Positions 1 to 64,000 of a stretch of DNA of 64,000 nucleotides are shown here, one piece after another. The stretch's first letter is position 1, and every line of letters begins with the position of its first letter. The notes beneath the pieces were generated by a model that saw only the letters and a list, made by a program, of their open reading frames with translations, was not told the DNA's origin and searched no databases. The position numbers and the translations under genes were made by a program. This DNA comes from Oceanimonas pelagia. Lineage in GTDB: Bacteria > Pseudomonadota > Gammaproteobacteria > Enterobacterales > Aeromonadaceae. The DNA lies in contig NZ_CP118224.1 of NCBI RefSeq assembly GCF_030849025.1, positions 418,001 to 482,000 on the forward strand, given 5' to 3'.

Positions 1-239
1 TTGAGCGACTCCACCTTGTGCACAAAGCCCTGGGCCAGCAAGAAGTCCAGCGCCCGGTAAACCGTGGGCGGTTTGGCGCTCGGCTCCAGCTCCTTGAGCT
101 GATCCAGCAACTCGTAGGCACTGACTGCTCCCTTGTGTCCCGCCATCAGGGTAAACACATGGCGGCGGGTGGGCGTAAAGCGCACGCCGCGCTGCTCGCA
201 CAGTTGCTCGGCACGTTTAAGTTGTTGTGGTATGGACAT
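1..239 (-). CDS. zur: Zinc uptake regulator Zur (Fur family), C-terminus outside window
   Basis: This Fur-family repressor senses Zn(II) and controls zinc uptake genes. About 79 N-terminal codons lie in the window and the gene runs off the left edge. The start ATG is the complement of 237-239. The visible part is the winged-helix DNA-binding domain. The stretch containing [13 protein letters not shown] and GFVHKVES is almost identical to E. coli Zur as I remember it. It is divergent from dusA, as zur and dusA are neighbours in E. coli. The metal-binding C-terminal half is not visible, so Zur rather than Fur rests on the N-terminal match and the neighbour. Confidence 0.9.
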
Positions 240-309
240 AAATCTGGCTCATCGCTAGGGCTTCTGAGCGCATTCTACCACAGCCGCCGGCCCCTTCTCG
301 TGTTCGGGG

Positions 310-338
310 TTGGGTCTGTGAGCCGCCTTGGGTATAAT
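310..338 (+). promoter_or_regulatory. dusA promoter
   Basis: A perfect TATAAT -10 box is at 333-338. A TTGGGT -35 candidate at 310-315 leaves a 17-base spacer. The predicted transcript starts about 25 bases before the dusA ATG. The -10 is followed by GCGCGCC; a similar arrangement (TACAATGCGCGCC) occurs just before dam at 13919. Confidence 0.6.
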
Positions 339-371
339 GCGCGCCCCGTTGTTCAAAAAGTCATCATTCCC

Positions 372-1361
372 ATGAGTCAATTCCCCAGCGCCCGCTTTTC
401 CGTTGCCCCCATGCTCGACTGGACCGATCGCCATTGCCGCTACTTCCACCGGCTGATGAGCCGTCATGCCCAGCTCTATACCGAGATGGTGACCACCGGC
501 GCCATTATTCACGGCAAGGGTGACTACCTGGCCTATAACGACGAAGAGCACCCGCTGGTGCTGCAGCTGGGGGGCAACGATCCCGAAGCGCTGGCGCACT
601 GCGCCCGGCTTGCCGAGCAACGCGGCTATGACGAGATCAACCTGAACGTGGGTTGTCCCTCGGATCGGGTGCAGAATGGCCTGTTTGGCGCCTGCCTGAT
701 GGCCGAGCCGCAAAAGGTGGCCGACGGCGTGGCGGCGATGAAGGCGGCGGTGTCCATTCCGGTAACGGTGAAAACCCGCATCGGCATTGACGAGCAGGAC
801 AGCTACGAGTTCCTGTGCACGCTGGTGGACAGGGTGGCCGAGGCCGGCGTGGATGCGCTGATCGTGCACGCCCGCAAGGCCTGGCTGCAGGGGCTGAGCC
901 CCAAGGAAAACCGCGAGATTCCGCCGCTGGACTATGAGCGGGTGTACCGGCTCAAGCGCGATTACCCCGGGCTGACCATCGCCATTAACGGTGGCATCAA
1001 GACCCTGGAAGACGCCAGGGCGCATCTTGAGCATCTGGACGGGGTCATGCTGGGCCGGGAGGTGTACCAGAACCCGTATTTGCTGGCCCGGGTGGATGCC
1101 GAGCTGTTTGGGGACGGGGGGCCGGTGCCCAGCCGGCATCAGGTGATCCGCAACCTGCTGCCCTATATCGAGCGGGAGCTGAGCCAGGGTACCTATCTGG
1201 GTAACATCACCCGCCACACCCTGGGGATTTTTCAGGGCATGCCGGGGGCCCGGGCCTGGCGGCGGCATCTCAGCGAAAACGCCCACAAACGCGGTGCCGG
1301 TCCCGAGGTGGTGGAAGCGGCCATGGCCCGGGTGCCGGAAGAGTGTGTCGTCTATAGTTAA
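372..1361 (+). CDS. dusA: tRNA-dihydrouridine synthase A
   Basis: DusA is an FMN enzyme that reduces uridines 20/20a in the tRNA D-loop with NADPH. The 329-residue protein has the usual family length. The TIM-barrel N-terminus carries [16 protein letters not shown], and the catalytic cysteine is in [13 protein letters not shown] (about residue 95). The NGGIKT and [11 protein letters not shown] phosphate-binding segments follow. The reading frame is open much further upstream, but the ATG at 372 matches the family start and lies downstream of a good promoter, so the longer version is rejected. It is divergent from zur. Confidence 0.95.
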
Positions 1362-1391
1362 ATCATCCCCTGTTGCCGAGGAGGTTGATCC

Positions 1392-1628
1392 ATGACACAC
1401 ACGCTTGCCGAAGAATTTCCCGAGCATGCCGAGCACATAACCGCGCTCAAGCTTAACGACGAGGAGTTTGCCCGCCTGGCCCGGGAATATCACAAGGTGA
1501 ACCACGAGATTGAAGGCCTGGAGGCCTGTAACCTGCCGATCTCCGACGCCGAGTTTGAAAGCCTGAAGCTGAGACGACTGGCGTTAAAGGAGCAGATTTA
1601 TAACGGGTGGTTCAACGGCCGGGGCTGA
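1392..1628 (+). CDS. YdcH-like DUF465 protein
   Basis: A small charged protein of 78 residues, predicted to be almost entirely helical, with heptad-like spacing through HKVNHEIEGLE and LKLRRLALKEQI. This is typical of the DUF465/YdcH family, whose function is unknown. A strong GAGGAGG ribosome-binding site precedes the ATG. It follows dusA by 30 bases and is closed by a terminator at 1641-1672, so it is probably cotranscribed with dusA. Confidence 0.8.
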   Translation: MTHTLAEEFPEHAEHITALKLNDEEFARLAREYHKVNHEIEGLEACNLPISDAEFESLKLRRLALKEQIYNGWFNGRG

Positions 1629-1640
1629 CGCAGATGATGA

Positions 1641-1672
1641 AAAGGGCAATGGCGGCACCATTGCTCTTTTTT
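1641..1672 (+). terminator. Rho-independent terminator after the ydcH-like gene
   Basis: A hairpin with arms GGGCAATGG and CCATTGCTC (one G-T pair) around a short CGGCA loop is followed by six T residues. Confidence 0.8.
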
Positions 1673-1673
1673 G

Positions 1674-1710
1674 ATTGATGAAAACTATCAATTTTAGTCA
1701 TTTAAACGAT
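1674..1710 (+). promoter_or_regulatory. Candidate OxyR-binding site
   Basis: The 15-base half at 1674-1688 matches ATAGNTNNNANCTAT at every fixed position except one (third base T). A second, weaker half starts after a 7-base gap at 1696. It lies about 70-100 bases before the peroxiredoxin ATG, and oxyR is the next gene downstream. ATTGAT and ATCAAT also form an inverted repeat across the first half. Confidence 0.6.
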
Positions 1711-1777
1711 TTAATCTTTGTTTATGGTGATAGCATACTGAGTCCGGTTTCAAACAAGTATCACAAGGACTCACCCC

Positions 1778-2503
1778 ATGATAAATAAAACCGGCCAGCG
1801 CGTACCTCAGGTCACCTTTCGCACCCGCCAGCAGGATCAGTGGATCGACATCACCAGCGACGAACTGTTCAGCGGCAAAACCGTGGTGGTGTTTTCACTG
1901 CCCGGCGCCTTTACCCCCACCTGCTCTTCCACACATCTGCCCCGCTACAACGAGCTGGCGCCGGTGCTGTTTGAAAATGGCGTGGACGACATCATCTGCA
2001 TGAGTGTGAACGACACCTTTGTGATGAACGCCTGGCTGGCGGATCAGGAAGCCGAGCATATTCGCGTGATCCCCGACGGCAACGGTGAGTTCACCGAGGG
2101 CATGGGCATGCTGGTGGACAAACGCGAGCTGGGCTTTGGCCGCCGCTCCTGGCGCTACTCCATGCTGGTGAAGGACGGCGTGATTGCACAGATGTTTATC
2201 GAGCCCGAAAAGCCCGGTGACCCCTTTGAAGTGTCCGATGCCGACACCATGCTGGCGCATATCAATCCGCATGCGGTTAAGCCCTCGGCCATCACCCTGT
2301 TTACCAAGCCGGGCTGCCCCTACTGCGCCCGTGCCAAGCAGATGTTGCTGGAGCGCAACATGCGCTACGAGGAGGTGATCATCGGCCAGGATGCCACCAG
2401 CATCAGCCTGAAGGCGGTCTCCGGCCGGTCTAGCGTGCCCCAGGTGTTTATCGACGGGCGCCATATCGGCGGCAGCGACGAGCTGGCCGCCCACCTGGGC
2501 TGA
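1778..2503 (+). CDS. Peroxiredoxin-glutaredoxin fusion (hybrid Prx5)
   Basis: This enzyme reduces hydrogen and alkyl peroxides with glutathione, using its own glutaredoxin domain as electron donor. The N-terminal part (residues 1-160) is a Prx5-type domain with the peroxidatic Cys49 in [14 protein letters not shown]. The C-terminal part (about 170-241) is a glutaredoxin with a CPYC active site, the conserved SVPQVFIDG segment and IGGSDEL. The 241-residue length fits Haemophilus- and Vibrio-type PGdx proteins. An OxyR-like site lies upstream and oxyR follows 65 bases later on the same strand, so peroxide induction is likely. Confidence 0.92.
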
Positions 2504-2568
2504 TCCTTTCCATTTTCACCAAAATCGGGGATCATGCCGTTAACGGAATGAATAACCATGGTGAACAG

Positions 2569-3465
2569 GTGAATTTACGGGATCTTGAATATCTGGTGGC
2601 GCTCGCCGAAGAGCGTCACTTTCGCAAGGCGGCGGAGAAATGCTTCGTCAGTCAGCCCACTCTCAGCGGCCAGTTGCGCAAGCTCGAAGACGAGCTGGGG
2701 GTGCTGCTGATGGAGCGTACCTCCCGCAAGGTGCTGTTTACGCCGGCAGGAGACGCCATTACCGCGCAGGCCCGCCGAGTGCTGGCCGCCACCAAGGAGC
2801 TGCGCGACATCGCCCGCACCTTTACCGAACCCATGTCGGGGGAGCTGCACATCGGGCTGATCCCCACCGTTGGCCCCTACCTGCTGCCCCATATCATACC
2901 CGCGCTCAAGCAGCACTTTCCCGAGCTGCACATCTTTTTGTATGAAGCCCAGACCCAGGTGCTGCTCAAGCAGCTGGCGGACGGTGAGCTGGACTGCCTG
3001 ATCCTGGCGCAGCTCGATAATATGGATAACTTTGGCGCTCTGCCGCTTTACGAGGAGGCCATGCTGCTGGCGGTGCCGGCGGGGCATGAGTGGGCCGGGC
3101 GTGAGCAAATACGGCTCGACGAGCTCAAGGGCGAAAAGCTGCTGATGCTGGAAGACGGCCATTGCCTGCGGGACCAGGCCATGGGCTTCTGTTTTGCCGC
3201 CGGCATCGGGGAGGACAGCCACTTCAAGGCCACCAGCCTGGAAACCCTGCGCAACATGGTGGCCGCCGGCTCGGGGCTTACCCTGCTGCCTCAGCTGGCG
3301 GTGGGCGAGCACAATGGCGACACCGGGGTACACTATGTGAAGGTGACCGACCCCCGGCCCAGCCGGACCATTGCCCTGCTGCACCGGGCCCATTCGGTGC
3401 GCCGGCCCTGCTTTAACGAAATGGCCCGGGTGATCAGCACCCTGCTGACGGCTCGGCTGTCATAA
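2569..3465 (+). CDS. oxyR: Hydrogen peroxide sensor-activator OxyR
   Basis: A LysR-family redox switch. The N-terminal helix-turn-helix contains LRDLEYLVALAEERHFRKAA. The regulatory domain carries LEDGHCLRDQAMGFCF with both redox cysteines. Starting at GTG 2569 places these at residues 199 and 208, exactly the E. coli positions, so I prefer it over the in-frame ATG at 2548, which would add seven residues. It follows the peroxiredoxin fusion gene and ends at a bidirectional terminator shared with mrcA. Confidence 0.94.
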   Translation: MNLRDLEYLVALAEERHFRKAAEKCFVSQPTLSGQLRKLEDELGVLLMERTSRKVLFTPAGDAITAQARRVLAATKELRDIARTFTEPMSGELHIGLIPTVGPYLLPHIIPALKQHFPELHIFLYEAQTQVLLKQLADGELDCLILAQLDNMDNFGALPLYEEAMLLAVPAGHEWAGREQIRLDELKGEKLLMLEDGHCLRDQAMGFCFAAGIGEDSHFKATSLETLRNMVAAGSGLTLLPQLAVGEHNGDTGVHYVKVTDPRPSRTIALLHRAHSVRRPCFNEMARVISTLLTARLS

Positions 3466-3493
3466 AAAAGGCGCTGCACGCAGCGCCTTTTGT
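3464..3493. terminator. Bidirectional terminator between oxyR and mrcA
   Basis: GGCGCTGC and GCAGCGCC arms around a two-base loop. A run of A on the left and T on the right serves both converging genes. Confidence 0.85.
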
Positions 3494-3509
3494 TTGTCGT
3501 GTGTCCCGT

Positions 3510-5894
3510 TTAAAACAGCTCGTCGGTGACGCTGGTGCCGCCAAACTGCTGGTGGCTGTCGGGCTGGCTGTAGCGGCGAGGCTCGCTGCCCTTTACAAAG
3601 TACTCGGTGCGGCCCTTGCCGTTGTTGCTCAGCAGGCCGGTGCCGGTGTCTATGGTGGCGGTCACCAGCTCGGCGGGCACGGGGCGGTCACGTTCGGGAA
3701 AGTGCGACAACGCCACCTTCATGTAATCGGCCCAGATCGGCAGCGCCGTGCTGCCGCCAAACTCGCCGCCGGCCACCTGATCCCGGCCCAGGTTGGGATG
3801 ATAGGCGGTGCGGCCCAGCGGCCGGCCAAAGTCGTCAAAGCCCACCCAGGCGGTGGCCACCCGATCCGGGGTAAAGCCCGAAAACCAGGCATCCCGGGAG
3901 TCGTTGGTGGTGCCGGTCTTGCCGGCGATGTCGCTGCGGCCCAGGGCGCGGCCGGCGCGCCAGCCGGTGCCGTTCCAGCGGCGCTCTCCACTGACCCCGC
4001 CCTGAATGGCCGAGGTCAGCGCCGAGCTGATAAGAAAGGCGTTTTCCTCGCTGACAATGCGCCGCTGCTCGGGCGCGGCCCGGTACAGTACCACGCCCTG
4101 GGTGTCTTCAATGCGCTCCACCACAAAGGGAGTGACCTTGTAGCCGCCATTGGCAAAGGCGGCATAGCCGGTGGCCATTTGCAGCGGCGTGGCCGACGGC
4201 GAGCCCAGCGCCAGGCTCTCGGTGGCGGGAATGCGGCTGGTATCGAAGCCGAAGTCGTTCAGCCGTTGCATGGCGTTGGCAATGCCGCTGTCGCGCAGCA
4301 GGCGAATGGATACCACGTTCTTGGAGCGGGCCAGGGCCTCGCGAACCCTAATGGGGCCATCATACACATTGGGGGAGTTGCGTGGCTTCCAGGCATTGCC
4401 GCTGCCCACGTCCCAGTGGTTGATGGGGGCATCGTTCACCAGGCTGGCCAGGGTAAAACCCTGATCCAGGGCGGTGGAGTAGATAAAGGGCTTGATGTTG
4501 GAGCCCATCTGCCGTTCGGCCTGCTCCACCCGGTTGAACTTGTTGAGGGTGAAGTTGAACCCGCCCACCAGGGCGGTTACGGCGCCGGTGGTGGGCTCCA
4601 GCGCCACCAGGGCGCCGTTGATGTCGGGCAGCTGGCCCAGCATCCAGCCTTCACCGAGAGGGCGGACCCAGACTTGTTCTCCCGCCTTGAGGATCTCGCC
4701 GGCCCGGGAAGGCGCCTTGCCCTGGCGGTTGTCGGCAATATAGGCGCGCGCCCACTTGAGCCCATCCCAATCCAGCCGGGCGGTCCCCTTGTCCTTGATC
4801 ACCACGGTAGCACTGCGCTCACCCACCTGGGTGACCACCGCCGGCTGTAAGGGCCAGTAGCTGGGCTGTTCGTCCAGGTGCTGTTCAATCTGCTCCTGGC
4901 TCCAGGGGGGGGAGTCCCGCCACAGGGTGGCCTCGGCGCCGCGGTAGCCGTGGCGCAGATCGTAGGCCAGCAGGCCGTTCACCAGCGCCTGGTTGGCGGC
5001 CTGCTGCTCGTCGGCGTGCACCGTGGTGTAAATGTTCAGGCCGCGGGTGTAGGCCTCGTCCCCGAACATGGACACCGCGAACTGATGGGCCATCTCCGCC
5101 AGGTAGGGGGCGTTGAGGGTGATTTCGGCACCGTGATAGCGGGTGCGCACCGGCGCCGCTATGGCCTCGTTATACTGGGCCTGGCTGATCTTGCCGGTGT
5201 CCAGCATGCGGCCCAGTACCACCGCGCGGCGTTCCTCGGCCCGGCGCGGGTTGCTGATGGGGTTGAGGGTGGACGGGGCCTTGGGCAGCCCGGCAATCAT
5301 CGCCATTTCCGCCAGGGTCAGATCGGCCAGCTCCTTGCCGTAATATACCTGAGCGGCCGCGCCCACGCCGTGGGCGCGGTGCCCCAGGGGAATTTTATTG
5401 AGGTACAGTTCAAGGATCTCGTCCTTGCTCAGTTGACTTTCAATGTGCAAAGCCAGAACAATCTCCTTGACCTTGCGCACTATGGTTTTTTCCCGGCTGA
5501 GGAAAAAGTTGCGGGCCACCTGCTGGGTAATGGTGCTGGCGCCCTGACGCTTTTCTCCCGTGGTCAGCCACACCAGAGCGGCACGGGCGATGCCCACGGG
5601 GTCGATGCCCGGGTGTTCGTAAAAGCGGGCATCCTCGGTGGCAAGGAAGGCGTCGATCAACTGAGGCGGCATTCGGTCGATGGTCACCGGCGTGCGGCGT
5701 TGCTCACCATACTGGGAGATCAGTTCGCCGTCCTGGCTGTAGATGCGCATGGGGGTTTCCAGACGCACGTCTTTGAGGGTGGAAACATCCGGCAGATCGG
5801 CACTGATTTGCTGGTACAGTACAAAAAGTGCAACCATGCCGGAAAGGCCAAGGAAAAAGGCCAGGGCAAGCAGGCGAACGAGCCATTTGAGCAT
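3510..5894 (-). CDS. mrcA: Penicillin-binding protein 1A (bifunctional transglycosylase/transpeptidase)
   Basis: A bifunctional cell-wall synthase of 794 residues that polymerises and cross-links peptidoglycan in the periplasm. It has one N-terminal membrane anchor (about residues 5-27). The GT51 domain carries ATEDARFYEHPGID with the catalytic glutamate, QGASTITQQ and KEIVLALHIE. The transpeptidase has the active serine in SNIK (Ser465), the SKN motif in ARSKNVVS, and KTGTTNDS. The protein is slightly shorter than E. coli MrcA. It is divergent from pilM, the arrangement found in Vibrio and Enterobacteria. An eight-C run lies in the coding strand near 4905-4912. Confidence 0.97.
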   Translation of the reverse strand: MLKWLVRLLALAFFLGLSGMVALFVLYQQISADLPDVSTLKDVRLETPMRIYSQDGELISQYGEQRRTPVTIDRMPPQLIDAFLATEDARFYEHPGIDPVGIARAALVWLTTGEKRQGASTITQQVARNFFLSREKTIVRKVKEIVLALHIESQLSKDEILELYLNKIPLGHRAHGVGAAAQVYYGKELADLTLAEMAMIAGLPKAPSTLNPISNPRRAEERRAVVLGRMLDTGKISQAQYNEAIAAPVRTRYHGAEITLNAPYLAEMAHQFAVSMFGDEAYTRGLNIYTTVHADEQQAANQALVNGLLAYDLRHGYRGAEATLWRDSPPWSQEQIEQHLDEQPSYWPLQPAVVTQVGERSATVVIKDKGTARLDWDGLKWARAYIADNRQGKAPSRAGEILKAGEQVWVRPLGEGWMLGQLPDINGALVALEPTTGAVTALVGGFNFTLNKFNRVEQAERQMGSNIKPFIYSTALDQGFTLASLVNDAPINHWDVGSGNAWKPRNSPNVYDGPIRVREALARSKNVVSIRLLRDSGIANAMQRLNDFGFDTSRIPATESLALGSPSATPLQMATGYAAFANGGYKVTPFVVERIEDTQGVVLYRAAPEQRRIVSEENAFLISSALTSAIQGGVSGERRWNGTGWRAGRALGRSDIAGKTGTTNDSRDAWFSGFTPDRVATAWVGFDDFGRPLGRTAYHPNLGRDQVAGGEFGGSTALPIWADYMKVALSHFPERDRPVPAELVTATIDTGTGLLSNNGKGRTEYFVKGSEPRRYSQPDSHQQFGGTSVTDELF

Positions 5895-5973
5895 GTAATA
5901 AAACCCGGTAAATCATTTTTTAACCAATTGGCCGGCAAGTATATCCTGTGACCGGCGTCGTGTTCGAGCGCTT

Positions 5974-6002
5974 TTGGTTTTATTTTACTAAATGTATATA
6001 AG
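5974..6002 (+). promoter_or_regulatory. Predicted promoter of the pil operon
   Basis: TTGGTT (5974-5979), a 17-base spacer and TATAAG (5997-6002). Transcription would start about 50 bases before pilM. The predicted leader contains a palindromic stretch at 6012-6031 centred on AAGCTT. Confidence 0.5.
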
Positions 6003-6059
6003 TACAAATGAGTCTGTGTAAGCTTACAGACGCCAGCAAAAACAACTACATGGACGCTT

Positions 6060-7118
6060 ATGTTTAGCCTGACCGGAAAACGGGACGTGCAGTGGATGGT
6101 GGGGGTGGACTTTGGTACCGGCAGCCTGAAGGCGGTGGTGCTCAAGGGGCAGAGGGAACGCCTGCAACTGGCCGCCATGGCCAGCGTGCCCACGCCCGCC
6201 AACAGCATTATCGATCACCAGCTGCAGGACATTGAAGCCGTGGGTGAGGCCCTGAAGCAGCTGCGGCGCCAGCTTGGCAGCCGCATCGACAGGGTGGCCA
6301 CGGCGGTCACCGGCAGCAGTGTGACCAGCAAAATCATTGCCTTGCCCCGAGGCCTGAATGACGACGATCTGGAAAACCAGGTGATGCTGGAGGCCGGCCA
6401 GCATATCCCCTTTCCGCTGGAGGAAATCAGCCTCGACTATGAGCGCCTGGGGCCCAGTCCGTCCCGTCCCGACCGGGAAGACATTCTGCTCAGTGCCGCC
6501 CGCACCGACAGCATTTCCACGCGTCTGGCGGCCTTGCAGCTGGCGGGCTGGGAGGCCGGGGTGGTAGACATAGGGGTGCACGCCATCGCCCGTGCCGCCC
6601 AGGCCCTGCTGCAGGCTGAACAGGCCGACGCCGGCCCGCTGGCACTGGCGGATATTGGCGCCGAATGCCTGACCTTTGGCGTGATGGAGCGGGGAGAGGT
6701 CATTCACAGCCGGCTGCAGAACTTTGGCGGCGCTCATTTTACCCGGGAGCTGAGCCAGCTGTCGGGCATGCCCGACAGCCAGGCCGAAACCGCCAAGCTG
6801 GCGCACACCCTGCCCGGGCCCCTGCTGGAAGAGGCAAAACAGCGCCATATTACCGCCATTCTTCAGCATCTTCGCCGCAACCTGCAGATCTTCCAGAGCA
6901 GCTCCGGCAGCCAGCCGCCCCAGGCGCTGTTTCTGAGCGGCGGCGGCAGCCAGCTGGATCAGCTGGCGCCGGTGCTGGAACAGGAGCTGGCCATGCCGGT
7001 GTTTGTGCCCCGCTTTGAACGGTTACTGGGTGGGGACGAGCGGCAGTATGCCGGTGCTGCGGCCTACACCACCGCCCTGGGGCTGGCACTGAGGAGCTTT
7101 TCATCATGTCCAGTATAA
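6060..7118 (+). CDS. pilM: Type IV pilus assembly protein PilM
   Basis: PilM is an actin-like cytoplasmic ATP-binding protein that docks to the N-terminus of PilN and links the alignment subcomplex to the pilus motor. The protein has 352 residues. The actin-fold phosphate-1 motif VGVDFGTGSLKAV is near the N-terminus; LADIGAE and LSGGGSQL are the later nucleotide-binding loops. It is first in the pilMNOPQ operon and overlaps pilN by 13 bases. As usual for this family, no signal peptide or membrane segment is visible. Confidence 0.93.
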   Translation: MFSLTGKRDVQWMVGVDFGTGSLKAVVLKGQRERLQLAAMASVPTPANSIIDHQLQDIEAVGEALKQLRRQLGSRIDRVATAVTGSSVTSKIIALPRGLNDDDLENQVMLEAGQHIPFPLEEISLDYERLGPSPSRPDREDILLSAARTDSISTRLAALQLAGWEAGVVDIGVHAIARAAQALLQAEQADAGPLALADIGAECLTFGVMERGEVIHSRLQNFGGAHFTRELSQLSGMPDSQAETAKLAHTLPGPLLEEAKQRHITAILQHLRRNLQIFQSSSGSQPPQALFLSGGGSQLDQLAPVLEQELAMPVFVPRFERLLGGDERQYAGAAAYTTALGLALRSFSSCPV

Positions 7119-7660
7119 ATCTGCTGCCCTGGCGGGAAGGGCTCAAAATCAGGCAGAAAAAACGGTTTCTGCTGCTGCTGGCGGCGGCGGTGGCGGTCAC
7201 CGCCATGGTCATGTTGCTCATCAACCTGCGCATCGGACAGCTGGTGGCTCACCAGCAGGAGCGCAATCACTTTCTGCAGGTGGAAACCGTCAAGCTGGAT
7301 CAGGTGCTGGGGGAGATCAGCGCCATTCGCCAGCAGCGGGAGCAATTGCTGGAGCGCATGCGGCTAATCGATCAGTTACAGCACAGACGAGCCTTTTCGG
7401 TGCGGCTGTTCAACCAGATGCCGGGACTGGTGCCGCCCGGGGTGTACCTGAGCTCGCTCAACGTGGCCCGGGAGCGCATTGAGCTGGTGGGCAAAACCGA
7501 AGCCTATCCCCGCGTGGCCTCCATGTTGCGCAGCATGGAAGCCAGCCGCTGGCTGACCGAACCCCGGCTGGGCTCGATTTATGCCTCCGACAGCCAGCCC
7601 ATTGCCCTCAGCCAGTTTTCCATGAGCGTGAAGGTGGTTTCAGAAGGAGGTCAGCCATGA
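7106..7660 (+). CDS. pilN: Type IV pilus assembly protein PilN
   Basis: An inner-membrane bitopic protein of the alignment subcomplex. The short cytoplasmic N-terminus starts with the conserved INLLPWRE motif that binds PilM. A single membrane helix (about residues 20-42) and a coiled coil follow, then a periplasmic ferredoxin-like fold. At 184 residues it has the normal length. It overlaps pilM by 13 bases and pilO by 4. Confidence 0.93.
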   Translation: MSSINLLPWREGLKIRQKKRFLLLLAAAVAVTAMVMLLINLRIGQLVAHQQERNHFLQVETVKLDQVLGEISAIRQQREQLLERMRLIDQLQHRRAFSVRLFNQMPGLVPPGVYLSSLNVARERIELVGKTEAYPRVASMLRSMEASRWLTEPRLGSIYASDSQPIALSQFSMSVKVVSEGGQP

Positions 7661-8241
7661 ACTGGCAGGAGCTGAACGAACTGGATTTTGACAACATTGG
7701 CCAGTGGCCCAGGCCCGCCAAGGTGGGCACCCTGGTCATACTGTGCATGCTGCTGGCCGGGCTCATGGGGCAGTTTCTGATCCGTGACAGCCTGGCAGAG
7801 CTGGAGCAGGCAAGGGCCCAGGAGACGGCGCTCAAGCGCACCTTTGAGACCAAGGCCCATCAGGCGGCGGCGCTGCCGGCCTATGAACAGCAGATGAAGG
7901 TGCTGCAGGCGCGGCTGGAAAACGAGCTGCGCAAGCTGCCCAACCAGCTGGAGATTGCCGGTTTGCTCGATGACATCAGCTTTATCGCCACCGATAACGG
8001 CCTGCGCATCGAGCGCATCAACTGGGAAGCGGAGCAGCCGGGCGAGTTCTCTACCGAGCTGCCCATGCGCATCATCGTCAGCGGCGACTACCACCAGCTG
8101 GGCCGGTTTGTGGCCGATGTGGCGGCGCTGCCGCGCATTGTGATCCTCGACAGTTTCAGCCTTGGCAACAAGGACGGCGACCAGCTCGCCATGAGCATGC
8201 TGGCCAAAACCTACAAATACAATGAGCAGGGGGCGCGATGA
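7657..8241 (+). CDS. pilO: Type IV pilus assembly protein PilO
   Basis: The partner of PilN. This 194-residue protein has one membrane helix near residues 22-42, a coiled coil (LAELEQARAQETALKRTFE) and a periplasmic domain. It forms heterodimers with PilN and contacts PilP. ATGA overlaps join it to pilN before and pilP after, implying translational coupling. Confidence 0.92.
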   Translation: MNWQELNELDFDNIGQWPRPAKVGTLVILCMLLAGLMGQFLIRDSLAELEQARAQETALKRTFETKAHQAAALPAYEQQMKVLQARLENELRKLPNQLEIAGLLDDISFIATDNGLRIERINWEAEQPGEFSTELPMRIIVSGDYHQLGRFVADVAALPRIVILDSFSLGNKDGDQLAMSMLAKTYKYNEQGAR

Positions 8242-8759
8242 AAGCACGCCTGACCCTGCTGCTGATACTGGTGGGTTTGACCGCCTGCACCGAGGAAGAG
8301 GATCTGCGCCGTTACGTGGCCGAGGTACGTTCCCGGCCGGCGGCGGCGCCCGAGCCCATGCCCGAGCTCAATGAATACGTGCCCGAGGCCTATGTACCGG
8401 TGAGTGAGCGCAGCCCCTTTGTGTCGCCCCGGCCGGAGAGCGCCGCCAGCCGCCGGCAGACGCCCAAGGACTGTGAGCAACCCGACATCGGGCGACCCAG
8501 GCAGCCGCTGGAGCGCTATTCCCTCAACAACCTGGCCATGCGCGGGACCCTGCAGAATGCCGCCGGCATGCGGGCGCTGGTGGTGTCGCAGGACGGAACG
8601 ACCCACCTGGTGGCACCGGGAGACCGGTTGGGGCTGGACCATGGCGAGGTCACCGCCATCAGCGCGACGGGGCTCACCCTGAGGGAATACGTGTCCGATG
8701 GCCGGGGTTGCTGGACTCAGCGGGAAACTACGCTGGCGCTGACCGGCGAACCACAATGA
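8238..8759 (+). CDS. pilP: Type IV pilus lipoprotein PilP
   Basis: An inner-membrane lipoprotein bridging PilNO to the PilQ secretin. The signal peptide ends in the lipobox LTAC (Cys17). A disordered proline-rich linker follows, then the compact beta domain from about residue 80 (SLNNLAMRGTL, VAPGDRLGLDHGEV). The protein has 173 residues. It overlaps pilO by 4 bases; pilQ starts about 40 bases later. Confidence 0.92.
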   Translation: MKARLTLLLILVGLTACTEEEDLRRYVAEVRSRPAAAPEPMPELNEYVPEAYVPVSERSPFVSPRPESAASRRQTPKDCEQPDIGRPRQPLERYSLNNLAMRGTLQNAAGMRALVVSQDGTTHLVAPGDRLGLDHGEVTAISATGLTLREYVSDGRGCWTQRETTLALTGEPQ

Positions 8760-8798
8760 ATCAACACGAATCACAATTTTTTGCAGGGAGTGCGCATC

Positions 8799-10781
8799 AT
8801 GGGAACAACCACCGCCGTGCGGTTGAGTGTCTGTCTGGTCACCATGCTGGCCTGGCTGACCGCCTGGCCGGCCCTGGCCGTGAGTCTGGAACAGTTTCGG
8901 GTTAACCCGCTGACCGGCGATCAACTGGTGCTGGAAATGGAGTTTGACGGGCCACCCACGGTGACCGAGCAACTGAGCCAGGACCCGCCGACCCTGGTGC
9001 TGAACCTGCCCGGGGCCAGCTCGGCGCTGCTGGAAAACCGCATTCCCATTGAGCGCCAGGGCATTTCCACCATCGACATTCGGCGTGCCGGTGCGGCGCT
9101 GGAGGTGGTGATCCCCATGGCGCGCTGGCAGCCCTATCGGGTACACCGGCAAGGCAACACCCTGCGGCTGGAGCTGGGAGCGGGGGTGAGCCCCCCTTCA
9201 GGGGCGGGCACCCCGTTGCCGCCGGGCACCATCAACGGCATTGCCGGCATCGATTTCCGCCGGGGGAGCGAAGGGCAGGCCAGCGTGGTGATCGCCCTGG
9301 ACCGAGCCACGGCGGCGGTGGATTTGCAAAAGCGGGGCCGGCGGCTGGAGGCCAGCTTCCACAATACCCATATTCCCGACTCGCTGCTGCAAACCTACGA
9401 TGTCACCGACTTTGCCACCCTGGCCCAGCGCATACAGACGCGCCGGGAGCGTGGCAGCGTGGTGATTACGGTGGAGGCGGGCAGCGATTTTACCTATCAG
9501 TATGAGCAGCGGGGGCGCGAGTTTGTGATCGAGCTGGCCCGGCCGGCAGCGGCCACCACCGCCGGCGGGGCCGGCAAGCGCTACGGCGGCAAGCCCATCT
9601 CCATGAACTTTCAGGACATTCCGGTACGCACCGCGCTGCAGCTGATCGCCGATTTCAACAATTTCAACCTGGTCACCACCGACTCGGTGCAGGGCAACCT
9701 GACCCTGCGGCTGGATGGGGTCCCCTGGGAGCAGGCGCTGGACACCATTTTGCAGGTGCGTGGCCTCGACAAGCGGCTGGACGGCAATATTCTGCTGGTG
9801 GCGCCGGCGGCGGAGCTGGCGCAACAGGAGCAGCAGCAGCTGGAGAACCGCCAGGCCAAGGAAGTGCTGGCACCGCTTGAAACCGAGTTTTTGCAGGTCA
9901 ACTATGCCAAGGCCACCGATGTGGTGGCCCTGCTCACCAACGAAAGCACCCGGCTGCTTTCCGAGCGGGGCGCCATTGCGGTGGATGACCGAACCAACAT
10001 GCTGGTGATCAAGGACACCCGGGAAAACATCGAGAGCATTCGGCGCATGCTGAAACTGCTGGATATTCCCATCAAGCAGGTGGTGATCGAGGCGCGCATG
10101 GTCACCATCAACGAGGGGCTGGAGGAAGATCTGGGTATCAACTGGGAGTACCGCAATGACACCCAGGGGGGGCATAACCGCACCGTGGGGGATCTGAATA
10201 TCAACCTGCCCATTACCAGTGAGGGCGGCTCCATTGGCCTGCAGATCGCCAAGCTGTCGGACGGCACCATTCTTGACCTTGAGCTGGCGGCGCTGGAGCG
10301 GGAAAACCGGGCCGAGATCATCGCCAGCCCCCGGGTGACCACTTCCAGCCAGAAACCGGCCCTGATCCAGCAGGGGGTTCAGATCCCCTACAGCACCGTC
10401 AGCGAGCAGGGCACCAATGTCGAGTTTGCCGATGCCTTTCTCAGTCTCAAGGTGACCCCCCAGATCACCCCCGATAACCGGGTGGTACTGGATCTGATGG
10501 TGACTCAGGACAGTGTGGGAGAATTTGTGCCCCAGTCCGACGGCTCCATTGTGCCCTCGATCAACGCCCAGTCGGTGACCACCCAGGTGCTGGTCAGTGA
10601 TGGCGAAACCCTGGTGCTGGGAGGCATTTATCAGCAGGACATTACCCGCAATGTGTCCAAGGTGCCGCTGCTGGGAGACATTCCGGTGGTGGGGCGGCTG
10701 TTCAAGAGCACCTCCGACACCAACCGCAAACGGGAATTGATTATCTTCGTCACCCCCCGTATCGTGCACGACAGCATCTAG
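8799..10781 (+). CDS. pilQ: Type IV pilus secretin PilQ
   Basis: The outer-membrane channel for the pilus fibre. The ATG at 8799 is chosen because GCAGGGAG sits 8 bases upstream and a signal peptide ending ALA follows; a TTG at 8781 would add six residues. The 660-residue product has two AMIN-type beta domains (about 25-250), N0/N1 domains (about 260-410, with ISMNFQDIPVRTALQLIADF) and the secretin domain with VEARMVTINEGLEEDLGINW and a C-terminal VPLLGDIPVVGRLFK. It is the last gene of the pil operon, before aroK. Confidence 0.95.
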   Translation: MGTTTAVRLSVCLVTMLAWLTAWPALAVSLEQFRVNPLTGDQLVLEMEFDGPPTVTEQLSQDPPTLVLNLPGASSALLENRIPIERQGISTIDIRRAGAALEVVIPMARWQPYRVHRQGNTLRLELGAGVSPPSGAGTPLPPGTINGIAGIDFRRGSEGQASVVIALDRATAAVDLQKRGRRLEASFHNTHIPDSLLQTYDVTDFATLAQRIQTRRERGSVVITVEAGSDFTYQYEQRGREFVIELARPAAATTAGGAGKRYGGKPISMNFQDIPVRTALQLIADFNNFNLVTTDSVQGNLTLRLDGVPWEQALDTILQVRGLDKRLDGNILLVAPAAELAQQEQQQLENRQAKEVLAPLETEFLQVNYAKATDVVALLTNESTRLLSERGAIAVDDRTNMLVIKDTRENIESIRRMLKLLDIPIKQVVIEARMVTINEGLEEDLGINWEYRNDTQGGHNRTVGDLNINLPITSEGGSIGLQIAKLSDGTILDLELAALERENRAEIIASPRVTTSSQKPALIQQGVQIPYSTVSEQGTNVEFADAFLSLKVTPQITPDNRVVLDLMVTQDSVGEFVPQSDGSIVPSINAQSVTTQVLVSDGETLVLGGIYQQDITRNVSKVPLLGDIPVVGRLFKSTSDTNRKRELIIFVTPRIVHDSI

Positions 10782-10937
10782 ACATTGGCCTCTGCAACCG
10801 GGCCGGCGGCGTGCGCCTTGCCAGCCGCCGGCTCAGTTGCGATAATCCGGCGTCCAGTTTCAGAAAATCAAGGTTAGGTTCATCGTCGACCCCGCGGTGT
10901 TCGTGGGGCGCATTTGTTTGTGAGAATTTCGTGCAAC

Positions 10938-11456
10938 ATGGCTGAGAAACGCAATATCTTCCTAGTGGGACCTATGGGTGCGGGCAAGAGCACCATTGGT
11001 AAATACCTGGCACAGCAACTTCATATGGAGTTCTACGACTCCGATCACGAGATCGAGCGCCGCACCGGTGCCGATATCAGCTGGGTGTTTGATGTCGAAG
11101 GCGAAGAGGGCTTCCGCCAACGCGAAGAAAAAGTCATCAACGAGCTGAGCGAATTGCAGGGCATCGTGCTGGCCACCGGCGGGGGCTCCATCAAGAGCCG
11201 TGAAAGCCGTAACCGGCTGTCGGCCCGGGGCATAGTGGTGTACCTAGAAACCACGGTGGAAAAACAGCTGGCGCGGGTGCAGAAAGACAAGCGTCGTCCG
11301 CTGCTGCAAACCGAAGAAGCGCCGCGGGACGTGCTGGAGCGTCTGGCCGAAGAGCGCAACGAGCTCTACCGTGAAGTCGCCGACTACATAGTGCGTACCG
11401 ATGAGCAGAGCGCCAAGCTGGTGGCCAACCAGATCGTTGAACTGATCGGCCTGTAA
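10938..11456 (+). CDS. aroK: Shikimate kinase I
   Basis: Phosphorylates shikimate with ATP in chorismate synthesis. The protein has 172 residues. [19 protein letters not shown] matches E. coli AroK over the Walker A, so the ATG at 10938 is preferred to 10914. Other conserved parts are [13 protein letters not shown], the substrate loop ATGGGS and the lid RDKRRPLL (here KDKRRPLL). It follows pilQ after a 156-base gap that contains GC-rich inverted repeats. aroB follows 15 bases later. Confidence 0.95.
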
Positions 11457-11471
11457 GCCGGGAGAAGCTCC

Positions 11472-12539
11472 ATGGAAAGGTTAACCGTCAATCTGGGGGA
11501 GCGCAGCTATCCCATACTGATCGCCGACGGCCTGATGGCCGACGGTGCCCTGCTGAAGGGCGCCGTCAAGGGTAAAAAGGTGCTGGTGATCACCAATGAG
11601 GTGGTAGCCCCCCTGTATCTTGACCGGCTGCTGGCGGCGCTGGCGCCCCTGCAGGCCGACAGCCTGGTGTTGCCCGACGGCGAGCAGTTCAAGACCCTGG
11701 ACACCTTCAATCTGGTGATGGGCAAGCTGCTGGAAAGCGGTCACGGCCGCGACACCACCCTGGTGGCACTGGGCGGTGGGGTCATCGGCGATCTCACCGG
11801 GTTTGCCGCCGCCTGTTACCAGCGCGGCGTGCCCTTTGTGCAGGTGCCCACCACCCTGCTGGCCCAGGTCGACTCCTCGGTCGGCGGCAAAACGGCGGTC
11901 AACCATCCGCTCGGCAAGAACATGATTGGTGCCTTTTATCAGCCCGAGATGGTGCTGATCGACACCGCCTGCCTGGGCACCCTGCCTGAACGGGAATTTG
12001 CCGCCGGCATGGCCGAGGTGATCAAGTACGGTATCATCTGGGACGCCGACTTCTTTGCCTGGCTGGAAACCAACCTGCCGCGGCTGCAGCAGCTCGATAG
12101 CGAGGCCCTGTCTTATGCCATTCGCCGCTGCTGCGAAATCAAGGCCGAGATGGTGGCCTGCGACGAGCGCGAGCACGGGGTGCGTGCCTTGCTCAACCTG
12201 GGTCATACCTTTGGTCACGCCATCGAGGCGGAAATGGGCTACGGTAACTGGCTGCACGGCGAGGCCGTGGCTGCCGGCACCATGCAGGCCTGCCATACCG
12301 CCCGGCTGCGCGGCGACATGAGTGACGCCGAGCTGGCACGGGTCGAGGCGCTGCTGGTCCGGGCCCACCTGCCGGTGACCGGTCCTGCCGGCATGACCCT
12401 GGACCAGTATCTGCCGCACATGCTGCGCGATAAAAAGGTGCTGGCCGGCAAGTTGCGGCTGGTGCTGCCCGAGGGGATTGGCCGCGCGCGGGTGGTGGAC
12501 GACGTCTCTCGGGACCAGCTGGCGCAAGTGCTGGATTAA
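11472..12539 (+). CDS. aroB: 3-dehydroquinate synthase
   Basis: An NAD- and metal-dependent enzyme converting DAHP to 3-dehydroquinate, the second shikimate step. The length is 355 residues. Diagnostic segments are [46 protein letters not shown] and the metal-site histidines in [12 protein letters not shown] and LHGEAVAAG. It is 15 bases after aroK and 12 bases before damX, so it is part of one long operon. Confidence 0.96.
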
Positions 12540-12551
12540 GGATCGCGGAAC

Positions 12552-13898
12552 GTGACGGCCGAGGCCCTGCCCACCCTGTCCTCCCAGCAGCAGTTACTGG
12601 AGCGGCTGCTGCACCTGTTCCGGCTCGACCAGGAGCTGGTACTGCTGAGTGGCCCCAAGGGCGCGGGCAAAAGCACCCTGGCCGGCCTGCTGGCCCGGCA
12701 CAGCGAACTGCTGACCCCGGTGGTGCTTGATGCCCGCCTGCTCACCAGTCAGGCTGCCTTTCGCGAGGCCCTGCTGGCGCAATGGTTTGCCGGGGCGGTG
12801 TTTGATCCCGATGATTCTCTGCTTGAAACCATGTCCCGGCTGCTGCCGGCGGCGCCGGGCCGGCGCCTGCTGGTGGTGGACAATGGCCAGTGGCTGACCG
12901 ATCCCCAGTTGCTGGAGCTGGCCGAGCTGTGCCTGGGGCTGCCGGCGGAGCAGCGGCCCTTTATGGCACTGCTGGGGCTGCCGTCCTGGGCTGGCGGAGT
13001 GCGCGGCCTGCTGCGCAGCTACCCGGCGTTGCCGGTGGTGGAGCTTGAAGTTCCCGAGCTGAGCGAGGAAGATAAGTGGCAACTGTGCCTTTATTCCGGG
13101 GTGGAGCCGACCGCAGCGCTGCTGGAACGGCTGCATTACCCGGGCGATCTGGCGACCACGGTGGAGTCGAGCATGAGAACCCCGCAATACCGGCAATGGC
13201 TTGAAAACAAATCGATCAAGATCCTGCTCACCGGGCTGATCCTGCTGGGGCTGGTGGCACTGGTCGCGCTGCTGCTGGGCAGGCAGGAGTCCAGGCCCGA
13301 GGTGGCGCAGCCGTTCCAGGCCGACTCCCTGCCCGAGGCCCCGGCCCAGCCCCTGACCCTGGCGGTGCCCGCGGAGCCGGCAACACAGGAGCCTGCTACC
13401 GAGCCAGGCTCCGACCGGCTGGTGAGCGACTGGCCGGTGGAGCCCCTGCCCGATGAACCCCGGGTGAATACTCAGGTGGCGGAGTCTCCCGACGACAGCA
13501 GCAAGGAGCGGGTGATCATCGAAGATGAGGTGGTCAGCCGGTTGTTGCGTCGTGACGGCGATGCCCGGCCCGCGCCTGCCGCCGAGGGGCAGCCCCGGCC
13601 GGCGCCGACGGCTGCGCCGGTAGCGCTGAAACAGCAACCGGCGGGGCACTATACCCTGCAACTGATGGCCAGCCGGGACCAGAATGCCCTGAACCAACTG
13701 GTGTCCCGTCACCGGCTTTCTCCCGCCTGGGTCTATTCCCGCACCCTTAACGGCCAGCCCTGGTATGTGCTGGTGCATGGTGATTTTGCCACCGCCGAGC
13801 AGGCGCGACGGGCCATTGGCGCGCTGCCCGCCGAGCTGCGTGCCGCCAAGCCCTGGCCCAAACCCTTTGGCCAGGTGCAAAAAGAAGCCGGCCCGTAG
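12552..13898 (+). CDS. damX: Cell-division SPOR-domain protein DamX
   Basis: A bitopic inner-membrane protein recruited to the division septum. It starts with GTG. The cytoplasmic N-terminus holds an ATPase-like fold with P-loop GPKGAGKST (about residues 35-43). A membrane helix lies at about 218-240, then a long proline/alanine/glutamate-rich periplasmic linker, then a C-terminal SPOR domain (about 370-445, YTLQLMASRDQNALNQL and WYVLVHGDFAT) that binds denuded glycan. Position between aroB and dam is the classical one. Confidence 0.93.
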   Translation: MTAEALPTLSSQQQLLERLLHLFRLDQELVLLSGPKGAGKSTLAGLLARHSELLTPVVLDARLLTSQAAFREALLAQWFAGAVFDPDDSLLETMSRLLPAAPGRRLLVVDNGQWLTDPQLLELAELCLGLPAEQRPFMALLGLPSWAGGVRGLLRSYPALPVVELEVPELSEEDKWQLCLYSGVEPTAALLERLHYPGDLATTVESSMRTPQYRQWLENKSIKILLTGLILLGLVALVALLLGRQESRPEVAQPFQADSLPEAPAQPLTLAVPAEPATQEPATEPGSDRLVSDWPVEPLPDEPRVNTQVAESPDDSSKERVIIEDEVVSRLLRRDGDARPAPAAEGQPRPAPTAAPVALKQQPAGHYTLQLMASRDQNALNQLVSRHRLSPAWVYSRTLNGQPWYVLVHGDFATAEQARRAIGALPAELRAAKPWPKPFGQVQKEAGP

Positions 13899-13918
13899 CC
13901 ATGAGCGCGGCATGGGGT

Positions 13919-13924
13919 TACAAT
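13919..13924 (+). promoter_or_regulatory. Possible dam -10 box
   Basis: TACAAT followed by GCGCGCC, the same context as the dusA -10. It sits about 30 bases before the favoured dam starts, inside the longer dam reading frame, which argues against the long version of dam. No convincing -35 is visible. Confidence 0.3.
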
Positions 13925-13951
13925 GCGCGCCCCTCACACGGTTCGGCAACA

Positions 13952-14788
13952 ATGGCAACAATGACGAAAACCCGCGCCTTTCTGAAATGGGCCGGTGGCA
14001 AATATGGGCTGGTGGACAACATCAACCGCCGCCTGCCCGCAGGGCGCACCCTGGTCGAGCCCTTTGTGGGGGCCGGCTCGGTGTTTCTGAATTCGAATTT
14101 CGATGCCTATGTGCTGGCGGACATCAACGCCGATCTGATCAACCTCTACCAGTTGCTGAAAACCCGCCCCGATGCCTTTGTGCGTGAGGCGGCGGGGCTG
14201 TTCACCGCGGCCAATAACGAAAAGACCGTGTATTACGGTCTGCGCGCCGAGTTCAATCAGGAAACGGAGTCGTTCCGCCGGGCCCTGCTGTTTTTGTATC
14301 TGAATCGTCACGGCTACAATGGCCTGTGTCGCTACAATCGCAAGGGTGGCTTCAACGTGCCCTTTGGCGCCTACAAAAAGCCTTATTTTCCCGAAAAAGA
14401 GCTGTGGTTTTTCGCCGAAAAGGCGCAAAAGGCGACCTTTGTCTGCCAGGGGTACGATCAGGTGTTTGCCAGCGCCGAGCCGGATCAGGTGTTCTACTGT
14501 GATCCGCCCTATGCCCCCCTGTCGAGTACCGCCAGCTTTACCACCTATGCCGCCAACGGCTTTACCCTGGATGACCAGGCCATACTGGCGCGGCTGGCCC
14601 GGGAAACCGCCGCGCGGGGCGTGCCGGTGCTGATCAGCAATCACGATATTCCTCTTACCCGGGAGCTGTACCGGGACGCCAGCCTCGACGTGGTGGCGGT
14701 CAAGCGCACCATCAGCCGTCACGGCCACAATCGCCAGAAGGTGAACGAGCTGCTGGCGCTGTTCGCTCCGAAGGCCGGTGAGGAGTGA
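13952..14788 (+). CDS. dam: DNA adenine methylase Dam
   Basis: Methylates adenine in GATC for mismatch repair, replication control and gene regulation. With the ATG at 13952 it has 278 residues, the E. coli length; ATG 13961 (MTKTRAF) is equally possible and 13901 is too long. Motifs: RAFLKWAGGKYGLVD (AdoMet site), LVEPFVGAGSVF, YLNRHGYNGLCRYN, and the catalytic DPPY. It is the last gene before the IS3-type insertion; in related genomes the rpe region follows directly. Confidence 0.95.
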   Translation: MATMTKTRAFLKWAGGKYGLVDNINRRLPAGRTLVEPFVGAGSVFLNSNFDAYVLADINADLINLYQLLKTRPDAFVREAAGLFTAANNEKTVYYGLRAEFNQETESFRRALLFLYLNRHGYNGLCRYNRKGGFNVPFGAYKKPYFPEKELWFFAEKAQKATFVCQGYDQVFASAEPDQVFYCDPPYAPLSSTASFTTYAANGFTLDDQAILARLARETAARGVPVLISNHDIPLTRELYRDASLDVVAVKRTISRHGHNRQKVNELLALFAPKAGEE

Positions 14789-14853
14789 GGGGAGAAGAGT
14801 GAACAGACTATCACCTCACCCCTGGAGTGCCCCCGATAAAGTAGACACTTAAG

Positions 14854-15663
14854 TTAAGCGGCAGCTGCGTAGGCATCGGGAGTCATCCCTCCCAGCGCCA
14901 TGTGGCGCCGCACTTTCGGGTAATACTCGTCTGTATAATACCGGACTTCATCTGCCATTTCGTCTCTTCCGAGCACGCCCAGAGGGCGAGTCCACTCCTT
15001 CTTGAGTAGCGCGAAGAAGCTTTCCGAACAGGCGTTATCCCAGCAGTTACCTCGGCGTGACATGCTGATGGTGATTCCCCGTGTATTCAGCCATCTCATC
15101 ACCTCTCCGTTGCGATACTGACTCCCTTGGTCCGAGTGGAACAACAGCTGTTTCCCATCTGGCCGCTGATGTTGCCATGCCTGCTCAAGGGCCTCCAGCA
15201 CCAGTTGGGCGCTATTGATGGCACCCATGGCTCGGCCCACCACGCGGCGTGTGCCCAGGTCTAGGACTGCTGCGATGTAGAGCCAGCCTTCACTGCACCG
15301 GATTTGGGTGATATCTGATACCCAAACTCGGTTCGCTGAACCCACCGAGAACTGGCGATTCAACAGATTCGGTAACACAGGCAAGGACGATGTTGGCTTT
15401 TGATATCCTGCTTTAGGAGCCGTGCATGAACGATAACCAGCGTCTCTCAGCAAGCGCTGAACCTGGTTCTTGCCGCAGCAGAACCCGGCATCCCGTGCTT
15501 CCAGCCACAGCTTGCGATAACCCGGCACATTCTTCAGTTGCCTGGCTCGCTCGAGCAGGAAGGTGTTCAGCGTCCGTCGCTCGATGGCACGCGCCCCCGG
15601 AGAGTGTTGACGTGTTCGCCAGCGATAATATCCCGCTCGTGACACGTCGAGTACTTCACACAT
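14854..15663 (-). CDS. IS3-family transposase OrfB (DDE integrase core)
   Basis: Catalytic half of the transposase. It begins with the HTH_21-like MCEVLDVSRAGYYRW. The catalytic triad is visible: Asp in WVSDITQI, Asp in FHSDQGSQY and Glu in ACSESFFALLKKE. The internal ATG gives 269 residues, but this frame is open upstream to the slippery site near 15750. There it would be joined to OrfA by -1 frameshifting, giving KFAFIEAHRSQ-like residues between the two parts. No stop or frameshift is seen in the catalytic core. Confidence 0.93.
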   Translation of the reverse strand: MCEVLDVSRAGYYRWRTRQHSPGARAIERRTLNTFLLERARQLKNVPGYRKLWLEARDAGFCCGKNQVQRLLRDAGYRSCTAPKAGYQKPTSSLPVLPNLLNRQFSVGSANRVWVSDITQIRCSEGWLYIAAVLDLGTRRVVGRAMGAINSAQLVLEALEQAWQHQRPDGKQLLFHSDQGSQYRNGEVMRWLNTRGITISMSRRGNCWDNACSESFFALLKKEWTRPLGVLGRDEMADEVRYYTDEYYPKVRRHMALGGMTPDAYAAAA

Positions 15664-15713
15664 TATCGAGACCCGCCAGCGTTGACTTCGGTGGGCCTCG
15701 ATAAAGGCAAACC

Positions 15714-16031
15714 TTACTTGCCGTGCTTGGCGAAGTACTCTTGCGCCTTTTTTAGGATTTCGTTCTCCAGCTCTTTCCGCTCAAGCTGCTTCTTCAGCCG
15801 AGCTACCTCGCGCTCCAGCTCCTGCAGGCTTTTTTCTGGTCCGGTGTTTTCAACGGCTTTGTCGGATGATTTCTTGGTCATGCTCCACTCTCTACGCCAG
15901 CGACTCAATTGGTTAGGATGGATCCCAAGTCTGCCAGCAAGCTGAGCTTGTGTCTCTGTGGTGGAGAGCGAGGCCTCGACGGCCTCACGTTTGAATGCAT
16001 CGCTAAAGCGACGGTGGGGTTTGTATTTCAT
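15714..16031 (-). CDS. IS3-family transposase OrfA
   Basis: A 105-residue DNA-binding part of the transposase: an N-terminal helix-turn-helix (RFSDAFKREAVEASL, QLAGRLGIHPNQLSRW) followed by a leucine-zipper-like coiled coil (LQELEREVARLKKQLERKE). Near its 3' end the zero-frame codons CTA AAA AAG contain the heptamer A AAA AAG (complement of 15747-15753), a classical -1 slippage signal that would yield the OrfAB fusion. Confidence 0.92.
   Translation of the reverse strand: MKYKPHRRFSDAFKREAVEASLSTTETQAQLAGRLGIHPNQLSRWRREWSMTKKSSDKAVENTGPEKSLQELEREVARLKKQLERKELENEILKKAQEYFAKHGK
15747..15753 (-). promoter_or_regulatory. Programmed -1 frameshift site (A6G)
   Basis: The heptamer A AAA AAG is in the correct phase with OrfA codons. 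The -1 frame from here runs without stop into OrfB. The site lies about 35 bases before the OrfA stop, as in other IS3 elements. Confidence 0.75.
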
Positions 16032-16089
16032 AACACCTTCTCATCTAATGAAGGTGTCTACTTTTCTCGGGCCAGTCCACCCTCACGTT

Positions 16090-16275
16090 TTACCCCTCAC
16101 CGCCGAGCACCAGCCTCACGATGCCCAGCAGCGCCAGCACAAACAGCAGGATCAGTATCGCCCCCAGGATCACATAGGGCCAGGGGCTGCCGCTGAACTG
16201 GGCCCGGCGGTTGCGCTCCGACTGCACCCCGAACATCGCCGCCAGCACCGCCTGCAGTCTGTGTTTCCAGTTCAT
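16090..16275 (-). CDS. DUF2970 small membrane protein
   Basis: A 61-residue protein with an amphipathic N-terminus (RLQAVLAAMFGVQSERNR), the SGSPWPYVILGA segment and one C-terminal membrane helix. This pattern is that of DUF2970 proteins, whose function is unknown. The ATG at 16275 is preferred over the upstream in-frame start because GGAGAGGA precedes it. The stop codon is 11 bases from the IS right end, so its downstream region was displaced by the insertion. Confidence 0.75.
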   Translation of the reverse strand: MNWKHRLQAVLAAMFGVQSERNRRAQFSGSPWPYVILGAILILLFVLALLGIVRLVLGGEG

Positions 16276-16297
16276 GGGCTTTCCTCTCCACAAGATT

Positions 16298-16381
16298 CGC
16301 CTTGCCGGCCTTCGAGCCGGCATCTTCCTTCAGGGAGTGCCGTGCATCCTGCTGCAGATTCCGGCTCAAGGCCGGAATGAC
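16298..16381. repeat. Two short palindromes (REP-like) upstream of rpe
   Basis: GCCGGC-N6-GCCGGC at 16304-16321 and GATTCCGGCTCAAGGCCGGAATGAC at 16357-16381. The second resembles, in reverse orientation, the GTCATTCC...GGAATC arms of the repeats at 33068 and 37960. The spacing and outer sequence differ, so membership in the same family is uncertain. Confidence 0.4.
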
Positions 16382-16458
16382 TCGGCAGGAGCCCTTTTCA
16401 TCCCGCATTCGTTCATGCCAAGCATAGACGGACGCTAGAGAATCCCCGGTGGCTGGGG

Positions 16459-16464
16459 TAGAAT
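16459..16464 (+). promoter_or_regulatory. Possible rpe -10 box
   Basis: TAGAAT within GGGGTAGAATCGG, about 30 bases before rpe. This would give the rpe-gph-trpS genes their own promoter downstream of the IS element. Confidence 0.35.
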
Positions 16465-16495
16465 CGGTGCGTTTTTTGCGCTCAAGGTAACTCCG

Positions 16496-17170
16496 ATGAA
16501 AGACTTTCTGATTGCTCCGTCCATTCTCTCCGCCGATTTTGCCCGCCTGGGGGAAGACGTGGCGAACGTGCTGGCAGCCGGTGCCGATGTGGTGCACTTC
16601 GATGTGATGGACAACCACTATGTGCCCAATCTGACCATTGGCCCCATGGTGTGCAAGGCCCTGCGTGACTACGGCATTACCGCACCCATCGACGTGCACC
16701 TGATGGTCAAGCCGGTCGACAGTCTGGTCCCCGATTTCGCCAAGGCCGGCGCGTCCATCATCACCTTTCATCCGGAAGCCTCCGAGCATATCGATCGCAC
16801 CCTTGGGCTGATCCGCGAGCAGGGCTGCCAGGCCGGTCTGGTGTTCAACCCGGCCACGCCGCTCAGCTATCTCGACTATGTGATGGACAAGGTGGACGTC
16901 ATTTTGCTGATGTCGGTCAACCCGGGCTTTGGCGGCCAGTCCTTTATCGCCGGCACCCTCGACAAGCTGCGTGAAGCCCGCCGCCGCATCAATGAAAGCG
17001 GTCGCAATATTCGCCTGGAAATCGACGGCGGTGTCAAGCCCGACAACATTCGCGACATCGCCGAAGCCGGCGCCGACATGTTTGTGGCCGGCTCCGCCAT
17101 TTTCGGCAAACCCGACTACAAGGCGGTGATCGATGAAATGCGCCGGGAGCTGGCCGCCGCCCATGGCTGA
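16496..17170 (+). CDS. rpe: Ribulose-phosphate 3-epimerase
   Basis: Interconverts ribulose 5-phosphate and xylulose 5-phosphate in the pentose phosphate pathway. The protein has 224 residues. [49 protein letters not shown] and [10 protein letters not shown] carry the TIM-barrel metal and phosphate sites. It is nearly identical in layout to E. coli Rpe. It overlaps gph by 8 bases. Confidence 0.96.
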
Positions 17171-17831
17171 CTTTGAGCTCATCCAGTTTGATCTCGACGG
17201 CACTCTGATCGACAGCGTGCCCCAGCTGGCCTGCGCCATCAACGAGATGCTGGCCAGCCTGGGGTACGCCGCCCAGCCGGTGAGCGCGGTGCGCCACTGG
17301 GTGGGCAACGGCGCCGACATGCTGGTGCAGCGGGCATTGACCGCCGCCGCGGGGCAGGCCCCCGAGGCCGGGCAGCACCGGCGTGCCCGCGCTCTCTTTG
17401 ACGAGGCCTACGCCGGCCATGCCGACGGTGCCCTGGTGTTTTACCCCGGCGTGCTCGACACCCTTGAGCGGTTGCGCGCGGCGGGCAAACGCCTGGCCCT
17501 GGTCACCAACAAGCCCTACCGCTTCGTGCCCGGCATTCTGGCAGCGGCGGGGCTCGCCGACCATTTTGAGCTGGCTCTGGGCGGCGACAGCCTGGCCGAG
17601 AAAAAGCCCAGTCCGGCGCCGCTGCTGCATGTGTGCGAACGGCTGGATGTCAGCCCGGCCCGCAGCCTGATGGTGGGGGACTCGGAAAACGACGTGCTGG
17701 CGGCGAAGGCGGCGGGCATGGCGGTGGCGGCGCTCACCTACGGCTATAACTACGGCCGGCCCATTGCCGACAGCCGGCCCGACTGGGTGCTGGACGAGTT
17801 CGCCGGCCTCGCCGGGCTGCTCAAGCTTTAA
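17163..17831 (+). CDS. gph: Phosphoglycolate phosphatase
   Basis: A HAD-family phosphatase that removes 2-phosphoglycolate. The nucleophile motif [10 protein letters not shown] is close to the N-terminus, a helical cap domain follows, then LVTNKP (motif II), a lysine in LAEKKPSP and [16 protein letters not shown] (motif IV). The ATG at 17163 overlaps the end of rpe; the longer in-frame start is disfavoured because it would add residues absent from the family. The product has 222 residues. Confidence 0.92.
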
Positions 17832-17854
17832 TCCAATACATCACAAGGAACAAC

Positions 17855-18862
17855 ATGGCTAAACCCATCGTACTCAGCGGTGCCCAGCCCTCGGGCCAGC
17901 TGACCATAGGCAACTACATGGGCGCGCTGCGCCAGTGGGTGAAAATGCAGCAGGACTACGACTGCCTGTATTGCATCGTGGACATGCACGCCATTACCGT
18001 GCGCCAGGAGCCGCAGGCCCTGCGCGCCGCCTGCCTGGACGCCGCCGCCCTCTATCTGGCCATTGGCCTGGATCCGGAGCAGAGCACCATTTTTATTCAG
18101 TCTCACGTGCCCGAGCACGCCGAGCTGGCCTGGGTGCTCAACTGCTACACCCAGTTCGGCGAACTGTCGCGCATGACCCAGTTCAAGGACAAGTCCAGCC
18201 GCTATGCCGAAAACATCAACGCCGGCCTGTTTACCTATCCGGCGCTGATGGCCGCCGACATTCTGTTGTATCAGGCCAATCAGGTGCCGGTGGGCAACGA
18301 TCAGAAGCAGCACCTGGAGCTGACCCGGGACATCGCCTATCGCTTCAACCAGCTGTACGGTGACGTGTTCACCGTGCCCGAGCCCTTTATTCCCGAAGAC
18401 GGCGCCCGCATCATGAGCCTGCAGGATCCCACCAGGAAGATGTCGAAGTCGGATGACAACGCCAACAACTTCATCGGTCTGCTGGAAGATCCCAAGGCGA
18501 TCACCAAGAAGCTGAAGCGGGCCGTGACCGACTCCGAGGATCCGCCCGTGGTGCGTTTCGACACCGCGGAAAAGCCCGGCGTGTCCAACCTGCTGACCCT
18601 GATGGCCGGTGCCAGCGGCCGTTCCATTGCCGAGCTGGAGCAGCATTTTGAAGGCAAGATGTACGGCCACCTCAAGACCGAAACCGCCGAGGCGGTGCTG
18701 GCCATGCTTGCGCCCATTCAGCAGCGTTTTCACGAATTGCGGGAAGACGAAACCGAGCTGCGTCGCGTGCTGACGCTGGGCGCCGACAAGGCCCGGGCCA
18801 AGGCGGTGCAGACCCTCGACAGAGTGTATGATGTGATCGGCTTTGTGCCGCGGGTTCGCTGA
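17855..18862 (+). CDS. trpS: Tryptophanyl-tRNA synthetase
   Basis: A class I aminoacyl-tRNA synthetase of 335 residues. The HIGH-equivalent is in [13 protein letters not shown] and the KMSKS loop is complete ([13 protein letters not shown]). VDMHAITV and [13 protein letters not shown] are conserved substrate-binding segments. ACAAGGAACAAC precedes the ATG. It follows gph by 23 bases and ends at a strong terminator, closing the block that began at pilM. Confidence 0.97.
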
Positions 18863-18876
18863 ACCCATTCTGCCCG

Positions 18877-18911
18877 GGTTCCCGCGTTGTTCGGGCGCGG
18901 GAACCATTTTT
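18877..18911 (+). terminator. Terminator after trpS
   Basis: Ten-base perfect arms GGTTCCCGCG and CGCGGGAACC with a nine-base loop, followed by ATTTTT. Confidence 0.85.
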
Positions 18912-18979
18912 AAGCTTTTACCATCTAACTTTCAGGCTTCGGCCGTTATTCTGTTTCCTTACCGGAATTCACGTCATTA

Positions 18980-19192
18980 ATGAACGAACACATAGAGTCG
19001 ACTCAGGATCTGCAGGACAAGTATTACTGGCTGCGCAAGTTTCGCATGGCCAAAAATGACAAGACCCTGGAGCGCATGGTCTCCCGGGCCATTGACGATC
19101 ATCATCAGGAATCTTCGGTGGTGGCGGCCATCTACCTGGCCGAATGCCAGCGTGAGCGCGAGCTGAGTCTGGGCCGCTACCTCGACAGCTGA
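18980..19192 (+). CDS. Uncharacterised 70-residue protein
   Basis: I do not recognise this gene. The product is hydrophilic, probably all helical, with many charged residues (LQDKYYWLRKFRMAKNDKTLE, RERELSLGRYLDS). There is no signal peptide or membrane segment. It lies downstream of the trpS terminator with its own upstream region and is convergent with the acetoacetyl-CoA synthetase gene. Codon use resembles the neighbours, so it is probably a real gene. Function is unknown. Confidence 0.6.
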   Translation: MNEHIESTQDLQDKYYWLRKFRMAKNDKTLERMVSRAIDDHHQESSVVAAIYLAECQRERELSLGRYLDS

Positions 19193-19221
19193 GCCCTGTC
19201 GCAGAGCCGAGGTAGCCGGGC

Positions 19222-21170
<1,949 letters not shown>

Positions 21171-21174
<4 letters not shown>

Positions 21175-22163
21175 GCCGCCGGCCCCCGGTAGCGTACCAG
21201 TTGCTGATCGATGGCGCCGAAAATGGAGTGACCGTCGTCGTCGAGCATTTCCAGGCGAACCCGATCGCCAAAGCGCATAAAGGGAGTGCTGGCGCTGCCG
21301 GTGCTGATGATTTCACGGGTGCGGCGCTCGGCAATGCAGCAGGCGCCGGTGGTTTCATCCCGGTTGGAGACGGTGCCCGAGCCGATGATGGTGCCGGCGC
21401 CCAGCCGCCGGCTCAGGCAGGCATGGGCAATCAGCCGGTCAAAGCCAAAGGTCATGTCGGTGCCGGCATGGGGGGCGCCGAACAGGGTGCCATTCAGGCT
21501 AACCTGCAGCCGGTGCTGCACCCGGCCCTGGTGCCAGTGGTGGCCCAGCTCGTCGGGAGTGACCGCCACCGGCGAGCAGGAGGTGGCGGGCTTGGACTGG
21601 AAAAAGCCAAAGCCCTTGGCCAGCTCCGCCGGGATCAGATTACGCAGCGATACGTCGTTCACCAGCATCAGCAGCCGCACATAAGGCAGGGTGTGGCGTT
21701 CCCCGGTGCCCATGGGCACATCAGCGGTGATCACCGCCACTTCCCCTTCAAAGTCGATGCCCCAGGCTTCGTCGGCCAGGGCAATGTCGTCGCGAGGGCC
21801 GAGAAAGCCGTCGGACATGCCCTGGTACATCAGCGGATCGCTCCAGAAGTTGGGCGGCATCTCGGCGCCCCTGGCCTTGCGCACCAGCTCGATATGGCTG
21901 ACATAGGCACTGCCGTCGGCCCACTGATAGGCCCGGGGCAGGGGCGCGGCGCAGGCCTCGGGATGGAAGTCAAAGGCGTGCTGGTGCCCGTTCCGGTTCA
22001 GTTGCTGGTAAAGGGCGCGCAGGGGCCGCTCGCATTCGTCCCAGTGGTCGAGAGCGGCCTGCAGGGTGGGAGCCACCCCCTCGGCGCTGCAGGCCCGGCG
22101 CAGATCCCGGGACACCACCACCAGGCTGCCATCGCGTCCTTGCTTGAGTGAGGCCAGTTTCAC
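21171..22163 (-). CDS. Fumarylacetoacetate hydrolase family protein
   Basis: Probably cleaves fumarylacetoacetate to fumarate and acetoacetate. The FAH fold covers residues from about 70 onward, with GIDFEGEVAVITADVP providing acidic metal ligands, and GTGTVSNRD-like residues in GSGTVSNRD. The GTG start (complement of 22161-22163) is chosen because AAGGAGGAAAGC lies just upstream and it matches the MKLASL-type family start. The product has 330 residues. It lies between hmgA and acetoacetyl-CoA synthetase in one operon. No maleylacetoacetate isomerase gene is present here. Confidence 0.88.
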
Positions 22164-22183
22164 GCTTTCCTCCTTGGTTCGCA

Positions 22184-23323
22184 CTATGTGGCTTGAGTCG
22201 CACCTTGCCAGGAATGCACATAATCGGTGTTTTCCACCCCCGGCGGCAGTTCGGCCAGGTGCAGGGGCTGACGGCTGTCGATCATCACCGCCACCTCATC
22301 GGTTTCGCGGCGGCTGGCCTGGTTGCCGGCGGCCAGGGCCTTGGGATGGGGGCCATGGGTAAAGCCGCAGGGGTGCCAGGTGATCATGCCGGCGTCGATA
22401 TTGTCGCGGCTGAAAAAGTTGCCCTGGTGATAAAAGATCACCTCGTCGTAATCGTCGTTATTGTGGAAAAAGGGCACCTTGAGCGCGCCGGGGTCCGACT
22501 CCATGGGGCGGGGCACAAAGGTGCAGATCACGAAGTCGTCGGCCACCCAGGTGCTGTGGGCCGAGGGTGGCAGGTGATAGCGGTGGCTCATCAGCGGCCG
22601 TATGTCCCGCCAGTTGAGCCTGAGTACGGTGAGATCCCCCTTCCAGCCAATGGCGTCCAGCGGATTGAACGGATAGGTGATGGTGTTCAGTTGCCCCCGG
22701 GCCTTGAGCCTGACCTGCCACTCGCCGGGGGCTTCGGCCTGGCGGGCAAACTCGTCGTCGAGGTGCGGATGATCCAGCACACCGGGATCAAAAATGGCAT
22801 GGCGCCCCGCCGGGCCCCGATCGGCCAGCCGGTAGCTGCCATGGGTGGCCTCGATCATCAGCAGGGTGACCGGCTCGGCGGGCTCAATGCGCCAGCTGGT
22901 GGCGCGGGGCAGCACCAGATAGTCCCCTTCACGGAAGGGCAGCCGGCCATAGTCGCAGAACAGCACGCCGCGGCCCCGGTGCACAAACAGGCAGTCGTCG
23001 CCGTCGCCGTTGCGCACCAGGTGATCCATGGCGGTCCGGCAGCACCACAGGCGAAGGCTCAGGCGTTCGTTATAGAGCAGCGGGGCGGCATCCCAGGGCG
23101 AAGGCCCCGGCGTGGGCAGCCGGTTGGTGTCGAGGGCGCGGGGGCGCAGCGGTCCGTCCCACTGGCTCCAGCCGGTGGGTGGATGACGGTGATACATGTG
23201 GCTGGCCGGGCCAAAGAACCCGTCCTTGCCGATTTCCCGTTCAAAGCTGCCGGCGGGCAGGTCGCAGTGGGCCTGGCGCGCGTACTCCCCTTCCTGCAGG
23301 GGAAAGGACACTCTGTCTTTCAT
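22184..23323 (-). CDS. hmgA: Homogentisate 1,2-dioxygenase
   Basis: A non-heme iron enzyme that opens the ring of homogentisate in tyrosine and phenylalanine degradation. It has 379 residues, the shorter type found in marine gammaproteobacteria. Iron-site regions appear in HNNDDYDEVIFYHQGNF and WHPCGFTHGPHP. It is first in the operon with fumarylacetoacetase and acetoacetyl-CoA synthetase, and divergent from a MarR regulator 126 bases away. Loss of this step leads to pyomelanin in many bacteria. Confidence 0.9.
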   Translation of the reverse strand: MKDRVSFPLQEGEYARQAHCDLPAGSFEREIGKDGFFGPASHMYHRHPPTGWSQWDGPLRPRALDTNRLPTPGPSPWDAAPLLYNERLSLRLWCCRTAMDHLVRNGDGDDCLFVHRGRGVLFCDYGRLPFREGDYLVLPRATSWRIEPAEPVTLLMIEATHGSYRLADRGPAGRHAIFDPGVLDHPHLDDEFARQAEAPGEWQVRLKARGQLNTITYPFNPLDAIGWKGDLTVLRLNWRDIRPLMSHRYHLPPSAHSTWVADDFVICTFVPRPMESDPGALKVPFFHNNDDYDEVIFYHQGNFFSRDNIDAGMITWHPCGFTHGPHPKALAAGNQASRRETDEVAVMIDSRQPLHLAELPPGVENTDYVHSWQGATQAT

Positions 23324-23449
23324 CCCGGCCTCCCGTCTTGAACATTACCCTACTCACTATAGCCTTCTTGCCGTGTTGTGGCGGCCCCTTAAAGCGTTGG
23401 CGGAAAATGGTTACACTGCGTACCTTCACGGAGCGACAGGAGTGACCCC

Positions 23450-23896
23450 ATGGATGACAAGGACGAGTTTGAACTGGAACGCTTTCTTCCCTACAAACTG
23501 ATGCAGGTGGCGGAGCGGGTGAGCAGCGAGCTGGCGGTGTTTTACCGCAAGGAATTCGGCATTACCCGGCCCGAATGGCGGCTGCTGGCGGTGCTGGGTC
23601 AGGGCAAGGCCCGCATAGCCCGCGAGCTGGTCGAGCTGACCTGCATGGACAAGGTCAAGGTATCGCGGGCGCTGCAGGGGCTGGAAGACAAGGGGGTGAT
23701 TCGGCGCAGCCCCAGCCCCGGGGATCAGCGCGCTGCCCGCATTGCCCTGACCCGGGAGGGCCTGGCGTTGTATCGGCGCATGGTCCCCAGAGTGCTGGAA
23801 TGGGAGGCCCGGCTGGCTCAGGGGTTGCCGGAGAGCGACACCCGTGCCCTGCTCGGCTCTCTGAATCTGCTGTTGGAGCGGCTGGATCGCATGTAA
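23450..23896 (+). CDS. MarR-family regulator, probably of the hmg operon
   Basis: A winged-helix repressor of 148 residues: dimerisation helices at both ends, RPEWRLLAVLGQGKARIARELVELTCMD with the recognition helix KVKVSRALQGLE, and the wing with RRSPSPGDQRAARIALT. Divergence from hmgA suggests it controls aromatic catabolism, perhaps sensing homogentisate or a relative. A STAS-like gene follows 61 bases later. The inducer cannot be told from sequence. Confidence 0.85.
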   Translation: MDDKDEFELERFLPYKLMQVAERVSSELAVFYRKEFGITRPEWRLLAVLGQGKARIARELVELTCMDKVKVSRALQGLEDKGVIRRSPSPGDQRAARIALTREGLALYRRMVPRVLEWEARLAQGLPESDTRALLGSLNLLLERLDRM

Positions 23897-23957
23897 CCCC
23901 GGGGGAGACGAGCAGGCTTATACTTACAGCCACACTCACCGGTTAAAGGAAGAGATC

Positions 23958-24350
23958 ATGCTCAACGCACACGGAATGGAAGTGGAGATCACGCGGCAGG
24001 ACGACCATACCCTGCGCCTGCACCTGCGTATTTTCGGTGATATCGCCTATGACGACTTCAGGGAAATGGAGCGGCATCTGGAGCGAGAGCTGGCCACCAT
24101 GGAGCAGCCACGGATTCTCGCGCTGGTGGACCTGACCGGCTTCAGTGGCTGGGAGGCGCGGGCCTTCTGGGAAGACATTCGCTTTACCCAAAAGCACGGC
24201 GACGAATTCAGCCGGCTGGCCATTGTGGGCTGCAATCTCAAGGAAAAGATCATGGCCACCCTGGTGGACTGGTTCATGCTGGGCAGCCAGGTGGAATATT
24301 TTGAAAGCCGCCGCGAGGCCGAGGCCTGGCTCGACGGCGAGCAGCCCTGA
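23958..24350 (+). CDS. SpoIIAA/STAS-like protein
   Basis: A 130-residue cytosolic protein with alternating strands and helices: LHLRIFGDIAYDDF, RILALVDLTGFSGWEARAFWED, RLAIVGCN, and MLGSQVEYFES near the end. This pattern is that of the SpoIIAA-like family (formerly DUF3478), whose members bind lipophilic ligands or act in stress responses; the role here is unknown. AAAGGAAGAG precedes the ATG. Confidence 0.75.
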   Translation: MLNAHGMEVEITRQDDHTLRLHLRIFGDIAYDDFREMERHLERELATMEQPRILALVDLTGFSGWEARAFWEDIRFTQKHGDEFSRLAIVGCNLKEKIMATLVDWFMLGSQVEYFESRREAEAWLDGEQP

Positions 24351-24489
24351 CGACCGCTTTGGTCGCAGGAGCGTGCCGGGACTCGGGTGTCGCCACGGGC
24401 GGCCCGGGTATTCCCCGGCGGGCTATTGAGATTCGGCCGCAAGCTGGCAGAATTCATGGCGTTTTCCATTCATTTCGGGGTGTTTATTT

Positions 24490-25653
24490 ATGCGCTTTTA
24501 TCAAACCGGGCTGACCCTGCTGGCGGCGTTGGTCCTCTCCGCCTGTGCCTCGAGGGGGGGCGATGCCGGCCTGGCTTCCGCCACTCTGGAGCTGACCCGT
24601 GGCCCCACCTTTATTGAAGGTGGCAATGCCCGTGGCGAGCAGGACATTACGGTGCGCACACCGCACTTTGCCTTTGCCGTCAGCGCCGACAGCGGCGCCC
24701 TGGTGGATCTGGCGCTGGTCAGCAACGGCCGTTACGGGCCGGATCTGGTGCAAAGCCTCGACGTGGTGCCCGGCGAGGGCGAGCTGGCGCCGGCGCACCT
24801 TCGGGTGGTGGAGCAAAACGAGCGCCGGCTGGTGATTGAGCTGGAGCGGCGCTGGCATGGCCAGCCGGTGCTCAGCCGTTACGAGGTGAACCGGGATGAC
24901 GCCGGCATTCGGCTGTCCGCCCGGCTGCCTCAGGGCGAGGCCCGTTTGGCCGGCTACCGCCTGCTACGCAACGAGGCCGCCGCGCCGCTGGCCGCCGGCT
25001 ACAATGACATGCCCAACATGGTGCAGGCCCACTGGACCGCGGCCAGCCTGCACAATGAACTGGGCATTTTGTATAAAAGCGATGATCTGCGCCAGCAGCG
25101 CAAGGGCGGCGAGGTCAGTGCCTGGCTCAGTGCCGGTTCACTGGGAGCCCTGAGTACCGACAAGCCGTTGTATGCCGGCCAGGGCCAGGCCGAGCTGGCG
25201 CTGCTGGAGCTGAGGCCGGTGACCGAGGGTTTTGAGGCACGGCTGCAGGCCCTGCGCCAGCGCTGGAGCCGGGGGGAAAAGGTGTATCTGGGCGGAGGAA
25301 ACGGCAAGCTGTATGCCTACACGCCCAAGGGCCGGCTCAGCGCCGACTTTGCCAGTGCCGCCAGCCAGGGCCACAGTTTCCTGAGCTTTGGCCCCCAGGT
25401 GTATCCGGTGACCACCAACTTCGGCGGTACCGCCAAACCTTTCAGTGAAAGCCAGGTGGAATTCCGCTCCGACATCGGCCTGGCGCGGGCCGAGGTCTGG
25501 CTCGACGGCAAACAGGTGGCCGGCTGGAAAATCAACGGTGCCAAGTGGTTCAGAACCGGTGTGCCGGTGCCGCCCAACCACACCTGGATGCAGTGGGTGG
25601 TGGAAGACCGCGAGGGCAAACGGGCCTACTCCAACCCCATCTGGATCGAGTAA
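24490..25653 (+). CDS. Uncharacterised lipoprotein with C-terminal beta domain
   Basis: A predicted lipoprotein of 387 residues with lipobox LSAC (Cys19). The first 250 residues are strand-rich and of no family I can name; the ITVRTPHFAFAVSADSGAL segment vaguely recalls the periplasmic beta domain of YidC. The last 100 residues (SFLSFGPQVYP, ARAEVWLDGK, RAYSNPIWIE) resemble the C-terminal beta domain of CehA/McbA-type metallohydrolases, but the PHP metal-binding histidines are absent. It stands alone and ends at a terminator. Confidence 0.6.
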   Translation: MRFYQTGLTLLAALVLSACASRGGDAGLASATLELTRGPTFIEGGNARGEQDITVRTPHFAFAVSADSGALVDLALVSNGRYGPDLVQSLDVVPGEGELAPAHLRVVEQNERRLVIELERRWHGQPVLSRYEVNRDDAGIRLSARLPQGEARLAGYRLLRNEAAAPLAAGYNDMPNMVQAHWTAASLHNELGILYKSDDLRQQRKGGEVSAWLSAGSLGALSTDKPLYAGQGQAELALLELRPVTEGFEARLQALRQRWSRGEKVYLGGGNGKLYAYTPKGRLSADFASAASQGHSFLSFGPQVYPVTTNFGGTAKPFSESQVEFRSDIGLARAEVWLDGKQVAGWKINGAKWFRTGVPVPPNHTWMQWVVEDREGKRAYSNPIWIE

Positions 25654-25670
25654 CCCCTTGTATTCTCAGC

Positions 25671-25697
25671 AGGCCGGCCATGCCGGCCTCTTTTTTT
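25671..25697 (+). terminator. Terminator after the lipoprotein gene
   Basis: AGGCCGGC-CAT-GCCGGCCT hairpin followed by C and seven T residues. Confidence 0.85.
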
Positions 25698-25857
25698 CGG
25701 CCCGGCCGTGGCGGCGAGTGCAGCAAAAGGGTAAATGGTATTCGTTCTTGTTTCCAGTTAAGTTTAATTAAATCAGTAACTTATATTTGCACTGCATTTG
25801 AAAAAATCCCCACGGGAGTCTATCCTTAAGCCCATTATTCAAAGGGGAGAAGTGGTT

Positions 25858-26322
25858 ATGAAAGGCGACAAGAAAGTCATTGAGTACCTCAACCAGGTAC
25901 TCAGCATCGAACTGACCTCCATCAACCAGTATTTTCTGCATGCCCGCATGTTCAAGAACTGGGGGCTCAGCCAGCTTAACGAGCGGGAATACAAAAAGTC
26001 GATCAAGGACATGAAACAGGCCGATGAGCTGATTGAGCGCATTCTGTTTCTGGAAGGCCTGCCCAACCTGCAGCACCTTAACCGGCTGCGCATTGGCGAA
26101 AACACCGAAGAAATGCTCGGTTGTGACCGCCAGCAGGTGGAAGAGCAGCTGCAGGTGCTGAAAGAAGCCATCGCCTATTGCGAGTCGGTGCAGGATTACG
26201 TGTCCCGCGAGCTGCTGTGCGGACTGGAAGAATACGAGGAAGGCCACCTCGACTGGATTGATACCCAGCTCGACCTGATCGGCAAGATCGGCCTTGAGAA
26301 TTACCAGCAGTCACAACTGTAA
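25858..26322 (+). CDS. Bacterioferritin, heme-binding type subunit
   Basis: A four-helix iron-storage protein of 154 residues. By alignment with E. coli Bfr it has Met52, the axial heme ligand, but its diiron site is altered: Glu18, Glu127 and His130 are kept while residue 51 is Asp, 54 is Gln and 94 is Val. Ferroxidase activity is therefore doubtful. The ATG at 25858 ([11 protein letters not shown]) matches the family and has an AAAGGGGAG site; the longer frame is rejected. The partner subunit gene follows after 12 bases. Confidence 0.92.
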
Positions 26323-26334
26323 CGGAGCCAGAAC

Positions 26335-26802
26335 ATGAAAGGTAACCAGCAAATTATTGCCGCACTTAACGAGCTGCTGGCCGGCGAGCTGAGCGCCATG
26401 GATCAGTACTTTATTCATTCCCGCATGTATGAAGACTGGGGACTGACCAAGCTGTATGAACGCATCGATCACGAATTTGAGGACGAAAAGGGCCATGCAG
26501 CCAAGCTGATTGAACGCATTCTGTTTCTGGAAGGCACCCCCGACATGGTCACCCGGGTACCGCTCAGTATCGGCAAGGACGTGCCCTCCATGCTGCAGAG
26601 TGATCTGAACCTGGAGTACAAGGTCATTGAGGATCTGCGCAAGGTCATGGCCCTGTGCGAAAAAGAGCAGGACTATCAGACCCGCGACATGCTGCAGGTG
26701 CTGCTGGCCGACACCGAAAACGATCACACTCACTGGCTGGAGCAGCAACTGGGCCTTATTCAGCGCATTGGCCTGCCCAACTACCTGCAGTCGCAGATGT
26801 AA
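26335..26802 (+). CDS. Bacterioferritin, ferroxidase type subunit
   Basis: A second bacterioferritin of 155 residues. It has the complementary pattern: Glu18, Glu51, His54 and Glu94 are present and an E-x-x-H pair (128 and 131, after a one-residue insertion) replaces Glu127/His130. The heme-ligand position 52 is Lys. It probably assembles with the upstream subunit into mixed 24-mers, one subunit oxidising iron and the other binding heme for release. Mixed Bfr pairs of this sort are known in Neisseria and other proteobacteria. Confidence 0.92.
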
Positions 26803-26845
26803 GCCCTTCCCTTCGCACGCGTGGTCATTTTGCCTGCGCGTGCCG

Positions 26846-28291
26846 TTATTTCCCGCCCAGCAGGGATCCCAGCAAGCCGCGTGCCAGGCGCTGTCCCAGC
26901 TGGCTGCTCATGCTGCGCAGGGCGCTCTTGGCCATGCTTTCCAGCAGTGAGTCCGCTTGTCGCCGCGCCGGTGCCGGAGCTTGCGGCGCTGTCTCGGCCG
27001 GGGTGGCCGCCAGCCGCCGCGCCAGCATTTCAAAGGCCGAATCCCGATCCAGGCTTTGCTCGTAGCGGCCAGCCAGGGGCGACTGTTGCAACCTGAGCCG
27101 GCGCTCGTCCGCACTCAGGGGGCCAATACGGGATTCCGGCGGACAGATCAGGGTGTGCTGCACCATGGTGGGGGAGCCTTTTTCGTCCAGCACCGAGATC
27201 AGGGCCTCGCCCACGCCCAGCCGGGTGATGGCGGCCTGAGTATCAAACGCCGGATTGGGCCTGAAGGTGCGGGCCGCCGTGCGCACAGCCTGCTCGTCCT
27301 TGGGAGTAAAGGCGCGCAGGGCGTGCTGAATGCGGTTGCCGAGCTGACCCAGTACCGGCTCGGGAATGTCCTGCGGACTCTGAGTAATGAAGTACACCCC
27401 CACGCCTTTGGAGCGGATCAGCCGCACCAGCTGCTCCACCTTGTCGAGCAGGACCCGGGGGGCGGTATCGAACAGCAGATGAGCCTCGTCGAAGAAGAAC
27501 ACCAGCTCGGGCCGCTCGCCATCGCCCCGCTCCGGCAGGTTTTCAAACAGCTCGCTCAGCAGCCACAACAGCAGGCTGGCGTACAGGCGCGGCCTTTGCA
27601 TCAGCCGGCGGGCGTCGAGAATGCTGACCACGCCCTGGCCGGAAAACTCCCGTTGCATCAGATCCGGCAGTTGCAGTGAGGGCTCGCCAAAAAAGTGTTC
27701 GGCCCCTTCCTGCTCCAGCACCAGCAGACGCCGTTGAATGGTGGCCAGGCTGTTGGCGGGCAGGTGGCCGTAGCGTGGCCCCAGTGCCTTGCCGTTTTCC
27801 ATCACCCAGCCCAGCAGGGCGCGCAGATCCTTGAGATCCAGCAACAGCAGACCCTCGTCATCGGCAATGCGGTAACAGGCGTACAGCAGGCTGGTTTGGG
27901 TGTCGTTCAGAGCCATAGTGTTGGCCAGCAGCAGCGGCCCCAGCTCGGACAGGCTGGCCCGCACCGGGTGGCCGCTTTCGCCGAACAGATCCCACAGCAG
28001 GGTGGGCACAGCGCGGGGCTGGTAATGTGAGTATGACAAGAGCGCCAGCCGCTCGGACACCTTGCCGCTGGTGCCGGCGGCGGCTGCCAGCCCCGACAGA
28101 TCGCCCTTGGCGTCGGCCACAAACACCGGGGTGCCGGCGCGGGAAAAGCCTTCCGCCAGTCGTTGCAGGGTCACGGTTTTGCCGGTGCCGGTGGCGCCGG
28201 TGATCAGACCATGGCGGTTGGCCATGGGCAGGTACAGCTCAACGGGCTGCTGCGCCCGGGTGCTGCCAAGATAGAGGCGGGGGCTGTTCAT
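26846..28291 (-). CDS. YjgR-like HerA-family ATPase (DUF853)
   Basis: A soluble P-loop ATPase of 481 residues. Walker A is GATGTGKT (residues 32-39) and Walker B LVFFFDEAHLLF; an arginine-finger-like region follows. The C-terminus is low-complexity with a glycine/leucine tail. The family (E. coli YjgR) is related to the HerA/FtsK translocases but its physiological role is not established. It is downstream of putP on the same strand but separated by the putP terminator. Confidence 0.85.
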   Translation of the reverse strand: MNSPRLYLGSTRAQQPVELYLPMANRHGLITGATGTGKTVTLQRLAEGFSRAGTPVFVADAKGDLSGLAAAAGTSGKVSERLALLSYSHYQPRAVPTLLWDLFGESGHPVRASLSELGPLLLANTMALNDTQTSLLYACYRIADDEGLLLLDLKDLRALLGWVMENGKALGPRYGHLPANSLATIQRRLLVLEQEGAEHFFGEPSLQLPDLMQREFSGQGVVSILDARRLMQRPRLYASLLLWLLSELFENLPERGDGERPELVFFFDEAHLLFDTAPRVLLDKVEQLVRLIRSKGVGVYFITQSPQDIPEPVLGQLGNRIQHALRAFTPKDEQAVRTAARTFRPNPAFDTQAAITRLGVGEALISVLDEKGSPTMVQHTLICPPESRIGPLSADERRLRLQQSPLAGRYEQSLDRDSAFEMLARRLAATPAETAPQAPAPARRQADSLLESMAKSALRSMSSQLGQRLARGLLGSLLGGK

Positions 28292-28342
28292 GGGTGGTGT
28301 CCGTTAACGGGAAGAACAGCCACAAGCTTAGCCAATGGCGTC

Positions 28343-28369
28343 AAAAAAGCCCGGCGAATAGCCGGGCTT
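28343..28369 (-). terminator. Terminator of putP
   Basis: On the minus strand AAGCCCGGC-TATTC-GCCGGGCTT is followed by a T run. Confidence 0.85.
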
Positions 28370-28398
28370 GTATCACCACACCAGGATGGTTGACTTGC

Positions 28399-29895
28399 TC
28401 AGTCCATGGTTTCGAGCTGCTGCCGGTAGCGGTCGAAGCGGGCGGTTACCGACCGGGAGGCACCACCGGTCAGTACACTGACCAGTACGATGGCCACCGA
28501 GGCAAACACAAATCCGGGCACGATTTCATAGAGATCGAACAGGCCGCCGGACAGCTGCTTCCACACCACCACGGTCACGCCGCCCACCAGCACCCCGGCC
28601 AGGGCGCCGTTGCGGTTCATGTTGCGCCAGTACAGGCTGAACAGCAGGGCCGGGCCAAAGGCGGCACCAAAGCCGGCCCAAGCATAGGATACCAGCCCCA
28701 GTACGGTGCTGTCGGGGTTGAAGGCCAGGAGCAGGGCGATGACCGACAGCGCGATGACCGCGAAACGGCCCACGTTGACGATGCTTTCCGAGCTGGCGTC
28801 GGGTTTGAACACCCGCTTGTAGAAGTCTTCCGCCAGCGCCGAGGACGACACCAGCAGCTGGGAGTCGGCGGTGCTCATGATGGCGGCCAGAATGGCGGCC
28901 AGCAGAATGCCGGCAATCACCGGGTGGAACATGGCGTTGACCAGCACCATAAAGATGGTTTCGCTGTCGGCCAGTTCACCGCCCAGGTGCCGGTTTACAT
29001 ACAGCAGGCCCACCATGCCCACCAGCACGGCGCCGGCCATGGACAGCAGGCTCCAGCTTACCGCAATGCGGCGGGCGGTGGCGATGTCGCGGTTGCTGCG
29101 GGTGGCCTTGAACCGCGCCAGAATATGGGGCTGGCCGAAATAACCCAGGCCCCAGGCGGCCAGTGACGCAATGGCGATCAGCGACAGCGGCTCGCCCTGC
29201 ATGTCGTTCCACAGGGTCAGCAACTCGGGGTTGATGGCGGACAGATCCTGGCCCAGTTGCGTCAGATCGCCGTTCATGGCGGCCACGGGCACGATCAGCA
29301 GCGCCGCCGCCATCAGCAGGCCCTGTACCAGATCGGTCCAGGATACCGCCAGAAAGCCGCCGAACAGAGTGTAGGACACGATGCACACGGTGCCGACCAC
29401 CACCGCAATCTGATAATCCAGGCCGAACACGGTTTCAAACAGCTTGCCGCCCGCCACCAGGCCGGAGCTGGTGTAGAACAGGAAAAACAGCAGAATAAAA
29501 AACGCCGACAGGGTCTGCAGCAGTTTGGAGCCGTCTTCAAAGCGGCGCGACAGATATTCGGGTATGGTCAGGGCATTATTGGTTTCAATGGTGTAGGTGC
29601 GCAGCCGCTTGGCACAGAACTGCCAGTTGGCCCAGGTCCCCAGCAGCAGGCCGCCGGCCAGCCACAGTGATTCCATGCCGGCGGCATAGGCATAGCCGGG
29701 CAGGCCCAGCAGCAGCCAGCCGCTCATGTCCGAGGCGCCGGCGGAAATGGCCGAAGGCCAGGGGCCGAGGGAGCGGCCACCGAGAAAGTAGTCGGCCGAG
29801 CTGGCGGTGCGACGGTAGGCATAGTAGCCGATGGCCAGCATGCCCAGCAGATAAACGATAAAGGTGCCGGTAATGGCGAAATTGGGCTCAATCAT
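28399..29895 (-). CDS. putP: Sodium/proline symporter
   Basis: A 498-residue SSS-family transporter with about 13 membrane helices that imports proline with Na+. GRSLGPWPSAISAGASDMSGWLLLGLPG near the N-terminus and the sodium-site helix with MSTADSQLLVSSSALAEDFY are strongly PutP-like. A good AGGAACAGGGA site precedes the start. No putA is present in the window. An AraC-type regulator lies just upstream on the same strand. Confidence 0.93.
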   Translation of the reverse strand: MIEPNFAITGTFIVYLLGMLAIGYYAYRRTASSADYFLGGRSLGPWPSAISAGASDMSGWLLLGLPGYAYAAGMESLWLAGGLLLGTWANWQFCAKRLRTYTIETNNALTIPEYLSRRFEDGSKLLQTLSAFFILLFFLFYTSSGLVAGGKLFETVFGLDYQIAVVVGTVCIVSYTLFGGFLAVSWTDLVQGLLMAAALLIVPVAAMNGDLTQLGQDLSAINPELLTLWNDMQGEPLSLIAIASLAAWGLGYFGQPHILARFKATRSNRDIATARRIAVSWSLLSMAGAVLVGMVGLLYVNRHLGGELADSETIFMVLVNAMFHPVIAGILLAAILAAIMSTADSQLLVSSSALAEDFYKRVFKPDASSESIVNVGRFAVIALSVIALLLAFNPDSTVLGLVSYAWAGFGAAFGPALLFSLYWRNMNRNGALAGVLVGGVTVVVWKQLSGGLFDLYEIVPGFVFASVAIVLVSVLTGGASRSVTARFDRYRQQLETMD

Positions 29896-30056
29896 TCCCT
29901 GTTCCTCCAGGATGGATTCCTGATGTGCCCGTATCGGGCGAGTGATCCTTGGTTAAGGCTTTGTTACGGGCGAGGATGGTAGAGGCTGACCGGCTGCGCG
30001 TCTTTTGCAATGCTCCGGCATTTTTTAGGAAAACTCCGGTTGCGCTGTCGGTGTGA

Positions 30057-30818
30057 TCATCTGTGCATTTTGCGGTAGCGGGCCGGCGACAGGCCATGGT
30101 GCCGACTGAATACCTGAGTGAACAGGCTCTGGCTGGAAAAGCCGCAGCGCTGAGCGATCTCGGCCAGACTGTGACGGCCATCGCTCAGCAACCGGCAGGC
30201 CTCGGCCAGTCTTTTTTCCAGCACATACTGATAGGGCGTGCGGCCGGTCTGCTCCCTGAACAGCAGATGGAACTGGCTTTCTCCCAGAAACACGCAGCCG
30301 GCCAGCTGGGCCACGGTGATCCTGCGGTGCAGATGCTGCCCGATGTAATCGTCGATCAGCTCCAGGTTGAGCGGCGGACGCCGGGGGCGGACCCGGGCCT
30401 CGGCCATGTAGCGCTGCAGCGCGCATATCAGGGTACGGGCGCAGGCCTGGCCGAGCAGCTCGTCTTCCGGGTGGCTGCGGATTTGCTGGCTCAGGGCCGA
30501 TACCAGCCGCCGCGCTTCGGGTTGCAGCTGAAAGTAACGGGGCTGCTCAAACAGGTTGTACAGCCGCTCCTCTCCGCCCAGTGCAGTGCAGGGGGGCAGA
30601 TTGACCACCAGTATGCTGTTGCGGCCCAGGCCACCAAAGGCATGATCCTGTTCGGAGGCCACCAGGCAGCCCTGGCCCGGGCCGAGCAGGCTGCCGTTGC
30701 CGGCAATGTCGAACTCGGTTTGCCCGTTGAGGCCGATCACCATCTGGTTGTAATGGTGCTGGTGCACGGCCATTTCGGCGGGCAGGGTCAGAATTTCACA
30801 GGACTTGAACAGGGACAT
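30057..30818 (-). CDS. AraC-family regulator, possibly of putP
   Basis: A 253-residue protein with an N-terminal cupin (residues 1-130, MAVHQHHYNQMVIGLNGQ, SLLGPGQGCLVASEQDHAF) and two C-terminal helix-turn-helix units (ITVAQLAGCVFLGESQFHLLFRE and LAEIAQRCGFSSQSLFTQVFSRHHGLSPARYR). The 161-base gap to putP suggests it controls that gene, as AraC-type regulators do for proline use in Pseudomonas, but this is inferred from position. A palindrome at 30858-30875 may be its operator. Confidence 0.85.
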   Translation of the reverse strand: MSLFKSCEILTLPAEMAVHQHHYNQMVIGLNGQTEFDIAGNGSLLGPGQGCLVASEQDHAFGGLGRNSILVVNLPPCTALGGEERLYNLFEQPRYFQLQPEARRLVSALSQQIRSHPEDELLGQACARTLICALQRYMAEARVRPRRPPLNLELIDDYIGQHLHRRITVAQLAGCVFLGESQFHLLFREQTGRTPYQYVLEKRLAEACRLLSDGRHSLAEIAQRCGFSSQSLFTQVFSRHHGLSPARYRKMHR

Positions 30819-30857
30819 GGTGACTTCCTTTCGGCGGGATGAGCTGTCTGGAATTTT

Positions 30858-30875
30858 GCCAATTGTATACTTGGC
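30858..30875. promoter_or_regulatory. Palindrome upstream of the AraC-family gene
   Basis: GCCAA-TTGTATAC-TTGGC: perfect five-base arms around an AT-rich centre, about 40 bases before the AraC start codon. A candidate autoregulatory site. Confidence 0.35.
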
Positions 30876-30917
30876 ACTCGCGTAAAGTCAGCCGGGCTTC
30901 GCTCGGCACCCTGTCTA

Positions 30918-31787
30918 TTAGCCCAGCTGCTCTACCAGATAATCCACCAGCAGCCGCACCCGGGGCGACAAATGGCGGTTGTTGGGATACACCACCCAGA
31001 CGCCGTCGTCCGGCAGCCGGTATTCGTCCAGCAGGCTCACCAGCCAGCCTTTTTCCAGCTCGTCGGTGACGTAGTAATCGGGCAGTTGCACTATGCCCAG
31101 CCCCTTGATGGCAGCGTCTTTCAGCGCCAGCCCCGAATTGCAGTGCCAGCCCGGTTGCAGCCGAAAGGTCCGGGGCTTGCCTGCCTCCACAAAACGCCAG
31201 TGATCCACGGTGCCCGCCAGGCAGCGGTGCCGGCTCAGTTCGGCAATGTGCCTGGGGGTGCCGTAACGGGCTAGGTAGTCGGGGGCGGCGCACAGATACT
31301 GGGTGCGCCGGGCCAGCTTGCGGCACATCAGGCTGGAGGAGCCGAGGGTGCCCAGGCGAATGGCCAGATCAAAGCCTTCCTGCACCAGATCCACCGTCTG
31401 GTTGGTGAGCACCATGTCGAGTTTGAGCTCGGGATAGCGCAGCAGAAAGTTGTTCACCAGCGGCGCCAGAAACTGCTCGCCGTAATACACCGGGGCGGTA
31501 ATACGCAGCCTGCCTGCCGGGTTGCCTTCCATCGCCATCACCAGCTCTTCGGCCGTCTGTAGTTCGTCCTGCACCCGGCGCACCTGGCGGTAGTAGAGTC
31601 GTCCGGTTTCGGTGAGGTTGAGCTTGCGGGTGGTGCGGTACAGCAGCTTGGCCCCCAGGCGCTTTTCCAGCTGGTTGATGCGCCGGCTGACGTGTGCCAC
31701 CGACACGTTCAGCTGGCGGGCGGCGGCGGTAAAACTCTCGTTTTCCACTACACTGATGAACTCGTTGATGCCTTCCCAGTGGGTCAT
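30918..31787 (-). CDS. LysR-family regulator divergent from adhC
   Basis: A 289-residue LysR protein. The helix-turn-helix is in EFISVVENESFTAAARQLNVSVAHVSRRINQLEKRLG; the substrate-binding domain follows from about residue 90. It is divergent from the formaldehyde-detoxification genes with 135 bases between, as in several proteobacteria where a LysR protein sits next to adhC. The inducer is unknown. Confidence 0.87.
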   Translation of the reverse strand: MTHWEGINEFISVVENESFTAAARQLNVSVAHVSRRINQLEKRLGAKLLYRTTRKLNLTETGRLYYRQVRRVQDELQTAEELVMAMEGNPAGRLRITAPVYYGEQFLAPLVNNFLLRYPELKLDMVLTNQTVDLVQEGFDLAIRLGTLGSSSLMCRKLARRTQYLCAAPDYLARYGTPRHIAELSRHRCLAGTVDHWRFVEAGKPRTFRLQPGWHCNSGLALKDAAIKGLGIVQLPDYYVTDELEKGWLVSLLDEYRLPDDGVWVVYPNNRHLSPRVRLLVDYLVEQLG

Positions 31788-31847
31788 TGTTGCTCACAGG
31801 TAAAAATCATTTGCCTTGCTGAGCATTATCATCGGAAGGGGCTGTAA

Positions 31848-31866
31848 TACAATAGCCGGCATTGTA
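31848..31866. promoter_or_regulatory. Perfect 19-bp inverted repeat between lysR and adhC
   Basis: TACAAT-N7-ATTGTA. The left arm could also be the adhC -10 box, with TTATCA at 31826-31831 as -35 (16-base spacer). It is 57 bases before the adhC start and 61 before the LysR start, a good place for a LysR operator. Confidence 0.5.
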
Positions 31867-31877
31867 GGCCCGCATAA

Positions 31878-33047
<1,170 letters not shown>

Positions 33048-33067
33048 GTTCAGGCCTCTTCCAGGCC

Positions 33068-33143
33068 GTCATTCCCGCGCAGGCGGGAATCCATGACAGC
33101 GGCGCTGCGCCGTAAAATGGGCCCCTGCCCTCGCGGGGGCGAC
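33068..33143. repeat. REP-like palindromic doublet A
   Basis: Begins GTCATTCCCGCG-CAGG-CGGGAATCCATGAC and ends CCCCTGCCCTCGCGGGGGCGAC, giving two hairpins about 76 bases long overall. The same architecture is found at 37960-38043. It starts 20 bases after the adhC stop. Confidence 0.65.
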
Positions 33144-33176
33144 GGCAAGATGTCATCGTTTTACAAGGGCGCTTCA

Positions 33177-34013
33177 ATGCAACTGGTACAAGAACAAAAG
33201 TGCTTTGGCGGTCGCCAGATCCGCTATCGGCACGACTCCCACACCCTCAACTGCGGCATGCAGTTTTCCGTGTTTCTGCCGCCGCAGGCCGAGCAGGGGC
33301 CGGTGCCGGCGGTGTACTGGCTGTCGGGGCTGACCTGCACCGACGAGAACTTTTCATCCAAGGCCGGCGCCCAGCGGGTGGCCGCGATGCTTGGGCTGGC
33401 GCTGATCATTCCCGACACCAGCCCCCGGGGCGACGGCGTGGCCGACGACCCTGAAGGCGCTTACGATCTGGGTCTGGGGGCGGGCTTTTACGTGAATGCC
33501 ACGCAAGCACCCTGGAACAAGCATTATCACATGTACGACTATGTGCTGAGCGAGCTGCCGGCGCTGGTGGAAAGCGAGCTGCCCCTCAATGGCAAACGCG
33601 CCATCAGCGGTCATTCCATGGGCGGTCATGGTGCCCTGGTGCTGGCGCTGCGCAACCCCGAGCGCTTTGTGTCGGTGTCGGCCTTTGCGCCCATCTCCAA
33701 CCCCACCGACTGCCCTTGGGGCCACAAGGCTCTGAGTGCCTATCTGGGTGAAGACCAGGCCGCCTGGGCCGAGTACGATGCCAGCCTGCTGCTGAAGGCA
33801 AAAGGCAGCTCACTGCCCATGCTGGTGGATCAGGGCGAGGCCGACAACTTCCTGGCCGAACAACTCAGGCCCCAGGCGCTGCAAGCGGCCGCCGAAGAAG
33901 CCGGCGCCGAGCTCGAGCTGCGCCTGCAGCCCGGCTACGATCACAGCTACTACTTCATCGCCAGCTTTATTGAAGACCACCTGCGTTTTCATGCCCGGCA
34001 CCTTGGGGCGTAA
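33177..34013 (+). CDS. fghA: S-formylglutathione hydrolase
   Basis: Serine esterase that hydrolyses S-formylglutathione to formate and glutathione, the second formaldehyde-detoxification step. The ATG at 33177 ([14 protein letters not shown]) matches the family; 33093 would run the reading frame through the repeat element. The product has 278 residues. The nucleophile is Ser147 in [22 protein letters not shown] forms the oxyanion region and the histidine is in GYDHSYYF. Equivalent to E. coli frmB. Confidence 0.94.
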
Positions 34014-34049
34014 GTAACCGGAGCGCAGGCTGGCAGCCTGCGCTCCAAT

Positions 34050-34847
34050 TCAGCCGAACAACTCCGGCCAGTTCACCTCATTGTTCCCCAGCACCAGAAA
34101 ATACGGATTCAGTACTTCCTTGGTATTGGCGTAGCTCAGCGGCTCGCCGTTCAGCTGCAGCACCCGGCCGCCGGCCTGCTCTACCACACACTGAGCGGCG
34201 CCCGTGTCCCACAGCGAGGTCGGCCCCAGGCGCGGATACACATCGGCCTTGCCTTCCGCCACCAGGCACAGCTTGAGTGAACTGCCCATGGCCACCAGCT
34301 CGTGCTCACCCAGCTTTTCCAGCAAGGCCGGCAACTCGCCCCCGGCATGAGAGCGGCTGCCCACCACCCGCCAGGGCTGGTCACTTTTATGCTCTGCCAC
34401 GGCAATGGCCACCGGGGCTTCATCGCCTTCATATCTGAACGCCCCCAGGCCTTCAGCAGCCATATAACCCACGTCCAATGCCGGCGCATACACCACCCCC
34501 AGCACCGGTCTGCCGTGCTCAATCAGCGCAATGTTGACGGTGAACTCGCCGTTGCGCTTGATAAACTCCTTGGTGCCGTCCAGTGGATCCACCAGCCAGT
34601 AACGGCCCTCGGCATCGGTCCCGGCAAAACCGGCTGTGTCTTCTTCCGAGAGCACAGGCGCCTGCAGCGGCAGCCGGGCCAGGCCGTTTACAATAATGTG
34701 ATGGGCGGCGGCGTCGGCCTCGGTCAGCGGAGACTTGTCTTCCTTTTGCTCAATGGAGAAGTCGCGGCCATAGATTTCCATAATGGCGGCGCCGGCCTCA
34801 CGGGCCAGGGCATCGGTCTGGTTAAGCAGTTCCTGAGTGATGGGCAT
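34050..34847 (-). CDS. cysQ: 3'(2'),5'-bisphosphate nucleotidase CysQ
   Basis: A magnesium-dependent, lithium-sensitive phosphatase that removes pAp from sulfate assimilation. It has 265 residues. The metal-binding motifs of the inositol-monophosphatase superfamily are visible: KSPLTEADAAAH, PVLSEEDT, WLVDPLDGTKEF and LWDTGAAQCVVEQAGG. The start at 34847 has AAGGAAG upstream; the longer frame is rejected. It is convergent with fghA. Confidence 0.92.
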   Translation of the reverse strand: MPITQELLNQTDALAREAGAAIMEIYGRDFSIEQKEDKSPLTEADAAAHHIIVNGLARLPLQAPVLSEEDTAGFAGTDAEGRYWLVDPLDGTKEFIKRNGEFTVNIALIEHGRPVLGVVYAPALDVGYMAAEGLGAFRYEGDEAPVAIAVAEHKSDQPWRVVGSRSHAGGELPALLEKLGEHELVAMGSSLKLCLVAEGKADVYPRLGPTSLWDTGAAQCVVEQAGGRVLQLNGEPLSYANTKEVLNPYFLVLGNNEVNWPELFG

Positions 34848-34999
34848 TGAAAACTTCCTTTTCCTGCAAACTGGGCTCGTATGGCCGGCTATGTTACCCG
34901 GATTGCCGCCGAACTGCATGCGGGGCTGACCTGGCGCAAGTCATTGCTACCCCGCCTCGGCTAAGCTGAAACCATTAATTTCATTGGAGTCCTACCTAT

Positions 35000-35938
35000 A
35001 TGTTCCGTTTGCTGGTAATGGGCTGCGGTGTGCTGCTGGCCGGCTGCCAGCCCGCCGGGCCGGCGCCCTGGCTGGGCACGCTGGAGCGGGATCGCATCGA
35101 ACTGCTGGCGCCCGCAAGTGAGCGGGTGGTGGCGCAACCGGTGGCGGAAGGAGACAAGGTGAGCGCCGGTACCCTGCTGGTGCAGCTGAACCCGGAGCGC
35201 CTGCAGCTTGAGGTAAACCGGCAACAGGCTCATTTGCGCCAGGCCGAGGCGGAATTGGCGTTGTTGCGGGCGGGCAGCCGGGCGGAAGACATTGCCGCAG
35301 CAAAGGCGGAGCTGGAACAATTGCAGGTGTTGTTGCCGGAAGCCGGCCGCAATCTGGAGCGTGTGCGGATACTGGCCAGGCGTGAGCTGGCCAGCCAGGC
35401 AGAGCTGGACAGAGTGCAGGCGGCGTTTGATCGCTTGCAGGCGCAAGCGGAGGCGGCGCGCCAGCGGTTAAGCCGGGCCGAGGCGGGCAGTCGGTCACAG
35501 GAGATAGATGCCGCCGAGGCGGCGCAGGATGCCCGTCAGGCCGGGCTGGCGCTGGCCCGGTTTCATCTGAATGAACTCGCCATTGAAGCCAGTCGCGATG
35601 GCGTGGTGGAAAGCCTGCCCTACCGGGTGGGCGACAGGGTGGCGGCGGGCGCCGTGGTGGCGGTGCTGGAAACCGGCACCGCGCCTTATGCCGAGGTCTA
35701 TGTGCCGGCACCGGCGCGCACCGGGCTGCACATTGGAGGTGTCATGCGGGTATGGGTGGAAGGCGAGCCCGAACCCTTTGCAGGAACGCTAAGCTGGGTG
35801 GCCAGCGAGCCGGTATTCGGCCCTTACTATGCCCTGAGCGAGGGCGAGCGCAGCCGGCTGATGTATCTGGCCCGGGTGCAGTTGCCGCCAGAGGCCGCGG
35901 GCTTGCCTTCCGGGGTGCCGGCTCAGGTGTCGCCATGA
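35000..35938 (+). CDS. HlyD-family membrane fusion lipoprotein of an ABC exporter
   Basis: A periplasmic adaptor of 312 residues with a lipobox LLAGC (Cys16). A lipoyl-like domain (ELLAPASERVVAQPVAEGDKV) encloses a long alpha-helical hairpin (about residues 75-185), followed by the second lipoyl half and a beta barrel. It probably joins the ABC proteins encoded by the next two genes to an outer-membrane factor. A four-base ATGA overlap couples it to the ATPase gene. Substrate unknown. Confidence 0.87.
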   Translation: MFRLLVMGCGVLLAGCQPAGPAPWLGTLERDRIELLAPASERVVAQPVAEGDKVSAGTLLVQLNPERLQLEVNRQQAHLRQAEAELALLRAGSRAEDIAAAKAELEQLQVLLPEAGRNLERVRILARRELASQAELDRVQAAFDRLQAQAEAARQRLSRAEAGSRSQEIDAAEAAQDARQAGLALARFHLNELAIEASRDGVVESLPYRVGDRVAAGAVVAVLETGTAPYAEVYVPAPARTGLHIGGVMRVWVEGEPEPFAGTLSWVASEPVFGPYYALSEGERSRLMYLARVQLPPEAAGLPSGVPAQVSP

Positions 35939-36861
35939 GTGCGCTGGCCATTGAAACGCACCAGCTTACCCGGCGTTTTGGCGAGCTGGTGGCGGTAAAC
36001 CGGCTCGATCTCGCCATTCCAACCGGCACCATTTACGGCTTTCTCGGCCCCAACGGCAGTGGCAAGTCGACCTGCCTGCGCATGCTTACCGGTTTGTTGC
36101 TGCCCAGCGATGGCCGGGTAACCGTGCTGGGGCTGCCGGTGCCGAAACAGGCCGAGGCCCTGCGCCGGCGGGTGGGCTACATGACCCAGCGCTTTTCCCT
36201 CTACGAAGACCTGTCGGTGCGGGAAAACCTGGCCTTTGTGGCCCGGGTGCAGGGCCTGGGCGGCCGCCAGGCACGGCAGCGTATTCATGAATTGCTGACT
36301 GCTCACGATCTCACGGCGCTGTCGGGTCAGCTGGCGGGATCCTTGAGTGGCGGCCAGCGCCAGCGGCTGGCACTGGCGGCGGCCGTGGTGCACAGGCCCG
36401 ATTTGCTGTTTCTGGATGAGCCCACCTCGGCGGTGGATCCGGAAAACCGGCGCGACTTCTGGGAAAAACTGTTCGATCTGTGCGACAGCGGCACCAGCAT
36501 AGTGGTGAGCACCCACTATATGGACGAGGCCGAGCGCTGCCATGGCCTGGCCATTCTGGAGAATGGCATCAAGCGGGCCGACGGCTCGCCGGAGCAACTG
36601 ATGAACAATCTGGGCGCCACCGTGGTGGAAGTGCTTACCAGCGACCTGCGTGAGCTGAAACGGGCGCTGCTGGCGCTGCCCGGGGTGCAGTCCGCCGCCC
36701 AGCTGGGCCTGCGATTGCGGGTGCTGGTGGATGGCCGCATTGAACAGCCGGTGAACTGGCTGCGCGAGCAACTGCCTGCACGCCTGAGTGAGGCCGAGCT
36801 GATCCTGGTGCGGCCCAGCCTGGAGGATGTGTTTGTCAGCTGCACCGGAGGCCATTCATGA
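35935..36861 (+). CDS. ABC transporter ATP-binding protein
   Basis: A single-nucleotide-domain ATPase of 308 residues: Walker A GPNGSGKST, signature LSGGQRQRLALA, Walker B LLFLDEPTSAVDP, switch histidine in VVSTHYMDEAE. The C-terminal 80 residues are the extra domain common in drug- and polysaccharide-type exporters. The ATG at 35935 overlaps the adaptor stop and is far better than the upstream in-frame start. It overlaps the permease gene by 4 bases. Confidence 0.93.
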   Translation: MSALAIETHQLTRRFGELVAVNRLDLAIPTGTIYGFLGPNGSGKSTCLRMLTGLLLPSDGRVTVLGLPVPKQAEALRRRVGYMTQRFSLYEDLSVRENLAFVARVQGLGGRQARQRIHELLTAHDLTALSGQLAGSLSGGQRQRLALAAAVVHRPDLLFLDEPTSAVDPENRRDFWEKLFDLCDSGTSIVVSTHYMDEAERCHGLAILENGIKRADGSPEQLMNNLGATVVEVLTSDLRELKRALLALPGVQSAAQLGLRLRVLVDGRIEQPVNWLREQLPARLSEAELILVRPSLEDVFVSCTGGHS

Positions 36862-37952
36862 GCCTGGCCGTTCGTCTGCGCCGCATTCAGGCCATTATGG
36901 TCAAGGAGTTTCGCCAGCTGTCCCGGGACCGGCTCACCTTTGCCATGGTGATCATGGTGCCGCTGCTGCAGCTGCTGTTGTTTGGCTATGCCATCAACAC
37001 CAAGGTACGGCATATTCCGGTGGCGCTGGTGGATCAGGCCCAAACCGGCGAGAGCCGGGCGCTGGCGGCGCGGCTGGAAGCCGGCGGTCTGGTGAGCTTT
37101 ACCGAGCGTCTGGCCCGGCCGGCAGAGGCCGAATCGGCCATAGTGGCCGGGCGGGTGAGGGCGGCGCTGGTGCTGCCGGCGGATCTGGCGCGCCGGCGTC
37201 AGGATGAGCGCCCGCTGGGGCAGTGGCTGGTGGACGGCACGGATCCGCTGCTGGCCGGTGCCCTGCTGCGGCAGGCTTCCTTGCCGGAAATACCGCCACC
37301 GCCGGGGCTGAATGCGCCCTTTGCGGTGACCCTGCTGTTCAACCCGGAACAACGGGCAGCGGTAAACATTATTCCCGGGCTGATTGGCGTGATCCTTACC
37401 ATGACCATGGTGCTGTTTACCGCCCTGGCGGTGGTGCGCGAGCGGGAGCGGGGCAACCTGGAGTGGCTGATCACCACCCCGGTCACCCCCATGGAGCTGA
37501 TGATCGGCAAAATCGTGCCCTACATTTTTGCCGGCCTGGTGCAACTGGTGATCATACTGGCGCTGGGTGTTGCCTTGTTTGATGTGCCCATGAACGGCAG
37601 CCCGCTGCAGTTGCTGCTGGCCACCCTGCTGTTTATCGCCGCCAGCCTGGTGCTGGGGCTGGTGATCTCCACCCTGGCCCGCAACCAGCTGCAGGCCATG
37701 CAGATGACGGTGTTTGTGCTGATGCCCTCCATTCTGCTGTCGGGCTTCATGTTTCCCTACGAGGGCATGCCGGTGGCCGCCCAGTGGCTGGCAGAAGGCC
37801 TGCCCGCCACTCACTATATGCGCCTGGCCCGGGGCATTTTGCTGCGGGATGCCGACATTGCCACCCTGGCCCCCGATGCCCTCTGGCTGGCCGGCTTTAC
37901 CCTGCTCGGCCTGGTTGTGGCCGCCCGTCGTTTTCATAAACGGCTGGATTGA
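36858..37952 (+). CDS. ABC-2 type exporter permease
   Basis: A 364-residue membrane protein with one N-terminal helix (about residues 26-45), a large periplasmic domain and five C-terminal helices, the ABC2_membrane_3 layout of YbhR/YhhJ-type exporters. RERERGNLEWLITTPVTPMELMIGK is the typical coupling helix segment. Only one permease gene is present, so it may act as a homodimer. A REP-like doublet starts 8 bases after the stop. Confidence 0.9.
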   Translation: MSLAVRLRRIQAIMVKEFRQLSRDRLTFAMVIMVPLLQLLLFGYAINTKVRHIPVALVDQAQTGESRALAARLEAGGLVSFTERLARPAEAESAIVAGRVRAALVLPADLARRRQDERPLGQWLVDGTDPLLAGALLRQASLPEIPPPPGLNAPFAVTLLFNPEQRAAVNIIPGLIGVILTMTMVLFTALAVVRERERGNLEWLITTPVTPMELMIGKIVPYIFAGLVQLVIILALGVALFDVPMNGSPLQLLLATLLFIAASLVLGLVISTLARNQLQAMQMTVFVLMPSILLSGFMFPYEGMPVAAQWLAEGLPATHYMRLARGILLRDADIATLAPDALWLAGFTLLGLVVAARRFHKRLD

Positions 37953-37959
37953 TTTGGCA

Positions 37960-38043
37960 GTCATTCCCGCGAAGACGGGAATCCATGAGCAGGGCAACCA
38001 ATGTGCCGCCCCAAACATGGCCCCCGCCTTCGCGGGGGGTGAC
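37960..38043. repeat. REP-like palindromic doublet B
   Basis: GTCATTCCCGCG-AAGA-CGGGAATCCATGA at the left and CCCCCGCCTTCGCGGGGGG-TGAC at the right, about 84 bases. It is in the same orientation as doublet A relative to the upstream gene. Confidence 0.65.
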
Positions 38044-38049
38044 AAACAC

Positions 38050-39327
38050 TCACCCTTCTCGTCCAACGTCGCACGTTTCACGTTTTAACAGCACTGGCCA
38101 GCGGCGCATCACCACAAACCCCACTCCCATCACCAGGGCGTAGCCCGCTTCCAGCCCCAGAGACACGAACACCCCGGCGCACAGCAGGGTGGCCGCCAGG
38201 GCCACCATGCGCCAGAATCCCCGCAGCAGTTTCACTCCGGCGATCATCGCCAGCAGATACACCAGCACAAAGTTGCCGTTGGCGTAGCGCATCAGGGTTT
38301 CCAGCGGCATGTGGAACAGCCAGGCGGCGAGCACGCACAGGGTGCTGGCGCCTACCACCCAGGCCAGGGCGGTAAAGGGGGCGCCGTAGCGGTTAAGCCG
38401 GCCGAGAGACGCCGGCAGCTTGCCCTCGTCGGCCAGGCTCCACAGCAGCCGGCCAAAGCCCTGCACATAAAGGTTGAGGCTGGCAAAGCAGGCGGCGTAA
38501 CCCACCAGCGCCGCGGCCCAGCGACCGGGCTCGCCAAACAGCATGGCCAGCAGCACCGGGAACGAGGAGGTGTTGGCGCGCTCGTCCCCATACAGACCAA
38601 ACTTCACCACCGCCATGGCGTAGGCAAAATAGATAAAGCCCGCCAGCAGCACGCCAAACAGCAACGCCAGGGGAAAGTCCCGCTCCGGGCGGCGAAACTC
38701 CTCGCCCATATGGGTAAAGGCTTCCAGCCCCACAAAGCACCAGAACATCACCGCCAGCACGGCGGGCAGGGCGCTCCAGCTTACCGCCGAGGGCGCAGGC
38801 AGGGTAGCGGCGGCGCTGGATGCCAGATCCCCCGCCAGCCACACCGCCGCCAGCAGGCCGACAATGGTCACCGCAATCAGCAACTGCACCAGGCCGGACG
38901 CGCCGCTCGGGCGGCTGCCCAGCACCAGCACCAGCCCCAGGGTGCCCAGCTGCACCAGCAGATCGCCGGTGTTACCCAGCGGAAACAGCGCATGCCAGAA
39001 ACCGGTGGTCAGGGTGAGCATGGCGGGCAGGCCCACCGGCAGCACCGCCAGAAACAAAAACGCGGCCAGCTTTTCCATCGGCAGCCCCAGCGCCCGACCA
39101 ATCAGGTGGGGCGCGCCACCGGCGTGAGGGTAGGCCCGGCCCAGGCGGGCAAAGGTAAAGGCCACCGGCAGCACCAGCACCATGAGTAACAACCAGGCCC
39201 ATAATGAGTCCGCTCCCGCCAGGCCGGCGGCCACCGCCGGCACCACAAAAATGCCGCTGCCCAGCAGCGAGGTGGCCATCATGCCGGTGCCGTAGCCCAG
39301 CCCCAGTTGTTTATGCAAACGTCCCAT
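38050..39327 (-). CDS. yjeH: YjeH-like amino-acid exporter (APC family)
   Basis: A 425-residue transporter with about 12 membrane helices. GLGYGTGMMATSLLGSGIFVVPA, MFWCFVGLEAFTHMGEEFRRPERDFP and ACFASLNLYVQGF align well with E. coli YjeH, an exporter of methionine and branched-chain amino acids. It is divergent from an AsnC-type regulator, a usual pairing for amino-acid exporters. Confidence 0.87.
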   Translation of the reverse strand: MGRLHKQLGLGYGTGMMATSLLGSGIFVVPAVAAGLAGADSLWAWLLLMVLVLPVAFTFARLGRAYPHAGGAPHLIGRALGLPMEKLAAFLFLAVLPVGLPAMLTLTTGFWHALFPLGNTGDLLVQLGTLGLVLVLGSRPSGASGLVQLLIAVTIVGLLAAVWLAGDLASSAAATLPAPSAVSWSALPAVLAVMFWCFVGLEAFTHMGEEFRRPERDFPLALLFGVLLAGFIYFAYAMAVVKFGLYGDERANTSSFPVLLAMLFGEPGRWAAALVGYAACFASLNLYVQGFGRLLWSLADEGKLPASLGRLNRYGAPFTALAWVVGASTLCVLAAWLFHMPLETLMRYANGNFVLVYLLAMIAGVKLLRGFWRMVALAATLLCAGVFVSLGLEAGYALVMGVGFVVMRRWPVLLKRETCDVGREG

Positions 39328-39346
39328 CGAGTTTCAAATCCGTATT

Positions 39347-39357
39347 CAGGAATTCTG
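39347..39357. promoter_or_regulatory. Candidate AsnC-type operator
   Basis: CAGGAATTCTG, a near-palindrome centred on GAATTC and followed by an AT-rich TATATTA, 20 bases from the yjeH start. The shape fits Lrp/AsnC sites but the evidence is only positional. Confidence 0.3.
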
Positions 39358-39466
39358 ATATATTACCGCCACACAATAACAATCAGACTCGGCACTATGA
39401 CGCTTTCAGTCGGCGAAACGTCGCTTTTGCCCGACGTTTGTCCGGCAGCGTGGAGATGAGGTAGCA

Positions 39467-39892
39467 GTGGACAAGTTCGACCGTAAAATCCTGTCTTTGT
39501 TAACGGAAAACGCCCGCATGGCGGTGGCCAGCATTGCCCGCGAGGTGAGCCTGTCCCGCTCGGCGGTGTCGGAACGTATCAAAAGCCTGGAAGAGCGCGG
39601 CATCATCAGGGGCTATCATGCCCGGCTGGGACGGCCTCAGGGGCTGGTGCGCGCCTATTTCGCCCTTTGCTACCATGTGCGCCAGTGCGAGCAATATGCC
39701 GAGGCCCTGCGTGCCGTGCCCGAGATCAAGCTGTGCTACACCATCAGCGGCGAGACCGACATGCTGGTGTATGTGGAGGCCGAGTCCATGGAGCGGCTCG
39801 ACGCCATTCGCCATATCATTGAACACACCCCCCATATCAAGACGGTACGCACCCACATGATACTGGGCGAGCTGATCAACACCCTGTCCTGA
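39467..39892 (+). CDS. Lrp/AsnC-family regulator
   Basis: A 141-residue regulator starting with GTG. Helix-turn-helix in RKILSLLTENARMAVASIAREVSLSRSAVSERIKSLEERGII, and a C-terminal RAM (ligand-binding) domain (LCYTISGETDMLVYVE). It probably controls the divergent yjeH in response to an amino acid. helD follows after 9 bases. Confidence 0.87.
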   Translation: MDKFDRKILSLLTENARMAVASIAREVSLSRSAVSERIKSLEERGIIRGYHARLGRPQGLVRAYFALCYHVRQCEQYAEALRAVPEIKLCYTISGETDMLVYVEAESMERLDAIRHIIEHTPHIKTVRTHMILGELINTLS

Positions 39893-39901
39893 GGCGGCAT
39901 C

Positions 39902-41908
39902 ATGCATACCTGCAAGGCCCACTGGCTGGGCCAGCTGTTTAATCACCCCTTTTTGGCGGTAGAGCCCACGGAAAGCGGGCCGGTGCTGCATCTCAGGCGA
40001 GAGCAACATGCGCTGCACTGGGAAGAGGTGCTGACCCCGCCTGAACTTGAGCGGGGCCGGCTGTTTCGCCAGCTGGTGCTGAATTGCCGCCAGGGCCAGC
40101 TGGTGTGCGCCTGGCTGCCCCGGGCCCGGGCCGAAGCCCTGGCCGAGCGGCTGAAGCTGGGCTGGTTTGAGCACCACGCAGCCCGGGTGGTGCCCCTGGC
40201 CGAGCGCTGCCTGGTGCTGCTGGAAGCGGGTTACCTGCGCCAGTCCCGCTGGCAGCAATTGCGGGGTTGGGTGGCGGCAGAGCCGGTGCGCTGGCACGAG
40301 CAGGCTCTGCCCGAGACGCTGAGCGACCGCGCCCGGGCCGCCTTTGAGCTGGTGGCCACCCTGCAGCAGGCCGATGCGCACTGGCGCGGGCAATGCCTGC
40401 AGGAATATTGCGCGCAGGCGTTGGCGGCACATCAGGCGCTGTTTGATACCCTGGAAGCCCACCCGCTCACGCCGGCCCAGCGGCGGGCCTGCGTGACCGA
40501 CGAGGATCATAACCTGGTGCTGGCCGGTGCCGGCTGCGGCAAAACCAGCGTGATGGTGGCGCGCACCGCCTTTTTGCTGGCATCAGGCCAGGCCGAGGCA
40601 GACGAACTGCTGTTGCTGGCCTTCGGCAACGAGGCGGCGGCGGAAATGCGCACGCGGCTGGCGCGTCGCCCCGAGAACGCGGGCGTGCAGGTCAGCACTT
40701 TTCATGCCCTGGGGCTGATGATCATCGGCCAGGCCACGGGCCGGACTCCGGCCCTGAGCGAGCTGGCCCGGAACGAGCAGGCCAGGCTGCGCGCCCTGGC
40801 ACGCTGGCTGGAGCAACTGGCGGATGACGCACAGTACGGCATGCAATTGCTGGCCTGGTTGCGCCAGCACCGTTTTCAGACCGTGCCCACTCCCGACTTT
40901 GCTCGTCTGGCGCGGGAGTGGGCGCCGCTGGTGGCGGCGCTCAAGCTCTACGGCGAGCCCGAGCAGATCACCCCGGAGCAGGAGGCGCAGCTGGCGCTGG
41001 TGCGCCCCTTGCTGGCCCGTTATCAGCAGCATTTGCGTGAGGCCGGTGAAATCGACTTCGACGACATGATAGAGCAGGCCACCGAGCTGGTGCGCGGCGG
41101 TCGCTTTGTGGTGCCCTGGCGTCATGTGCTGGTGGACGAGTTTCAGGACATCTCCCGGGAGCGGGCCGGGCTGCTGCTGGCGCTGCGCGATGCCGCCCCC
41201 GAACTGTCGCTGTTTTGCGTGGGCGACGACTGGCAGGCCATTTACCGCTTCAGCGGCGCCGATGTGTCACTCACCACCGACTTTGCCGGTTTTTTCGGGG
41301 CCACCGCTGTGACCGCCCTCGACACCACCTTTCGTTTCAACAACGTGATTGAGCGGGTGGCCAGTCGCTTTGTGACCCGCAACCCCCATCAGCTGCCCAA
41401 GACCCTGAGCACCCTTGAGCGCAGCGAAGGTCCCTGCGTGCACGTGCTGCCGGTGGCCGACAACGAAACCATGGACGTGGTGGCCCGGTTGCTGGGGCAA
41501 ATCGCCGCCCAGCGGCCCAATGCCTCGGTTTACCTGCTGTCCCGCTTTCGTTTCAGCCTGCCCGACGACGCCCTGCTGGCGGGCTGGCGCAAGCGTTTTG
41601 CCGGCCTGCACATTGATGCCCAGACCCTGCACGGCGCCAAAGGCAAGGAAAGCGACTGTGTGATCATGCTGGGGCTTTCCCGGGGCCGCTACGGCTTTCC
41701 GCCCGAGAAAAAACAGGCCTCACTGCTCGATGCATTGCTGCCCGTCGAGGAGGACTTTCCCCACGCCGAAGAGCGCCGGCTGTTCTATGTGGGCCTGACC
41801 CGGGCCCGGGAGCAGGTGTTTCTGCTGGCCGACCGGCAGATCCCTTCTCCCTTTGTCAAGGAGCTGCTGGAAGGGGGGTATCCCGGTGTGAGCCGCTGGC
41901 AGGGGTGA
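39902..41908 (+). CDS. helD: DNA helicase IV
   Basis: A UvrD-like superfamily 1 helicase of 668 residues. The N-terminal 190 residues are the HelD-specific domain. Helicase motifs: Walker A AGAGCGKTS, DEFQDIS (motif II), GDDWQAIYRFSGAD (motif III), TLHGAKGKESD (motif V) and YVGLTRARE (motif VI). The length is close to the 684 residues of E. coli HelD. Confidence 0.92.
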   Translation: MHTCKAHWLGQLFNHPFLAVEPTESGPVLHLRREQHALHWEEVLTPPELERGRLFRQLVLNCRQGQLVCAWLPRARAEALAERLKLGWFEHHAARVVPLAERCLVLLEAGYLRQSRWQQLRGWVAAEPVRWHEQALPETLSDRARAAFELVATLQQADAHWRGQCLQEYCAQALAAHQALFDTLEAHPLTPAQRRACVTDEDHNLVLAGAGCGKTSVMVARTAFLLASGQAEADELLLLAFGNEAAAEMRTRLARRPENAGVQVSTFHALGLMIIGQATGRTPALSELARNEQARLRALARWLEQLADDAQYGMQLLAWLRQHRFQTVPTPDFARLAREWAPLVAALKLYGEPEQITPEQEAQLALVRPLLARYQQHLREAGEIDFDDMIEQATELVRGGRFVVPWRHVLVDEFQDISRERAGLLLALRDAAPELSLFCVGDDWQAIYRFSGADVSLTTDFAGFFGATAVTALDTTFRFNNVIERVASRFVTRNPHQLPKTLSTLERSEGPCVHVLPVADNETMDVVARLLGQIAAQRPNASVYLLSRFRFSLPDDALLAGWRKRFAGLHIDAQTLHGAKGKESDCVIMLGLSRGRYGFPPEKKQASLLDALLPVEEDFPHAEERRLFYVGLTRAREQVFLLADRQIPSPFVKELLEGGYPGVSRWQG

Positions 41909-42021
41909 GCAGGGCCGGCGCGGAGAGCGGTTCGATCCGGTCTGCCCGCGATAGTAACTTTTTCCATCATTTGTTAACATTTTCGCTTCAGCCATGCCGA
42001 CATGAAGTGCGAGGGACGCCC

Positions 42022-42717
42022 TTGACGACAGCAAAAAAGAAAGAAATTCGTCGTATTGTCGACGCCGTAGGCCGCGCCATTGTTGAGCAGCGGCTGGCGC
42101 CGGGGACCCGTCTGGTGGAAGTTCGGCTGGCGGAGGCGCTGCAGGCCAACCGCAATCACATTCGTGATGCCCTGCAGGAGCTGAGCCATCAGGGGCTGGT
42201 GAGCATGGTGGTCAACAAGGGCGCCATGGTGGCCTGCCCCAGTCAGCAGGAAGCAACGGATGTGTTTGTGGTGCGCCGGTTGCTGGAGGCCGAAGCGGTG
42301 GTGCTGGCCGCCGCCCGTATCGATGCCGCCGGTATAGCGGCGCTGCAAACGCTGATCGACGAGGAAAGGCGGGCGGTGGACGAGGGCCGGCGAGCGGAAG
42401 CCGTACAGCTGGCGGCCCGTTTTCACCTCGAAGTCGCTCGCATTGCCGATAATCAGGTGTTGCTGGAGATGCTGGAGCGGCTGCTGGCGCGCTGCTCGCT
42501 GATTGTCAGCATGTACCAGAAAAACCGCCAGGCCCATAACAGTCACTGCGACGAGCATGGCCGGCTGGTGGCTCTGCTGGCCGCGGGGAAAGTGGACGAA
42601 GCCGTACATGCCATGAACCGGCATCTTGAGCACCTGGAGTCGACGCTGGATCTGACTCAGGAGGAGGAGCCGGAGACCGATTTCATGACCCTGTTTGCGG
42701 AGCAAAGGCCGGCCTGA
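42022..42717 (+). CDS. GntR-family (FCD) regulator
   Basis: A FadR-subgroup regulator of 231 residues. The winged helix is in RLVEVRLAEALQANRNHIRDALQELSHQGLVSMVVNKGAMVA; the C-terminal FCD domain has the usual histidine positions (FHLEVARIADN, HCDEHGRLVALL). I chose TTG at 42022, with GAGGGA upstream; an in-frame GTG at 42007 is also possible. It is convergent with the amidohydrolase gene, which it may regulate. Confidence 0.85.
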   Translation: MTTAKKKEIRRIVDAVGRAIVEQRLAPGTRLVEVRLAEALQANRNHIRDALQELSHQGLVSMVVNKGAMVACPSQQEATDVFVVRRLLEAEAVVLAAARIDAAGIAALQTLIDEERRAVDEGRRAEAVQLAARFHLEVARIADNQVLLEMLERLLARCSLIVSMYQKNRQAHNSHCDEHGRLVALLAAGKVDEAVHAMNRHLEHLESTLDLTQEEEPETDFMTLFAEQRPA

Positions 42718-42744
42718 GGCGCCGGCCTGTGGGGTCGACGGGCG

Positions 42745-44211
42745 TTACTTGCGGCTGGTGGGAAAAGACGGCGGAAAGATCTCGGCCAGGGGCGGGTGCC
42801 GGTGGCAGCGCTCCGGGTAGCTGGCGATAAAGCCTTGGAACTGTTGCTGGGCCTGCTGGTGCAGCTGCCGCAGATCCAGTCCTGACTTCACCAGCCGGCC
42901 GTCCCAGACCACCTTGTCACCATTGACGATCACTCCTTTCACGTCCCGGCCGTTGCCGTTGATCACCATGGTGGTGATGGGATCGAATACCTGACCGGTG
43001 TGGATGCGGTCGAAGTCGAACACCATGATATCGGCTTTGGAGCCCGGGCACAGACGACCTATGTCTTTCCGCCCCAGCGCCCGGGCACCGCCCAGGGTGG
43101 CCATGTTGTAGTAATCGGCGGCGGAGGCGGCGGTGATGTCGTTGCTTTCCACCCGGCTCAGAATGGTGCCGATGTGCATGTTCTGGATCATGTCCGGCGG
43201 GTAGGTATCCGTGCCCAGACTGAGGTTGATGCCGGCCTGCCGGAACCGGCGCACGCCATGGAAATACTTGCTGTGGCGGCCGGCGACGATGGGGCAGATC
43301 ACCGCATTGGCCCCGGCCTGCCCCAGCAGGGCCAGCTCCCGCTCCACCTTTTCCGGTGTGCTGTGCTTGCCGCCCAGGTATTGCAGATGAGGCAGCAGCA
43401 GGCGGTGATCCAGCAGACCGCTTTCGGCCATTAATTCCACCGACGACATGCCATTGTGCAGCTCATGCACCATGTCCAGCTCAAACTGGCCCTGACAGCT
43501 GTGCAGCCGCACCGGGCAGTCCAGCGCTCGCATGGCGCTGGCGGTCTGACGCAGCAGCTCCGGGGTGCAGCCCTCAATGCGATCCGGCGCCAGCATGCCG
43601 CTGATGGTATCGCCATACTGATCCAGCTGCTCGATGTAGCGCACCGCCTCTTCCAGCCCCTTGAGCCCCCGCCGCTCGTCAAAGCGCATGTCGAAGCTGC
43701 CGTCCGGGTTCACCACGCCGTAGCCGGACATATAGGCCGGCCCCAGGTAGGCGCGCACGCCCAGGCCGGTGGCGATCTCGGCGGCACGGTGAAACTCGTC
43801 GGCGGTTTCCGCCCACTCCCGGTACAGAATGGAAGTGATGGGGGCGATGGTGGTAATGCCGTTAAGCAGCAGCTGGCTGAAGGCATAGCGCTTGTTGAAG
43901 TCCAGCTGGGCGTCGCTGTAGGTTTCCCGGCGCTGCCAGTCGCTGGCGGGCAGACGGCCCTTTTTCCAGCCGGGCTGATGATCAAAGGCCAGCACGGTGG
44001 AGTCCAGATCCGAGACCGCGTCCAGATCGATAAAGCCCGGGCCGACCAGGGCGTTGCCCATGTCCAGGGTTTCGTCCACCGGTTCCGGATAGTCGTGGCC
44101 GACAAACAGCACGGTGTCGCCGCGGTAGACCAGCTCGCCGTCTTCGTAAATATGGTGGCCGCCATCCTGAAAGCCGACAATGTATCTGGCGGTGATTCTG
44201 GTGGTTTTCAT
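42745..44211 (-). CDS. Amidohydrolase-family protein lacking the first HxH metal motif
   Basis: A 488-residue protein related to the chlorohydrolase/cytosine-deaminase group. The first strand, where these enzymes carry PGFxxxHxH, reads GPGFIDLDAVSDLDS and has no histidine. Later metal-site positions are present: LHSCQGQFELD, LLPHLQYLGG and LGTDTYPPDM. Substrate unknown. The ATG at 44211 follows GGAGCAC; the longer frame is rejected. A decayed relative lies immediately upstream. Confidence 0.8.
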   Translation of the reverse strand: MKTTRITARYIVGFQDGGHHIYEDGELVYRGDTVLFVGHDYPEPVDETLDMGNALVGPGFIDLDAVSDLDSTVLAFDHQPGWKKGRLPASDWQRRETYSDAQLDFNKRYAFSQLLLNGITTIAPITSILYREWAETADEFHRAAEIATGLGVRAYLGPAYMSGYGVVNPDGSFDMRFDERRGLKGLEEAVRYIEQLDQYGDTISGMLAPDRIEGCTPELLRQTASAMRALDCPVRLHSCQGQFELDMVHELHNGMSSVELMAESGLLDHRLLLPHLQYLGGKHSTPEKVERELALLGQAGANAVICPIVAGRHSKYFHGVRRFRQAGINLSLGTDTYPPDMIQNMHIGTILSRVESNDITAASAADYYNMATLGGARALGRKDIGRLCPGSKADIMVFDFDRIHTGQVFDPITTMVINGNGRDVKGVIVNGDKVVWDGRLVKSGLDLRQLHQQAQQQFQGFIASYPERCHRHPPLAEIFPPSFPTSRK

Positions 44212-44262
44212 TAGTGCTCCTGGGTGCCCGCATACGGGCAGAATGTGATTGAACAAGCGGGC

Positions 44263-44679
44263 TCAGAACAGGCACTCGCCCCGGTCGGCCACCAGGATGC
44301 CGGCCTTGAACACGGTGCGATCCCTGGGCGGTTCAACAATGGCTTCAGCCGGCACTCTGGCATCCAGCAATACCAGATCGGCCTGGCAGCCTTCCGCCAG
44401 GCCATAGTCGGCAAGGCCCATCACCTCGGCGCCGCCCCGAGTAATGGCATGCAGCGCCTGATCCAGCTCCCTGTCCTGACGCCAGCGGTATTTCAGGCCC
44501 ATCAGCATGGCCCGCTGCAGCATGTCGGCATTGCCGTAGGGGCTCCAGGTGTCGCGAATGCCGTCGTTGCCGGCGGTGACCCGAATGCCGGCGGCGCGCA
44601 GTTTTTCATAGGGGGGCACAGCGCGGTTGGCGGGGGCCGTGGTGGCAATGGCGATATCGGCCCGGGCCAGTCCCTCGAC
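44263..44679 (-). pseudogene. N-terminally truncated cytosine-deaminase-like amidohydrolase
   Basis: The C-terminal third of a CodA-type enzyme: TTAPANRAVPPYEKLRAAG, the metal-site AGNDGIRDTWSPYGNADM and GLAEGCQADLVLLDA. Reading back, the homologous frame ends at an in-frame TGA (complement of 44680-44682), immediately followed by the hppD regulatory region. The first two thirds, including all metal-binding histidines, are missing, so it cannot be functional. A 118-residue ORF from an internal start remains open to 44619 but would be a fragment. Confidence 0.82.
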
Positions 44680-44686
44680 TCACTCC

Positions 44687-44704
44687 TGTCATCCTTTCTT
44701 TACA
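44687..44704 (+). promoter_or_regulatory. TyrR box upstream of hppD
   Basis: TGTCAT-N6-TTTACA: the right half is perfect and the left matches 4 of 6 of TGTAAA-N6-TTTACA, with the essential G and C correctly spaced. Its centre is about 65 bases upstream of the predicted start of transcription, a position used for activation. Confidence 0.7.
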
Positions 44705-44726
44705 CCTGCTCCATCCACCTCCAGTC

Positions 44727-44754
44727 TGCACACGCCCCCCCCCGCTTTTATACT
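44727..44754 (+). promoter_or_regulatory. hppD promoter with poly-C spacer
   Basis: The -10 is TATACT (44749-44754). The best -35, TGCACA (44727-44732), is weak and 16 bases away. The spacer contains nine consecutive C residues (44735-44743). Confidence 0.45.
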
Positions 44755-44789
44755 TAAGGGCGCGGCAGCCTGGAGGTAAGGAGGGCGCA

Positions 44790-45866
44790 ATGGCAGCGAA
44801 CGACAAGAGCCTGTGGGAGAACCCGCTGGGTACCGATGGTTTCGAGTTTGTGGAATATGCTTCCACCGAGCCCGAGCGGCTGGCGCAGTTGTTTGAGCGT
44901 CTCGGTTTTGTGGCGGTGTCCCGCCATCGCAGCAAGAATGTGACCCTGTATCGCCAGGGCGACATCAACTTTATTCTCAATGCCGAGCCCGACAGCCAGG
45001 CGGCGCAGTTTGCCAAAAGTCACGGCCCCTGTGCCAACGCCATGGCGTTCAGGGTGAAGGACGCCGGCCTCGCCCTGAAACGGTTGCAGGCCGATGGCGC
45101 CAAAGTGGTGCCGTCCGGCGCCGGCCCCATGGAGCTGCAGATCCCGGCCATCGAGGGCATTGGTGGCTCGCTGATTTATCTGGTGGACCGCTACGGCGAT
45201 CACAGCATCTACGACGTGGACTTTCGGCCGGTCGAGGGTGTGGAACGTCACCCCGAAGGGGTGGGGCTCACCTATATCGATCACCTCACCCACAATGTGG
45301 CCCGGGGCCATATGGACATCTGGGCCGGCTTTTACCAGCGGCTGTTCAACTTTCGGGAAATCCGCTATTTCGATATCGAAGGCAAGCTCACCGGGCTGCG
45401 CTCCCGGGCCATGACCAGCCCCTGTGGCAAAATTCGCATTCCCATCAACGAATCTTCCGACGAACACAGCCAGATTGAGGAGTTTCTGCGCCAGTACAAG
45501 GGCGAGGGCATTCAGCATATCGCGCTGGGCACCGACGACATTTACCACACCGTGGAGCGGCTGCGCGCCGGCGGCATGAGCTTTATGGATACGCCCGACA
45601 CCTACTACGAGCGGCTGGATGCGCGCCTGCCCGGTCACGGCGAGGACCTGGCCCGGCTGCGGCAAAACCGCATTCTGATGGACGGCGCGCCCGGCGAAGG
45701 CCAGGGGCTGCTGCTGCAGATCTTCACCGATACCGTGATCGGGCCCATCTTCTTTGAAATCATTCAGCGCAAGGGCAACGAGGGCTTTGGCGAGGGCAAT
45801 TTTCAGGCGCTTTTTGAATCCATTGAGGAGGATCAGATACGCAGGGGGGTGCTGAAGGCGGATTAA
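44790..45866 (+). CDS. hppD: 4-hydroxyphenylpyruvate dioxygenase
   Basis: Converts 4-hydroxyphenylpyruvate to homogentisate with non-heme iron. The protein has 358 residues. Iron ligands are visible in TYIDHLTHNV, GIQHIALGT and PIFFEIIQRKGNEGFGEGNF. An AAGGAGGG site lies 7 bases before the ATG. A TyrR box is upstream. The next pathway genes, hmgA and fumarylacetoacetase, are about 22 kb away. Confidence 0.95.
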   Translation: MAANDKSLWENPLGTDGFEFVEYASTEPERLAQLFERLGFVAVSRHRSKNVTLYRQGDINFILNAEPDSQAAQFAKSHGPCANAMAFRVKDAGLALKRLQADGAKVVPSGAGPMELQIPAIEGIGGSLIYLVDRYGDHSIYDVDFRPVEGVERHPEGVGLTYIDHLTHNVARGHMDIWAGFYQRLFNFREIRYFDIEGKLTGLRSRAMTSPCGKIRIPINESSDEHSQIEEFLRQYKGEGIQHIALGTDDIYHTVERLRAGGMSFMDTPDTYYERLDARLPGHGEDLARLRQNRILMDGAPGEGQGLLLQIFTDTVIGPIFFEIIQRKGNEGFGEGNFQALFESIEEDQIRRGVLKAD

Positions 45867-45930
45867 TCTCCCATTTTTAATCCCAACCGTTTTTTATTTG
45901 AGCGCAAGCTGGCAAAATAGCAGGACATGC

Positions 45931-45948
45931 TGTCAGCTATTCTTTACA
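45931..45948 (+). promoter_or_regulatory. TyrR box upstream of the SNF symporter
   Basis: TGTCAG-N6-TTTACA, again with a perfect right half and 4 of 6 in the left. The 18-bp site and the bases after it (CCTG) closely resemble the box before hppD. Confidence 0.7.
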
Positions 45949-46004
45949 CCTGTGTCCGGGGTGGCTGATAACCAACAAAAAACCGAAGACATAACGGAGT
46001 GGGT

Positions 46005-47375
46005 GTGAGTAACAACGTGCAGGGGGCCGGCGTGCGTCCGGCCCAGTGGTCCAGCCGGTTTGCCTTTATCATGGCGGCGGTCGGCTCGGCGGTCGGCCTT
46101 GGCAATATCTGGAAGTTTCCCTATATCACCGGCGAAAACGGCGGCGGCGCCTTTGTGCTGGTGTATCTGGCCTGTATCGCCGTGATCGGCCTGCCGCTGA
46201 TGATGGCGGAAGTCATGCTGGGCCGGCGCGGCGGCAAAAGCCCCATCGGCACCATGGCGCAGGTGGCGGCCAGCGAAGGGCGCAGCCGCAGCTGGGTGGG
46301 CGTCGGCTTTATGGCCACCCTGGCGGCTTTTTTGATCCTGTCGTTTTACAGCGTGATCGCCGGCTGGACCATGCCCTATATTGTGTCGGCGGCCAGCGGC
46401 GAGCTGAGCAACATCAGCGCCGAGCAATCGGGCAGCCTGTTTGAAGGCCTGCTGGCCTCACCGGGCCAGCTGCTGTTGTGGCACTCGGTGTTTATGGGAC
46501 TGACGGTACTGGTCTCCGCCGGCGGTGTGCGCCACGGCCTGGAGCGGACGGTGACCAAACTGATGCCGGCGCTGTTTGTGTTGCTGCTGATCCTGGTGGG
46601 CTATGCCATGACCACCGGCCATTTCGGTGAGGCGGCCGCCTTCCTGTTTACGCCCGACTTCTCCGCCCTCACCGCCGAGGCGGTGCTGGTGGCGCTGGGC
46701 CACGCCTTCTTTACCCTGAGCCTGGCCAGCGGCGCCATGATGGCCTACGGCGCCTACCTGAAAAAGGACGTCTCCATTGCCCGCACCTCCGTGGTGGTGG
46801 CGATCATGGACACCGGTGTGGCCCTGCTTGCGGGGCTGGCGATCTTCCCCATCGTGTTCGCCAATGGCCTTGAAGCCGGCGCGGGGCCGGGGTTGATCTT
46901 CGTGACCCTGCCGGTGTCCTTTGGCCAGATGCCCGGCGGCAGCTTCTTTGCCACTCTGTTCTTTGTGCTGCTGCTGTTTGCGGCCTGGAGTTCGTCCATT
47001 TCCATGCTGGAGTCACTGGTCAGCTACCTGAACGAAAAGGGTGTCAGCCGGGTGAAGGCGGCGGTAGGCGGCGGCCTGGTGGCCTGGCTGGTGGGCATTA
47101 CCACCGTGCTGTCGCTGAATGAGTGGTCCGGCTTTACTCCGCTGGACATGTTCGCGCGCTTTGAAGGCAAGACGCTGTTTGATCTGTACGACTACCTCAC
47201 CGCCAATATCATGATGCCCCTGGGGGCCTTCTTTACCGCCGTTTTTGTGGGCTGGAAAATGAAGCCGGCCCACTCCGCCGCCGAGCTGGGCCACTGGCAC
47301 CGGCTGTGGTACCCGGTGATCCGCTACCTCTCGCCCATTGCCCTGTTGATCGTGTTTTATTTCAATCTGGGGTAA
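46005..47375 (+). CDS. Sodium:neurotransmitter symporter family protein, probable tyrosine transporter
   Basis: A LeuT-fold symporter of 456 residues with about 11-12 membrane helices. FIMAAVGSAVGLGNIWKFPY carries the sodium- and substrate-binding residues of helix 1, and TLSLASGAMMAYGAYL those of helix 6. GTG 46005 is chosen because AACGGAG lies 5 bases upstream; GTG 45999 is the alternative. The TyrR box and the neighbour hppD suggest tyrosine as substrate, as for the SNF-family Tyt1 of Fusobacterium. It converges on the chemoreceptor gene. Confidence 0.85.
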   Translation: MSNNVQGAGVRPAQWSSRFAFIMAAVGSAVGLGNIWKFPYITGENGGGAFVLVYLACIAVIGLPLMMAEVMLGRRGGKSPIGTMAQVAASEGRSRSWVGVGFMATLAAFLILSFYSVIAGWTMPYIVSAASGELSNISAEQSGSLFEGLLASPGQLLLWHSVFMGLTVLVSAGGVRHGLERTVTKLMPALFVLLLILVGYAMTTGHFGEAAAFLFTPDFSALTAEAVLVALGHAFFTLSLASGAMMAYGAYLKKDVSIARTSVVVAIMDTGVALLAGLAIFPIVFANGLEAGAGPGLIFVTLPVSFGQMPGGSFFATLFFVLLLFAAWSSSISMLESLVSYLNEKGVSRVKAAVGGGLVAWLVGITTVLSLNEWSGFTPLDMFARFEGKTLFDLYDYLTANIMMPLGAFFTAVFVGWKMKPAHSAAELGHWHRLWYPVIRYLSPIALLIVFYFNLG

Positions 47376-47394
47376 CCGGGCGCTGGATACGGTC

Positions 47395-47441
47395 ATGCCG
47401 GATGTGAGCCGGCATTGGCTCCCCCGCCGGGGCGGGGGAGC
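47395..47441. terminator. Two stem-loops between the SNF symporter and chemoreceptor genes
   Basis: ATGCCGG-N7-CCGGCAT (47395-47415) and GCTCCCCCG-N6-CGGGGGAGC (47418-47441). Neither is followed by a clear T run, so termination is only probable. Confidence 0.45.
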
Positions 47442-47459
47442 TGGCGGAGTCCTCCGGGG

Positions 47460-49082
47460 TTAAATCTGAAACCTGCCCACCAGCTGGTTGAGCTGTTCGG
47501 CCAGGCGGGCCAGATCGTTGCTGGAGGCGCTGGTCTGGTTGGCGCCGGCGGAGGTCTGCACCGACAGATCCCGAATATTCACCAGGTTGCGGTCCACTTC
47601 CCGGGACACCGAGGCCTGCTCTTCGGCGGCGCTGGCAATGGTCTGGTTCTGCTCATTGATCTGCATGATGGCCTCGGCAATCAGCTGTAATGCCTCGCCG
47701 GCCTCCTGGGCAACCTGCCGGGTCTGGGCGCTGCGTTCGGTGCTCACCTGAATGGCGTTGACGGTGTCGTTGGTTTCGTTCTGAATGGCGTTCATCATCG
47801 CCTCGATTTCCCGGGTCGACTCCTGAGTGCGGTGGGCCAGGGCGCGCACCTCGTCGGCCACCACCGCAAAGCCCCGGCCCGACTCGCCGGCCCGGGCGGC
47901 CTCGATGGCGGCGTTCAGCGCCAGCAGGTTGGTCTGCTCGGCAATGCCGCGGATCACGTCGAGCACGGTGCCAATATCGCGCACTCTGGTCGCCAGGCTT
48001 TCCACGCCTGCGCGGGTATGGGTCATTTCCTGCTCCAGCTCGGCGACGGTATTGATGGTGTGGGTGACCTTGTCGCGGCCGATGCGGGCCTTGTCGTCGG
48101 CGACGTCGGAATTGTGCGAGGTGGCGGCGGCGTTGCGGGCCACTTCTTCCACCGCCGAGGTCATCTCATTGACCGCGGTGGCGGCCTGCTCCAGCTCGTC
48201 GCTTTGCTGTTGCTGGGTGCGGGTGGACTGATCGGTGACCACGCTCAGCTCCTCGGCGGTGGCGGCCAGCCGGGAAGAGGAGTCGTTGATTTCGGCAATG
48301 GTCTGCTTCAGTCGTTGCTGCATGCCGGCCAGCGCCCGGATCATATCGCCGGCCTCGTCCCTGGCGTCATCACTGAAGCAGGAAGTCAGGTTACCTGCGG
48401 CAATGGTGCTGCTCACTTCCACCGCCTTGCGAATGGGCAGCAGCAGGCTGCGGCTGAACAGCAGGGCCAGTGTTACCATCAGTCCCAGAGCCAGTGCGAT
48501 GGCCGCCGTCATGGCGGTGTTGGAGAAGGCGATGATGTCGTCGGTGATGGCCACCGCCTCGTCGGCGCGCAGTTTCTGGTAGTCGCCGAGCTTGTCGAGG
48601 TCGGTGCTGACCTTCAGGCCCAGCTCGTTAAAGCCCTGATGGCGAAACAGCCTGGCCTGTTCAATCTGGCCGTTTTGCAGCATGTTCAGCAGGCGGTGAT
48701 GCAGGCCGTCATACTCGGCCTTGCTGTTGATGATATTGCTCAGCAACTGCCGGCCCTCGGCCGATTCCACCCGCTGGCCCATTTTCTCGATATGGGTAGC
48801 AAAGTCCTTTTCCAGGGTCTCAAGCCGCGCCAGGGCGTCGCGCCGGCGCTGCTCGGTGTCGGCAAACAGGGCGTTCATGGTATAGAGACGGATCAGCAAA
48901 AAACCGCTGCGCATCTCGCCGATGCGAATGGCGGCGGGAATGCGCATGTTGGCCATGACGCTGACTTCCTGGCCAATGCGGCCAAATTGCGCCATGGCCA
49001 GCAGCCCCAGCAACAGGGTGATGGCACCCAGCAGCCCAAAGGAAAGCATGGCCCTGGGCCCGATTTTCAGTTTTCTCAGCAT
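47460..49082 (-). CDS. Methyl-accepting chemotaxis protein
   Basis: A chemoreceptor of 540 residues. A cytoplasmic start, helix 1 (about residues 11-33), a periplasmic four-helix-bundle sensor of some 150 residues, helix 2 (about 190-210), HAMP, and the signalling hairpin with [24 protein letters not shown] and [18 protein letters not shown]. The start at 49082 has GAGAGG upstream and is preferred to 49121. Ligand unknown; position beside tyrosine genes does not by itself assign one. Confidence 0.92.
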
Positions 49083-49328
49083 GGCGCTACCTCTCGAGTT
49101 CAATACAGTGGCGCGCATCATAGAGCTGCCCTGATGCCGCCTGTTTGCGGAAGATCAACAACCGCAGTATAGGTGCAGAAATGGTTTTGTATGGGTCCTT
49201 CAGGCCGGACCGTTTTGGTTGCAAATGAACCTTTCTTTATTTACATTGCGCCCTTCTCAAATTGAGAGGTGAGTGTTTTCAGCATCCGGATTGCCCCTCG
49301 CCATTGATAAATCACGGGAAATCAAAAA

Positions 49329-50081
49329 ATGAATAAAACCATGATCGCCGCCCTGATAGCCGTGGCCGGCCTGTCCGGTTGTGTATCCAACGACACCAGC
49401 GGCCTGCTCGGTGCCGGCATGACCGCCTTTAAGGGCATGACCCTGTCCAAGGCCGAGCTTCAGGCCCAGGCCAGCCTGTCGGCGGAGCAGATGGATGCCC
49501 AGAGCAAGGTTTCCGCGCCCAACAGCCGTTACAGCAAGCGCCTGGCCAAACTGACCAGGGAGCTGACCAGCATTGATGGCACCCCACTCAACTTTGCGGT
49601 GTACGAGTCCGACGAGATCAACGCCTTTGCCATGCCTGATGGTACGGTGCGGGTGTATTCCGGCCTGATGGACGTGATGGATGACGCCGAGCTGGTGGCG
49701 GTCATCGGCCACGAGATCGGTCACGTCAAGTTCGAGCATTCCCTGAATCAGTTCAAGACTGCCTACCTGACCGAAGCCGCCAAACAGGCGGCGGTGGCGG
49801 CCGGCGGCACCGTGGGCTCACTGGCGTCTTCCCAGTACGGCGATATTGGCGCCAAGTTCCTCAGCGCTCAGTTTTCCCAGCAGGATGAGCTGGAGTCCGA
49901 CGCCTATGGAGTGGAAGTGTTGTGCCAGCTGGGCATGAACCCCTACGCCGCCGTGCGTGCCCAGCAAAAGCTGATGCAGCACGCCGGTAACGGCGGTGGC
50001 CTGTTTTCCAGCCATCCGGCCACCGACACCCGCATTGAGAAGGCTGAGCAGGCCGCCGCCAGCGCCTCTTGCCAGGGCTAA
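49329..50081 (+). CDS. M48-family lipoprotein metalloprotease
   Basis: A periplasmic zinc protease of 250 residues, anchored by a lipobox LSGC (Cys18). The zinc motif is HEIGH (His128, Glu129, His132) and the third ligand is in DELESDAYG. It resembles the E. coli LoiP/YcaL group, which degrades misfolded outer-membrane proteins. SSHPATDTRIE near the C-terminus is the family's conserved arginine/histidine motif. It stands alone and ends at a terminator. Confidence 0.9.
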   Translation: MNKTMIAALIAVAGLSGCVSNDTSGLLGAGMTAFKGMTLSKAELQAQASLSAEQMDAQSKVSAPNSRYSKRLAKLTRELTSIDGTPLNFAVYESDEINAFAMPDGTVRVYSGLMDVMDDAELVAVIGHEIGHVKFEHSLNQFKTAYLTEAAKQAAVAAGGTVGSLASSQYGDIGAKFLSAQFSQQDELESDAYGVEVLCQLGMNPYAAVRAQQKLMQHAGNGGGLFSSHPATDTRIEKAEQAAASASCQG

Positions 50082-50104
50082 CCGAGTTCTTCCTTGTTGG
50101 TTTT

Positions 50105-50129
50105 TTGCCGGCCTTGCGCCGGCATTTTT
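50105..50129 (+). terminator. Terminator after the M48 protease gene
   Basis: GCCGGC-CTTGC-GCCGGC hairpin followed by A and five T residues. Confidence 0.8.
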
Positions 50130-50144
50130 ATGTCTGTCTTTCGG

Positions 50145-51506
50145 TTACAGCCCGTAACGCTCGATCTTTTTCAGCAGCCCCTGGCGGGATAGTCCCAGCG
50201 CCTGGGCGGCGCGGGTGCGGTTGTTGTCGTGGCGGGCCAGGGCGTCGGTGATCAGCATGATTTCCAGTGCCCGCACCTGGGCTTCAAGCGTGTCGCCGCC
50301 GGATGCGGGCATGGCCGGGCCGGGCTCTTTGGCGTCGGGGTAAAGCAGGGCGATGTCGTCCAGGGTGATAATGCCCCCCTGGGCGATGGCGGCCACGCTG
50401 TCGAGGGTGCTTTTCAGCTCGCGTACATTGCCCGGCCAGCGTCGCTGAATAAACCAGTGAAAGGCGGCGGAGTCGGGATGCAGCGGCGGCCGGCCGCTGC
50501 CCTGGGCCTGCAGTTCGAGGAAGTGGCTGATCAGCAGCGGAATGTCTTCCGGGCGATCATCCAGCGGCCGGGTTTCAATGGTCACACCCTTGATGCGGTA
50601 GAACAAGTCCTCCCTGAACTCGCCACTGGCCACCTTGTCGGGCAGGCTGGCGTTGGTGGCCGAGATCACCCGTACGTTAATGGTTTCAAGCGTGCGCCCG
50701 CCTACCGGGTAGAAAGTGCCTTCCTGCAACACCCTGAGCAACTTGACCTGCATCGCCAGGGGCATGTCGCCGATTTCATCGAGAAACAGGGTGCCGCCGT
50801 CGGCCAGCTTGAGCAGGCCGTCCTTGTGGCGGTCGGCGCCGGTAAAGGCGCCTTTGGTGTGGCCAAACAACTCGCTTTCCAGCAGCTCGGCGGGAATGGC
50901 GCCGCAGTGCACCGAGATAAAGGGGCCATGCGCGCGCGGGCTGAGATCGTGAATGGCGCGGGAGATCACTTCCTTGCCGGTGCCGGAGGGGCCGGTGACC
51001 AGCACCCGCACATCGGTGGGGGCAATGCGGCTGACCAGGGCGCGAATGGTGTTCATGGCCGGTGAGGCCCCCACCAGGGTAGTGATGGGGTTTTGCCGGC
51101 CCATGCGGGTTTTCAGGCTGTTGAGCTCGCGCACCAGCTGGTGTTTGGTAATGGCGCGGCGGATCACCACCGCCAGCAGGTCCGGATCCATGGGTTTGGC
51201 CAGCAGATCCCAGGCGCCCTGGCGCAGGGCTTCCAGTGCCAGCTCCCGCTCGCCGTGGCCGGTGAGAATGATCACGGGTCTGTCGGTGAATTCGGGCAGG
51301 GCACTCAGGGTGTGGTGCGGATCGAAGCGGGGCGGCAGCGACAGATCCAGCAGGATCAGATCCGCATCCACTCGGGTCAGCAGGGCACGCAGGGCGTCGA
51401 GATCGGCACCGGTATGCACCTCGTAGCCTTCGGCCTGCAGCCACTGGGCGCTCAGGGTGCGAAAGGCGGGCTCGTCGTCGATGACGATAATGCGGGCCTG
51501 GGTCAT
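50145..51506 (-). CDS. Sigma54-dependent response regulator
   Basis: An NtrC/AtoC-type activator of 453 residues: receiver domain (phosphorylation site Asp54 in LILLDLSLP), AAA+ domain with Walker A GPSGTGKE, the sigma54-contact loop GAFTGAD, Walker [11 protein letters not shown], and a C-terminal Fis-type helix-turn-helix ([24 protein letters not shown]). Its start overlaps the kinase stop by 4 bases. A near-consensus sigma54 promoter lies just beyond the kinase gene in front of the divergent bd oxidase operon, its likely target. Confidence 0.93.
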
Positions 51507-53371
51507 GATGTGGGCTCCTCGGGAAAATAAAGCTCAAAGGTCACCGGCCAGCCGGCGTCGTGACGATGGCGAATATGGCCGCCGTGGGCCTCCATGATGC
51601 GCTGGACGATGGCCAGGCCCAGGCCGCTGCCGCCGGGCCGACGGGTCACGAACGGGCGGAACAAGTGAGCCTGCATATCGGCCTCGATGGCCGGGCCGTT
51701 GTTGTGCAGCCACAGCACGCCGGGCGTGTCACCGCCTTCAAGCCGCAGCCTGCCATCGGGGTGATTGCGCAAAAACGACAGGGCATTGTCGATGAGATTG
51801 GTCAGCACCTGTTGCAACCGGTAGGGGTCTGCGTACAGGTGATAATTGTCCGGCAGACAGTAATCAAAGCTCACCTGCTGCCAGTCGAACCGGGGGCGCA
51901 GGCTTTCCAGCAGGGGCGCCAGGGCCAGGGGGCGGGGCTGAATCTGCAACTGGCCGGAATAGGCCAGCATGTCCACGATCAGCCGGTCGGCGCGCTTGAG
52001 CTGATCCTGAATTATGGCCTTGCGATCCGCCTCCAGGCCGGCGGTGGCCATGGAGATGATATTGAGCGGGTTGCGCAGCTCGTGGGCCATGGCCGCCGAC
52101 AGTCCGCCCAGCTCCACCAGGTGCTGCTCCGACACCCGTTTGCGCTCGGCCTCGGCCAGTTGCAGCGAACTTTCCAGCAGGCCGCAGCGGGTGGCCAGCA
52201 GGGAGCCGAACACCTCGGCGGTGAGGCGCATGCCGGGGGTAACGTCGTCAAAGCCCCGCAGCCGGAACTGCCAGCCATGGGCCTGATGCAGGCACCACAG
52301 CTCCAGTCCCGGGCTGGGCTCGAACAAGGGCGGCCGGGTCAGCAGCCTCACCGTGACCGGCTGGCCCATCTGCCGGGCCAGCAAGCGCTGGGCCGCGTCG
52401 GCCAGCGCCTCCCAGCCGTCGGCATCGCGCAGTTGCGCCAGCCAGGTGTCGAGCAGCTGTTCGTCGAGCCGGCTGCCCGGGTAAATCAGCCGTTCCACCA
52501 GCTTGCTCACCGGCTGATACAGCGCCAGTGCCAGCATCAGCAGCAGCAGGGAGTACAGCCACAGTTGCCACTGGGGCACGGCGGCCAGGGCCTGCATGCC
52601 CAGGCGTCCGGCCATGGCGCTGAACAGCACCATCAGTCCCAGCAGCAGCCCGGTCATTAAAATCCACAGCAGCGCCCGGTTGGCCCAGGCGTTAACCTCC
52701 AGCATCTGGTAGCGCACCACGCCGTACACCAGCAGCAACACGTAGCTGGGCAACAGCAGCATGGGCCAGGGATACCACAGCAGCCCCAGTGACGGAAAAA
52801 TGAAGCTGGTGGCCAGCAGCAGGCCCCAGGCGCCGGCGGCAAACATGGCGGCGATGGAACGGCGGCGGTTGCCCCGTTGCCGTGCAAAGCCCCACAGCAG
52901 CAGGGCGTGGGCCAGCACGCCGATGAAAATGGTGTAGCCGATGTTGAACCAGCCGCTGCCACGAAACACGAAATAGTGTTCAAAGGGGCCAAAGGCGATG
53001 ATGTCGCCGCCCCCCTGCCACAGGGTGAGCAGACTCACCAGCACGGCGGCGGCGTAGAGCAGGCCGCGATAGCGGGCCAGCCGGCCCAGCCAGGGGCGCT
53101 GGCCCGGCCCCTGGTTGACAAAACCGATGGCGAAGTCGAGAAAAAAGGTGGGCATCAGCGGGTTGGCCAGGATCAGCGCCATGCCCAGACCGTGCTGGCC
53201 GTAAAACACCGCCACATGGCCGGCACACCACAGCGCCATCATGATGCCAAAGCCCGCCAGCGCCTTCATGCTGCGCCGGTTGCGGGCCCGCCAGAACAGC
53301 CAGGCCGACACCAGCAGGGCGCAGCCGCTGGTGAGCATCATCATCAGTTCAAAGGCGAGTTCCAGGGACAT
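51503..53371 (-). CDS. Membrane histidine kinase, partner of the sigma54 activator
   Basis: A 622-residue kinase. About eight membrane helices fill the first 290 residues (a sensor of the seven-transmembrane kinase type), then a GAF-like linker, a DHp domain with AAMAHELRNPLNIISMA and an ATPase domain with NLIDNALSF and GSGLGLAIVQRIMEAHGG. There is no periplasmic domain, so it probably senses a membrane or redox signal. The ATG at 53371 is preferred over 53449. It forms an operon with the regulator. Confidence 0.92.
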   Translation of the reverse strand: MSLELAFELMMMLTSGCALLVSAWLFWRARNRRSMKALAGFGIMMALWCAGHVAVFYGQHGLGMALILANPLMPTFFLDFAIGFVNQGPGQRPWLGRLARYRGLLYAAAVLVSLLTLWQGGGDIIAFGPFEHYFVFRGSGWFNIGYTIFIGVLAHALLLWGFARQRGNRRRSIAAMFAAGAWGLLLATSFIFPSLGLLWYPWPMLLLPSYVLLLVYGVVRYQMLEVNAWANRALLWILMTGLLLGLMVLFSAMAGRLGMQALAAVPQWQLWLYSLLLLMLALALYQPVSKLVERLIYPGSRLDEQLLDTWLAQLRDADGWEALADAAQRLLARQMGQPVTVRLLTRPPLFEPSPGLELWCLHQAHGWQFRLRGFDDVTPGMRLTAEVFGSLLATRCGLLESSLQLAEAERKRVSEQHLVELGGLSAAMAHELRNPLNIISMATAGLEADRKAIIQDQLKRADRLIVDMLAYSGQLQIQPRPLALAPLLESLRPRFDWQQVSFDYCLPDNYHLYADPYRLQQVLTNLIDNALSFLRNHPDGRLRLEGGDTPGVLWLHNNGPAIEADMQAHLFRPFVTRRPGGSGLGLAIVQRIMEAHGGHIRHRHDAGWPVTFELYFPEEPTS

Positions 53372-53399
53372 GAATGAGCGCGTCCGGGTGTAAATAGCG

Positions 53400-53428
53400 T
53401 TGACAGTTACGGGCGAAAAAACTGTAAA
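53400..53428. promoter_or_regulatory. Candidate activator-binding inverted repeat (UAS)
   Basis: TTGACAGTT-N11-AACTGTAAA; arms match at 8 of 9 positions. Its centre is about 115 bases upstream of the predicted sigma54 transcription start. A second looser repeat (AAAC...TTGT / ACAAGTTT) follows at 53426-53453. Confidence 0.5.
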
Positions 53429-53465
53429 CCTTGTTGTCGGTGAACACAAGTTTTTGCGTTTTTAT

Positions 53466-53479
53466 TGATCCAGGGCAAG
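53466..53479 (+). promoter_or_regulatory. Possible FNR/ANR-type site
   Basis: TTGAT-CCAG-GGCAA: perfect left half and 3 of 5 in the right half of TTGAT-N4-ATCAA. It lies between the candidate activator site and the sigma54 promoter. Confidence 0.4.
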
Positions 53480-53502
53480 GCGGGGCGGGGTTTTCCAAAG
53501 GC

Positions 53503-53518
53503 TGGCACGCTTCATGCA
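53503..53518 (+). promoter_or_regulatory. Sigma54 (-24/-12) promoter of the bd oxidase operon
   Basis: TGGCACGCTTCATGCA matches TGGCACG-N4-TTGCA at all but one position. The GG (53504-53505) and GC (53516-53517) are separated by exactly ten bases, as required. Transcription would start near 53529, 28 bases before the first small gene. Confidence 0.8.
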
Positions 53519-53556
53519 AAACCAGCTCACCAGACTAACGAGTGAGCCATATAACA

Positions 53557-53655
53557 ATGAACCTGATCACGCTGTTGATGGAATTTTCCGCCATCCTGGT
53601 TGTTCTGCTGATGGCAGGGCTGCCGGCCCTGGTACGTCGCCGGCTGGCCCGCTAA
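53557..53655 (+). CDS. 32-residue predicted membrane peptide leading the bd oxidase operon
   Basis: A small ORF between the sigma54 promoter and cioA: MNLITLLMEFSAI, a hydrophobic helix of about 20 residues, then a basic end (VRRRLAR). The stop codon forms part of the TAAGGAGG ribosome-binding site of cioA, so the two are tightly coupled. Small single-helix subunits (CydX, CydH, CydS) are known in bd oxidases, but I do not recognise this one. It could be an accessory subunit or a leader peptide. Confidence 0.55.
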   Translation: MNLITLLMEFSAILVVLLMAGLPALVRRRLAR

Positions 53656-53664
53656 GGAGGAACC

Positions 53665-55071
53665 ATGGAGCTTGATGCCGCCATTCTGTCGCGAATACAG
53701 TTCGCCTTTACCGTCAGTTTTCACATTATCTTTCCGGCCATGACCATCGGCCTGGCCACCGCCATTGCCATCTGGGAGGGGCTGTGGCTGAAAACCCGCA
53801 ATCCGGTGTATTTTCAGCTGGCCAAGTTCTGGATCAAGCCCTTTGCCGTGACCTTCGGCATGGGGGTGGTGAGCGGCATCGTGCTGTCCTACGAGTTCGG
53901 CACCAACTTTTCCCGCTTTTCCGAGATCACCGGCGCCGTGCTCGGGCCCTTGATGGCCTACGAGGTACTGACCGCCTTTTTCCTGGAGGCGGGCTTTCTC
54001 GGGGTCATGCTGTTCGGCTGGCAGCGGGTGGGGGAGAAGCTGCACTTTTTCTCTACCTGTGTGGTGGCCCTGGGCACCTGGATTTCGGCGTTCTGGATCA
54101 TCGTGGCCAACTCCTGGATGCAGACCCCGGCGGGCTATGCGCTGGTGGACGGCCGCTTCGAGGTGGCCAGCTGGATGGAGGTGATTTTCAACCCGTCCAT
54201 GCCCTACCGGCTGACCCACATGCTGCTGGCGGCCATGCTCAGCGCCACCTTCCTGGTGGGCGGTGTCAGCGCCTGGTACCTGTACCAGGGCCGGGATCGC
54301 GCCTTTGGTCGCAAGGGCCTGTCCATGGCGCTGTGGGCGGCGCTGCTGCTGGCGCCGGTGCAGGCTATTGTCGGCGACTTTCACGGCCTGAACGTGAAGG
54401 AGCATCAGCCCATCAAGGTGGCGGCGATGGAGGGGATCTGGCCGGAAACCGAGCGCGGCGCGCCGCTGCTGCTGTTTGCGGTGCCCGACATGGAGGCCGA
54501 GACCAACCATTTCGAGATTGCCATTCCCAAGCTGGCGTCGCTGATCCTTACCCATGAGCCGGACGGTGAACTGCAGGGGCTGAAGTCGGTGCCTGCCGAT
54601 GAACGCCCCTATGTGCCCCTGGTGTTTTATTCCTTCCGCATTATGGTGGGGCTGGGCGTGCTGATGATCGGCGCCGCCCTGTGGGGCCTGTGGCTGCGCA
54701 GAAAGAACGGCCGTTTTGAAAGCCGGCCGTTTCAGTGGCTGATGATGCTGATGATCCCGTCGGGCGTGATCTCCACCCTGGCCGGCTGGTACGTGGCCGA
54801 AGTGGGCCGCCAGCCCTGGCTGGTGCACGGCCTGGTGCGCACCATGGAGGTGGTGTCGCCGCTGCCGGCGGAGCGGGTGCTGTTTTCCCTCACCCTGTTT
54901 GTGCTGACCTACAGTTTGCTGTTCTGCGTCTACCTCTATTTCATGGCCAAGCTGGTGCGTAAGGGGCCGCCGGACATGGCGCGGCTTGAGCAGCACATGA
55001 TTGGTATCAAGGCCCCCGGCTTTGCCCTGGCCTGGGTGAAGAAAATGCAACACGACGTGGTGGAGAACTGA
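53665..55071 (+). CDS. cioA: Cytochrome bd-type (cyanide-insensitive type) quinol oxidase subunit I
   Basis: The heme-bearing subunit of a bd-type terminal oxidase that reduces oxygen with quinol at the inner membrane. It has 468 residues, about 50 fewer than E. coli CydA, because the Q-loop is short, the mark of CIO-type oxidases. His20 ([13 protein letters not shown]) is a heme ligand; [15 protein letters not shown] carries conserved glutamates; [20 protein letters not shown] is the quinol-site region and [12 protein letters not shown] lies near the heme ligand methionine. Also called cydA. Confidence 0.94.
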
Positions 55072-55072
55072 A

Positions 55073-56068
55073 ATGGATCTGGCACTGTTTTATTATTTGC
55101 TGCTGGGCTTTGCGGTACTGATGTACGTGGTGCTGGACGGCTTTGACCTCGGCCTCGGCATTCTCTACCCCTGGTTTCGCAGCGAGGGCGAGCGGGATCA
55201 CATGATGCGCTCCATCTCTCATGTGTGGGACGGCAACGAAACCTGGCTGGTGTTTGGCGGTGTGGTGCTGTTCGCCGCCTTTCCCGCCGCCTACGCCGGC
55301 ATACTGGCCACCCTGTATACGCCCATTATCATCATGCTGATCGGGCTGATATTCCGGGGCGTGGCCTTTGAATACCGCTTCAAGTCGCACCGCTCCAAGC
55401 CCTGGTGGGACAAATCGTTCTGGCTTGGCTCCACCGTGGCCACCTTTTGCCAGGGCGCCATTCTCGGCGCCGTAGTGCAGGGGGTAGACGCCGGCCCCGG
55501 CGAGCTGGGGGCCCTGGCCTGGCTCAGCCCGTTCAGCATTTTTACCGGTTTTGCGCTGATGGTGGCCTATGCCCTGCTGGCCTGCTGCTACCTGGTCTTG
55601 AAAAGCCGGGAGCAGATGCTGGCCCGGGCCGCCCACCTCGGTCGCCGGCTGGTGCTGGCCATCATGGCCATTCTGCTGGTGCTGAGCCTGTGGATGGTGC
55701 TGGCCAACGAGGAAGTCAGCAGCCGCTGGTTTGACGGTCTCAACCTGCTGTGGCTGTCGCCGCTGCCGCTGGCGAGCGTGCTGCTGGGCTTCCTGCTGTA
55801 CCGGGATCTGGATGGCGAGCCCCACGAGACCCGGCCCTTCTGGCTGGCCTGCGGCCTGTTCGTGCTGGGCTTTGGCGGTCTGGTGGTGAGCCTGTTCCCC
55901 TATCTGATCCCGCACCGGCTGACCCTGTGGCAGGCCAGCGCACCGGACTCCAGCCTGACCTTCCTGCTGCCGGGTATCGCCATCTTCCTGCCGCTGATCT
56001 GCGCCTATACCCTGTGGGGCTACCGCATTTTCTCCGGCAAGGTGGAAGACTTTGAGGAAGGCTACTGA
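55073..56068 (+). CDS. cioB: Cytochrome bd-type quinol oxidase subunit II
   Basis: The second membrane subunit, 331 residues with about nine helices. YVVLDGFDLGLGILYPW and WDGNETWLVFGG near the N-terminus and FEYRFK are diagnostic of CydB/CioB. It starts one base after the cioA stop and its stop overlaps the next small gene (TGATG). The length fits CioB better than E. coli CydB (379). Confidence 0.94.
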   Translation: MDLALFYYLLLGFAVLMYVVLDGFDLGLGILYPWFRSEGERDHMMRSISHVWDGNETWLVFGGVVLFAAFPAAYAGILATLYTPIIIMLIGLIFRGVAFEYRFKSHRSKPWWDKSFWLGSTVATFCQGAILGAVVQGVDAGPGELGALAWLSPFSIFTGFALMVAYALLACCYLVLKSREQMLARAAHLGRRLVLAIMAILLVLSLWMVLANEEVSSRWFDGLNLLWLSPLPLASVLLGFLLYRDLDGEPHETRPFWLACGLFVLGFGGLVVSLFPYLIPHRLTLWQASAPDSSLTFLLPGIAIFLPLICAYTLWGYRIFSGKVEDFEEGY

Positions 56069-56172
56069 TGGCCGGTAAACGGGGCTGGCTGTGGTTTGCC
56101 GGCCTTTATCTGGCCGGAGTGGGCCTGATCACCCTGGTGGGCATGGCCCTGAGGTGGCTGCTGGGCATGTAA
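56068..56172 (+). CDS. DUF2474-like small subunit of the bd oxidase
   Basis: A 34-residue peptide, too short for most gene finders: a basic start (MAGKRG), WLWFAGLYLAGVGLI as one membrane helix and a hydrophobic end. This resembles the DUF2474 peptides that follow cioAB genes and is analogous to CydX. Its start overlaps the cioB stop, implying translational coupling. A terminator follows. Confidence 0.7.
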   Translation: MAGKRGWLWFAGLYLAGVGLITLVGMALRWLLGM

Positions 56173-56196
56173 ACCCGGACCGGACTCCACATAAAG

Positions 56197-56217
56197 CGAC
56201 CCGCATGGGTCGTTTTT
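56197..56217 (+). terminator. Terminator of the bd oxidase operon
   Basis: CGACCC-GCAT-GGGTCG hairpin followed by five T residues. Confidence 0.8.
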
Positions 56218-56304
56218 GTGTTGGGGGCGCGTTAGTATGCTCGGGCAACCCGAGATGACGAATACCTATTGCCACCAGAGACGCCTCGACACGGAACGTT
56301 GATC

Positions 56305-58944
56305 ATGACCCACGCCGCCCCCTTGCCCTGCAACGAACCCGCCCGCCTGGCCTGCCTGCACCAGCTGCAACTGCTCGACACGCCGGCAGACCCGGAATTC
56401 GATCAACTGGTGGAGCTGGCCTGCCTGCTGCTCGATACCCCCATGGGGGTGGTATCGCTGGTGGACGAACACCGCCAGTGGTTTCGTGGCCGGCGCGGGC
56501 TGGCGGTGCAGGAAACCCCGCGGGACATCGCCTTTTGCAGCTGGGTGGTGGCCGACGGGGCGCCGTTGATCGTACCGGACGCCAGCCAGGATCCGCGTTT
56601 TGCCGGCAATCCTCTGGTCACCGGCGAACCCGGGCTGCGGTTTTATGCCGGGTTTCCCCTTTATCTGGAATCCGGCCTGGTGCTGGGGGTGCTGGCGGTG
56701 CTGGACACGCAGGCCCGCACCCTGAGCGAAGAAGAACGGCGTCGGCTGGGCCTGCTGGCCGAGCAGGCCCGGGCCCTGCTGCGGCTGCGCTGGAAGCGGC
56801 AACAGCTGAATGAGCAGGGCCACCTGAGCGACAGCCGGCTGGCCCGCTATGAGGCCATTACGCAAGGGGCCGCCGCCGGCATCGTCCGCATTGATGGCCG
56901 GGGCCGGATTCGGGAGATCAACGACTACGCTCTCAAGCTGCTCGGTTACGGGCGGGAAGAGCTGCTGGGGCAGAATGTCAGCCGGCTGATGCCGGCCCAG
57001 TGGGCGGAGCATCACGATCAGTATATTCGCAGCTATCTTGACGGCGGTGAGGCCAGGGTCATTGGCAAGGGGCGAAGAGTGGCGGCCCTGCACAGGAACG
57101 GTCAGCAGGTGCCGGTGCACCTGGCGGTGGGTCAGGTGCGCCAGGACGATCAGCATGACAACGCCGAGTTTATCGGCATTCTTACCGACCTCAGCGAAAC
57201 GCATCAGGCCGAGCTGCGGGAGCGGGAGGCGGCCCGCCAGCTGGAGCGTCAGCAGCGGCTGCTGAGCGTGCTGCACAAGGGTCTGACCGACTACCATGCG
57301 CTCATGTCCGGCAACCAGTTGTGGGGCTTTTTGCAGGAGGCGCTGCGGGAGCTCACCGGCAGCGACTATTCCCTGATCGGCGAGGTGCTGCCCGTTGAAA
57401 GCGGGCCGGCGTTGAAGGTGCATGCCATCACCGACCTGTCCTGGAGCGAGGAGTCGCGCCAGCTGATGCTCAAACTGCAGGCCGGGGAGATGCTGCTCAC
57501 CAACCCGGCCAGCATGCTGGGCCGGGTGTTCGCCGGCGGCCAGACCGTGCTCAGTAACGACATGGCCGGAGATGCCCGCCGCGGTGGCTTTCCACCCGGC
57601 CATCCGCCGCTGCACAATTTTCTGGGGGTTCCCATTATCGATGACGGCGAGGTGATCGGCATGTTCGCCATCGCCAATGGTCGCGAGGACTACAGTCAGG
57701 CGCTGGTGGCCTGGCTGGAGCCCTTTACCTCCACCTGCGCCCTGCTGATCAACCTCTATCGCCAGTTGCGCGAGCGGGAGGCGGTCACCGAGCAGTTGCG
57801 GCAGGCCCGGGATGAGTCTGAGCGTGCCAGCCGGGCCAAAACCGAGTTTCTGTCGTCCATGAGCCATGAGCTGCGCACGCCCCTTAACGCCATCATGGGC
57901 TTTGCCCAGCTGCTGCAGAACAACCAGCGCACCCCCCTGGGCGAGCGCCAGTTGCGTCAGGTGGAGCAGATTTACAAAAGCGGCAGCCACCTGCTCAAGT
58001 TGATCAACGAGGTGCTGGATCTGGCACGCATCGAGGCCGGTCGCATCGACATGTCGTTCGAGGCCATCGATGTGACCGACGTGGTGCGCGAGGCCTGTGA
58101 CATTCTCTCCCCCATGGCCCAGCAACAGGGCATTCAGCTGTTGGTGCAGGTGGGGCGCTGCGGCACCGTCACCGCCGATTACACCCGGCTCAAGCAGGTG
58201 CTGATCAACCTGATTTCCAACGCCATCAAGTACAACCGGCCCGATGGCCAGGTCAACATTGCCTGCCGTCGCGACGGTGAGCGCCTGCGCATTGCGGTGC
58301 GGGACACCGGAGCCGGCATTGCTCCCGAGCACCTCGATCAGTTGTTTCAGCCTTTTAACCGCCTGGGAGCCGAGAACGGCGTCATTGAGGGGACCGGCGT
58401 GGGGCTGGCGCTGACCAAAAGCATTGTCGAGCAGATGCAGGGAGAGATCGGTGTCAACAACCACCCCGGTGATGGCTGTGAGTTCTGGTTCTGCCTGCCC
58501 CTGGCCGAGCCGGCATCAACGGCGGCCCTGCCGGAAGCTCTGCCGTCGCGGGAGCCGGTTGCCGGAGCTGGCAAAACCGTGCTTTACGTGGAAGACAATC
58601 CGGCCAACCAGCGCTTGCTGAACGATCTGTTCGATGACCTCGACGGCATCGAGCTGGCCTGTGTGCACTCGGCGGAGCTGGCCTTTGAAATGGCCTGCGC
58701 CAGCCCGCCGGATCTGATCCTGATGGACATCAACCTGCCCGGCATGAACGGAATCGAGGCGACCCGCCTGCTGGGGCGGCATCCGCGCACGCGCCATGTG
58801 CCGGTGGTGGCGCTGTCGGCCAATGCCATGCCGGAAGAGGTGCGCCAGGCCCGCAGGGCCGGCTTTCGGGACTACCTGACCAAGCCGGTGGACATTCCCC
58901 GGCTGCTGGCGCTGCTCGGTGAGCTGACCGGAGACGCGTCATGA
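56305..58944 (+). CDS. Hybrid sensor histidine kinase (GAF-PAS-GAF-HisKA-HATPase-REC)
   Basis: A soluble kinase of 879 residues. An N-terminal GAF domain (about 20-160, DTPMGVVSLVDEHRQWF), PAS (about 185-300, GIVRIDGRGRIREINDYALKLLGYGREEL), a second GAF (about 320-480), DHp with SSMSHELRTPLNAIMGF, an ATPase with NLISNAIKYN and GTGVGLALTKSIVEQMQG, and a receiver (LILMDINLPGMNG). ATG 56305 is preferred over TTG 56269. No membrane segment is visible. It overlaps the EAL regulator by 4 bases. Confidence 0.92.
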   Translation: MTHAAPLPCNEPARLACLHQLQLLDTPADPEFDQLVELACLLLDTPMGVVSLVDEHRQWFRGRRGLAVQETPRDIAFCSWVVADGAPLIVPDASQDPRFAGNPLVTGEPGLRFYAGFPLYLESGLVLGVLAVLDTQARTLSEEERRRLGLLAEQARALLRLRWKRQQLNEQGHLSDSRLARYEAITQGAAAGIVRIDGRGRIREINDYALKLLGYGREELLGQNVSRLMPAQWAEHHDQYIRSYLDGGEARVIGKGRRVAALHRNGQQVPVHLAVGQVRQDDQHDNAEFIGILTDLSETHQAELREREAARQLERQQRLLSVLHKGLTDYHALMSGNQLWGFLQEALRELTGSDYSLIGEVLPVESGPALKVHAITDLSWSEESRQLMLKLQAGEMLLTNPASMLGRVFAGGQTVLSNDMAGDARRGGFPPGHPPLHNFLGVPIIDDGEVIGMFAIANGREDYSQALVAWLEPFTSTCALLINLYRQLREREAVTEQLRQARDESERASRAKTEFLSSMSHELRTPLNAIMGFAQLLQNNQRTPLGERQLRQVEQIYKSGSHLLKLINEVLDLARIEAGRIDMSFEAIDVTDVVREACDILSPMAQQQGIQLLVQVGRCGTVTADYTRLKQVLINLISNAIKYNRPDGQVNIACRRDGERLRIAVRDTGAGIAPEHLDQLFQPFNRLGAENGVIEGTGVGLALTKSIVEQMQGEIGVNNHPGDGCEFWFCLPLAEPASTAALPEALPSREPVAGAGKTVLYVEDNPANQRLLNDLFDDLDGIELACVHSAELAFEMACASPPDLILMDINLPGMNGIEATRLLGRHPRTRHVPVVALSANAMPEEVRQARRAGFRDYLTKPVDIPRLLALLGELTGDAS

Positions 58945-60677
58945 CCGTGCCCACTCACGCCGACGCCCACATTCTGGTGCTCGACGACAATCCGGTGAAC
59001 GTGGAGCTGCTGCTCTGTCTGCTGGAAGACGAGGGCTACCGCCATGTGCATGGAGAAACCGACCCGCGCCGGCTGCCGCAGATCATGAAGGCCCAGCGGG
59101 TGGACCTGTTGCTGCTGGATATTCGCATGCCGCACCTGGACGGCTACCGGGTGCTGGAATGGCTGCATGCCGAGTGGGGCGAGCAGGCACCGCCGGTGAT
59201 TGTGCTCAGTGCCCAGACCGATGCCGACACCCGGCTGCGGGCCCTGGGCCTGGGGGCCCGGGACTTTCTCAACAAACCCTTTGACCAGCTGGAAGTGCTG
59301 CAGCGCATTCGCAACACCCTGGAGGCCCACTTTCTGTTGCGCGAGCGCAGCGTGCGCGCCGCCTGGCTGGAAGACGAGGTGCGCCAGCGTACCAGCGAGC
59401 TGCAGCAACAGGCGATCAGTGATCCGGTTACCGGCCGGCTTAACCGGCGTGGCCTGCTGGAGCAGTTGCAGGGGCACACCGGGCGCGGCGTGGTGGTGTA
59501 TTTTGTTGCCCTCGACGGCCTGGAAGACATTGCCCGGCTGCATGGCCTGCGGGTGGCCGAAACCCTGAGCCGCACCCTGAGTGAACGCCTGCAGTCGTTG
59601 CTGCATGAGCAATCGTGCGTGTTTGGTGCCTGGAGCAACAGCGAGTGGCTGGTACTGGACTTCGGCACGCCGCAGACGGACGGGCTGGCCTGCCGGGCCG
59701 ATGCCCTGCTGCACAGCCTGGCTCAGGGCATTGAGGTGGAACGGCTGCTGCTGCACCTGGATTGCCGGGTCGGCATCAGCCACAGCGCCCAGGCCCACGA
59801 CAGCGCCGAGCACCTGATTCGGCAGGCGGCCATGGCGTTGCCGCCCAAGGCCGGCACATGGCGCTGCTTTGAACCGGCCCTGGAGCAGCGGTTGCTGACC
59901 CTCAGCCATTACCGTCAGGCCCTGCGCACCGCCGCCGAGCAGCATCAGCTGTTTCTGGTGTATCAGCCCAAGATGGAGCTGAGCGGCGAGCGGGTGGTGG
60001 GGGCCGAGGCCCTGTTGCGCTGGGTCAGCCCCGAGTTCGGCTTTGTATCGCCGGCGGATTTTATTCCCATTGCCGAAAGCAGCGGCGATATTCTGCGCCT
60101 GGGAAGCTGGGTGATCGACACCGCCATAGACCAGCTGGAGCAATGGCTGGCGCAGGGGGCCGTGCCCCCGGACTTTCGCGTGGCGGTGAACGTGGCGGCG
60201 CTGCAGCTGATGCAGCCGGGCTTTGCCGATGGCCTGATCACTCGCCTGGCCCACAGCCGGTTACCACCGGGCGCGCTGGAAATCGAGGTGACCGAGTCGG
60301 GGTTGATGCAAAACATGGAGCTGGCGCTGGTGCAGCTCAACCAGCTGGCGGCGGCGGGCATCGGCATTGCCATTGACGACTTCGGCACCGGCTATTCGTC
60401 GTTGGCCTACCTCAAGACCATGCCGGTGTCGGTGCTCAAGATAGACAAGGCCTTTGTGGAGCGAATGGACGCCGACGAGCAGGACCGGGGCCTGGCCCAG
60501 GCGGTGATCCACATGGCCCGCATACTGGGCTGCGAAACCGTGGCCGAGGGAGTGGAGCGCCCCGAACAGGTGGCGCTGCTCAGGACCATGGGCTGTAACC
60601 TGGTACAGGGCTACTGGTATTCGCCGCCCCTTAACCCCGAGGCCTTCGTGGAGTATTGCCAAAGCCAGAACGGCTAA
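58941..60677 (+). CDS. Response regulator with degenerate GGDEF and EAL phosphodiesterase domain
   Basis: A 578-residue output protein: receiver (residues 8-125, Asp60 in LLLLDIRMPHLDG), a GGDEF-like domain whose signature is SNSEW instead of GGDEF (so no cyclase activity expected), and an EAL domain with the catalytic set GAEALLRW, NVAALQL, IEVTESG, IAIDDFGTGYSSL, LKIDKAFV and AEGVE. It should hydrolyse cyclic di-GMP when phosphorylated by the overlapping hybrid kinase. No motility or biofilm target is evident nearby. Confidence 0.9.
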   Translation: MTVPTHADAHILVLDDNPVNVELLLCLLEDEGYRHVHGETDPRRLPQIMKAQRVDLLLLDIRMPHLDGYRVLEWLHAEWGEQAPPVIVLSAQTDADTRLRALGLGARDFLNKPFDQLEVLQRIRNTLEAHFLLRERSVRAAWLEDEVRQRTSELQQQAISDPVTGRLNRRGLLEQLQGHTGRGVVVYFVALDGLEDIARLHGLRVAETLSRTLSERLQSLLHEQSCVFGAWSNSEWLVLDFGTPQTDGLACRADALLHSLAQGIEVERLLLHLDCRVGISHSAQAHDSAEHLIRQAAMALPPKAGTWRCFEPALEQRLLTLSHYRQALRTAAEQHQLFLVYQPKMELSGERVVGAEALLRWVSPEFGFVSPADFIPIAESSGDILRLGSWVIDTAIDQLEQWLAQGAVPPDFRVAVNVAALQLMQPGFADGLITRLAHSRLPPGALEIEVTESGLMQNMELALVQLNQLAAAGIGIAIDDFGTGYSSLAYLKTMPVSVLKIDKAFVERMDADEQDRGLAQAVIHMARILGCETVAEGVERPEQVALLRTMGCNLVQGYWYSPPLNPEAFVEYCQSQNG

Positions 60678-60699
60678 GGGCCTGCCAGGCAGGCCCTTA
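60675..60699. terminator. Stem-loop between the EAL regulator and antiporter genes
   Basis: TAAGGGCCTGCC pairs with GGCAGGCCCTTA across a minimal loop; the arm includes the EAL gene's stop codon. It serves two converging genes. The T run is poor. Confidence 0.55.
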
Positions 60700-60727
60700 A
60701 GGTACATTGTCGTTTCAACGTTTCCCG

Positions 60728-62218
60728 TTACATCATCCAGAAGCCCGCGGCCAGCAGGGCGGCCAGGGTAAGGACACCGCCGATCAGCGCATAGGGCAGC
60801 TGGGTCAGGGCGTGATCCATGGTGTCGCAGCCGGCGCCCTGGGCCGACAGTACGGTGGAGTCGCTGAAGAAGCAGGCGTGGCTGCCAAAGGCCGAGGCCG
60901 ACAGCAGGGCACCCACCACCAGCGGCATGGGCACGTTCATGGCCTGGCCCAGGGGCACGACGATGGGCAGGGAAATCACGAACACGCCCCAGCTCGAGGC
61001 GGTGCTGAACACCACCGCGGCCATCACCAGAAACACCACAGCGGGCAACAGCGCCGGCGTCAGCAGCGGGGTGACGGTGTCGATGATGTAGCGGGTCATG
61101 CCCAGCTGATCGTTCACTTCCTTCAGAATAAAGCCGGCACAGACGGTGGCGAGCGGATACAGCATCACCTTGAAGCCGTCGAGGGTGGCGTCCACCTGTT
61201 GCTGGAACGACAGCAGCCGCTGCACCGAATACAGCACCATGGTCGCACCCAGGGCCACCAGCACGCCCTTCAGCAGATCGATGTCGTAATACACGCTGGC
61301 CAGCACCAGCACCGCCATGGGCAGCAGAAAGTTGGTCAGTCCCAGCCAGCCGGGCACACTGCGCTCGGGGGCGGGTGTTGCCTCGTCCTGCCAGCCCTCG
61401 GGCACCGGCTGACCGGCCTGCGCCCGGGCCTCGGCCTTTTTCATGGCGCCCAGGTCCGGCAGTTTGCGCGCCGCCACCAGCGCCACCACCAGCAGCGCGG
61501 CCCAGCCGTACAGCATCCAGGGAATGCTGGCTACGTAGAGCGACATGCCCTGGCCGCTTTCGGCCGCGCCCGAGTCTTCCAGCAATGAAGCGAAAAACAC
61601 CGCCCAGGTGGATACCGGCACCAGAATGCAGATGGGAGCGGCGGTGGAGTCGACGATGTAGGCCAGCTTTTCCCGGGAGATGCGAAAGCGGTCGGTGATG
61701 CTTTTCATCGACGACGACACCGCCAGCGAATTGAGGTAGTCGTCGATAAACACCACCAGCCCCAGGCCCACCGTGCCCACCATGGCGCTTCTGGGCGACT
61801 TGATAAGCCGGGTCATCACGGCGCCAAAGCTGTGTACGCCACCACCCCGCGCCAGCAGGTTAATCAGCCCGCCCATCATGCCGCACACCAGGATCAGCCA
61901 GGCGATGGTTTCATCCATCATCACCGCCAGGGTCACGTCCGCCAGCGGGCTCACCAGGTTGGCCGGGTCGAGCAGCAGCAGGCCGAGCAGGCTGCCCGCC
62001 AGCAAGGATTCCACGGTTTTGCGGGTGAGCACCGCCATGGTGATCACCAGCGCCGCCGGCAGCAGGCTGAGCGCACCGTAGTCGCTGCCGGGCTCGTGGG
62101 TAAAGCCGAGCCAGGCAAAGGCCAGACCGGCTATCACGGCCACCGCCAGGCCACGCCAGAGCGGTGGCCATTTGACACTGGGACTGAGGGCAAGGGTATT
62201 GGGTTGTTCCATCATCAT
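60728..62218 (-). CDS. NhaC-family Na+/H+ antiporter-like transporter
   Basis: A 496-residue membrane protein with about 12 helices. VGLGLVVFIDDYLNSLAVSSSMKSITDRF and SAFGSHACFFSDSTVLSAQGAGCDTMDH are typical of the NhaC/YuiF group. It lies 56 bases downstream of puuA on the same strand, so it is probably cotranscribed with it. A role in putrescine or amino-acid transport is therefore possible, but nothing in the sequence proves it. Confidence 0.82.
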   Translation of the reverse strand: MMMEQPNTLALSPSVKWPPLWRGLAVAVIAGLAFAWLGFTHEPGSDYGALSLLPAALVITMAVLTRKTVESLLAGSLLGLLLLDPANLVSPLADVTLAVMMDETIAWLILVCGMMGGLINLLARGGGVHSFGAVMTRLIKSPRSAMVGTVGLGLVVFIDDYLNSLAVSSSMKSITDRFRISREKLAYIVDSTAAPICILVPVSTWAVFFASLLEDSGAAESGQGMSLYVASIPWMLYGWAALLVVALVAARKLPDLGAMKKAEARAQAGQPVPEGWQDEATPAPERSVPGWLGLTNFLLPMAVLVLASVYYDIDLLKGVLVALGATMVLYSVQRLLSFQQQVDATLDGFKVMLYPLATVCAGFILKEVNDQLGMTRYIIDTVTPLLTPALLPAVVFLVMAAVVFSTASSWGVFVISLPIVVPLGQAMNVPMPLVVGALLSASAFGSHACFFSDSTVLSAQGAGCDTMDHALTQLPYALIGGVLTLAALLAAGFWMM

Positions 62219-62274
62219 CTTCCTTTTTGGTCGAGGGGGACGCCTGCCGGCGCTCTTTTACCTGGTTGGTGAAA

Positions 62275-63690
62275 TCAGGCGTTTTTCAGCATCCATTCCA
62301 GTTCGATATCGGTGATGCGCTTTTCAAATTCGAGCAGCTCATCCTGCTTGCAGATGCGGTATACCTCGATGAATTTGTCACCCAGGTAGCGCTTGAGCGG
62401 GGTGGCCCCTTGCAGCCGGGCCAGGGCGTCGCTCTGGCGGGTGGGCAGGGGCAGGCCTTCCTGCTCCAGGCCGTTGCCCACCACCGGCTCCGGCAGCGGC
62501 AGTGTGTTGTCGAGGCCGTGCAGCAGGCCGGCCAGTATGGTAGCCACCACCAGATAGGGGTTGGCGTCGGCGCCGGGCACCCGGTACTCGATGCGGCGGG
62601 CCTCGTCGTCGCCGGCGGGAATGCGCAGGGCCACGGTGCGGTTGTTGTGACCCCAGGACGCCTGCACCGGCACATACATGCCCGGCTGAAAGCGGCGAAA
62701 GGCGTTCATGTTGGGGGCCAGCAGCGCCATGCTGTCGGGCATCAGATCCAGCATGCCGGCCAGCGCCTGCCTGAGCAGCGGCGAGTCCTCGCCCTCGGCA
62801 TCGGCAAACAGGTTGTTGCCCTGTTCGTCGGTGACGCTGATGTGCACGTGCAGGCCGCTGCCCGGATGTTCCTCGTAGGGCTTGGCCATAAAGGTGGCGT
62901 CCATCTCGTATTGCTCGGCCACCAGCTTGATCAGCCGCTTCAGCGCCAGCGCCTGATCACAGGCGGCCAGCACGTCGCTGCCGTGGTGCATGTTGATCTC
63001 GAACTGGCCCGGCGCGGCCTCGGCCACGGCGCCGTCGGCGGGCAGCCCCTGCAGGGCGGCGATATTGTCGATATCGGCGAGGATCTCCGCAAAATTGTTG
63101 AGGTTGTCCACGGAATAGACCTGGCTGTAGGTGTCCCGTTTCTGGGTCAGCGGCGAGCAGGGAGGCTGCAGCCGGCCCTGCTCGTCCCTGTCTCTGTCCA
63201 CCAGATAGAACTCCAGCTCCAGGGCGATCACCGGGGTCAGGCCCCGGGCCTTCACCTGTTTCCACACCCGTTCCAGCACGTTGCGCGGTTCCAGGGCAAA
63301 GGGCTGCTCGTGTTCATCCACCATGGTCAGCAGCAACTGGGCCACCGCCTCCGCATCCGAGGCCGAGGGCACCAGGGTGCCGGCAATGGGGTAGCAGGGC
63401 AGGTCGGGCTCGCCGATGTCCTGGCCGATGCCGGTTTCCTCCACCACATTGCCGCGAAAATCCATGGCAAACACGGAAGCGGGAAAGAAACAGCCGTTTT
63501 CCAGCTTGTCGAGGGCGCTCACCGGCAGCCGCTTGCCGCGAAAAATGCCATTGAGGTCGGTCAACAGCACATCGACGTACTGGGTTTCGGGGTAGCGGGC
63601 AAGGTAGGCGGCCACCTCCTGTTCAAAGGGAGTAGAAGCGGGCTCGCTGGCCGAAGAAGGAAGAGTCGTTACCGCTGTGTTCGCTTGCAT
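62275..63690 (-). CDS. puuA: Gamma-glutamylputrescine synthetase (glutamine-synthetase family)
   Basis: A 471-residue member of the glutamine synthetase superfamily that ligates glutamate to putrescine, the first step of the Puu pathway. VIALELEFYLVDRD, GQFEINMHHGSD and GSGLHVHISVTDEQGNN hold the metal and ATP sites, and RRIEYRVPGADANPYLV the later substrate site. The tyrosine adenylylation motif of GlnA is not seen. Divergence from puuD supports PuuA over other GlnA-like ligases. Confidence 0.87.
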   Translation of the reverse strand: MQANTAVTTLPSSASEPASTPFEQEVAAYLARYPETQYVDVLLTDLNGIFRGKRLPVSALDKLENGCFFPASVFAMDFRGNVVEETGIGQDIGEPDLPCYPIAGTLVPSASDAEAVAQLLLTMVDEHEQPFALEPRNVLERVWKQVKARGLTPVIALELEFYLVDRDRDEQGRLQPPCSPLTQKRDTYSQVYSVDNLNNFAEILADIDNIAALQGLPADGAVAEAAPGQFEINMHHGSDVLAACDQALALKRLIKLVAEQYEMDATFMAKPYEEHPGSGLHVHISVTDEQGNNLFADAEGEDSPLLRQALAGMLDLMPDSMALLAPNMNAFRRFQPGMYVPVQASWGHNNRTVALRIPAGDDEARRIEYRVPGADANPYLVVATILAGLLHGLDNTLPLPEPVVGNGLEQEGLPLPTRQSDALARLQGATPLKRYLGDKFIEVYRICKQDELLEFEKRITDIELEWMLKNA

Positions 63691-63874
63691 GATTTCACCA
63701 CCATGTGACCGTTAAATATAATTTACGCTGATAACTTAGGTGTGTTTATTTTGTTTTGCAAGTGTTAAAAAATATTGAGCTTTGAAAACGCCGGTGCTAG
63801 GGTTTTGGTTATATTTTTTACGGATGTCCCGCCATCGGGGCAGAGTGTTCAAAATTTAGAGCGGTTTAAGGTGC
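63691..63874. promoter_or_regulatory. Divergent puuA-puuD regulatory region
   Basis: 184 bases, AT-rich compared with the rest of the window. It holds several TATAAT/TATATT-like boxes (for example 63716-63721). PuuR-like AT-rich candidates such as AAATATAATTTACG are present, but no match is good enough to call a PuuR operator. Confidence 0.4.
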
Positions 63875-64000
63875 ATGAATATGGTTCATATATTTAACAA
63901 GCCCTGGGTGGGGGTGATCCTGTGCCGGCAGCAACTGGGACCGCATCCGGGACTGGTCGTACAACAGAAATACCTGGATGCCATCGTGGCGGCCGGGGCG
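63875..64000 (+). CDS. puuD: Gamma-glutamyl-gamma-aminobutyrate hydrolase PuuD, N-terminus only
   Basis: The first 42 codons of a class I glutamine-amidotransferase-like hydrolase that releases GABA from its gamma-glutamyl form. WVGVILCRQQLG and QQKYLDAIVAAGA align with the start of E. coli PuuD. AAGGTGC precedes the ATG. The catalytic part is beyond the right edge of the window. Confidence 0.8.
   Translation, partial: MNMVHIFNKPWVGVILCRQQLGPHPGLVVQQKYLDAIVAAGA

Follow-up and report, generated by a model that had tools for sequence, protein, structure and literature searches.

The cioAB operon of Oceanimonas pelagia, which encodes a bd-type quinol oxidase, very probably has a sigma-54 two-component switch of its own, encoded next to it, which would act on a small membrane-peptide gene together with cioA and cioB. 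The features concerned, all lying in the window (the whole stretch of 64,000 nucleotides that was analysed), are collected in Table 1. A dedicated sigma-54 system for this terminal oxidase had been proposed in the initial annotation, and the proposal is supported by the co-occurrence of the kinase, regulator and oxidase genes in 50 of 50 loci, by the promoter box in 45 of them, by the joint absence of system and sites in 5 of 23 congeners and by a conserved pair of DNA dyads, which that annotation did not contain and which strengthens the case for dedicated regulation.

Table 1. Features of the divergent regulator and oxidase locus, in window coordinates.
Feature	Position	Strand	Remarks
NtrC-type response regulator	50145..51506	-	Pfam Response_reg, Sigma54_activat, HTH_8: receiver (D54), AAA+ with Walker A and GAFTGA, Fis-type HTH
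Membrane histidine kinase, 622 aa	51503..53371	-	7TM N-terminus; Pfam HisKA_7TM, HisKA (H430), HATPase_c
Upstream dyad 1, GTAAATAGCGTTGAC	53390..53404		Candidate regulator site
Upstream dyad 2, GTAAACCTTGTTGTC	53424..53438		Candidate regulator site, 34 bp from dyad 1
FNR/ANR-like element, TTGATCCAGGGCAA	53465..53478		8/10 to TTGATN4ATCAA, weak
Sigma-54 -24/-12 promoter box, TGGCACGCTTCATGCA	53503..53518	+	Predicted; GG 53504-53505, GC 53516-53517, 10 bases between
Small membrane-peptide gene, 32 codons	53557..53655	+	Unannotated; first gene behind the predicted promoter, before cioA
cioA, bd oxidase subunit I, short Q-loop	53665..55071	+	Pfam Cyt_bd_oxida_I
cioB, bd oxidase subunit II	55073..56068	+	Pfam Cyt_bd_oxida_II; NCBIfam cydB 133.5 bits, cut-off 117.3

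The membrane histidine kinase and the NtrC-type activator with GAFTGA that had been read across the intergenic region, divergent from the oxidase, are both confirmed. The regulator combines the receiver aspartate, the AAA+ domain with Walker A and GAFTGA and the HTH of the NtrC-family bacterial enhancer-binding proteins; D54 and Walker A are invariant in its alignment, and GAFTGA is present in 11 of 12 sequences, the locus L060 having GTFTGA. Its scores lie under the NCBIfam equivalog cut-offs of its three best models, namely NtrC (375.6 bits for a cut-off of 558.6), AtoC (373.3 for 714) and the PEP-CTERM regulator PrsR (357.3 for 502.6). The kinase belongs to the 7TM sensor kinases by its match to HisKA_7TM PF16927 (32.6 bits, cut-off 28.6), accompanied by matches to HisKA and HATPase_c. 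Four residues in or near its membrane region, C17, C49, H52 and H155, are invariant in an alignment of 14 sequences and are candidate sensor residues. The AlphaFold model of the kinase (mean pLDDT 74.5) is mainly helical over residues 1-296 and, with a pTM of 0.43, is too weak for the placement of a ligand; a fold search with it returned kinases in its best 50 rows, over some 220-295 aligned columns, and no named relative of the 7TM part among them.

The assignment of the oxidase to the bd type also stands, both subunit families being matched and subunit I having a short Q-loop: about 60 residues of E. coli CydA (about 313-372) are without counterpart in CioA, as in CIO-type bd oxidases, and CioA residues 4-440 match 5doq as a single stretch. 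The window's genome contains one rpoN, as a single PF00309 match over the cut-off, and rpoN was also found in 8/8 Marinomonas/Marinobacterium genomes searched. The same genome carries four genes of the COX1 family (PF00115), a family that can include NO reductases. Two proteins are encoded downstream of cioB (56269-60677), a large one that we read as a sensor-kinase/receiver protein and one whose domains we read as REC-GGDEF-EAL-like; in 6 of 24 loci cioB is followed by a close copy of the former (70-88% identity).

The box TGGCACGCTTCATGCA lies where it had been reported, on the + strand, with the exact GG-N10-GC spacing and a single mismatch, agreeing at 11 of the 12 scored positions of TGGCACGN4TTGCW. 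It does stand in front of the bd oxidase operon, but the first gene after it is the 32-codon gene and not cioA. With up to two mismatches, the pattern TGGCACGN5TGCW was found 59 times in the window for 69.7 expected, which is not above chance, and the box by itself was dropped as evidence; weak alone, it becomes convincing through the comparison among relatives. A tighter pattern, TGGCAYGN4WTGCW, has six occurrences in the whole genome and none in the reversed control. Another window box, matching at 12/12 (26871-26886, - strand), was set aside, as it falls inside an open reading frame of the same strand (26846-28291) and is probably due to chance.

The comparison was started from the GTDB genus of the window, a sample of 23 genomes that includes Oceanimonas, Zobellella and Oceanisphaera species. 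CioA is encoded in all 23 and the kinase in 18, in each of which kinase and cioA are divergent neighbours; the kinase was found in none of the 52 other genomes of the family. A scan of a genome collection with the kinase gave 27 loci, of which 24 hold full-length relatives, every one accompanied by the regulator and by divergent cioA and cioB, whereas the kinases of the other three are remote (identities of 25%, 24% and 25%) and are not accompanied by regulator and cioA/cioB. Among the 24 are Marinobacterium nitratireducens (kinase 59%) and eight Marinomonas (50-53%). Two profile searches scored the best three candidates per genome, so that misses are possible: across the class, with a narrow profile, 1 of 369 genomes had the kinase, this being the window itself, and in the Marinomonas order (390 genomes) at least 26 had it at E<=1e-80, with regulator and divergent cioA in 26/26.

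Removal of overlaps left 50 distinct loci (18 from the genus, 9 from Marinomonas/Marinobacterium and 23 others), which were found via the kinase and are mutually related. The initial annotation had raised the question whether kinase, regulator, box and cioAB stay together in relatives, and they do: kinase, regulator and CioA were recovered jointly in 50/50, with kinase identity to the window descending to about 40%, and a GG-N10-GC box scoring at least 9/12 is present in 45/50, for a mean of 3.0 and a maximum of 8 in dinucleotide shuffles. The other five loci (L096-L100) have TGGCAyG-N4-TTGTA, that is, GT and not GC at -12. The box lies 157-195 bp upstream of cioA in all 18 kinase-bearing genus loci. 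Protein distances are correlated between kinase and CioA (0.91), kinase and regulator (0.98) and regulator and CioA (0.90), with 0/999 permutations as high, which is expected for co-inherited genes and is no proof of function. A search of plasmids with the intergenic DNA gave no match.

Between the kinase start and the box lie the two dyads, of consensus GTAAAC-N3-GTTTAC, which we read as the predicted enhancer of the regulator. At a score of at least 9/12, one dyad or more is present in 50/50 loci (shuffle mean 10.0, maximum 18) and two or more in 49/50 (mean 1.2, maximum 5), L104 having one only. The pair occurs at a spacing of 25-45 bp in 49/50, the distance being 34 bp in 31 of these 49 and ranging from 31 to 36. 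The -12 element follows dyad 2 at a distance of 80-84 bp in 37 of the 44 measurable loci, and in the window the dyads lie about 84 and 118 bp upstream of that element. Single dyads of 9/12 are unspecific, being found within 350 bp in four of the five congeners without the kinase and in one of nine control loci, and in 10 of the 50 loci after shuffling. The pattern TGTAAAYNNNGTTNNC, drawn from both window dyads, has no third exact match in the 3.59 Mb genome (the reversed control has one match); two matches are given by construction, and the informative part is the absent third. No more than 2-28 nt separate dyad 1 from the kinase start in 45 of the 49 dyad-pair loci, and 2-9 nt in eight Marinomonas loci; because of this nearness the kinase and regulator genes are probably autoregulated, the regulator also controlling its own genes. 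In Marinomonas loci such as L062, the probable ribosome-binding region of the kinase gene coincides in part with dyad 1, the spacer of which is GAGG on the kinase strand in L062. In Oceanisphaera pacifica (L039/L056), some 500 bp are added between the kinase start and the dyads, with dyads, box and cioA still in register.

Five congeners lack the kinase and regulator while keeping cioA (G040, G049, G051, G056, in which cioA is divided between two contigs, and G059), and neither a box of at least 9/12 within 600 bp of cioA nor a dyad pair is present in any of them (0/5 for each). A transporter gene, presumably of the NSS type, lies directly upstream of cioA in 5/5, and about 6 kb off in the window. 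In the CioA tree these congeners are placed near Oceanisphaera lineages having the system, and since one or two changes suffice, few independent losses would be needed. As controls, CioA was searched for at E<=1e-100 in 17 genomes of the order without a kinase match and in 35 genomes taken from the other 52 of the family, which gave 9/17 and 0/35, respectively; the lack of a close CioA in the 35 family genomes fits a gain of the whole module by transfer. In the nine control cioA loci, no dyad pair was found within 350 or 600 bp (0/9 for both), a single dyad was found within 600 bp in 3/9, and a 9/12 box within 350 bp in 1/9 (L110, 312 bp) and within 600 bp in 2/9; a box of at least 10/12 is found in 0/9. 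Two further loci may be mentioned. Upstream of cioA in L037, a locus lacking the two-component system, inspection by eye showed a repeated segment in several degenerate copies. In L108, from a genome without a kinase match, a receiver-like stretch (about 924-1226 in the cioA orientation; 29% identity to the regulator over 106 aa) lies just upstream of cioA and may represent a further, locally encoded regulator of cioAB.

The small gene preceding cioA encodes a hydrophobic peptide of 31-48 aa in 45/50 loci, longer where an upstream in-frame ATG is present, and is missing in L101-L105. Its dN/dS of 0.18 over 18 genus sequences indicates purifying selection and speaks for the 32-codon frame being a real gene. 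No Pfam or NCBIfam family, CydX/DUF2474 included, was matched at E 0.001, which is a weak test for so short a sequence. CydX/DUF2474 are likewise short single-TM peptides of bd-oxidase operons, but the small gene of the window lies upstream of cioA, whereas, in the portion of PMC5322542 available, these subunits are encoded downstream of cydB and the known CIO small subunits behind cioB. In the five kinase-less congeners the small gene is never intact, three of them aligning across an in-frame stop and two giving no match. Because the peptide is kept in 45/50 loci together with the two-component system and is never intact in the congeners devoid of it, one may tentatively imagine, although we consider it rather unlikely, that the kinase senses the state of the respiratory chain, or that of the oxidase itself, and that the 32-aa peptide is a coupling or signalling component and not a plain subunit, in a self-monitoring sigma-54 switch.

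The model we propose links the observed gene content, sites, conservation and joint absence through steps that we infer from the established properties of NtrC-type activators, on which the scheme from kinase to regulator, dyads and sigma-54 is founded. The 7TM membrane kinase would phosphorylate the adjoining NtrC-type regulator at D54, and the stimulus, at a guess, would be the respiratory or redox state. The regulator would then assemble on the two dyads, and its GAFTGA-bearing AAA+ domain would activate the sigma-54 RNA polymerase at TGGCACG-N4-ATGC, so that transcription of the 32-aa peptide gene and cioAB would begin near 53529. Through dyad 1, the regulator would also act on its own kinase-regulator operon.

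Other readings of the same intergenic region have to be weighed against this model. In the window, cioAB might be transcribed from a sigma-70 promoter that overlaps the dyads (TTGACA at 53400-53405, 17 bp, TGTAAA at 53423-53428), the sigma-54-like box being incidental; the -35 hexamer is perfect and the spacing optimal, a resemblance noticed by eye, and TTGAC forms the end of dyad 1 in 14 of the 18 genus loci. A promoter scan, however, found none, and such a promoter would have no need of the outer half-sites of both dyads, which are conserved across loci, would not account for the perfect palindromes that both dyads form in L060-L063, and leaves unexplained why 37/44 loci have a box at 80-84 bp from dyad 2, all of which renders it very improbable. 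The stretch from TTGACA to TGTAAA had itself been considered as one 30-bp palindrome, which was replaced by two tandem dyads after the Marinomonas loci were compared. The nearness of dyad 1 to the kinase start could also mean that the target of the regulator is the divergent kinase-regulator operon or lies elsewhere, the adjacency of the regulator to cioAB being due to chance or hitch-hiking; an adjacency kept in 50/50 loci over wide divergence, a dyad pattern with no third exact match in the genome and a box directed toward cioAB make this extremely improbable.

A further candidate for the role of main controller is FNR/ANR, the two-component system only tuning expression or acting otherwise. 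All 18 genus loci carry, at a constant position between the dyads and the box, an element scoring at least 8/10 to the FNR consensus, TTGATN4ATCAA (shuffle mean 2.5, maximum 7), and sites of at least 9/10 are present in 15 of 23 order loci (mean 0.6, maximum 4) and in 5 of 9 Marinomonas/Marinobacterium loci (mean 0.3, maximum 3), 16 of these 20 beginning close behind the box, at 18-32 bp from the -12 mark. Yet the window element reaches only 8/10, 9/10 is attained in only 5/18 genus loci, and FNR explains neither the box, the dyads nor the joint absence; we regard it as very improbable in this role. At sites 18-32 bp after the -12 mark FNR would repress, and the perfect TTGATN4ATCAA observed there in L083, L084, L086, L087, L089, L090, L094 and L095 suggests an anaerobic repression on top of the sigma-54 activation; a second, repressing layer of this kind is compatible with the sigma-54 switch. 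An IHF site was considered as well: WATCAAN4TTR-like matches (at least 8/9) with their start 40-41 bp upstream of the -12 mark occur in no fewer than 17 of 32 non-genus loci and, among the matches listed, in 0/18 genus loci, and the site is not claimed, these counts being without shuffle comparison.

The sigma-54 switch that we favour resembles the NtrC/AtoC/PrsR-type systems in its receiver-AAA+-Fis HTH regulator with GAFTGA, its upstream dyads, its -24/-12 promoter and its adjoining membrane kinase, and differs from them in its predicted target, a bd quinol oxidase, in the 7TM sensor of the kinase and in a regulator scoring below the equivalog cut-offs. The control of bd oxidases is usually described via oxygen and redox regulators; ArcA, FNR/ANR and RoxR regulate them at sigma70 promoters, and the cioAB genes of Pseudomonas are controlled by ANR and RoxSR. 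NtrYX shares with the present system the tie of an NtrC-family two-component system to a terminal oxidase, but it is a global system with a different oxidase and is not known as a divergent dedicated module; its link to the Bradyrhizobium cbb3 oxidase is known to us from a title cited in PMC9769520. In Chromobacterium, according to the part of PMC11837568 available, cioAB is controlled by the MarR-type CioR/OsbR and by CviR, and that part contains no mention of sigma-54 or RpoN; the control, local or tied to the redox state, of a cyanide-insensitive oxidase links Chromobacterium and Pseudomonas to the present case, in which both the control and the insensitivity are predicted. For the cydA2B2 genes of Cupriavidus necator, the accessible part of PMC10164946 describes an upstream point mutation and rpoN mutations that arose under CO, the rpoN changes alone bringing no significant gain in growth rate; this case was rejected as a precedent, sigma-54 control not being demonstrated in that part. 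Among the literature matches listed, a scope that mostly excludes subscription papers, no description was found of a dedicated two-component system that controls cioAB/cydAB through sigma-54, nor is there any in the available parts of PMC4626219, PMC2996986, PMC4552427, PMC6825135 (whose mention of RpoN is confined, in that part, to its reference list), PMC4064291, PMC3916325, PMC9769520, PMC6368324, PMC4377017 and PMC2864759.

In conclusion, some marine bacteria appear to turn on a bd oxidase via its own neighbouring sensor-regulator pair and a sigma-54 promoter. The oxidase operon seems to come with a membrane sensor of its own and with a promoter that depends on an enhancer and can stay off until the sensor fires, and the small peptide is a candidate for a new oxidase or signalling component. 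With the module and its sites identified, along with several named strains, it becomes directly testable which signal commits a marine bacterium to its bd oxidase.
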